A stretch of 37,934 bases of DNA. Source: Chitinispirillia bacterium. Its GTDB lineage: Bacteria; Fibrobacterota; Chitinivibrionia; Chitinivibrionales; Chitinispirillaceae. The DNA is taken from contig WQTH01000012.1 in NCBI GenBank assembly GCA_009786415.1, forward strand, positions 1 through 37,934, in the 5' to 3' direction. The notes below the pieces were generated by a model. The model saw nothing but the letters and a program-made list of their open reading frames with translations, was not told the DNA's origin and did no database searches. Positions 1-37,934 of this stretch are shown here, piece after piece. How positions within the stretch are numbered: the first letter of the stretch is position 1; each line of letters opens with the position of its first letter. The translations under genes were made by a program, and so were the position numbers.

Positions 1-391
1 GGTCATCATCCACCGCGCCGCTACGTTGATATGTATGCTCTTTGGCAAGTTGGTCGAGAATGACTTCGGTGCGGTCAACGGCAAGATATCTATCGCTCCC
101 GCTGATAACCCTCGCAAGCTCTCCGCCCATGATATTGTGTACGCCTTGTGCGCCCTGCGGTTCGTCCCCCGCCATATAGATAGCCACAGCCTGCTTGCCC
201 TGTTCGGCGGCTACGCTGTCAAGCGCGGCGGACGACTGCGGCGTGAGCTTCGTGCCGTCGGGTTCGAAGTTGACCGCCACTAATTCCGAACGAAATTCAG
301 CCGTACTGTAGACCGGTTTAGAATCCTGCGCGTCTTGGGCGAGGGTTGCGGTGCAGAGGAGCGCAATAAAGAACAACGTCTGTCTCTTCAT
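1..391 (-). CDS. Partial secreted/periplasmic protein of the CsgG/LpoB-like type common in Fibrobacter (C-terminus beyond window edge)
   Basis: Reverse-strand frame open from ATG at 391 to the window edge: MKRQTLFFIALLCTATLAQDAQDSKPVYSTAEFRSELVAVNFEPDGTKLTPQSSAALDSVAAEQGKQAVAIYMAGDEPQGAQGVHNIMGGELARVISGSDRYLAVDRTEVILDQLAKEHTYQRSGAVDDD. It has a signal peptide and the 'Y.AVDRT..IL..L.KE..YQRSGAVDDD' pattern I associate with this family. Missing from the ORF track because it lacks a stop in the window. Confidence 0.6.
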   Translation of the reverse strand, partial: MKRQTLFFIALLCTATLAQDAQDSKPVYSTAEFRSELVAVNFEPDGTKLTPQSSAALDSVAAEQGKQAVAIYMAGDEPQGAQGVHNIMGGELARVISGSDRYLAVDRTEVILDQLAKEHTYQRSGAVDDD

Positions 392-597
392 TTAATAAAG
401 GTTCCTGTCTTTGCAAAAAAAGGTTTATATTACCCTGTAGGCCGCGTTTTTGCGGTTTTCAGATTCAAAATCAGCGTTTTGCCAGCTATGTCTCAGTCTC
501 AAAAAGGTACTCCGTAGACAGTTTGCAGTCCGCCGCCAGTCTCTGGCCTTCCGGCAACTGGATCGTTTTTGACGCTTTTTGCGCCCGGTACTCTTGT

Positions 598-722
598 ATG
601 GATATCCCCACTCAGCGATCTGCTCGCAGGTATGCCCCTGACAGGCCTGCCGTTAGGCTGAGGAGGTACTGGTTTTTAGCATTTCCTTCACCATTTCTGG
701 TTTCCCTTTCTTCAAATTCCAT
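598..722 (-). pseudogene. Possible decayed C-terminal remnant of an Rpn/PD-(D/E)XK nuclease-type gene
   Basis: The reverse strand reads '...CEQIAEW' in one frame and 'VGISIQEYRAQK' in the next, joining to 'EQIAEW-VGISIQE', a C-terminal motif type seen in Rpn-family proteins. Frameshift and stop indicate decay. Confidence 0.3.
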
Positions 723-843
723 ACATATTTTAGTATCAATATAATAAATGCACCTACGAAATACTATCATTTTATTTCTTTTGCTCGGTTTTTGTTGGCG
801 CGGGAACGCAGGTCTTTTTTGCAAAAAATAGTATACTGTTTAT

Positions 844-1200
844 ATGAACGAGGAAAAGCCAATGCCCATAAAAACGCCGAAAAATACGTATATCGCGGAG
901 GCGCGGTCTCGTCTCGGTATGGTACAAAAACAGTTAGCACCGTTGATTGGCACGTCCGAAGACACACTATCGCACTATGAAACCGGCAGGCGCCAACCGT
1001 CGAAGTATGTATTAGATAAGGTTCGCCGCCTGCTGATAGACCGTGGGCTGGCTAACGAGCCTTGTTCCCCTGTAGAAGAGAAGCTATTGGAAGAGTTCCG
1101 CCTGTTACCCCAGTCCGATCAGGAGCGATTCTCAGGCATATTGCACAGCCTGACGGAAACGTACCGCAAAAAGCCAAAGCGCAAATCCACACCGGGCTGA
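844..1200 (+). CDS. XRE-family helix-turn-helix transcriptional regulator (start may be 862)
   Basis: 'IAEARSRLGMVQKQLAPLIGTSEDTLSHYETGRRQPSKYVLDKVRRLL' is a canonical HTH_3/XRE pattern. Confidence 0.8.
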   Translation: MNEEKPMPIKTPKNTYIAEARSRLGMVQKQLAPLIGTSEDTLSHYETGRRQPSKYVLDKVRRLLIDRGLANEPCSPVEEKLLEEFRLLPQSDQERFSGILHSLTETYRKKPKRKSTPG

Positions 1201-1329
1201 TATGGTATAGCGGGCCCCGCCGGCTTGTTGCGGCCGCCACGAGTTCCTCCCGTTCCTGTCCCCATCCTATCATAAAAAACCGCTCTCACCCCCTTTCCAT
1301 AATATTATATTGGATTAGGGCCGCAGAAT

Positions 1330-1575
1330 GCCCCTGATGACGGGATTATCGACCTCGAACTCACAGTCACTATGTATAATATAAACCACGGCCATAATGA
1401 AAATATCGTTAGGGGTTGCGCAACCATCCACGAATATAGTATATTTATTAATATGACACGTGAATACCGCAAAACGATGAGCTTAGAAGAGGCTATTCAA
1501 AAGGCGGTTGCTGACTGTATCGAACAGAACGTGCTGAGAAACGTTCTGAAGCAGATTATCTCCGGCACCTGGTAA
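1330..1575 (+). pseudogene. C-terminal fragment of an Rpn-family (PD-(D/E)XK nuclease / transposase-like) protein
   Basis: Open frame reads DDGIIDLELTVTMYNINHGHNENIVRGCATIHEYSIFINMTREYRKTMSLEEAIQKAVADCIEQNVLRNVLKQ, matching the characteristic 'V.VYNIN.GHN..L...C..L.EYS.FI...REY.K.M.LEEAI..AV..CIE..IL..FL' region. The N-terminal nuclease part is absent. Confidence 0.65.
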
Positions 1576-1616
1576 CCGAACGGTGGTTGGCAAGGATAAA
1601 AAGCGAGCGATATAAA

Positions 1617-3041
1617 ATGAAAAAAACAAAATCAACCGGGCGAAATACCGGATCACCGCCGTCAAACTTCATCACGCTGCTGGTATGCGCGGCGATGCTC
1701 TTATTGCTGCCTGCCGCCGCACAGGTTCACGCCAACCCTGCCGACTCCGCCGGCACGCCCAAACAGCGCGTTGAGCAGGAGTTCCAGCGGCTTGAGGGGG
1801 CGCTCAACCGCTACATCCAAAACGATGTGCTGAAATCGACCAACCTCGACCAGATGAACCAGAAGCTGCACGACTTCATGCGGGAGAACCCCGGCGTGGC
1901 GCGCATACTGCGGGTAAACGCGGGCGGGCACAGCGTCAACGACATTTCGGCAGACTCGCCGCGGTCGGCGCCGTCGCGCAACATCAGCGCGCAGGCGTGG
2001 TTCAAGCAGATCACGCAGACGCGGCGGGGCTACTACAGCATGGACGCCGACTCAACAGGCGGCTCGGTCTCGCTCTTCTACGCCTGGCCGCTTTTCGCCG
2101 GGCCCAACCGCGACGTATTCTCCGGCGCGGTGGCGGCGCTCATAGACTTCACGGCGGCGGCGGCGCTCATTGAAAACGCGCCCCCGTTCCAGGTCGCCTA
2201 CCGCGGCAAGGCCTTCTTCCAGCACGACTGGGACGAGGTCGACTACACCGAAGAGCCGCTTGAAATACGCGGCAGCAGAGACCTTACTATACGCACGATG
2301 AAACCGATAGCCACCCGGCTCGACCCTATAGCTCAAACGGCGCCGCCGTCACGAAGAAACCGAGCGGCAGTTTCAGAAAGCGACGGTGACGATAAAGTCG
2401 AGGAAGAAGCGGCATCATCAACAGGCGAAAAGACGGTCAGGGGCAATACAGCCATATTCGGCATACCCGTCAACAAGGCGCTGCTTGTGCTTATGGTGCT
2501 CGTCGTAGCGCTGCTGGCTTACTCGGTATTAAAGGGGCGCGGCGGGAAAAAGCGGTTCACGCGGGATGAGCCGGCGCCGCCGGAGAAACCAACTGAAGAT
2601 GTGGTTATCGTCAATCTGGCCGATAGAAAAAATGAAACACCTGCGCCGGCAAATGCCGGGATGGAAGCGGGTATGATGTGGCCGGGGGCGATGGCCGAAA
2701 CTGTGGCGGAGACGGAGATGCCGGCAGCGCCCTTGCCGAGAAAGAAGCCTACGCGGACGCAGGAGATACTTGCCGAAGTCTCGGACGATATCAAGCTTGA
2801 TGATTATATTCTGCCGCCGCAGCCATCGTTCTATAAGGCGTCGTATGCGGCGGAGGCCGACGCGCAGGCGCAGTGGGAGAGGAACAGGCGCGGGGAAGAG
2901 CGGCGGGATTCGGATAAAGAGCAGCAGGTTATAATTACAAAGATGCTGCAGCTGATCCGTGAGGATTTTATGATCATGGACAAGAAGATTCAGATATTGT
3001 CGCAGAGGATTAACGATATTGAGAGATATTTAAATAATTAG
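1617..3041 (+). CDS. Signal-peptide/single-TM protein with possible Cache/PDC-like sensor region and C-terminal coiled coil
   Basis: Signal peptide (LLVCAAMLLLLPAAAQVHA), extracytoplasmic region with 'AWFKQITQTRRGYYSMDADSTGGSVSLFYAWPLF', TM 'ALLVLMVLVVALLAYSVL', and cytoplasmic tail ending in an amphipathic helix. ORF track start 1587; ATG at 1617 fits better. Confidence 0.55.
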   Translation: MKKTKSTGRNTGSPPSNFITLLVCAAMLLLLPAAAQVHANPADSAGTPKQRVEQEFQRLEGALNRYIQNDVLKSTNLDQMNQKLHDFMRENPGVARILRVNAGGHSVNDISADSPRSAPSRNISAQAWFKQITQTRRGYYSMDADSTGGSVSLFYAWPLFAGPNRDVFSGAVAALIDFTAAAALIENAPPFQVAYRGKAFFQHDWDEVDYTEEPLEIRGSRDLTIRTMKPIATRLDPIAQTAPPSRRNRAAVSESDGDDKVEEEAASSTGEKTVRGNTAIFGIPVNKALLVLMVLVVALLAYSVLKGRGGKKRFTRDEPAPPEKPTEDVVIVNLADRKNETPAPANAGMEAGMMWPGAMAETVAETEMPAAPLPRKKPTRTQEILAEVSDDIKLDDYILPPQPSFYKASYAAEADAQAQWERNRRGEERRDSDKEQQVIITKMLQLIREDFMIMDKKIQILSQRINDIERYLNN

Positions 3042-3064
3042 GGGCGGCCGGATACGGCCGCCCC
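3041..3064. repeat. Perfect palindrome GGGGCGGCCG-GATA-CGGCCGCCCC (terminator or REP-like)
   Basis: 10-bp perfect arms with 4-nt loop between convergent genes. Confidence 0.8.
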
Positions 3065-3086
3065 GCTGCCTCAACATCAACAACAA

Positions 3087-4547
3087 TCAAAAATCATTAT
3101 CAATTATCGCTATACCGCGGCGGCATAACTCGCGGGCGTAGTCGGTCCAGGTGCCCTGACCCCAGTACCTGAAACAGCTGGTCTGAGATACCAACAGATA
3201 ATATAGCGCGTTGCGGAACTTGGGTGTATCGGGCGATACCTTCGAGGTCAGGACCTTTTGGGCGAACTTCGCGCTCAGCTGGTTCATCGGATCCAAAACG
3301 TTCTGGTAGCCCTTTACCCACGAGAGGTCGTTGGTCCAGCTGCCGCCGTCCATGTTGAAGCGGCCGTCCTCCTTTTTGAGCTCCTCTATTGCCTGCGCCA
3401 CGTCAAGTTTCTTGCCGCCTGAGGCCAGTTTGTCCCAAATCTTCTTCTGCTGGGCAGGCTGTATCACCGGGAAATCTTTCTCGGTAATGCCCATCGCCTC
3501 AAGGTGCTCAAGGTACTCGGTCACGTTCATCATAGGCGTGTCGGTGCCGGAGGCCTCCCTCGCTACCTGATTGAACATCGGCGGGAACTCGTTCATCATC
3601 ACGCCGCCGTTCTCGCCGTCGGCGATCTGGGCCACGAGCTGCGGGATGTCCTTGCCGGCGAGCTTGGTGCGCGCCATGCTCTTTGCCTCGTAGTACGGCT
3701 GCATCTGGGCGACGAGCTTTGTGTCGCTGCCCTGCGTCTTGATAATGGCGGTTATAGAGACCTCTTCGCCCTTGGAGTTCTTGCATACGAGGCGGTTCGG
3801 GACATACTTCTGGTCCGGGCCGTGGCCGTTGTCGGGGCGCTCTACGGTGTGTTCCTGAACGAGAACCCACGTGAACCCGCATTCCTTAAGCGTCTTGACG
3901 AATTCGTACGCGATGTCGGGGTGGTTGGGCAGCGCCATCTCCGACGGCGAGAAGCCGCGCACGCGCTTGAGGGCGTCTATACCGAAAATCGCCGCGAAGT
4001 TGCTCTGCCACGCCTTTACGTGCAGGCGGTAGTCCTGAAACGGCGTAGACGGCGCGACGGCGTGGCCCCACGGGCAGCCCAGCCACTCAACGGTGTGCCA
4101 CAAGTTCGGGTCGCAGGTTATATGCTTCAGCGAGTCGAAAACGTCGTGCAGGCCCATCTTCCTCAGGCCGAACAGGAGCTCGCCGGAGTATTCGAGCATC
4201 ACGCGCGGCTCCTTGCCCTCGCCTATGAGCTGCGGGATGAACTCGCCTATGCGCTTGTAGCACCAGTGGAAGACCGGGGCGTTGTGGTTATCGCCAACGC
4301 CCTGATTATCCATCATGTGCTGGAGGTTGCTGATGATGTCGGCAGTACCGAGGTCGTGGCCGCCGGCCGGGATCAACGGCTGGTGCATATGCAGGGCGAC
4401 CGCGGTCGCGCTCTTTATCCCGCCAAAATTGATCTTGCTCTTCTCGCCGGAAGAGAGGACGTTCTTGCTTCTGGACTTGACGGCATCCTCGACCTCTTTG
4501 AATGAAGAGATGTTTGGCAGGCCGTCGTCAAAAATTTCTGGTGACAT
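3087..4547 (-). CDS. Glycoside hydrolase family 57 (amylase/4-alpha-glucanotransferase/branching-like)
   Basis: N-terminal 'VALHMHQPLIPAG', 'MLEYSGELL', 'GFSPSEMALP' fit GH57 conserved regions. Next to glycogen synthase. Confidence 0.85.
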   Translation of the reverse strand: MSPEIFDDGLPNISSFKEVEDAVKSRSKNVLSSGEKSKINFGGIKSATAVALHMHQPLIPAGGHDLGTADIISNLQHMMDNQGVGDNHNAPVFHWCYKRIGEFIPQLIGEGKEPRVMLEYSGELLFGLRKMGLHDVFDSLKHITCDPNLWHTVEWLGCPWGHAVAPSTPFQDYRLHVKAWQSNFAAIFGIDALKRVRGFSPSEMALPNHPDIAYEFVKTLKECGFTWVLVQEHTVERPDNGHGPDQKYVPNRLVCKNSKGEEVSITAIIKTQGSDTKLVAQMQPYYEAKSMARTKLAGKDIPQLVAQIADGENGGVMMNEFPPMFNQVAREASGTDTPMMNVTEYLEHLEAMGITEKDFPVIQPAQQKKIWDKLASGGKKLDVAQAIEELKKEDGRFNMDGGSWTNDLSWVKGYQNVLDPMNQLSAKFAQKVLTSKVSPDTPKFRNALYYLLVSQTSCFRYWGQGTWTDYARELCRRGIAIIDNDF

Positions 4548-4575
4548 TTGCTGTAATTCCTTTCAATGTCAGTGT

Positions 4576-4637
4576 TAAAAAATCAAAATCATTAAAATCA
4601 AAGTCATTAAAATTAAAGTCAAAATCAAAGTCAAATT
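4576..4637. repeat. AT-rich degenerate tandem repeat, unit approx. AAAATCAAAGTCATT
   Basis: aaaatcaaaatcattaaaatcaaagtcattaaaattaaagtcaaaatcaaagtcaaattc read directly in the glgA-GH57 intergenic region. Confidence 0.75.
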
Positions 4638-4645
4638 CTATTTAT

Positions 4646-4703
4646 GGGCGGGGGCTTCCGCCCCCTTTTGACAGGGGGGTGGAAGCCCCCCGCAACGCCC
4701 CCC
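4646..4703. repeat. Complex GC-rich hairpin / nested inverted repeats between glgA and GH57
   Basis: GCGGGGGCTTCC...GGAAGCCCCCCGC outer arms (one-base bulge) enclosing GCCCCC ttttgaca GGGGGG; alternative local hairpin GGGGGC-TTCC-GCCCCC. Confidence 0.7.
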
Positions 4704-4733
4704 TCTTTCCGCAAAAACAGCGGTAACATCAAA

Positions 4734-6206
4734 CTATTTATGTCTGATCAATTCATATATATTCAAATAATGCGTTCCCGGATGGTTCCAGGAATAGTCG
4801 GCTTTCATGCCGTTTAGCATCAGACTGCGGAAGTCCTCCGGGTAATCATAGTAGAGGCCTATCGCGCGGTTCATGGCAGATTCTAAGCCGGCGTTGTTCA
4901 GGTCGTTGAATGTGAAGCCGTTGCGGGCGCTCATGTCTATGTGCGCGAAGTCCTTGTCGAATACCGTATCGGCAAGGCCGCCTACAGAACGGACTATGGG
5001 GATAGTGCCGTAGCGCAGGGCTATGAGCTGCGTCAGCCCGCACGGCTCAAAGGCGCTTGGGACTACGACCATGTCGGAGCCGGAGTAGATCAGGTGCGAC
5101 AACTCCTCGTTAAATCCTAATTCTATATGACAGTCAACACTTTGGCCCAATTGATTCCTCAAATGCGCGAACTGGTTGAAGGTCGCGTGGTTAGACGGGG
5201 AGCCAAGCAGCACGAACTGCGCGCCCCTCGACAAGGCGTAGTGCGCGGCGTGGCAGACGAGGCCGAGGCCCTTCTGTTCGTCCAAGCGGCCTATGTAGGA
5301 GATTATGGGCTTGTTGCTCTTGTAGAGCCAGAACCGGTCGCGCAGGGCGTCCTTGTTCTTGTACTTTTCGTCCACATTGTCTACACCGTACCTTGCCACC
5401 AGATACCCATCCAATTCGGGATTCCACGTATTGTAGTCTACCCCGTTAAGCACCCCGCCAAACTTGCCCTGATGCGTGTGCAGCGTACCTCCCAACCCGT
5501 GGCTCTGGCCGGTGTGGCGGGCCTCCCAGGCGTGTTTGGGGGATACGGTCGTCACGAAGTTGGAATATACTATGCCGCCCTTCATGCAGTTTAGGACCGA
5601 GGCGTTGCAGTCGTCCCTCAGCTGAGTGGGGCTGAAATAGTAGTCGGGGCGGCCAAGGCCGGTCGCGGCGAGTATATCGTGCCCGAATATGCCCTGGTGC
5701 TTGAAGTTGTGTATGGTGTAGCATACGCGCTGCCGCCACAGCCCGTGGTGCTGGTATATCTCGGCGAGCATCACCGGCAGCAGGCCCGTCTGCCAGTCGT
5801 GGCAGTGTATGATGTCGGGCTGCTTCCCGCTCTTCTGCAGGAACTCAAGCGCGGCCTTGCAGAAAAAGGCGTAGCGCATCACGTCGTCGTTGCAGCCGTA
5901 GAACGTGCCGCGGTTGAAGTATTTGTCGTTTGAGTGCGGCTCAATGAAAAAACACTTGCGCTCGTGGACGAACCCGAACCAGACCGAGCAGTGTATAGCG
6001 CCGCCGAACCAGGGAACCCAGAGGTCGTTGAAGCTCATGGTGAGGCCCCAAATCTGGTCATAGCGCATGCAATCGTACTTGGGAATGATGATTTCTACGT
6101 CGTTACCCCTGATGGCGTGCTCCCAGGAGAGCCCAAAGATGACATCGGCAAGCCCGCCTACCTTGGCTACAGGGGCGCACTCGGACGCAACGTGAACAAT
6201 GTACAT
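4734..6206 (-). CDS. glgA: Glycogen (starch) synthase, GT5 family
   Basis: MYIVHVASECAPVAKVGGLADVIFGL N-terminus; 'YIGRLDEQKGLGL', 'VPSAFEPCGLTQLIALRYGTIPIVRSVGGLADTV'. ORF track start 6236; ATG at 6206 begins the conserved N-terminus. Confidence 0.93.
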   Translation of the reverse strand: MYIVHVASECAPVAKVGGLADVIFGLSWEHAIRGNDVEIIIPKYDCMRYDQIWGLTMSFNDLWVPWFGGAIHCSVWFGFVHERKCFFIEPHSNDKYFNRGTFYGCNDDVMRYAFFCKAALEFLQKSGKQPDIIHCHDWQTGLLPVMLAEIYQHHGLWRQRVCYTIHNFKHQGIFGHDILAATGLGRPDYYFSPTQLRDDCNASVLNCMKGGIVYSNFVTTVSPKHAWEARHTGQSHGLGGTLHTHQGKFGGVLNGVDYNTWNPELDGYLVARYGVDNVDEKYKNKDALRDRFWLYKSNKPIISYIGRLDEQKGLGLVCHAAHYALSRGAQFVLLGSPSNHATFNQFAHLRNQLGQSVDCHIELGFNEELSHLIYSGSDMVVVPSAFEPCGLTQLIALRYGTIPIVRSVGGLADTVFDKDFAHIDMSARNGFTFNDLNNAGLESAMNRAIGLYYDYPEDFRSLMLNGMKADYSWNHPGTHYLNIYELIRHK

Positions 6207-6268
6207 ACAGCCACCCTTCTCCAGCGGACGGCCCAAACCGCCGCAATAAAATTTAAGGTATATAGACC

Positions 6269-6320
6269 CACGGCTGAATATTATGCCTGTGCAGTGGCGC
6301 GGATATAATATTTAGCCGTG
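6269..6320. promoter_or_regulatory. 16-bp inverted repeat (one mismatch, 20-nt spacer) in the divergent glgA/gerW-like intergenic region
   Basis: CACGGCTGAATATTAT ... ATAATATTTAGCCGTG. Confidence 0.55.
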
Positions 6321-6423
6321 TATTCAATAATCCCCCACAACTAATAAAAATACATTCCGCCGGGTGTAATAATATATATTTTAATGAAAGAGGGATTTTT
6401 ATTTTACCGTAGGGAGCGGCATC

Positions 6424-6852
6424 ATGGCATTACCGGACGTCATAAAGACAGCTTTGGAGCATATACAGCACATCGCGAAGGCGGAAACCATCTTCGGCGA
6501 GCCCATAACCGTGGGCGGCGTCACCCTGATCCCCGTCTCCCGCGTCTCCATAGGCTTCGCCGCCGGCGGGGCGGGCAAGGACGAAAAGAGCGCCTCCGGC
6601 GCCGGGGCCGGCGGCGGCGTCAACGTCACACCGGTCGCCTTAGTCTCCATATCCGGCCCGGAAATCAAGATCCACTCGTTAGAAAGCGGGGAAATAGACC
6701 TCGGAACCCTTTTGGCCAAAACGCCGGACGCAGTCAGAAAACTCGCCAAATACCTGAAAAAGAAGTTCGGTGACGACAAGGACGAAAAAAACGGCGGGGA
6801 CAGCGGCGGATCGAACGGGAAGGAACCCCCGAAAGAGACGCCTGAAGGTTGA
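6424..6852 (+). CDS. GerW/YtfJ-family protein
   Basis: 'ALEHIQHIAKAETIFGEPITVGGVTLIPVSRVSIGFAAGGAG' with Gly-rich centre and 'VTPVALVSISGPEIKIHSLESG' matches the GerW/YtfJ pattern. Confidence 0.85.
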   Translation: MALPDVIKTALEHIQHIAKAETIFGEPITVGGVTLIPVSRVSIGFAAGGAGKDEKSASGAGAGGGVNVTPVALVSISGPEIKIHSLESGEIDLGTLLAKTPDAVRKLAKYLKKKFGDDKDEKNGGDSGGSNGKEPPKETPEG

Positions 6853-6854
6853 TT

Positions 6855-7757
6855 ATGTTCGATACGGAAGACCCGCAAAACATATGGGTATCGCCCGACG
6901 CCCCCGACGGCGGCATGGGGACGCACGAATCCCCGTTTTCAGAAATATCGTCCGCCCTCAAAAGGGTCACCCCCGGCCAGCATATTATTTTGATGCCGGG
7001 TACGTACCAGGGCGACCTGACCGTAGACACCTCCGGCGAGGAGAAAGCCCCCGTTTACATCTCCGCGCAGAACCCCGGAGAGGCCGTTGTCGACAACGGA
7101 TGCTGGTATTTTTATGATACGTCAGACCTCGTTGTCTCCGGCATGGCCTTCAAAAACACCCGCCACGGCGCGATCTCCGTAATGGGCAAATGCCTGCGGA
7201 ACCGGTTCCACAACATCAATTTTATTGACTGCGGGACAGACGAAAAAGCCTCCTGCACCCTCTATTTCGGCGGCGCCGGGGGGCGGTTCAATATCGTGGA
7301 AGACTGCGTTTTCTCGCGCTCCGTCAACACCAAAAGCGTAGGGGCCGAAGCGGTCGTATCCGCGAAATCCGCCGCCATCAGCACCCAAAACGCGGCGGTG
7401 GGGCTTATGATATCCGACGGGGGCAGCGGCGCGCCGCTCACAAACTACGTGGTCAGGAACAACCGCTTCAGCGGCTACGACCGCGCGGTCATCGTAGGCT
7501 CCGGCGAATCGGAATTTGAGAGCGGGCACAGCGTAGACCTGAACAGGGTCGACGGCTGCGCGTGCGAGGGTATAGTAATAAAATGCGGCGATGTGCAGGC
7601 ACGCGGCAACGAAATCCGCAACTGCGCCGGAACCGCCATAGTGTTTGACGGCGGCGAGGGGTCGGAGGCAAACGGAAACCTGATATCGGGATGCGGCGGC
7701 GGGATAACCGTCAGCGGTATCAGCCACACTATCACAGGGAACCATATAACAAAATGA
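6855..7757 (+). CDS. Right-handed parallel beta-helix protein without evident signal peptide
   Basis: 'NIWVSPDAPDGGMGTHESPFSEISSALKRVTPGQHIILMPGTYQGDLTVDTSGEEKAPVYISAQNPGEAVVD' is a typical start of DUF1565/pectate-lyase-like beta-helices; later 'N.ISGCGGGITVSGISHTITGN' turns. Starts at TTG 6849 or ATG 6855. Confidence 0.8.
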   Translation: MFDTEDPQNIWVSPDAPDGGMGTHESPFSEISSALKRVTPGQHIILMPGTYQGDLTVDTSGEEKAPVYISAQNPGEAVVDNGCWYFYDTSDLVVSGMAFKNTRHGAISVMGKCLRNRFHNINFIDCGTDEKASCTLYFGGAGGRFNIVEDCVFSRSVNTKSVGAEAVVSAKSAAISTQNAAVGLMISDGGSGAPLTNYVVRNNRFSGYDRAVIVGSGESEFESGHSVDLNRVDGCACEGIVIKCGDVQARGNEIRNCAGTAIVFDGGEGSEANGNLISGCGGGITVSGISHTITGNHITK

Positions 7758-8701
7758 AAATCTTCATAACAGGCGGTACCGGGAACATAGGCCAATACGT
7801 GACATTGGCGGCTGCCGATAACGGGCACGAAGCGGTTGTGCTGACACGGTCGCCGGAAAAATATCCGTCTATGGCGCGAAAGGCAGCACTTGTTAAAGGC
7901 GTCATCACAAATTATGAATTGATGGCCGACTGCGTCAAAGGATGCGATGCCGTGATCCACATAGCGCTTGGGTGGGGGGACGAGCCGGTATCAATGCTAA
8001 CAAACGATACGGCGGCTACCGTCAAACTGTTGGAAATGTCCGAAAAAGCGGGCGTAAAAAAGTTCATCTACACCAGCAGCACCGCGGCTATGGGGCTTAT
8101 GCGGCCCGTCATGGAAGAGTCTATGGCCAATATCCCGGTTGACCTCTACGGCAGCACAAAAGCGGCGTCTGAGGCGTACGTGCTCGGCTTCAGAAAATAC
8201 TACGGGAGCGGCGGCGAGGTGTCTATGAAAAGGAACATCATCCGCCCCGGATACACGTACTCAACACCGCCGTGGGACGACGGGGTGACGCAGCCGGACT
8301 CGCGGTTCAGGGACATTGCGGACGCAATCGTCAACGATCAACCGGTAGCACTGACAAAGCACGACGGCACGCAGTTCATATCGGCGCGGGAGATCGCGCA
8401 ATTATATATGAAGTTGATTGAAAGCGATAAAAACGAAGAGGTCTACCTCGCCCTCGGCAACATGTTTACAAGCTGGGAACGTATAGCGATGATCGCGCTC
8501 GACGAATATCCGGAATCAAAATCCGAAATAATACTCAGGGATTTGGGATGGGGCGAGCAGCCGATGATGTTTGACATACGCAGGATGCAGAGGGATTTTG
8601 GGCTGTCGTTCGACAGCCAGAAGTATCTGCACGAACACATCAAATGGAATCTGGCCGAAGCGATAAAGAGAAAATCATCCCAGACAAAATATTGCCGCTG
8701 A
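7754..8701 (+). CDS. NAD(P)-dependent epimerase/dehydratase (extended SDR)
   Basis: MKIFITGGTGNIGQYV Rossmann motif; 'YTSSTAAMG', 'YGSTKAASE' YxxxK. Start overlaps the upstream stop (ATGA). Confidence 0.88.
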   Translation: MKIFITGGTGNIGQYVTLAAADNGHEAVVLTRSPEKYPSMARKAALVKGVITNYELMADCVKGCDAVIHIALGWGDEPVSMLTNDTAATVKLLEMSEKAGVKKFIYTSSTAAMGLMRPVMEESMANIPVDLYGSTKAASEAYVLGFRKYYGSGGEVSMKRNIIRPGYTYSTPPWDDGVTQPDSRFRDIADAIVNDQPVALTKHDGTQFISAREIAQLYMKLIESDKNEEVYLALGNMFTSWERIAMIALDEYPESKSEIILRDLGWGEQPMMFDIRRMQRDFGLSFDSQKYLHEHIKWNLAEAIKRKSSQTKYCR

Positions 8702-9832
8702 TTCCATGTGGTGCGTGTTGGGGTAAAGGTCGAACAGCGCCCACCGCGACAGCTCATACCCGCCGTTAATCAGCGCGCCGGCGTCTCTGGCGAATGTCGA
8801 CGGATTGCATGATACATACAGTATTGTCTCCGGCGCCGTGTCAATCAGCCACCTGCGCACGGATTTGACGAGGCCGGGGCGCGGCGGGTCTACGATTATG
8901 CAGTCCGGACGCTTTGGTTTTATCAATTTATCAAGATACCCCCCCTTCTCAACATCCGCCGGCACGGCTTTCAGATGATCTTTCCCGTTATGCCTGAAAT
9001 TCCTCTCCGCGGCCTGCACCTGCGCCCTGACGTTTTCCACAAGTACGATCTTGCTGAAATCATCCGCCAGCATAAGCGAGAAAAATCCTATACCCCCGTA
9101 AAGATCCAAACAATACTCCCCGCCCGTATCCCCCCGCGCCCACCGCCCAAGCGCCTCCAGCAAAAATTGATTCGACTGAAAAAAGCTCCCGCCGTCCGCC
9201 AAAAACCTTATATCACCAACAACAATCTCGGTATCCGCACTCGTCAACCCCCCAACGCACGGGCAGCTGGCCACACGCTCCCCCATCAACACCCGCAGAT
9301 CCTTTGCCTCTTTGGAGACCGCCCCGACCTTCCCCGCGTTAAGCGCCTCCAGCACGTCGTTTATGCCGTCGGCCAGCAGCGGGCACCTTTTGATCTTTAC
9401 GACGTCGTTGGTCTTGCGTTTGAAGAATCCGGCGTGGTTATTTTGGCGGTCTATTTTTATTTGCGCGCGGATGCGGTACCCGAACTCCTCCGCGGTCAAT
9501 ACCTCAACATCGTCAAGGCGGGGAAATTTGCCTATCCTGTCAACGCAATCCAAAAAAATCTCTTTTTTGCAGCGAACCTGCTCATCATACGAAAGGTACA
9601 GCCAGTCGCACCCGCCGCACTCGCCGTAATGCCGGCACGGCGGCTCCCTGCGGTGCGGGGATTTTTCGATTATCCGTACGGCCCGGCCAACGCGCGTCCC
9701 GCCCTGCGCCCCGTCCTCCTCGTACCCGACAACTTCCCCCGGCGCAACCCCCGGTATCAGCACGACGCCGTCGTCGTCCCTGCCCAGCCCGTACCCGCCA
9801 AAGACGAGCTTTTCGATACGCACCGTACTCAT
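8675..9832 (-). CDS. Class I SAM-dependent RNA methyltransferase, TrmA/RlmD (RumA) family
   Basis: Cys cluster 'CRHYGECGGCDWL', 'LDLYGGIGFFSL', 'IIVDPPRPGL', 'YVSCNPSTFARD'. Confidence 0.88.
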   Translation of the reverse strand: MSTVRIEKLVFGGYGLGRDDDGVVLIPGVAPGEVVGYEEDGAQGGTRVGRAVRIIEKSPHRREPPCRHYGECGGCDWLYLSYDEQVRCKKEIFLDCVDRIGKFPRLDDVEVLTAEEFGYRIRAQIKIDRQNNHAGFFKRKTNDVVKIKRCPLLADGINDVLEALNAGKVGAVSKEAKDLRVLMGERVASCPCVGGLTSADTEIVVGDIRFLADGGSFFQSNQFLLEALGRWARGDTGGEYCLDLYGGIGFFSLMLADDFSKIVLVENVRAQVQAAERNFRHNGKDHLKAVPADVEKGGYLDKLIKPKRPDCIIVDPPRPGLVKSVRRWLIDTAPETILYVSCNPSTFARDAGALINGGYELSRWALFDLYPNTHHMESAAIFCLG

Positions 9833-10971
9833 TGTTCAGACAACGGGTCGCCGATGTCCTCATACACGCCAACAGGTACCGGCCGCTCCGCGTTCGCCTG
9901 CCTCTCCGCCATCGCGGCGGCCCTCGACACTACAGACGGCAGCGACGCGCCGGCTTTTTTAATCAGCCACCCCCCGTCGTCCGACGGCAAGGACGGCATA
10001 TAATCGGGCTCAAACAGTTTTATCGAGCAGTAGATATCCCTCAACTCTATGCGCAGCGCTTCCTGATACCCCTCGTGGTCGGGGTAGAGTTCGTACGCCC
10101 ACAGCAAGGCGATGCTGTCCATAACCGTGTATATTTCATGGGGCACCTCGTCGGGCTGCAGGCCGATTTTGTGGTATTTGCCCGTCCGCTCCGTAAGGCC
10201 ACTTATCTCCATGCTGGTAATGCTTAACCGCGACCTGCCGGGGCGCGTTATGACTACCTGACCTATGCCCTTGCCGTAGGTGGGCGAACCGATGATGTAC
10301 GCGCCGGCCTTGTCTTTGAGCCCGGCGGCCATTATCTCGGAGGCGCTGGCGCTCCAGCCGTTTACAAGCACGGAGATGTTCTTGTTCAAAAGCATCGGGT
10401 GCCGGTTACTCGTTCTCGGCTTGTCTATCATCGTGTAGCCTGTGAGCGCATCGCTGTCGTAAAACCTGCGGTGGTACTGGATGTACTCGGTGTTGTTGGG
10501 CAGCATCTCGCCGAGCATCGCGTCGCACACACTGAGCAGGCCGCCGCCGTTGTAGCGGAGGTCTATTATGATGTTGTCGAAGCGCGCCAGATAATCGGCA
10601 AAGACCTTGAACGACTTCCCGCCCTCGCTGTAGAAGGCGTCTAAATAGAAGTAGACAGTCTTATCCGTGAGCTGGATCGGCGTGTCTATGGGATTGCCGG
10701 GCGGTATGGCGCCGCCGCCGGGGCGGTTGTCCATGTATTCGGTGTAGCGGGTGCCGCCAAGGCTGTCGTTTATCGCCCTGAACATATCTTCGGGCGTCAA
10801 GTTGCCGGCCGCGGGGGGGAGGCGCTCCTGAAATATGCTGTATACATTCAGGTACTGCCAGACGCTCTGCTGTTCCTCAAGCCGGTCCGAATCGCCGTCG
10901 TAGACATCGTAGAGGCAGGCGAAAAACAGCACCGCGGATAACGTCAATGCCAAGCCGATCTTAAATTTCAC
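9829..10971 (-). CDS. S41-family peptidase, probable lipoprotein
   Basis: Lipobox-like 'LSAVLFFAC'; 'IIDLRYNGGGLL', 'VNGWSASASEIMAAGL', 'GSPTYGKGIGQ' are S41 catalytic motifs. GTG start; 4-nt overlap with downstream methyltransferase. Confidence 0.8.
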   Translation of the reverse strand: MKFKIGLALTLSAVLFFACLYDVYDGDSDRLEEQQSVWQYLNVYSIFQERLPPAAGNLTPEDMFRAINDSLGGTRYTEYMDNRPGGGAIPPGNPIDTPIQLTDKTVYFYLDAFYSEGGKSFKVFADYLARFDNIIIDLRYNGGGLLSVCDAMLGEMLPNNTEYIQYHRRFYDSDALTGYTMIDKPRTSNRHPMLLNKNISVLVNGWSASASEIMAAGLKDKAGAYIIGSPTYGKGIGQVVITRPGRSRLSITSMEISGLTERTGKYHKIGLQPDEVPHEIYTVMDSIALLWAYELYPDHEGYQEALRIELRDIYCSIKLFEPDYMPSLPSDDGGWLIKKAGASLPSVVSRAAAMAERQANAERPVPVGVYEDIGDPLSEQ

Positions 10972-11089
10972 GATAAATCCTCCATAAATTGTGCATCCTT
11001 TGGGATGCGGTTAGTTTTTTGGGGGCGCATTTTTGCTTCACCGCGATAAACACGGCTTACCGGACGATACACCCCTCCGGGAGGCGAAA

Positions 11090-11773
11090 TCATCGCATAA
11101 ATGATTTTTCCGCCGATTCCCTGACCGCGCGTATACGGCCCGCGTAGTCGTTACTGTTGAATACGTAGCTCCCGGCGACAAGGACGTTGGCCCCCGCCGC
11201 CGCGCAGACCGCCGCCGTCTCGCCGTTTACCCCGCCGTCAACCTCTATATCCACATCAATCCCCCGCTCAACAGCCGCTTTCCTCACCGCGCCGACCTTT
11301 TCCATGACATCGGGGATGAACTTCTGCCCCCCGAAACCCGCGTAGACCGACATTATCACCACCTGATCCGCCAAGTCCAGCGCGCCCATAAAAAGGTCTG
11401 TAGATTTATCCGGGTTGACCGCGACGCCGGAGCGGACCCCTCTGACCCGGATATCCCCCAATAACGCCCTGACCGCGTCAATCCCCCCAACCGCCTCGGC
11501 ATGGAACGCCAGTATGTCGGCCCCCGCGTCGCAAAAGGCCGGGGCGTACCGAGCCGGGTCGGATATCATCAAATGGACATCGAGCGGCACGGACACGCAC
11601 TTTTTGACGGCCTCGACAATGAACGGCCCGAAAGTCAGGTTGGGGACGAAATGCCCGTCCATGACGTCGCAGTGTATCAGGTCGGCGCCGGCGTCCTGCG
11701 CGGCCTTCACCTCGCGCTCAAGGGCCCGGAAGTCGGCGGACAATATCGATGGGGATACCAGGATTTTTTTCAT
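11090..11773 (-). CDS. rpe: Ribulose-phosphate 3-epimerase
   Basis: 'VSPSILSADF', 'HCDVMDGHFVPNLTFGP', 'DVHLMI', 'VMSVYAGFGGQKF', 'EVDGGVN'. Confidence 0.95.
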   Translation of the reverse strand: MKKILVSPSILSADFRALEREVKAAQDAGADLIHCDVMDGHFVPNLTFGPFIVEAVKKCVSVPLDVHLMISDPARYAPAFCDAGADILAFHAEAVGGIDAVRALLGDIRVRGVRSGVAVNPDKSTDLFMGALDLADQVVIMSVYAGFGGQKFIPDVMEKVGAVRKAAVERGIDVDIEVDGGVNGETAAVCAAAGANVLVAGSYVFNSNDYAGRIRAVRESAEKSFMR

Positions 11774-11974
11774 AGTAGTATAAATATAATATATGGGATG
11801 GGCGTAATAGCTAAAATCTGGTTTAATTTGGGGACTGCGGGAGCATTACAGGTCAGACATTGGGGCTGGGGCGAAAAAAAATTAAAATAGATTTTGGCGT
11901 ACGGGCGTGATATTATATATATTATATAGTGTGAGGCTTTTTTTATTTGAAATCTTTTTAAAAGAGGGGGGCCT

Positions 11975-14836
11975 ATGGCTAATCCTAAGCGTTTCGCGGG
12001 CATCGGTGCCGCGTTTTTGTTCACTTTCGCGTTGGTGGCGGCCTTTTGGGGGCCGGCGACGGCACAAACCGGGGATAAGTACTGCGAGATCGCTCTGGCA
12101 GGTTGCCCCCAGGATTATGACGGGAGCCAACTGGTCGTTCCCCTTGATGTGATCGCGATGTCTTCGGTGATACGCGGGTGCGTCAGGGTGGATTCGTCTA
12201 CCGGCGGCAACGTGGAAACACCGGCTATTATGTTCATTATCGACCACTCCAGAAGTATGAGACTTAATAATAACAGCGTTTCTGCCAGCGACAACGATCC
12301 AAACGGAAACCGGTTCAGGGTTACGCGGGCGCTTGTCGACACGATCGCCAAAGTAGTTCCCGATGCACAGGTTGGTGTGGCGATATTTGCTTCCGGACTT
12401 GTTCACCAAACAAGCTGGGACCGTAACCTGATCGCATTCGAGCCGTCGCCTTCCGACGGGGCATATCTGCCTCTCAGGCCGCTCAACGCTACGGCGCAAA
12501 CCGGGGGATACGCATCCGGTTCCAACGCCACATGGTATGACGTGATTATGGGTATGTTTAATGTCCCGGCAAACGTAAATAACCGGTCAACGCTCCGCAA
12601 CGGCAGCGGCAATACGGTCAACGAGCAATCGAACACCAACATTTCAATCGCGTTCGAAGCGGCAATAATGGAATTCCAAAAAAACAACGCCGCAAATGGC
12701 ATACCCCCCAAAAATCAGTATATAATTTTCCTTTCCGACGGCGAGCCCACGGTACCAAGCGGCAGCGCCTGGAACTCCAAGCTGAACAATTTCCGTGACA
12801 GTACGGCGAACACGCCCACTACATATACGGTTTTCCTGACCAACAACAATTCGCCAATTCCGGCACAACTGAATACAATGACCGCCAATATACAAAATAA
12901 CGGGTACTCAAATAACAACCCAAACAGCAACATTTGGTCAATAGCCGCCGACTACGACGGTCTGCTCTCCCTTATGATGGATAACATAATCGCGCACATG
13001 ATGACAAATGTCGACGGCACCCCCAGAAGAATCATCATCCAAAGCGCCGGCGTACGCGACTCTACCGGCGAGGTGGATAATAACTTCACATTCAGCAGAC
13101 GCCTGCCCATAGATACGGCGGATATTACGAATGTAAGCATGGGTGTAACATACAATATGCGAATAGACTCGACATGGGTGATACCGGGAACGGACCGCGA
13201 CACCACCACCACGGTACGCACGGTAGATTCACTCTTTACATACGAGTTCACCGTGCGCCGCACCGCAGATGCTGCGTCTCTTGTCAACTGGCAGAACCAG
13301 AGCGGCGGCCTGGAACCGTCCTGCGGTGAAAAACCCACGCTTGGCCTGCAGTTCAGGGGCGAGACTCTGGCAAGTTCTGCGACAAACACCGTAAAAGAGG
13401 TCAGGGGGAACATGGACGTTCTAACGGTAGTGTTCGACAACACCGCCGGCCTGTTTGACTACACAAACGTTATAGTGCAGGTGCTGAACGATGACGGCAC
13501 CATTTCCGATACAGTAAATCTGACACTGCGCAAAGCCGGCAATATATGGACCTCCGAGTTCCCGAGGCTGACGGTTTCAAATCCCGATATGGTAAATACC
13601 GCCGACGGGGTTTTGCAGCACGCGCCTAAAGACAGTATAATACTGGTATTCCGCAACCCGGAAATTCCGCTTGACACATTGCGTATCGCTGTACCTTACA
13701 TCCATACGAACATGGCGTTTTACGACATCCCCGGCCCTCCGGACAGTACCAGGCTATATCCGGATGCCATCTCGGTAATCGCCGGAGACCAAACGGATAT
13801 CTACGCCAAGTTCTTTGACGCCGACGGCGTTTGGGACCAGACAATTGATCCGTCCAAGGTCGTGTGGACGCTGAACGACAGAACCAACGCCTCGCTGAAA
13901 ATCGACGGCCTCCACGCCATGTTTGAGAGTACCGTTGCCGGCCGGTTATACTCGGTAACGGCGACATACACCGAAGGGACTATGGTGATAACGCGTTCCA
14001 TCAACATCTCGGTGGTTCCGGGCCCGCCGGTCTATCTGGAGGTGGTGCTCGATCCTTCCAGAGCAGGCGCTCAAGCCGACACTAACAAGTTGAAGGAGCC
14101 TCAGGAGTACACGTTCGAAAAGGATGTAAGCAGCGCAGTGTTCTACGTTATAGAGCGCGACCGTTACGGCAACCGGATAACCGAACCCGACTTCTCCCGG
14201 GATCATTATGTGTGGTCAAGCAACGATCCGCGGGCCATAACCGCCAACAGGCGGGACAGCACCTCGGCGGATGTAAAGAGGCAGGGCAATTCATTCGCCA
14301 ACGGGCTGCAGGTTACAGTAACCAAGGGCCTTTTGGAAGGCAAGGTTAATATAAAGGTAGTGGGCGAAGCCTCGGTGGCTATGGGTCCCAACCCGTTCAT
14401 CCCCGGCACGAGCAGCGTCAAAGACAGGTTGGAGAGAATAGGTCTCAGCGAGGAAGCCAAGAATACCTATATGGAGATTGTAAACAGGGAGGGCCTTTCC
14501 AACCACGGTGGCGGGAGCAACGACCCTAAGGGCATACTTATCGCCGCTACCGCGCCGAGAAACGTTCTGACCTCCGGTACCGGCAGCACCGGCAACCCGA
14601 AGGTTACAATAATGATTTATGACGCGGTGGGCAATGTTGTCTTCCGCAGCAAGCCGAATGATATTACGCTCGCCAACGACGGAACGACCTTCGGGTTTGT
14701 CTGGGATGGCAAGAATATGTCCGGCAGGAACGTAGGCCCGGGCACGTATTTGGTGCACATTGTTGCTCAGACCGACGGAGAAAGGTTTAACAGCAGGCGA
14801 AAAATTGGCGTAACTTTGGAAGGCAAACTCAGGTAA
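11975..14836 (+). CDS. Large secreted VWA-domain protein with C-terminal PNPF/FlgD-like sorting-type domain (paralogue 1)
   Basis: Signal peptide; MIDAS 'IMFIIDHSRSM' (DxSxS), 'IIFLSDGEP'; C-terminus 'GPNPFIPG...KVTIMIYDAVGNVVFRS...FGFVWDGKNMSGRNVGPGTYLVHI'. Confidence 0.8.
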   Translation: MANPKRFAGIGAAFLFTFALVAAFWGPATAQTGDKYCEIALAGCPQDYDGSQLVVPLDVIAMSSVIRGCVRVDSSTGGNVETPAIMFIIDHSRSMRLNNNSVSASDNDPNGNRFRVTRALVDTIAKVVPDAQVGVAIFASGLVHQTSWDRNLIAFEPSPSDGAYLPLRPLNATAQTGGYASGSNATWYDVIMGMFNVPANVNNRSTLRNGSGNTVNEQSNTNISIAFEAAIMEFQKNNAANGIPPKNQYIIFLSDGEPTVPSGSAWNSKLNNFRDSTANTPTTYTVFLTNNNSPIPAQLNTMTANIQNNGYSNNNPNSNIWSIAADYDGLLSLMMDNIIAHMMTNVDGTPRRIIIQSAGVRDSTGEVDNNFTFSRRLPIDTADITNVSMGVTYNMRIDSTWVIPGTDRDTTTTVRTVDSLFTYEFTVRRTADAASLVNWQNQSGGLEPSCGEKPTLGLQFRGETLASSATNTVKEVRGNMDVLTVVFDNTAGLFDYTNVIVQVLNDDGTISDTVNLTLRKAGNIWTSEFPRLTVSNPDMVNTADGVLQHAPKDSIILVFRNPEIPLDTLRIAVPYIHTNMAFYDIPGPPDSTRLYPDAISVIAGDQTDIYAKFFDADGVWDQTIDPSKVVWTLNDRTNASLKIDGLHAMFESTVAGRLYSVTATYTEGTMVITRSINISVVPGPPVYLEVVLDPSRAGAQADTNKLKEPQEYTFEKDVSSAVFYVIERDRYGNRITEPDFSRDHYVWSSNDPRAITANRRDSTSADVKRQGNSFANGLQVTVTKGLLEGKVNIKVVGEASVAMGPNPFIPGTSSVKDRLERIGLSEEAKNTYMEIVNREGLSNHGGGSNDPKGILIAATAPRNVLTSGTGSTGNPKVTIMIYDAVGNVVFRSKPNDITLANDGTTFGFVWDGKNMSGRNVGPGTYLVHIVAQTDGERFNSRRKIGVTLEGKLR

Positions 14837-14846
14837 AACACACACA

Positions 14847-14878
14847 GGGGGGGCCGGCTTAAAAAGCCAAGCCCCCCT
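14847..14878 (+). terminator. Hairpin between the two VWA genes
   Basis: GGGGGGG-CC-GGCTT-AAA-AAGCC-AA-GCCCCCC followed by TTTAAA. Confidence 0.6.
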
Positions 14879-14895
14879 TTAAAGCGAGGATTTTT

Positions 14896-17772
14896 ATGCT
14901 CACCATAAATCGGATTGTGGGCGTGGGCACGACATTTCTGTTGGCGCTCACAGTTATTATCACCGTATTTGGTTCTGTCGCCGCACAGAAGACCACAGGG
15001 ACAATGGAGTATTGCGAGGTCACGCTGACCGGATGTCCACAGGATTACGACACTCTTGAGATCGTAGTTCCGCTTGGCGTAATCGCCATGTCTGCGCAGA
15101 TCAGGGCGTGCGGGATATATGACGAAACATCTACGGAGGGCAGCAACGGAGTTCCGGCGGTCATATTTGTGATTGACAACTCTAAGAGTATGGGCAACAT
15201 AAACGTGGACGGCAGAGACCCCAACGGCAACCGCTTCAAGGCAACGCTCGCCCTTATAGACTCAATATACGCCGTGTACCCAAGCGCTGAGGTGGGGATT
15301 GTCATTTTTAACGACGCGCTTATTTTCAACGCCGACCGCGACGCGAACCTTAAACGTTTTAACGGGACGACTTATCCGGGCCTTTTTCTGGATTACCTGA
15401 ATCAGTCTTATCTGCCCCTCAAGCCGCTCAACTCGTTGAGCACGCGCGGCATGACGGCCAACGGCGGGGCAGACCACATTTTTACCAGAGGCGAAATCCC
15501 GTGGAAAGACCTGCTCAACCGCGTATTCTCAGACACGGCGGTAGTGACCGGCGGCATACCCAGAGTTATCACGCAGGTAGTGGAGCCTACCATAGGCGGC
15601 CGTCAAGCCGAGGACACCGATATATCGCTGGCGTTTGAAGCGGCGGTTGAGGCTTTTAAGGCTACGAACCTGCCACGGGAGAACCAATGCATAATATTTC
15701 TGTCAGACGGCGATGCGCTGCTTCCTTACGGCTCGGGCGGAAACCGCAACCCGCGCATAGACAACCAAAACAATTACTTCGAAAATGTAAACGACGTACC
15801 AACCACGTACACAATCTATCTTGGCGACGCCCGCAACAAGGACATCCCGGCCAATCTGGACACCATGACCAACAGGATACGCCGAAACGGGTACTCCGAC
15901 TCAAACGATGACAGCAGGATATGGATTCAGGAGTCAAACTACAACGAGCTTTTGACGCGTATGATGGAGAACATCATTTCGCCCATGCTTTCCAAGTCTG
16001 AGGGCAACGCCAACAGCATTGTTATTTCCAGCGCCGGCATAAGCGATTCGGCCAAAGCGGATAACGAAGAACATTTCATATTCAACAGGCAACTGCCTAT
16101 AGACACGGCGGAGGTTACTACCATATCAATGGGCGTTCGCTACTATGTGCGGGTAGATTCGACGTATACACTGGACCTGGGAATGGAGACTCAGCGCGAC
16201 ACTACCTATACTGTACACATAAATCCGGACTCGCTGTTCACCTACGAGTTCAAACTGCGGCGCTCCGCCGACCCGCCTGCGGGCTGGGATACCCTGATGC
16301 AGACGAGCCGATGCTACGAGCGGCCCACACTCAGCCTTCTGTTTCAGGGAGCGGGTCTGCCGGGCCTCGAAGCCAACGGGACCATGGATACCCTGACGGT
16401 ATTGTTCGATAACACCGGCGGAATGTTTGACTACGATTCGGTTTGGGTGGACGTCAACAACTCCCGCGACGCCTCTTTCTACGATTTTGAAAGATTGACG
16501 CTGCGCCGGGAAGCGGGCAGTATATGGACTATGGATTTCCAAATTGAACCTTTCGACCATGCATCAGCAGGCGACGGGATATTGCAGCTCGGGGTGGAGG
16601 ACAGCATCATAGTGGTCTTCCGCAATCCGCATATCCCACTCGACACGCTGCGCGTAGCCGTACCGTACATCACCTCCAATGTGGCATTCTACAGCCGCGA
16701 CGGCGAACCCAAACCTGAGTGGCGGCTGCCCACCACCGTCGAGATGACCGCCGGCAGCTATTTAGACATATACGCGAAGTTCTTCGATCAGGACCACGTA
16801 TACGATCCATCGTTCGAGAGCGACCCGTCAAAACTTGAGTGGACCTGGAAAGACCCGGATAGCAATGCCACTATAGAGACGGACGGCATCCACTGCCGGT
16901 TCTACAGCGAGACGGCAAACGCCGTCTACTCAATGACGCTAAGGTATCTTGACGACCGCGCTATACCACTGTCACACACAATCCACGTAAGGGTAGTCCC
17001 GGCGCCGCAGCGCTATTTGGAGGTCGTGCTCAACCCTTACACTTACACGGCAATGGCGAAGGTGAGGGATACCAACGTACTTAAGCGGGCCAAGGAGTTT
17101 CCGTTCTCAAAAGATATTCAGCATATCACGTTCTACGTGATTGAGCGCGACCGTTTCGGCAACTATATAGGCCTCTGCGCGGGCGCCGAGTGGACGAGCG
17201 CCAACACGATGTTTCTCTCTGCGGAACCGCAGGGCGACAGCAGCTCGGCGCTTATCACGAGGCTCGGAACCACATCCGCCGACAACCTGCTGATAACGGT
17301 GGAAAAGGACGGCATCTCCACCATGGTGTTCGTCAGGCTGGCCGGCGAAACATCGATGGCGCTCACCCCCAACCCCTTCATACCCGGCAGAAGCGATGTA
17401 GAGAAAACACTGCGGACTATAGACCCATCCGGCATGACATACTTGTTCTACAGAGACATAATAGTGGCGAACCGCAACAAGTCCGGCATACTCATAGCCA
17501 CAACGGCCCCTACCAGCATTATGCGAAATACAAACGGCACCCCAACGGCAAAGGTCATGATCTACGACGCGACCGGCAAGGTAGTCTTCAGAAGCGCGCC
17601 GCGCGACATAACGCTGGCATCCGACAACACAACATTCGGGCTCATTTGGGACGGCAGAAATAACAACCGCAGAAGGGTCGCCGGCGGAAACTATTTTGTT
17701 ACTATAAGCGGTACTATGGAAAACGGTATAAAGTATAACGCCAAGCGATTGATTGGGATTAAAGTCGAATGA
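14896..17772 (+). CDS. Large secreted VWA-domain protein with C-terminal PNPF/FlgD-like sorting-type domain (paralogue 2)
   Basis: Colinear with 11975..14836: 'YCEVTLTGCPQDYD..EIVVPLGVIAMSAQIRACG', 'VIFVIDNSKSM', 'IIFLSDGDA', 'TPNPFIPG', 'KVMIYDATGKVVFRS...WDGRNNNRRRVAGGNYFV'. Confidence 0.82.
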   Translation: MLTINRIVGVGTTFLLALTVIITVFGSVAAQKTTGTMEYCEVTLTGCPQDYDTLEIVVPLGVIAMSAQIRACGIYDETSTEGSNGVPAVIFVIDNSKSMGNINVDGRDPNGNRFKATLALIDSIYAVYPSAEVGIVIFNDALIFNADRDANLKRFNGTTYPGLFLDYLNQSYLPLKPLNSLSTRGMTANGGADHIFTRGEIPWKDLLNRVFSDTAVVTGGIPRVITQVVEPTIGGRQAEDTDISLAFEAAVEAFKATNLPRENQCIIFLSDGDALLPYGSGGNRNPRIDNQNNYFENVNDVPTTYTIYLGDARNKDIPANLDTMTNRIRRNGYSDSNDDSRIWIQESNYNELLTRMMENIISPMLSKSEGNANSIVISSAGISDSAKADNEEHFIFNRQLPIDTAEVTTISMGVRYYVRVDSTYTLDLGMETQRDTTYTVHINPDSLFTYEFKLRRSADPPAGWDTLMQTSRCYERPTLSLLFQGAGLPGLEANGTMDTLTVLFDNTGGMFDYDSVWVDVNNSRDASFYDFERLTLRREAGSIWTMDFQIEPFDHASAGDGILQLGVEDSIIVVFRNPHIPLDTLRVAVPYITSNVAFYSRDGEPKPEWRLPTTVEMTAGSYLDIYAKFFDQDHVYDPSFESDPSKLEWTWKDPDSNATIETDGIHCRFYSETANAVYSMTLRYLDDRAIPLSHTIHVRVVPAPQRYLEVVLNPYTYTAMAKVRDTNVLKRAKEFPFSKDIQHITFYVIERDRFGNYIGLCAGAEWTSANTMFLSAEPQGDSSSALITRLGTTSADNLLITVEKDGISTMVFVRLAGETSMALTPNPFIPGRSDVEKTLRTIDPSGMTYLFYRDIIVANRNKSGILIATTAPTSIMRNTNGTPTAKVMIYDATGKVVFRSAPRDITLASDNTTFGLIWDGRNNNRRRVAGGNYFVTISGTMENGIKYNAKRLIGIKVE

Positions 17773-17867
17773 AACGATTAATTCGCGGACGAATATCCAC
17801 GCGCGCAGAATTGGTGTTACGATACGGTGTTAGAGATTTTGGGATGTTATGGTATTTATTAATATAG

Positions 17868-18024
17868 ATTCGGGTGTCAGGGAATCCCGTGAAAACCGGG
17901 AGCGGACACGCCACTGTAAATCCTGATTCCGTTTTGCTGGAGCGGAATCATAAGCGGTCAAACCACGCCACTGCCTCTGCGGAGATGGGAAGGCGGCCGC
18001 TTGGGAAAGCCAGGAGACCTGCCT
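17868..18024 (+). ncRNA. Cobalamin (adenosylcobalamin-type) riboswitch
   Basis: GGTGTCAGGGAATCCCGTGAAAACCGGGAGCGGACACGCCACTGTAA ... AAACCACGCCACTG ... GATGGGAAGGCGGCCGC ... GAAAGCCAGGAGACCTGCC contains the conserved B12-box blocks in order, upstream of a TonB-dependent receptor. Confidence 0.93.
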
Positions 18025-18044
18025 GAATTTGTTCCATTATTCTA

Positions 18045-18072
18045 CGGCCCTCGTGGATGGGCCGGAAGGGTC
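18045..18072 (+). promoter_or_regulatory. Candidate riboswitch expression-platform hairpin
   Basis: CGGCCC-tcgtggat-GGGCCG followed by GAAGGGTCTTTTG, immediately 3' of the aptamer. Confidence 0.5.
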
Positions 18073-18130
18073 TTTTGTGCGCGTGCCGATATCATTGCCG
18101 GCGCCCGGAATCGCGGGCGGACGGGGGCGG

Positions 18131-20122
18131 ATGTCCCCGTACATTATATTGTTGATGATTTTGATGGCGGCGTTTGCCGCATCGTCAAATAATATTGCCG
18201 ATGACGCCGAGGTTATCATCATGGATGACGATGACGAAACGGTGCTTGTCGTCCGCCACCGCGCTGCCTCTCCCCTCTCCCCATCATCCCGCACAATAAG
18301 GGCCGAAGAGTTTCAGGGCAAATTTTCCGATCTGGCATCAGTACTGGAAACCGTCTCCGGCATCAACATACGTACAATGGGCGGGCACGGGCAGTACGCC
18401 GAGGGCGCGATACGCGGGGCATCGGCGCAGGGCATACGTGTGTACCTCGACGGCGTACTGCTCAACAGCGCGTCGGCCGGGGCGGTCGACCTGAGCAAGA
18501 TTCCGTTAGACAGAATCCGGGTAATCCGCGTTACAAAAAGCACATCGGGACTAAGGCAGATGGGCGCGGGGATGGGCGGGGTCATCGAGCTGTTTACGGA
18601 CGTTGACAGGAGGATAATAAGCGCGAACCTTGAGGCCGGCAGCTACGGCAGCATAAAGGGGGGGATGATCATCAAATCCGGCAGCGATAAAAACATCCGG
18701 CAGCAGTTTAACGCAGACGCATCGTCATCAAATAATAATTACCCATACATACACGACAACGGCACGACAATACCAACACTGCGCGACCCCGACCCAACAT
18801 GGGACGATACGCTTATGCGGAAAAAGAACAATCAGTACAGAGCAGCCGACGCCGCGTACGGTTTATCAATCGACATCAACGACAATCACAAAATAACCCA
18901 GCAGCTGCGCGCAGGAGCGTTCACACAGGGGCTGTTCGTCTATCACTACAAACACAATAAAAGCGGTTCGACGGGGGGGCGCAACGCCGCGTACAGTATT
19001 GATTATCAGGGCGTCATCACCGACAAATTGACATTAAGCGGCGAGGCTAACGCCGTTTACCGATACAGCAATATAAGCGACCCGGACGGGCGTTTTTATC
19101 TGAGCGTAGCGGGGAAGGAGCTGGAATCGTCAGGCGGGTCGGCGGACATTATAGCAGACGCGAAATATTCATTGACTGATAATTTTTATCTGGCAGGACT
19201 GATCGGAACACGCGCCGAACATTATACACAGCGCAATCTCGCGATAACAGACAGGCCGGAGATGATAAGGCATGAGTACAGGGCAGGCGCGGAGGCAGGA
19301 TTGACAACGGGGGTGGTCGAGGCCGCTCTGCGCGCTGCCTATAAATATGAGGCCGATACGTCAACAGCAGGATTGGGGTACTGGTCGCCGGAAGGAAGCC
19401 GCCGCACACTCTCCTGCCCCGCCGCGGAGGCCGTTGCCAGACTCAACATCAATCCGGTAACATTGCAGCTGTCCGCCTCAACATCAAAGCGCAGCCCAAC
19501 GTTCTTCGAAAAGTTCGGCTGGGGCGGCGGGTTTATCTCTACACCCGAACTTAAAGAGGAGACGAGGATGGAGGCTGACATCGGCGCGTCTATTGACATG
19601 GGTGAATACACGGCGGCGGTATCTCTCTTCGCGGGAGAGATCAACGACAAGATCAAAAGCATCCCACGCGGCGGCGGGTTCGTGAAGGTTATGAATTTCG
19701 CGGACACGAGGTTTTACGGGGCCGAGGTTGATATCAACACAAGATTATTACGGCTATTGACGGTTGAAATCAGCACATCATACCTTAAAAGCGTAATCAG
19801 CGGCGCTGCGGATCCGGGGTGGGTAAACAAGGCAGAGCCGTTCGTCCCGGAACTGTCCGGCTATATAAAAACAGAAGCCGATATCAAACACTTAAGCATA
19901 GGCCACGGGGTAAAGTATGAGAGCGATTGTTTCCTTGGCATTGACAACAGGGAAAAGCGCCCCGCCCAGACGGAGTTGAGCGCCTGGGCGTCTTACAGGA
20001 TCGCCGAATATCTTACAGTACGTTACCGTGCGGACAATTATCTCAACACGGCCAATTTTGATTTTCTGGATAATCCTAAGCCGAGAAGGACACACGCGGT
20101 GTCGGCGGCTTTATCATTTTAA
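18131..20122 (+). CDS. TonB-dependent outer-membrane receptor, BtuB-like
   Basis: TonB-box-like 'DETVLVV'; plug 'LASVLETVSGINIRTMGGHGQYAEGAIRGASAQGIRVYLDGVLLNSASAGAVDLSKIPLDRIRVIRV'; C-terminal aromatic 'SAALSF'; under a B12 riboswitch. ATG 18131 preferred over TTG 18029, which lies close behind the aptamer. Confidence 0.88.
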   Translation: MSPYIILLMILMAAFAASSNNIADDAEVIIMDDDDETVLVVRHRAASPLSPSSRTIRAEEFQGKFSDLASVLETVSGINIRTMGGHGQYAEGAIRGASAQGIRVYLDGVLLNSASAGAVDLSKIPLDRIRVIRVTKSTSGLRQMGAGMGGVIELFTDVDRRIISANLEAGSYGSIKGGMIIKSGSDKNIRQQFNADASSSNNNYPYIHDNGTTIPTLRDPDPTWDDTLMRKKNNQYRAADAAYGLSIDINDNHKITQQLRAGAFTQGLFVYHYKHNKSGSTGGRNAAYSIDYQGVITDKLTLSGEANAVYRYSNISDPDGRFYLSVAGKELESSGGSADIIADAKYSLTDNFYLAGLIGTRAEHYTQRNLAITDRPEMIRHEYRAGAEAGLTTGVVEAALRAAYKYEADTSTAGLGYWSPEGSRRTLSCPAAEAVARLNINPVTLQLSASTSKRSPTFFEKFGWGGGFISTPELKEETRMEADIGASIDMGEYTAAVSLFAGEINDKIKSIPRGGGFVKVMNFADTRFYGAEVDINTRLLRLLTVEISTSYLKSVISGAADPGWVNKAEPFVPELSGYIKTEADIKHLSIGHGVKYESDCFLGIDNREKRPAQTELSAWASYRIAEYLTVRYRADNYLNTANFDFLDNPKPRRTHAVSAALSF

Positions 20123-20138
20123 AACAAAGGGGTGTTTT

Positions 20139-21290
20139 ATGCGCAGGATCAGTATCAGTACCATAGCGGCTGGATTGGCGTTGATGTTTATGATGTCGTG
20201 TTCGAACAATTCGAACCCCACCAACAACAATAACACGGGGGGGGACACAATCCCAACGGCCAATACGGCAAAATTAGCCGTTATCACTACCGCCAGCGAC
20301 TACTCGTCTACAAACTTTGATATTATGTTATCCGACGGCTACACTGTCAGTTCGAACCTCATCGATCAGCTCCATAGTGACCTCTCGGTGCGGGCGTTCG
20401 GCTCCGATGTCTACATCATCGAGCGTCTCGGCAGGGACAACATCATAAAGTACGACACGAAATCGATGGGAGTCTTGTACCAGCAGAACCTCGGAGCCGG
20501 CCTGAACCTGCACGATATCGCGGTAGTCTCGGAGACGAAGGCGTACGTCAGCGCGTACGAGGATAACGGGCTGATAATCTTCAACCCATCGGCGGGGACG
20601 AAAACGTCCGCCATTGATATGTCGCGTTTCGCAGCGTACGCGGGGACGGACAGCGCCGAGGCGGTCCCGTTCGTCAGCTCGCTCGCGCTCTACGGCAACT
20701 ACCTCTACGCGGCGTGCCAGCGCCTGAAGGTAGCCGATGGGCCATGGGGTCCCGCGCCGGAACCGGGAGACACAAGCATCATAGCCGTAATAGACACCCG
20801 CAGCGACGAAATCGTGGCCGAGATCAAATTAAACAGGAAGAACCCGGCGTCTATGAGCATCTTCGGGGATAAAATGCTCGTCTCGTCGACCGGGAGCTGG
20901 TTCGACATAACGAGCGGGGGCGTGGAGATGATAGACCTCTCCTCAAACACGAACCTCGGCATAATAGCGGAGGGCGAGGCGTTTGGCGGGAACGTGTCGA
21001 GCGCGGTCTTCGTGTCGGCGGAGCGGGCGTACATCAGCGTAATGCAGGATGACTGGACGACGGGGATCGTACCGTTCAACCCGGCTACGGGAGCCATCGG
21101 CGCGAAGATTGAGGGCATAGGCGACGGGTTCGGTGGGTTGGCGTACGACGGGGAGAAGCTGTACGTCGGTGACCGCGGGTATGCGGAGGCGGGCGTGGCG
21201 GTGATAGACCCGAACACAAACACGGTCGAGCGCACGGTAGCCACGGGGATGCCGCCGTCGGGGTTGGCGGTGGTATCCGGTAAACATTAA
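20139..21290 (+). CDS. Beta-propeller (YncE/DUF5074-like) lipoprotein, candidate BtuG-like cobalamin-binding partner
   Basis: Lipobox 'LMFMMSC' + Asn-rich linker; repeated blade motifs 'DIAVVSETKAYVSAYEDNGLIIFNPSAG', 'GLAYDGEKLYVGDRGYAEAGVAVIDPNTNTVERTVATGMPPSGLAVV'. Confidence 0.72.
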   Translation: MRRISISTIAAGLALMFMMSCSNNSNPTNNNNTGGDTIPTANTAKLAVITTASDYSSTNFDIMLSDGYTVSSNLIDQLHSDLSVRAFGSDVYIIERLGRDNIIKYDTKSMGVLYQQNLGAGLNLHDIAVVSETKAYVSAYEDNGLIIFNPSAGTKTSAIDMSRFAAYAGTDSAEAVPFVSSLALYGNYLYAACQRLKVADGPWGPAPEPGDTSIIAVIDTRSDEIVAEIKLNRKNPASMSIFGDKMLVSSTGSWFDITSGGVEMIDLSSNTNLGIIAEGEAFGGNVSSAVFVSAERAYISVMQDDWTTGIVPFNPATGAIGAKIEGIGDGFGGLAYDGEKLYVGDRGYAEAGVAVIDPNTNTVERTVATGMPPSGLAVVSGKH

Positions 21291-21305
21291 TTTGTTGCAA
21301 TCGGC

Positions 21306-21380
21306 GGCCAGTACACCGGGTGCCGTCCGACGACTGCACGACCAGCGTGATGTCGCCGGACGGCACCCGGCGCACTGGCC
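21306..21380. repeat. Long imperfect palindrome/hairpin (~29-bp arms, three A/C mismatches)
   Basis: GGCCAGTACACCGGGTGCCGTCCGACGAC...GTCGCCGGACGGCACCCGGCGCACTGGCC with inner CACG-accag-CGTG. Confidence 0.85.
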
Positions 21381-21484
21381 TATAGCGTGTACATTAAATT
21401 ATTATTTGGCGGGGCGGATACCTATTCGCAGATGCGGCATAATGTATATTATATGGAATCATCATATATATAAGGATATACACC

Positions 21485-22768
21485 ATGCCCACAAAACAAG
21501 AAGCTTTAGATTACCACGAAAGCGGCCGCCCCGGCAAGATCGAAGTGATATCGACCAAGCCCTGCCGGACGCAACTTGACCTGTCGCTGGCCTATACCCC
21601 CGGCGTGGCTGAGCCATGCCGGGTTATAGAGAAGGACCCCGCCGCGGCGTACAGGTACACCGCGCGCGGCAACCTTGTCGCGGTCATCACCGACGGCACC
21701 GCGGTACTCGGCCTCGGCAACATCGGGCCGCTGGCCGGCAAGCCGGTCATGGAGGGCAAGGGGATACTCTTCAAGCGCTTCGCCGACATCGACGTGTTCG
21801 ACATAGAGCTGGCGGCAAAGAACCCCGACGAATTCATAAACGCAGTGGCGATGATGGAGCCAACGTTTGGGGGGATAAACCTTGAAGACATAAAGGCGCC
21901 GGAGTGCTTTTATATTGAGGAAGAGCTCAAGCGGCGGATGGGCATCCCCGTGTTCCACGACGACCAGCACGGCACGGCGATAATATCCGGCGCGGCGCTC
22001 TTAAACGCGGCGCGGCTGCAGGACAAATCGCTCGCCGAGATGAAAGTCGTATTCTCCGGCGCGGGCGCGGCGGCGATATCGTGCGCGTACCTATACGTGA
22101 GGCTCGGCGTCAAAATGGAGAACATAATGCTCGTAGACTCAAAGGGCGTGGTATACAAGGGGCGGACGGACGGGATGAACAAGTACAAGGAGCCGTTCGC
22201 CGTCAATACCCCAAAACGGACGCTGGCCGAGGCGATGGAGGGGGCCGACCTGTTCGCCGGGCTGAGCGCGGCGGGGCTGGTATCAAAAGAGATGGTCGCG
22301 AGCATGGCCGTCCACCCCGCGGTTTTCGCTATGGCGAACCCAGACCCCGAAATCGCGTACGATGCCGCCAAGTCCGTGCGGGATGATCTAATCATGGCGA
22401 CAGGGCGCAGCGATTACCCGAACCAGGTCAACAACGTTCTCGGATTCCCGTTCATATTCAGGGGCGCGCTCGATGTCCGCGCGTCAACCATCAACGAAGA
22501 GATGAAGGTAGCGGCGACCAGGGCGCTGTCGGAGATCGCCACGTGGGACGATATCCCGCAATCCGTCCTTGACGCCTACGGGTTGAAGGAGCTGAAATTC
22601 GGGCCGGAGTACATAATCCCCAAGCCGCTCGACCCGCGCGTTCTGGTTGAAGAGAGCATAGCTGTCGCCAAGGCGGCGATTGATACGGGGGTCGCGGGGG
22701 ATACGTCTATTGACCTTGTTAAATACAGGGGGCATTTGGAGAAGCTGGCTGAGAATATCAGCAAATAA
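21485..22768 (+). CDS. maeB: Malic enzyme (NAD(P)-dependent malate dehydrogenase, decarboxylating)
   Basis: '[14 protein letters not shown]', '[25 protein letters not shown]', '[19 protein letters not shown]', 'MANPDPEI'. Confidence 0.93.
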
Positions 22769-22807
22769 AGGCGCATACCTTCAGGATGCGAAATTAATAC
22801 ATAATAT

Positions 22808-23653
22808 ATGAGAACCATTAATTTTTCAACTATCGTCAATACCGTAAAACAGATGTGCGTTGACGCCGCGTATGTGCTGCCGGATGATGTTCTGGCGCGC
22901 ATCAGACAAGCGCGGGACGATGAGCCGTTTCCGCGGGCGAGGGATATTATCGGACAGATAATCGAAAACGCCAATATCGCCGCCACAGAAAAAATACCCA
23001 TATGTCAGGATACCGGATTCGCGGTGTTCTTTGTTAAGATGGGGTGCGATGTACGGATTGACGGCGGGAATCTGATTGACGCGGTCAACGAGGGGACGCG
23101 GCAGGGGTACGCGGAGGGGTATCTGCGCGGGTCTATTGTTGATGATCCGGTGTTTGACCGCAAAAATACATCCGATAACACCCCGGCGCTGGTACATATG
23201 GATTTGGTTGACGGGGACCGGTTAGAAATCACCATCCTCCCCAAAGGCGGCGGATGCGAGAATATGAGCGGGCTGGCTATGCTCAAGCCCGCCGACGGGC
23301 TGGCGGGAATAATTAAATTTGTGCGTGATACAGCCGTCAATGCAGGCGGCAATCCTTGTCCCCCAACTGTAATAGGCGTGGGGATAGGCGGGACGGCGGA
23401 CGCGGCATCCGTCCTTGCGAAAAAAGCGCTTCTGCGGCCTGTTGGTATCAATCATGTTGATGACCGGTACGCAAAGTTGGAGAGTAACCTGTTGGACGAA
23501 ATCAACGCGAGCGGAGTCGGCCCGCAGGGTTTGGGCGGGAAGCATACCGCGCTGTGGGTATCGGTAGAATATATGCCATGCCACATAGCGTCCATGCCGG
23601 TGGCAGTGAGCATTAATTGTCACGCGGCAAGAAGGGTAACGGCGGCATTATGA
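22808..23653 (+). CDS. Class I fumarate hydratase (or tartrate dehydratase), alpha subunit
   Basis: 'ICQDTGFAVFFVKMG', 'GGGCENMSGLAMLKPADG', 'GVGIGGTADAASVLAKKALLR'. Confidence 0.9.
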   Translation: MRTINFSTIVNTVKQMCVDAAYVLPDDVLARIRQARDDEPFPRARDIIGQIIENANIAATEKIPICQDTGFAVFFVKMGCDVRIDGGNLIDAVNEGTRQGYAEGYLRGSIVDDPVFDRKNTSDNTPALVHMDLVDGDRLEITILPKGGGCENMSGLAMLKPADGLAGIIKFVRDTAVNAGGNPCPPTVIGVGIGGTADAASVLAKKALLRPVGINHVDDRYAKLESNLLDEINASGVGPQGLGGKHTALWVSVEYMPCHIASMPVAVSINCHAARRVTAAL

Positions 23654-24228
23654 GCGGCAGCATCAACACCATCAACATATCAACACCGATTAATAAGGAT
23701 ATATTGAAATCTTTAAGGGCCGGCGATAATGTTTTGCTGACCGGGACGATCTACACCGCGCGTGACGCGGCGCACAAGCGGTTTATGGGGTGTATTGACA
23801 GAGGTGAATCATTGCCCTTATCTTTAGACAGCCAAATAATCTACTACTGCGGCCCAACGCCGCCCACCCCAAAGCGCTGCATCGGCAGCGCAGGCCCTAC
23901 AACAAGTTCGCGCATGGACCGCTGCGCGCCATACATCCTCCGCAAAACCGGATTAGCCGCGATGATAGGCAAGGGCGGGCGCGGTGTTGACGTCATAAAC
24001 TCGATCAAGGAGTGCGGCGCGGTATATTTCGCGGCTACGGGGGGCGCGGGGGCGCTTATATCATCCTGCATAAAATCATCGCATATTATTTGTTACGAAG
24101 ACCTTGGCCCCGAAGCGGTCTATAAATTCGAGGTGGAAGCGCTGCCGCTGACCGTCGCGGTGGATTCGCTCGGCAATGATCTGTACGTATTGGGCCCGCA
24201 GGAATACCTATCCCAAAAATCCCGTTAA
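23650..24228 (+). CDS. Class I fumarate hydratase (or tartrate dehydratase), beta subunit
   Basis: '[23 protein letters not shown]', 'IYYCGPTPP', 'GPTTSSRMD', 'MIGKGG', '[21 protein letters not shown]'. ATG 23650 overlaps alpha-subunit stop. Confidence 0.9.
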
Positions 24229-24993
24229 AGGCGACGACGCGTTAGCAATTTTCGATGATCCCGCCATCCCCGCCAGATAAGCTAACCGCCCGGCCCTGAC
24301 CGCGTGCTTGAACGCTTTTGCCATGCCGACAGGATCATCGCTCGCGGCAATCGCAGTATTTAATAATACAGCCGCGGCGCCCATCTCCATCGCTTCCGCG
24401 GCGTGGGACGGTTTGCCTATCCCGGCGTCAACTATCACCGGAACATCTTTTAATTCAGCAATCATTATATCTATAAGCTCCGCCGTCCTCAATCCTCTGT
24501 TGGTACCTATAGGCGCACCAAGCGGCATCACCGCGGCAGCCCCCGCGTCAACCAACCTTCGCGCGGCGTACAGGTCGGGGCACATGTACGGCAGTACGAT
24601 AAAGCCCTCTTTCGCGAGGACCTCAGTCGCCCTGACCGTCTCCTGATTATCCGGCAACAAATATGTACTGTCGCTGATGACCTCGATCTTCACCCAGTCC
24701 CCGCACCCCACGGCCCGCGCCAACCGCGCTATCCTCACCGCTTCATCCGCATTCCTCGCGCCGGATGTATTCGGCAATAATATCTTGCCTTGGGGGATGT
24801 GCGAGAGGATGCTGTCGTTCGGTTTGTCCATATCAACGCGCCGCAGCGCAACGGTGATGATGTCGCACTCCGCAGCTTCGAGGACGCTTGGGATTATCCG
24901 GTCGTCGCGGTATTTGCCGGAGCCGGTGATCAGGCGGGAGCGGATTGTTACACCGCCGATTATCAGGTCGTCATTATTTGTATTGGTATCCAC
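24208..24993 (-). CDS. thiG: Thiazole synthase
   Basis: '[11 protein letters not shown]', '[15 protein letters not shown]', '[14 protein letters not shown]', '[33 protein letters not shown]'. Confidence 0.92.
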
Positions 24994-25005
24994 CGCGCAT
25001 TGCCC

Positions 25006-25893
25006 TTATTCTTTGTTGTAAACATATTCGCCGGTGGGTACGGATTTTGTTATCCACGTGTTCCCGCCTATCACCGCGCCCTTGCCGATCACCGTATTGC
25101 CGCCGAGTATCGTCGCGTTGGCGTAGATGATTACGTCGTCCTCGATATCGGGGTGGCGCTTCTGGCCCACCCTCGGCTTTCCCTCCTTGTCAAACGGCGA
25201 TGTCGCGCCGAGCGTTACGCCCTGATATATCTTTACGTTCGCGCCTATCCTGCACGTCTCCCCTATCACCACGCCGGTGCCGTGGTCAATGAAAAATCTC
25301 GGCCCGATCTGCGCCCCGGGGTGGATGTCTATGCCCGTGCGCGAGTGCGCGCGCTCCGAGAGTATCCTCGGTATTATCGGCACGCCGAGCGCGTACAGGC
25401 AGTGGGCTATGCGGTGCGTGGCAATCGCCTCTACGCACGGGTAGCTGAGTATGATCTCGTCCAAAAACTGCGCGGCGGGGTCTCCCTCCTTGGCGGCCTT
25501 TATGTCGTCAAGCAATGTCGCACGAATTTCCGGCAACGATTCGATAAGGCTGACAAGCGCCTCGTGCGCCTTCTCCTCGCAGCTGCAGTCGTCGCACCTG
25601 TCTTTGCGGCAGCGGTAGCTGAGGACTTCGCGTATGTGCTTGCCGAGGCGGAAACTTATGTGGCGCAGCATATCGGCCATAAAGAAGTTCGTGTCGGATT
25701 TTTTGACCTTCTCCCTGCTGTAGTAGCCGGGGAAGAGCACGGCGAGGATGTCGTCGAGGATGTCGTATATCTCGTTGCGCCCGGCGAAGTCGAGGCCGTC
25801 GTCGGTTACGGCTTCGGGGCCGGCAACGAGATCGGCCTCAAGGCGGTCGACGATCTGCGGCAGGCGCTCATTCATCCATTTATTCAGGTCCAT
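25006..25893 (-). CDS. cysE: Serine O-acetyltransferase
   Basis: 'IDIHPGAQIGPRFFIDHGTGVVIGETCRIGANVKIYQGVTLGA', 'RHPDIEDDVIIYANATILGGNTVIGKGAVIGGNTWI'. Confidence 0.93.
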   Translation of the reverse strand: MDLNKWMNERLPQIVDRLEADLVAGPEAVTDDGLDFAGRNEIYDILDDILAVLFPGYYSREKVKKSDTNFFMADMLRHISFRLGKHIREVLSYRCRKDRCDDCSCEEKAHEALVSLIESLPEIRATLLDDIKAAKEGDPAAQFLDEIILSYPCVEAIATHRIAHCLYALGVPIIPRILSERAHSRTGIDIHPGAQIGPRFFIDHGTGVVIGETCRIGANVKIYQGVTLGATSPFDKEGKPRVGQKRHPDIEDDVIIYANATILGGNTVIGKGAVIGGNTWITKSVPTGEYVYNKE

Positions 25894-25908
25894 ATCAAGG
25901 CCATCCTG

Positions 25909-26802
25909 TTAATACGACGTAGATTCGTGCAGATATTTTATCCACTGCGTGAAGAACTCCGTCCGGTGCGAGCGCCACAGGTTTACCGGGTTGTCCAGGT
26001 CTACGTTTTTGGGCGGGTCTACGTCGGTCCTGCCTTTGGCGGCGTCGCGGCGGTACTCTTCCACTAAGCGGCCCGGATCGTATTCGGGGTGGCCGAGGTG
26101 TATCAGGAAGCGGCTGTCGGCGCTTTCGAAGATGATGTACCCAGCGCCGTCCGCGTGCGCCAGCAACTGCACGCTCCCGTCTTCCTGCGCCTGTTCGAGC
26201 GCGGCGTCGTTTATGCCGGAGTGGCGGCTCTGGGCGCACCAGAACCAGTCGTCCATCTCGCCGGTTATCGTGTGGCCGCGCTTGAGGTTGACGGTTTTGT
26301 AAACGCCGAATATCTTTTTATCGTAGAGGGTTTTGTCTATGCCAAGGTACTTCGCCAGCGCGAGCCCGCCCCAGCAGATGCCCAAGGTCGAGGTCACGTT
26401 CTTTCTGGCGTATTTGAGGATGCGCTTTATCTCCTCCCAGTAGACCACGTCTTCGAACGGTATCTCCTCCACCGGCGCGCCGGTAAGGATAAGCCCATCA
26501 AGGCGCGAGCGGGCCACGGCCTCCTCGAACGTGACGTAGAGCTTGTCCAGGTGGGACCGGTCGCTGGAGTTGTAGTTGTGCGTTTTGAGCTTGATCCACA
26601 CCGGCTCGATCTGCAGCACCGACCGCCCAAGCGGCTGGAGCAGGCTGAACTCGTACGTTTCGGCGCGGGGCATAATGTTAAGGATACCTACGCGCAGAGC
26701 GCGGATGTCCTCCCTGAGCGCGTCCTCGTTCGAAACGCACTGGACCTGACGGCTTTCGAGCGCCGCCTTTGCGTGGTAATCCCTGGGTACGACAATTGTC
26801 AT
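25909..26802 (-). CDS. metA: Homoserine O-succinyl/acetyltransferase
   Basis: 'LRVGILNIMPRAETYEFSLLQPLG', 'LILTGAPVEEIPFEDVVYWEE', 'TLGICWGGLAL', 'HLGHPEYD'. Confidence 0.94.
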   Translation of the reverse strand: MTIVVPRDYHAKAALESRQVQCVSNEDALREDIRALRVGILNIMPRAETYEFSLLQPLGRSVLQIEPVWIKLKTHNYNSSDRSHLDKLYVTFEEAVARSRLDGLILTGAPVEEIPFEDVVYWEEIKRILKYARKNVTSTLGICWGGLALAKYLGIDKTLYDKKIFGVYKTVNLKRGHTITGEMDDWFWCAQSRHSGINDAALEQAQEDGSVQLLAHADGAGYIIFESADSRFLIHLGHPEYDPGRLVEEYRRDAAKGRTDVDPPKNVDLDNPVNLWRSHRTEFFTQWIKYLHESTSY

Positions 26803-26920
26803 TTTTGCCTATATCCCCTTTTAGAATCGACCGATACGATACGGTACGGATTAAGTTAGATAAATATAATATATGGCGGGGAAAAGAATTCAAAAAAAGG
26901 GGGGATAAAAAAAAGGCGGG

Positions 26921-26953
26921 GTGGTAAAAAAATGGGCGCGATAAATCGCGCCC
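26921..26953 (-). terminator. Intrinsic terminator downstream of the 26983..27849 lipoprotein gene
   Basis: On the minus strand: GGGCGCGAT-TT-ATCGCGCCC followed by ATTTTTTTACC. Confidence 0.75.
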
Positions 26954-26982
26954 CTACGGTATCGGTATGATTCCGATAAAAA

Positions 26983-27849
26983 CTACTTCTTCGCCAGCTT
27001 CTGATAGAGGGACTTTTTGGCCTTGCTCTGGAACTCGAAATCCCCGTCATCATCAATATCAATCTGTGTAAACTCCACGCCGTCGAGGGTCAGCACATCG
27101 CCGGAAATATGGTAATCAAGCTGCCGAACATCATCGCTGTCTTCAAAATTTTCAAGGTAGAGCTTGCCGTTCTTCGTATACCACGAGAACTCTTCCCCTT
27201 CCAACTCGGAGTGCATATCATTATGCGAAGCAAAGTTAATAAACACGCCCGGAAGTAATTCTATTGATATGAACGACCACATAACGCCGTCTTCGCTCAT
27301 CCAGGCGGTGTTGACAAGCCCGGCATCATACTCTACATCGGGGCCCGCCGTTATGTCCTTCTGCGTAAACGGGACAGACTCCCCTGCCATGACCACTGTC
27401 AGGTTGGCGCCGGATACGGTATACGTCGCGATCTGATTTGGGATATTATTCACAATACCCATCTCAGAGGATATATCGTAAGCGATCAGCGTGTCGTTCC
27501 TCGTGTACCATCTGGCGGTGAAGATCGGCACCCACATCATACCCGATACGTTGGCGCTCAGGGTTAAAGTGCTGTCAGACTTGAACGCGAAGCCTACCTC
27601 CCCCTCATACATTTCAAAAATTTCATCGAAACCGCCCATATATCCGTAGTCGCTCCCCACAAAGCCGGCCCAAACGAGATTCTGGCCAAGGATCAGCCTC
27701 GGATCCAACTCCCTCTTTTCGGGTGGTTCTTGCGGAGTAACCGATTTGTTGTCGGAGCCGCAGCCTGCCATAAGCGCCCCGGCCAGAACAGTTACCGCCA
27801 GCGCGCCGAGAAAGGTGCGCTTTACCCCGCTTTTAATTGATTTTGTCAT
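26983..27849 (-). CDS. Hypothetical lipoprotein
   Basis: Signal peptide with lipobox 'LMAGCGSDNK'; acidic beta-rich remainder; no family recognised. Confidence 0.7.
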   Translation of the reverse strand: MTKSIKSGVKRTFLGALAVTVLAGALMAGCGSDNKSVTPQEPPEKRELDPRLILGQNLVWAGFVGSDYGYMGGFDEIFEMYEGEVGFAFKSDSTLTLSANVSGMMWVPIFTARWYTRNDTLIAYDISSEMGIVNNIPNQIATYTVSGANLTVVMAGESVPFTQKDITAGPDVEYDAGLVNTAWMSEDGVMWSFISIELLPGVFINFASHNDMHSELEGEEFSWYTKNGKLYLENFEDSDDVRQLDYHISGDVLTLDGVEFTQIDIDDDGDFEFQSKAKKSLYQKLAKK

Positions 27850-27913
27850 ACAAACTCCCCTTATAGATAAAGGTTAATATTGGTTGACTGCTATGAATTT
27901 CTCTATAAAGCAA

Positions 27914-27936
27914 AGGCACGGTATATTCCGTGCCCT
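27914..27936 (-). terminator. Hairpin downstream of rpmA
   Basis: GGCACGG-tatatt-CCGTGCC; minus-strand 3' side reads TTTGCTTT. Confidence 0.45.
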
Positions 27937-28004
27937 TGATGTTATTATCATATTAGACCTACAAACCGACCCTGATGTTACAGTTTTTTTCTCCCGTGCG
28001 TTTC

Positions 28005-28029
28005 GGGCGGCCGGGGGGACGGCCGCCCC
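28005..28029. repeat. REP-like palindrome GGGCGGCCG-GGGGGA-CGGCCGCCCC
   Basis: 9-bp perfect arms, nearly the same sequence as 3041..3064. Confidence 0.75.
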
Positions 28030-28044
28030 TGCAAACATTTTCGA

Positions 28045-28317
28045 TCAAGCCGGCGTTGCTGCCGGGACCGGGATAATGCTCACCTTTTTGCGGTCGCCCG
28101 TGGTGCGCGAGAACTGGACGGTGCCGGTGGTCTTCGCGAACAGCGTGTCGTCCGAGCCGCGGCCTACATTGGCGCCGGGGTGTACTACGGTGCCCTTCTG
28201 GCGCACAATGATGCTGCCGGCAGGTACAACCTGACCGCCGAAGCACTTGACGCCGAGCTTCTTAGGATTACTGTCGCGGCCGTTGCGGCTGCTGCCTACT
28301 CCCTTTTTATGTGCCAT
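28045..28317 (-). CDS. rpmA: 50S ribosomal protein L27
   Basis: '[61 protein letters not shown]'. Confidence 0.97.
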
Positions 28318-28329
28318 TTTATAGCTCCT

Positions 28330-28641
28330 TTACGCGTTTATCGAGACGATCTCGACTTTGGTGAATTGCTGGCGGTGGCCGTTCTTGCGCTTGTAGTCCT
28401 TGCGGCGCTTCTTTTTGATGACGAGGACTTTTTTGTCCTGGCCGTGCTCAAGAACCTTGGCTGTAACGGTCGCACCCGCAACGGTCGGGGTGCCCACGGT
28501 GATCTTGTCGCCCTCGGCGGTAAGAAGCACCCTGTCGATGGTCAGGCTGCTGCCCGCCTCCGCCGAAACCAGCGGAATGTTGATTTTGTCGCCCTGAGAT
28601 ACCTTAAACTGGACCCCGGCCTGTTCGATAATAGAATACAT
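28330..28641 (-). CDS. rplU: 50S ribosomal protein L21
   Basis: 'MYSIIEQAGVQFKVSQGDKINIPLV'; 'RRKDYKRKNGHRQQFTKVEIVSI'. AGGAGG precedes ATG at 28641. Confidence 0.96.
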   Translation of the reverse strand: MYSIIEQAGVQFKVSQGDKINIPLVSAEAGSSLTIDRVLLTAEGDKITVGTPTVAGATVTAKVLEHGQDKKVLVIKKKRRKDYKRKNGHRQQFTKVEIVSINA

Positions 28642-28740
28642 CTGTACATCTCCTCCTAAGAAATTTCCACACAATTTAGTAAATATAATACATTGAACCG
28701 CAAAAATCAAATAAAAAATAAAAAAACTTTGGGCCGGGGG

Positions 28741-30300
28741 TCAAGACTCCTCCTCCCGCACCACCCCGCCCGCTATCTCCCTGAAGCTGAACTCGTCCTG
28801 GTCGTAGTCGTCGTTCACCACCACGTCCAAATGGCAGCGGTGCTCCTTTTCCAGCATGTCCCGCATCGCCCAATTATTGTCCTTCAGGTACTCCGCGACC
28901 ACATGGTGTACGTAAACCGTCACCTTTTTGGGCCGTTTTTGGGCCCGGCGCAGGTCGCGGTCTATGCGGGAGGTTACCGTTTCGGGGGAGAATATCCAGC
29001 CCAGGCCCCCGCAGGAGATGCAAACGTCGGTGAAGAACTCCTGCAGTTCCGGGCGCACGCGCTTACGGGTAATCTCCATGAGGCCGAACTTGGAGAGCCC
29101 GGTATAATCGGTGGCCGTGGGGTCGGCGTCCAGCATCTTTTTCATGGCCGCCTCTATCTTGCGGCGGTTCTCCGGGTACTTCATGTCTATGAAATCCACC
29201 ACAATCTGCCCGCCTATGTCCCTCAGCCGCAGCTGCCGGCATATCTCCACCGCCGCGTCGCTGTTCGTCCTGTAGATCGTCTCCTCAAGGCTGTTCTTGT
29301 TCCGGCCCACGTTCCTGCCGGTATTCACGTCAATGGCCACCAACGCCTCGGTCCGGTCTATCAGTATGTACCCGCCGCTTTTGAGCCAGACCTTGCGCTT
29401 GAGCAGCCGGTCCAGGTCTTTCTCTATATCAAACTTGTCGAAGAGCGGCACCTTATCCTTATAATAGTAGACGCGCTTGGCCATTTCCGGGGAAAGAGCC
29501 TTCACGTAGCCCAGAATATCTCTGTAATCGTCCTCCTGATCCGCGTAGACCTCCGTCACGTCCTCGGAGAAGAGGTCCCTTATGACCCGCGTGGTGATGC
29601 CAAGCTCCCGGTGCACCAGCTTTATCCCGGCGCCGCCGCTGAGCGCCTCCTCCCGAACCCGCTTCCACGCGTCGAGAAGCATGTGGATCTCGTTGACGAA
29701 CTCGGTTTCCGACACGCTTAGGCCTATGGTCCTCACGATGAACCCTATCCTCGGCGGCTTGATCTGCGCTATAAGCTTCTTGAGCCGCGCCCGGCGCCCC
29801 GACTCGCTGCTCTTCTTGGAGACGCCTATGAAATCGGTATCGGGAACCAACACCAAAAAGCGGCCGGCCAGGCTTATCTGCGTAGTCACCTTGGGGCCTT
29901 TGGTGCTTATGGGCTCCTTTACCACCTGCACCAAAACCTCCTGCCCCTTCTTGAGGACCTTTTCGATGGGAACCTTGGGCACCTTTACGCGCTTACACTT
30001 CCCCCCACCGCGCCCCCCCTGCGAGAACCGCTCCATCAACTCCTCCTCCAACTCGTCATCCTCCATAAACAGGGATGGGTCTACATCGGAGGCGTGCAAA
30101 AAGGCCGCCTTCTCCATACCTATATCGATGAAAGCCGCCTGTATGCCCGGCAGTATCGATACCACCTTGCCCCTGTAAATGTTCCCCACCAGCCTGAAAT
30201 AATCGGGCCGCTCTACTACCAGCTCCGCCACCTTGTCATTCTCCAACAGCGCCGCGCGTTTTTCAGTCGGCGTCGCGTTGAACAGAATTTTTTTTACCAT
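28741..30300 (-). CDS. rng: Ribonuclease E/G family protein
   Basis: 'NIYRGKVVSILPGIQAAFIDIGMEKAAFLHASD', 'GGYILIDRTEALVAIDVNTGRNVG', 'IGGQIVVDFIDMK', 'GLMEITRKRVRPEL'. Confidence 0.94.
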   Translation of the reverse strand: MVKKILFNATPTEKRAALLENDKVAELVVERPDYFRLVGNIYRGKVVSILPGIQAAFIDIGMEKAAFLHASDVDPSLFMEDDELEEELMERFSQGGRGGGKCKRVKVPKVPIEKVLKKGQEVLVQVVKEPISTKGPKVTTQISLAGRFLVLVPDTDFIGVSKKSSESGRRARLKKLIAQIKPPRIGFIVRTIGLSVSETEFVNEIHMLLDAWKRVREEALSGGAGIKLVHRELGITTRVIRDLFSEDVTEVYADQEDDYRDILGYVKALSPEMAKRVYYYKDKVPLFDKFDIEKDLDRLLKRKVWLKSGGYILIDRTEALVAIDVNTGRNVGRNKNSLEETIYRTNSDAAVEICRQLRLRDIGGQIVVDFIDMKYPENRRKIEAAMKKMLDADPTATDYTGLSKFGLMEITRKRVRPELQEFFTDVCISCGGLGWIFSPETVTSRIDRDLRRAQKRPKKVTVYVHHVVAEYLKDNNWAMRDMLEKEHRCHLDVVVNDDYDQDEFSFREIAGGVVREEES

Positions 30301-30323
30301 CCTTACACCACCTCATAAATTTT

Positions 30324-33300
30324 TTAGAATACCACCTCGGCCAGCAGTTGGAACCGGTGTTGGTTTATCTCCCTGCCGTCCTGGTTTTTATATGATCCGA
30401 GGAACCTTGCTTCGCCCCGTATGTTTTCCGTAAACCTGTATGTAATGAACGGCGAGTAATTGAAGTCGCTTTCGCGCTTGATTTCGTCCTCCTCGTCGCC
30501 GATTTTGTTAGTGCGCTTTATCTGGTTCTCCCAGTTGACGCCAAGGCCCACCGTGGCCTTTCCCTGCACGGGTATGACCCACTTGCGTATGCGGATTTCG
30601 GTAAGGCTGCCAAGGCCGGAGAAGTCGTAAGCCGCCGTGAGCGTGTGGCTGTGGCGGTTTGTCCGCTCGGCTGAAATGAATCCAATCTCCGTGTTTTCGT
30701 CTACAGCCTTGCCGCCCGTAGAGACGCGCGTGCTCGTGATGGCGTAGCGGTAGCTGGCGGTGAGCGCCGGCCAGCGGTGGAACCGGGCGTCGAAACTCGC
30801 CAGCGGCTGAAAATCGAAGGCCGTGGTCGTGTCGGTACGCTCGCGCGTCTCCTTGCGCGAACGCTTGTAACCCGCCGACGATGTGGCGCTAAGCTTCGAC
30901 AGGTACTTTTTGACGATCCCGATATTGCCTAAAACCTCCGTGCTCGCGCTGGCGCGGGCCTCCGGCAGAACCACCGTAGTGTCTATGAACGCGGTATCCG
31001 GCTGCGAGGCGAACTCCCTGCCCCAGCCGAATGATACGCTCGTGAAGTTGATCCTTATCGGCTCAGGGATGACAAACGACGTAGATAAGCGCGCCGACCA
31101 GTTACCGCTTGACTGGTCATTGCGATAGAGGTCATGCGCTACGCCGCCGTTCATGCGGTATTGCATCCACCCAAGGCCGTCCTGACCGAGGCTGCCAAAG
31201 AGATAATCGTGCGCGGAGCGACGCATACCCAGCTGATACTTGAAAAAATCGTAATGGCTCATACCCAAAGTATCGTACAGATACCCGGAACTCAAAAAGT
31301 CATTCTTAAGAATAGTATTGACGTCATACTCGAAGTTTATGGTGCGCATATTAATCTTCATAGCCCCATCGGCGAGCCATGTCATAAACCCTTTTTGCAC
31401 CGGCGGCTTTGCGGCCGCTGTATCGGCGGTGTCGGCTTTTACGGTCTGCGCCGCTCTGGTTGGCGCCGGCGTAGCGAACTTCCTGAACAGGTCCGTCAGC
31501 AGGAACGCAGTCCTGAAACGTGTCGCCGTATTAACCTCGGCGTTGAGATACTGCGTGCTGTCGTTATCCCGGCGCGTGTACAGGCCAGCGTAATTTGCGC
31601 CGTACTCAAGCGTATGCGTCATCCATCCTACGAACTGCGGGGTGAGCTTGGCCGATGCCGACTGCGTGCGCCCACGCTCGCCGTAGAGTACACCGTACCT
31701 GTCCCAGTACTCGTCCTCGTTGTTGTTAAGCCCGAAGATGCCGGGGAATGTGCTGTCTATCATCAGCTCCCAGTCGTTTCTCGTCTGTAAAGAGGCCAGA
31801 TCGCGGTCCAACTTCGTGGTGTATGTCAGATTCAGGAGCGGGTCTATGGGCGTATACTCGATCTCCAAACCGTGCCTCATGTCAAATGTGCGCGTGGTAA
31901 AGTTGTGAACGTTCAGTTTTGCGTCGTTGCGTATCTCGGTGCGGTGCTGAACCTCAGCCAGATGGATGTCTATAGTGGCCGGCAGCAGGTTAAACGAGTA
32001 CCTTCTGTACATTGCCGGCATCCACTCGAACCCGCTGAACGGCGCGGCGCTGGTCCACTCCGGCGGGTTGCGGGGGCTCAGATCGTAACGAAGGTTCCCG
32101 GCGTAGGTGACGGTAGTGTCGGTCCTTACGTAGTCGGAACTATCAGGGTCTTCGTGCGGGCCGCGGCCTGTTACGCTTGCGGTCATGTTATAGCTTACGT
32201 CCGTTTTTATCCTGTCTAACGTAAAACCGATAAGCGGATTCTCCGACTCGCTGGACTTTTCGAACGAAGTATACAGGTTCTGCGTAGTGGTAAACGTCTC
32301 AAACCGCTGCGCGCGCGACTGCTCGCCCTCGGCGCCCTTTCCGGTCATCATACCGATAATATCCTTGGACATATCCCAAAAACCGTCCGGTTTGCCGTTG
32401 TCGTTGAGCAGCAGAATATCGCTCTGCGGTTTAATAGTGGGCCTCGAGAGCCCGCCCGATACCGCCCCGCCTACAGGTATGGAAACCCCCCACCGCTCCG
32501 GCATGAACTTGTTGAGCTGCATCTTAGCCGTAAGATTGGCCGTGAGGTCGCTTCTGTTCTCGGTGCTCAGCGGCACATCGGTCATCGTTCTGAAATCACC
32601 GTCCGTATAGCTGACGCTCGTGGCGAGCGACAGGAAGTCGGCCCACTGCGTAGATAGATTGACACGCGCGGCTACACCGCTTAACACGCGCGCGCTGGTG
32701 GCGACAAGTTCGTTGATCCATATCTCACCCTCAACAGGCCCGCCCGGACCGCGCGTCACACCCATGGCCATATACGTTATCGCCTTAAAATTGGGACGCT
32801 TGCCGGCAGGAGCCACAACGCGCAGGGGGCCGTTCGAAACATCCATCGCCAAACCGTCTATATCGCCCATCATCTTAACGTCGGAGAGCGCCAGCAGACT
32901 GAAGCCAAAATCGTTCCACCCTATACGCGTAAGCGGCGCGGCGTACTCGTAATACGTAGAATCGTCGCTGCCGAACCGCATCACGAACTTCAGGTCATCC
33001 CCATAGTTGGCCGCGCTGTGGACCTTGATGGTAAGGGAATCGTATCCCGAAATATTCTGCGGGTATTGGCCCATATTCTTGCGCACCGTAGCCGTGTCGC
33101 CGGAACCCATGTTGAAGAAGCGCAGGCGCAGCGACTGCTCCACCGGCGTAGTCTCGCCGGCCTTGGGTTTAACTATGCTGCCGTAGACGCTGTTGTAGTA
33201 GTCCATGTCCTCCATATTGCTTATGCTTAAGGGCTCTATCTTGTCCTCCATGCCCGGCGTAGGCTCCCAAACATTACCCACAAGCTCGAAACCGGCGATA

Positions 33301-36300
33301 AGCAACTCGTACTCCTGCGTCTGCGACCTGTTGTCGAAGTCGTGCCACACAAGCCTCACACCGCGCACCTTGGCCCAGTCGGGCGCTCCGCCAGCAGCGG
33401 AGTCCTTTACTACCGAAACCTGATCGAGTACGTCCTTGAGCGGTATGCGGTAGTAGCGCCAATCGCCTATGGTACGCGCGGTCCTGTCTATGTAGGGCGA
33501 CGCATCGTTATCTAAGTCAATCTCATATGAATAGTACGTCTCGATGATGTTGATGCGTGGCACGCCGTCGAAGTCTATGTTCTCGGTGTCGTAAAGACTG
33601 TTGCCCCACGTACCGTTGGTGGAACGGAAACCGTTCAGGTTATCCTTATCATACCTGTGAAACCGGTCGCCTGACGGATTGTCGAATCCGCGCGGGGAAA
33701 CCAGTCTGGAATCATTGCGCCAAAGCGTGTCCCACCCGCTGCCGTCGGCGCGCGGCAGTACATAAAACTTGTTCTCCACGTCAAGCGCGTTCAGCCCCTT
33801 GTCAAACTGCGACAGCAGTTCCGGGCGGTTTTGATATGTCTGGTCCTCAAGGTCGAAGCGTCCGTTGGGGGGGGCGCCGTTTATAACCTGATCGTGGCTG
33901 AATGTGCCTATCTGTATCATAAGCTTGCCTCTGCGCGCCGGCCCGCCCGCGCCTTTGGGGTTTACCACAAACTCGACGTACCGGTGATTCTCCATGTTTA
34001 TGCCGTTGCGTCCAAGCGACGTGGTTATAGAGGCGTAGGAGTTCAGAAAAAGGTCTCTGACCTCCTGTGAGTGCTCGCGCGAGGCCGGCGTTACGTGGAG
34101 GCGCAAAACATCCACATGATTATCCATATTGTTGTAGCGGTGGTTGTTCGGGTCGCGTTCCCATATCGCAAACCTGTTGATGCGGAACCTGTCGTCGTAC
34201 TGGCTCGGAGTGAACCAGTAGAAATCCCACGCCGGTATCCGCAATTTCTCCAGCATTTCCGCCGCTATGGCGTCGGGCCCGCCGGTGTACTTGAACGGAT
34301 AGTGCGAGTTGTACCAGTTTACGTGACGCAAACTCAGCGAGTACCCGTCCTTCGTTCTCTCAAAATCGTCAAGGTACGCGCCCTTATCCTTAGAGGTATT
34401 TGGATTCATGCGGCTGTGGACTACCTCGAAGTCGAGCTTGGCCGCAGACGGCGCCTCAGTCTTCACGCCCGGCAGCAGGTCGACGGCCTTGGTCATCCAC
34501 TCAGGCTCAATGTCGAGGCTCGTGTTGAAACTCAGGTGCAGTTTGCTAAACGGCTCGTTGCCCAGCTGCGGGATATCATCGGCGGACGTTACAGCGTTTT
34601 GATAAAGAACGCTTGCGGCCATAAATGAATTGTCGCTTACAAACGGCAGCCGCATCTCGCCGCGCAGGCCGGTGAACACCTTTTTCTCGAGGACAAAGTC
34701 GGACTCGCGCTGATATGTGATAAAGATGGACTCCGCCGACCGCGCGCGCGTAGAAAGCAGGTCAATGATACCCATCTGATAATCAATCTCATAATCCACA
34801 TCCTCTTCAAGTTCCGTACCCGAGTTGGTCTTGACCTTTACGGTCCCCGGCAGAATGTTCCATCCGAGATTGTCGTACGAGGCCCTGCGCGTCGACCCGT
34901 TGGTCAGTATCCCGAACTTTGGCACATAGTCACGCATTACGGTGGTTCTGGAGCCAAGCCTGTATATGGAGGAATCGGCCATGCTCCCCAACGCCGGATT
35001 GGCGAACGGCTCGAGGCCGTTTGACTCCACGCTCCACGGCGGCAGTATCAACTCTTCACGCACCAGATTAAAAATCTCCACATTTTCAAGCCGGGCGCGC
35101 CCCTGATCGTCCGTAAGCCCCATCGCGCGGGAAATCAACTGCCCGGAAGAAGTGTGTTTTATGGTGTCACCTACTGCCGGGTCCATCCAGAAGAGTTCGA
35201 GCTTGCCATCCTCTATTTCTGTCATGTAGTAAACGTTGCGCCACATGAGCCCAAACAGCGGGTTGTTCGCGTTTGTCAAATCGTCCATATTGCGCGGCTT
35301 GAGGAGCGACAGGTTCTGCCGGCTGTTGTTGGGCGCGCTTGTAGGCACTATGGTGCCCTTGTTCATACTCGCGTCTAACGCCGTCATGGCGATGGCGACA
35401 AACTCATCGTCCTTAACGTTGTAGGAGAAACGCACGTAACCGCGGTCATAATCTATGTTGTAGTCGGTATTCTCGGCAAGCTGCCTGAAGCATACTTCGC
35501 TTCCGTTAATTTCCGCCAGATAGCGCAACTGCGTGGTCTGCGATGTCTCGTTGCACGGTATGGAAACAAACGCCTGAAACTGCGTGATCCGCGGCGGGCG
35601 CGGCGCGTTACGGTCGGGATTGTTTATGCTGTAGAGGCGGTTGTAATAATCGCGATAAAGGCGATCTACAAAGAAGTACCTGTTCTTGATGAACTCGTTG
35701 TCCCGCAGCGCGGCCATACTGTTAGGATCGTTTTTCCCGCCCAGCTCCTTGGTTAAGGCCTCGCCCTGTGCGTGGCTGGCCACGGCAGTAAGCATAAGCG
35801 GTCCGAACTTGGCCCGCACCTTTACGCCGAAGAGGCCGTCGTGCTTGTCGGAGTAACCCGACAGACTCGTACCCGGCATATCGAAACCCGTGTACCCCGC
35901 CACAATCTCCTGAATGATCTCGTCCTCAAGCTCGCCTGGGTAAGACTCCTTGTACTCCACCTTAAAATTTTTCAGCGGATCGTCGGAAAAATCGAAACCG
36001 TCCTGCTTGGAGTGAGTGATGTTGACGCTTATAAGCCGCCCTACGCTCCCATACAACGCAAACTCGTAGTTGGGATTGAAATCTATGGGAATGATGTCGG
36101 TAATCTCATCCTCCTTGCTTGTCCTTGTGGTAGTCTGCTCGTAGCCGACTATCAACTGCAGACGCCCTTCTATCTTTAATCTCGGAGGATCGTTACCCAA
36201 AAGCCTTTGAGCCCACGGAGGGTAGTGTACGGCAAGCTCCCACTGCAGCGCGCGCGGAGGCGCGGCAAGTTCCTGCTTTCTCTCCTCTGTCAACTTACTG

Positions 36301-36638
36301 TACCACGCGTCGTAAAACAACGCGTTTTTCTTGTCATTGATGTAATCGTTCAGCTCATCGTAGTGGTACATCCATACCGAGTTACCGTTCTCGTCGCGCC
36401 GCACAAACGTCAACTGGCGCTTCTCGAAGTCTATTATGGCGGTGTCGCGAAACATTTTGCTCTCGTTTTTGAGAATCGCTCCGTTACCATCTGTAAAGGG
36501 GCTGCGGTACGACGAACCAAACGGGGGTTCGTATCCGTGTATTACGGGCGGCTCGTACTGTAAACCCTGGGCAAACAGTGCGGAAGCGGCCAATAAAAAC
36601 ACGATTAATAACGCCAATCCACAATAAAGGTTTTTCAC
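30324..36638 (-). CDS. sprA: SprA/Sov-type giant outer-membrane protein (T9SS translocon homologue)
   Basis: 2104 aa with signal peptide; 'GRLQLIVGYEQTTTRTSKEDEITDIIPIDFNPNYEFALYGSVGRLISVNITHSKQDGFDFSDDPLKNFKVEYKE' resembles the SprA N-terminal region; many outer-membrane beta-strand patterns. GTG start directly after the upstream stop. Confidence 0.88.
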   Translation of the reverse strand: MKNLYCGLALLIVFLLAASALFAQGLQYEPPVIHGYEPPFGSSYRSPFTDGNGAILKNESKMFRDTAIIDFEKRQLTFVRRDENGNSVWMYHYDELNDYINDKKNALFYDAWYSKLTEERKQELAAPPRALQWELAVHYPPWAQRLLGNDPPRLKIEGRLQLIVGYEQTTTRTSKEDEITDIIPIDFNPNYEFALYGSVGRLISVNITHSKQDGFDFSDDPLKNFKVEYKESYPGELEDEIIQEIVAGYTGFDMPGTSLSGYSDKHDGLFGVKVRAKFGPLMLTAVASHAQGEALTKELGGKNDPNSMAALRDNEFIKNRYFFVDRLYRDYYNRLYSINNPDRNAPRPPRITQFQAFVSIPCNETSQTTQLRYLAEINGSEVCFRQLAENTDYNIDYDRGYVRFSYNVKDDEFVAIAMTALDASMNKGTIVPTSAPNNSRQNLSLLKPRNMDDLTNANNPLFGLMWRNVYYMTEIEDGKLELFWMDPAVGDTIKHTSSGQLISRAMGLTDDQGRARLENVEIFNLVREELILPPWSVESNGLEPFANPALGSMADSSIYRLGSRTTVMRDYVPKFGILTNGSTRRASYDNLGWNILPGTVKVKTNSGTELEEDVDYEIDYQMGIIDLLSTRARSAESIFITYQRESDFVLEKKVFTGLRGEMRLPFVSDNSFMAASVLYQNAVTSADDIPQLGNEPFSKLHLSFNTSLDIEPEWMTKAVDLLPGVKTEAPSAAKLDFEVVHSRMNPNTSKDKGAYLDDFERTKDGYSLSLRHVNWYNSHYPFKYTGGPDAIAAEMLEKLRIPAWDFYWFTPSQYDDRFRINRFAIWERDPNNHRYNNMDNHVDVLRLHVTPASREHSQEVRDLFLNSYASITTSLGRNGINMENHRYVEFVVNPKGAGGPARRGKLMIQIGTFSHDQVINGAPPNGRFDLEDQTYQNRPELLSQFDKGLNALDVENKFYVLPRADGSGWDTLWRNDSRLVSPRGFDNPSGDRFHRYDKDNLNGFRSTNGTWGNSLYDTENIDFDGVPRINIIETYYSYEIDLDNDASPYIDRTARTIGDWRYYRIPLKDVLDQVSVVKDSAAGGAPDWAKVRGVRLVWHDFDNRSQTQEYELLIAGFELVGNVWEPTPGMEDKIEPLSISNMEDMDYYNSVYGSIVKPKAGETTPVEQSLRLRFFNMGSGDTATVRKNMGQYPQNISGYDSLTIKVHSAANYGDDLKFVMRFGSDDSTYYEYAAPLTRIGWNDFGFSLLALSDVKMMGDIDGLAMDVSNGPLRVVAPAGKRPNFKAITYMAMGVTRGPGGPVEGEIWINELVATSARVLSGVAARVNLSTQWADFLSLATSVSYTDGDFRTMTDVPLSTENRSDLTANLTAKMQLNKFMPERWGVSIPVGGAVSGGLSRPTIKPQSDILLLNDNGKPDGFWDMSKDIIGMMTGKGAEGEQSRAQRFETFTTTQNLYTSFEKSSESENPLIGFTLDRIKTDVSYNMTASVTGRGPHEDPDSSDYVRTDTTVTYAGNLRYDLSPRNPPEWTSAAPFSGFEWMPAMYRRYSFNLLPATIDIHLAEVQHRTEIRNDAKLNVHNFTTRTFDMRHGLEIEYTPIDPLLNLTYTTKLDRDLASLQTRNDWELMIDSTFPGIFGLNNNEDEYWDRYGVLYGERGRTQSASAKLTPQFVGWMTHTLEYGANYAGLYTRRDNDSTQYLNAEVNTATRFRTAFLLTDLFRKFATPAPTRAAQTVKADTADTAAAKPPVQKGFMTWLADGAMKINMRTINFEYDVNTILKNDFLSSGYLYDTLGMSHYDFFKYQLGMRRSAHDYLFGSLGQDGLGWMQYRMNGGVAHDLYRNDQSSGNWSARLSTSFVIPEPIRINFTSVSFGWGREFASQPDTAFIDTTVVLPEARASASTEVLGNIGIVKKYLSKLSATSSAGYKRSRKETRERTDTTTAFDFQPLASFDARFHRWPALTASYRYAITSTRVSTGGKAVDENTEIGFISAERTNRHSHTLTAAYDFSGLGSLTEIRIRKWVIPVQGKATVGLGVNWENQIKRTNKIGDEEDEIKRESDFNYSPFITYRFTENIRGEARFLGSYKNQDGREINQHRFQLLAEVVF

Positions 36639-37934
36639 TTACCGACCGCCCCTCTGCGGCGGCGCCGCCGCGTCCCTGCAGCACCTGAAGCCTACCGGGT
36701 TGTGCCTGTTCTGCGGGAAATAGCTGTACCGCGCATCGGCGCAGCGGCTCTGCGAACCGCTCGACCAGAACCCTCCCATTACGTTATTGAACGACCGGTC
36801 CTGCGACGCTGGCGTCGAGGTCCACTCCCCCAGATTCCCAGACATATCAAACACCGCGTAGTAACCGCGGCACTCCGGGCGGCTGCCCGACCGCTGCGCG
36901 ATCGAGTCGCGCGTTACACAGGCGTTGACCTCATAGGAAGAACCGTAAAGATAGGTCCACTTATCCGGCCCTGCGCAGGCCGTCGTCCACTCATCGGACG
37001 TGCAGAGCCGCTTGCGCACCGAGAAACAGGAATCCATAGCCTGATAGAGCGACACGAACGCCTGCGGCGTAACGCCGCGCTTGTTAGGCCACTGGTACGC
37101 GTCAACGCAAAACTCCCTGCCGTCAACGCTCACAAGCTCCATATCGGGCGGACACCGGCCCGAAACGTCCGCCATATCGAACGTATACCGCTTGCTGCGC
37201 GCCTCCATACGCCGGCCGCACTTGTCGGCGGCGCGATAGTGCAAAACCGCGTTTTTGTTGATGGTGATAGGCTGACCGTCGTACACCCGCCAGCTGCCTG
37301 CGCCGTCTATTTTCCACTCTATAACGCAATCATGTTTATTGGGTATCAACTTCACATCGACAGCCCGGCGATGCAAACCGCCGGTGGGGTCGGGAGTTAC
37401 CCAAGGCGCAAGCGTATCACGAAGGCAGGGGTCCACAATCCGCGCAAGAGAATCGGCAATCCTAAGCGAATCAGCCCGCCGCCGGGCAAGCGAATCGGCC
37501 ATTCTCAAGGAATCAAGCCGGGCGAGAGAATCGGCGATAAACCGCAAGCGCGCCAATGAGTCAGCTATACGCAAAGAATCAAGCAGCGCGAGAGAGTCGG
37601 CTATAGCCCGCAGACGAGCCAGCGAATCGGCGATAGCCCTGGCCCTTGCGAGAGAATCGGCACGTAACCTCGCAAGCGAATCGGCAAGGGCGCGCGCACG
37701 GGCGAGAGAGTCAAGGTCTATACCTGCGGCATAAACTGCGGTATCAGCGCCAGGCATATTGATACCGTATGCATCAACGCCAAAAGTATCTGCAGGAACG
37801 GTATCGACAACCTCTGCGGTATCAATATCTGAGAGGTCAACACCGGCGTCCCGCCCAAACGATCCCCGCGCCGCAAGATACAGCAACAGCAGCAAGAGCA
37901 AAAGAATCAGCAGAACAAGCGCCGCCTTAAAGCG
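36639..37934 (-). CDS. FGE/SUMF1-domain protein with N-terminal TM and DSL-repeat region (5' end probably beyond window)
   Basis: 'PPDMELVSVDGREFCVDAYQWPNKRGVTPQAFVSLYQAMDSCFSVRKRLCTSDEWTTAC...DMSGNLGEWTSTPASQDRSFNNVMGGFWSS...VGFRCCRD' is the FGE-sulfatase pattern. Frame stays open to 37934 (RFKAALVLLILLLLLLLLYLAARG), so TTG 37901 may not be the true start. Confidence 0.8.
   Translation of the reverse strand, partial: RFKAALVLLILLLLLLLLYLAARGSFGRDAGVDLSDIDTAEVVDTVPADTFGVDAYGINMPGADTAVYAAGIDLDSLARARALADSLARLRADSLARARAIADSLARLRAIADSLALLDSLRIADSLARLRFIADSLARLDSLRMADSLARRRADSLRIADSLARIVDPCLRDTLAPWVTPDPTGGLHRRAVDVKLIPNKHDCVIEWKIDGAGSWRVYDGQPITINKNAVLHYRAADKCGRRMEARSKRYTFDMADVSGRCPPDMELVSVDGREFCVDAYQWPNKRGVTPQAFVSLYQAMDSCFSVRKRLCTSDEWTTACAGPDKWTYLYGSSYEVNACVTRDSIAQRSGSRPECRGYYAVFDMSGNLGEWTSTPASQDRSFNNVMGGFWSSGSQSRCADARYSYFPQNRHNPVGFRCCRDAAAPPQRGGR
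37437..37712 (-). repeat. Coding repeat: 12 copies of 'DSL(A/R)xx...' at 6/8/10-residue spacing
   Basis: DSLARARALADSLARLRADSLARARAIADSLARLRAIADSLALLDSLRIADSLARLRFIADSLARLDSLRMADSLARRRADSLRIADSLARIVDP. Confidence 0.9.

Follow-up and report, generated by a model that had tools for sequence, protein, structure and literature searches.

The window, a 37.9 kb stretch of DNA from a Chitinispirillales bacterium (phylum Fibrobacterota, FCB group, by NCBI placement), carries three features in succession on the + strand: a cobalamin riboswitch aptamer (17855–18040), a gene for a TonB-dependent receptor (18077–20122) and, after a gap of 16 nucleotides, a gene for a beta-propeller protein with a lipobox (20139–21290). 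An earlier note on this DNA had described the same layout, which agrees with the Rfam and open reading frame results, and had correctly placed the locus outside the Bacteroidota. The complete cobalamin aptamer that it claimed passed an Rfam covariance-model check: the match to RF00174 scored 70.3 bits, with the gathering cut-off at 31.5 (cmscan, E 1.5e-15), and the alignment spans all 189 model positions (1–189). This aptamer is the only Rfam match in the window, and the whole 2.68 Mb genome has no other cobalamin riboswitch.

A hairpin with the stem CGGCCC/GGGCCG and the loop UCGUGGAU follows the aptamer at 18045–18064 (+). The earlier note had called it terminator-like; the hairpin itself is present, but the terminator reading was abandoned, as no T run is directly adjacent, the hairpin is not among the calls of a terminator scan, and relatives couple the stem to the Shine-Dalgarno sequence. 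Eight close relatives preserve the stem by paired changes (CGGCCC/GGGCCG versus CGAUCC/GGAUCG), their loop starts with a conserved UCG (UCGNGG in seven of the eight), and the 3' strand adjoins a Shine-Dalgarno sequence that is followed by a conserved GTG or TTG. The probable Shine-Dalgarno sequence of the window, GGAAGGG (18064–18070, +), belongs to a conserved purine run right after the stem; its first base is shared with the 3' strand of the hairpin, and the conserved GTG/TTG lies 6 nucleotides further on. In many of the more distant relatives a hairpin of this kind is present, and AGGAGG or a near match follows its stem directly. The hairpin is probably an expression platform of the P13 type and, since it touches the Shine-Dalgarno sequence and is not a terminator, the pattern of conservation suggests that control by the riboswitch is probably translational. 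The E. coli btuB riboswitch has a regulatory hairpin near the ribosome site. A possible kissing-loop partner within the aptamer, the 5-base complement CCGUG, occurs in the same column in six of eight sequences, with inconsistent support in the wider set of relatives. Because the Shine-Dalgarno sequence and the conserved GTG/TTG come after the hairpin, GTG 18077 is the probable start of the receptor, in preference to ATG 18131 or TTG 18029.

The receptor frame is open to 20122 and contains a plug domain (PF07715; 18287–18583, +), found by Pfam (E 1e-11) and again in a genome search that gave two plug-domain receptors in all. Upstream of the plug lies a candidate TonB box, ETVLVV (18236–18253, +), which we take to resemble the TonB box of E. 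coli BtuB. BtuB headed the PDB matches, above siderophore receptors, in searches with the single sequence and with a profile of 35 relatives; with the profile, E. coli BtuB was found at 9e-45 and the Bacteroides BtuB chains at 1e-43 to 9e-42. The fold was compared by Foldseek with a model of the receptor of a 79%-identical relative (G005), used in place of the window's own receptor; its top matches were the B. thetaiotaomicron receptors 8blw, 8bmx and 8p98 (TM to target 0.80–0.83), with BtuB1, BtuB2 and BtuB3 as the nearest folds, followed by E. coli BtuB. The best NCBIfam match was TIGR01779, yet the equivalog cut-offs for BtuB were missed (56.1 against 599.7 bits for TIGR01779, and 46 against 836 bits for NF007926), and the protein is therefore filed as BtuB-like and not as an equivalog.

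The second gene runs from ATG 20139, 16 nucleotides past the receptor stop, to the stop at 21290, and specifies a protein of 383 amino acids with a signal peptide and the lipobox MFMMSC (MMSC at 20190–20201, +). The predicted lipidated residue, Cys21, is invariant across 31 aligned relatives. An AlphaFold model built with 31 sequences (pLDDT 89.2, pTM 0.84) has seven blades, as counted from its list of strands, the last being closed by the C-terminal strand together with three N-terminal strands. The structure comparison of this product bears out the BtuG-like architecture proposed in the earlier note: Foldseek placed BtuG structures at ranks 1–7 (best 3dsm/BtuG; TM to target 0.73–0.78), with lower values for the generic propellers 1l0q (0.63) and YncE (about 0.60). 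In an hmmsearch of the PDB with the family profile, BtuG took ranks 1–9 (5e-11 to 2.5e-10) ahead of 1l0q (2.7e-9), a ranking obtained without the rearranged family members described below; 1l0q ranked first while those remained in the alignment. The note had left the choice between an equivalent and a convergent system undecided. With BtuG at the top by both profile and fold, homology is favoured over convergence.

We examined the association of the three features in 61 genomes, comprising the window's own and 60 relatives. Of these, 56 yielded the propeller, 57 the riboswitch and 59 the receptor, and in 48 of the 56 genomes with a propeller the riboswitch lies 2.05–3.3 kb upstream of it on the same strand. 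Seven of the eight exceptions are apparently due to broken contigs or absent ends; in the other (G041), cobamide salvage genes stand between riboswitch and receptor. The propeller profile matches 156 of the 168 genomes of the phylum, and 88 of the 89 of high quality. The lipoprotein is conserved beside a BtuB-like receptor phylum-wide, and the lack of conservation that the earlier note had named as counting against its proposal was not borne out. At about twenty loci, genes for a periplasmic binding protein, an ABC ATPase and a FecCD permease (BtuF-BtuD-BtuC) are found directly downstream, followed by varying sets of genes for BtuR/CobO, a CobQ-type amidotransferase, CobU, CobT, CobS and a DUF71-type protein. 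The window's own genome has btuF-D-C-R on another contig (C9; L080, 5308–8583), apart from the riboswitch operon, and also encodes MetH.

We conclude that the locus very likely serves BtuB-BtuG-type capture and import of corrinoids in this bacterium. Sequence profiles and structural models support its being a system outside the Bacteroidota that is homologous to that of Bacteroides. A competing view is that the propeller is a generic YVTN/YncE surface protein, adhesin or S-layer-like, that is merely co-transcribed with btuB. Its domain matches are indeed generic: Pfam DUF5074 covers only a quarter of the protein (six relatives were also scanned, and two canonical and two permuted propellers among them had no match), the NCBIfam matches are to YVTN repeats, and a phmmer search with the single sequence found nothing but the archaeal S-layer propeller 1l0q. 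We nevertheless regard this view as highly improbable, given that the propeller is linked to the riboswitch and btuB across the phylum, that btuFDC and cobamide salvage genes come next in relatives, and that the profile and the fold place BtuG above 1l0q and YncE. Somewhat less improbable, though still unlikely, is that the propeller was recruited convergently to a btuB operon without being a BtuG homolog, in which case it could still have the same function. It is only about 16% identical to BtuG, and beta-propellers have general repeat signatures in common; the top rank of BtuG by two kinds of comparison argues against convergence, as does the receptor partner, which is also nearest to Bacteroides BtuB by fold.

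The remaining alternatives concern the ligand and the side of the membrane. In BtuG2, the pocket residues have been named as Trp194, Trp272, Tyr316 and Tyr335 (PMC10404256). In the profile alignment the two tryptophans fall on Gln194 and about Asn285, and the two tyrosines are not clearly kept, a mapping that is moderately reliable (mean alignment accuracy about 0.74). Since Gln194-Arg195, Gly284 and Arg346 are nearly invariant among the aligned Fibrobacterota propellers, the pocket seems to be conserved inside the phylum but constructed differently from that of BtuG2. The apparent lack of the tryptophans would suit a locus whose preferred ligand is not complete cobalamin but something else related to B12 (cobalt, a metallophore or an incomplete corrinoid, of which cobinamide is an example), and the CobU, CobT, CobS and CobQ-type genes of relatives would suit salvage of incomplete corrinoids. 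Against this, the receptor is closest to BtuB by profile and fold and the partner ABC transporter is of the BtuFCD type, so that we give this possibility only a small chance. A smaller one still is given to a lipoprotein kept at the periplasmic face of the outer membrane, aiding the channel from inside. No known surface-export signal was found after Cys21, where the window's protein reads CSNNSNPTNNNN, with no acidic signal of the Bacteroidetes kind; the propellers of some relatives carry CSD or CID at the lipobox cysteine. The Bacteroidetes signal has been described as exclusive to that phylum (PMC6143338), and the criterion may therefore not apply to the Fibrobacterota propeller. Homology to the surface-exposed BtuG, and the fact that BtuF already fills the periplasmic role, both speak against a periplasmic location.

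For the favoured BtuB-BtuG-type reading we infer ligand binding by the propeller, its exposure on the outer leaflet, docking as a lid and the direction of the switch. When intracellular cobalamin is low, the Shine-Dalgarno sequence would be left free and receptor and lipoprotein made together; bound cobalamin would stabilise the downstream hairpin and block the ribosome site. Held by its lipid anchor, the seven-bladed propeller would bind corrinoid outside the cell and pass it to the BtuB-like channel, which would import it with energy from TonB. BtuF, BtuD and BtuC would then carry the corrinoid to the cytoplasm, where BtuR/CobA may adenosylate it and where MetH would require it. Receptor and lipoprotein of the relative G005 (L036) were also folded jointly, as a read-through of the stop codon and with nine fused alignment rows; the domains were good, but with a pTM of 0.64 the docking was not confident.

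The closest known counterparts are BtuB2-BtuG2 (BT1953-BT1954), BtuB1G1 and BtuB3G3 of B. thetaiotaomicron, which have the same combination of cobalamin riboswitch, BtuB-type receptor and adjacent seven-bladed propeller lipoprotein (PMC6143338, PMC10404256). They provide the nearest folds for both proteins, and btuFCD-type ABC genes belong to the regulon there as in many of our relatives. The Fibrobacterota locus differs from them in its phylum, in the low propeller identity, in the apparently non-conserved pocket tryptophans, in the absence of a recognised Bacteroidetes export signal from the window's propeller, in the circular permutation of many relatives, and in that the btuFDCR genes of the window's genome lie apart from the riboswitch operon. 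E. coli BtuB shares the plug, the barrel and the upstream cobalamin riboswitch, but lacks a propeller lipoprotein partner. Systems of the SusC-SusD type and XusA-XusB also pair a TonB-dependent channel with a lipoprotein, although with other ligands and partner proteins, and XusA was only at rank 16 in the receptor fold search. BtuH and DUF4465 (BtuJ) are, again, accessory B12-binding proteins of riboswitch-controlled loci, and DUF4465, a beta-jelly roll, occurs outside the Bacteroidota too (PMC8941943, PMC13398666). Both have folds other than that of the Fibrobacterota propeller, and Pfam found neither domain on the two genes of the operon.

BtuG has been reported exclusively from Bacteroidetes (PMC6143338), and BtuG or lipoprotein-capped TonB-dependent transporters in general have been stated to be exclusive to that phylum (PMC6143338, PMC10404256). 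No paper linking BtuG with Fibrobacter was found in the literature searched, outside of which lie most subscription papers and preprints. Published work probably understates how widely B12 is captured by lipoprotein partners. As a trait of the whole phylum Fibrobacterota, it would place the origin or the spread of this uptake strategy outside the confines of a single phylum and of the human gut; the carriers are gut bacteria, and this kind of propeller has so far been reported only from Bacteroides.

In some relatives the matches to the propeller profile are split and appear in reversed order. A survey of domain order distinguished the canonical arrangement, a type A that starts from blade 3 (model positions 153–175 first and 38–165 last), a type B that starts from blade 6, and a form in which segments one and two have changed places. 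Type A is found in G003, which is of the same genus, in G016 and G043, in family f7 and in a large clade of family f8; type B is found in three genomes of family f11, and the segment swap in L039, L053 and L065, each from a single genome. Wherever rearranged propellers were examined, the receptor lies upstream, and so does the riboswitch where the contig permits. At least eight changes of order are required on the receptor tree, and at least nine on a tree of propellers restored to one order. With the restored propellers a single origin of type A was rejected at p-AU 1e-60, in a test on a quickly built tree, some of whose branches are long, and with a type A group named after the data had been seen. 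The permuted propeller of G003 is closest to the canonical one of G006, from the same genus (66% identity), and it therefore probably arose in place. One genome (G141) has two apparently complete propeller copies in tandem (C30:5343–6455 and 6919–7947), which would fit permutation by duplication and partial deletion.

Two technical explanations for the permuted propellers were rejected: a fault in one copy of the records, as the frames are identical in another copy of those public records, and a general assembly artefact, as the permuted order recurs in many genomes of high completeness. For the three segment-swapped cases, each resting on a single genome, a residual chance of assembly error is retained. 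Within the phylum, the propeller has been circularly permuted or segment-shuffled at least 8–9 times while keeping its slot in the operon.

In Bacteroides the N-terminal linker of BtuG runs along the receptor and has been proposed as a hinge (PMC10404256). If the Fibrobacterota propellers are BtuG-type lids, chains that start at different blades imply that the lipid anchor must hang from different blades, and the Bacteroides hinge would be no fixed requirement. We lean slightly towards the view that a B12-capturing propeller has been re-cut many times in the slot behind the riboswitch and btuB. Should the permuted propellers act as lids, they would form a ready-made natural series of hinge variants, with which the pedal-bin hinge model of BtuBG becomes testable. 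They also show, unusually, one gene being permuted again and again in a single operon position.

A strong palindrome (fold z -7.4) lies past the operon at 21306–21380, with no strand assigned. Its half-site has 31 matches in the genome compared with 2 in a control, and it is a dispersed genomic repeat that probably stands outside the uptake system.

Circularly permuted BtuG-like propellers, in which blade 3 comes first, were found in several separate lineages, where they occupy the same operon slot as the canonical ones. Among the loci (L) cut from the window's own genome or from those of relatives, such blade-3-start propellers are encoded at 5325–6461 of L042 (complementary strand) and 5440–6927 of L083, and also in L084, L089, L090, L093–L095, L097, L111–L121 and L123. 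A second type of permutation, starting with blade 6, occurs only in family f11 of the surveyed Fibrobacterota genomes, at L086 4851–6188 (complementary strand), L087 4987–6873 and L122 3659–4828; the L086 protein carries a Pfam He_PIG, Ig-like domain N-terminal to the propeller. In three distant genomes propeller segments 1 and 2 are exchanged with identical breakpoints (L039 5644–6774; L053 2964–4070; L065 7679–8767, complementary strand). Contig C30 of the related genome G141 contains two tandem propeller copies (5343–6455 and 6919–7947), both apparently complete, and this pair is possibly an intermediate of permutation by duplication.

Upstream of the riboswitch in the window are two tandem genes for large proteins (11975–14836 and 14896–17772) that combine a von Willebrand A domain with a FlgD-Ig/CHU_C-like domain at the C-terminal end. 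L036, L039 and L040 have a conserved large protein at the same position.

The window's genome also codes for btuF-btuD-btuC-btuR (contig C9; L080 5308–8583), separate from the riboswitch operon and close to a contig end, with no riboswitch match of their own. In relatives (L049, L054–L056 and L058) a PF01902 (DUF71/diphthamide-synthase-type) protein lies within or adjoining the operon, and in the first four of these it is adjoined by BtuR. A few kb downstream of the window's operon is a candidate homoserine O-succinyltransferase (MetA) open frame (25909–26802, complementary strand; translation judged by eye). B12-dependent MetH serves methionine synthesis in the same genome.

The operon is followed by a strong palindrome (21306–21380; fold z -7.4), the half-site of which occurs 31 times in the genome versus twice in a reversed control. 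These half-sites often form inverted pairs, 35 bp apart, and often lie close to contig ends. The palindrome is a dispersed REP-like repeat.
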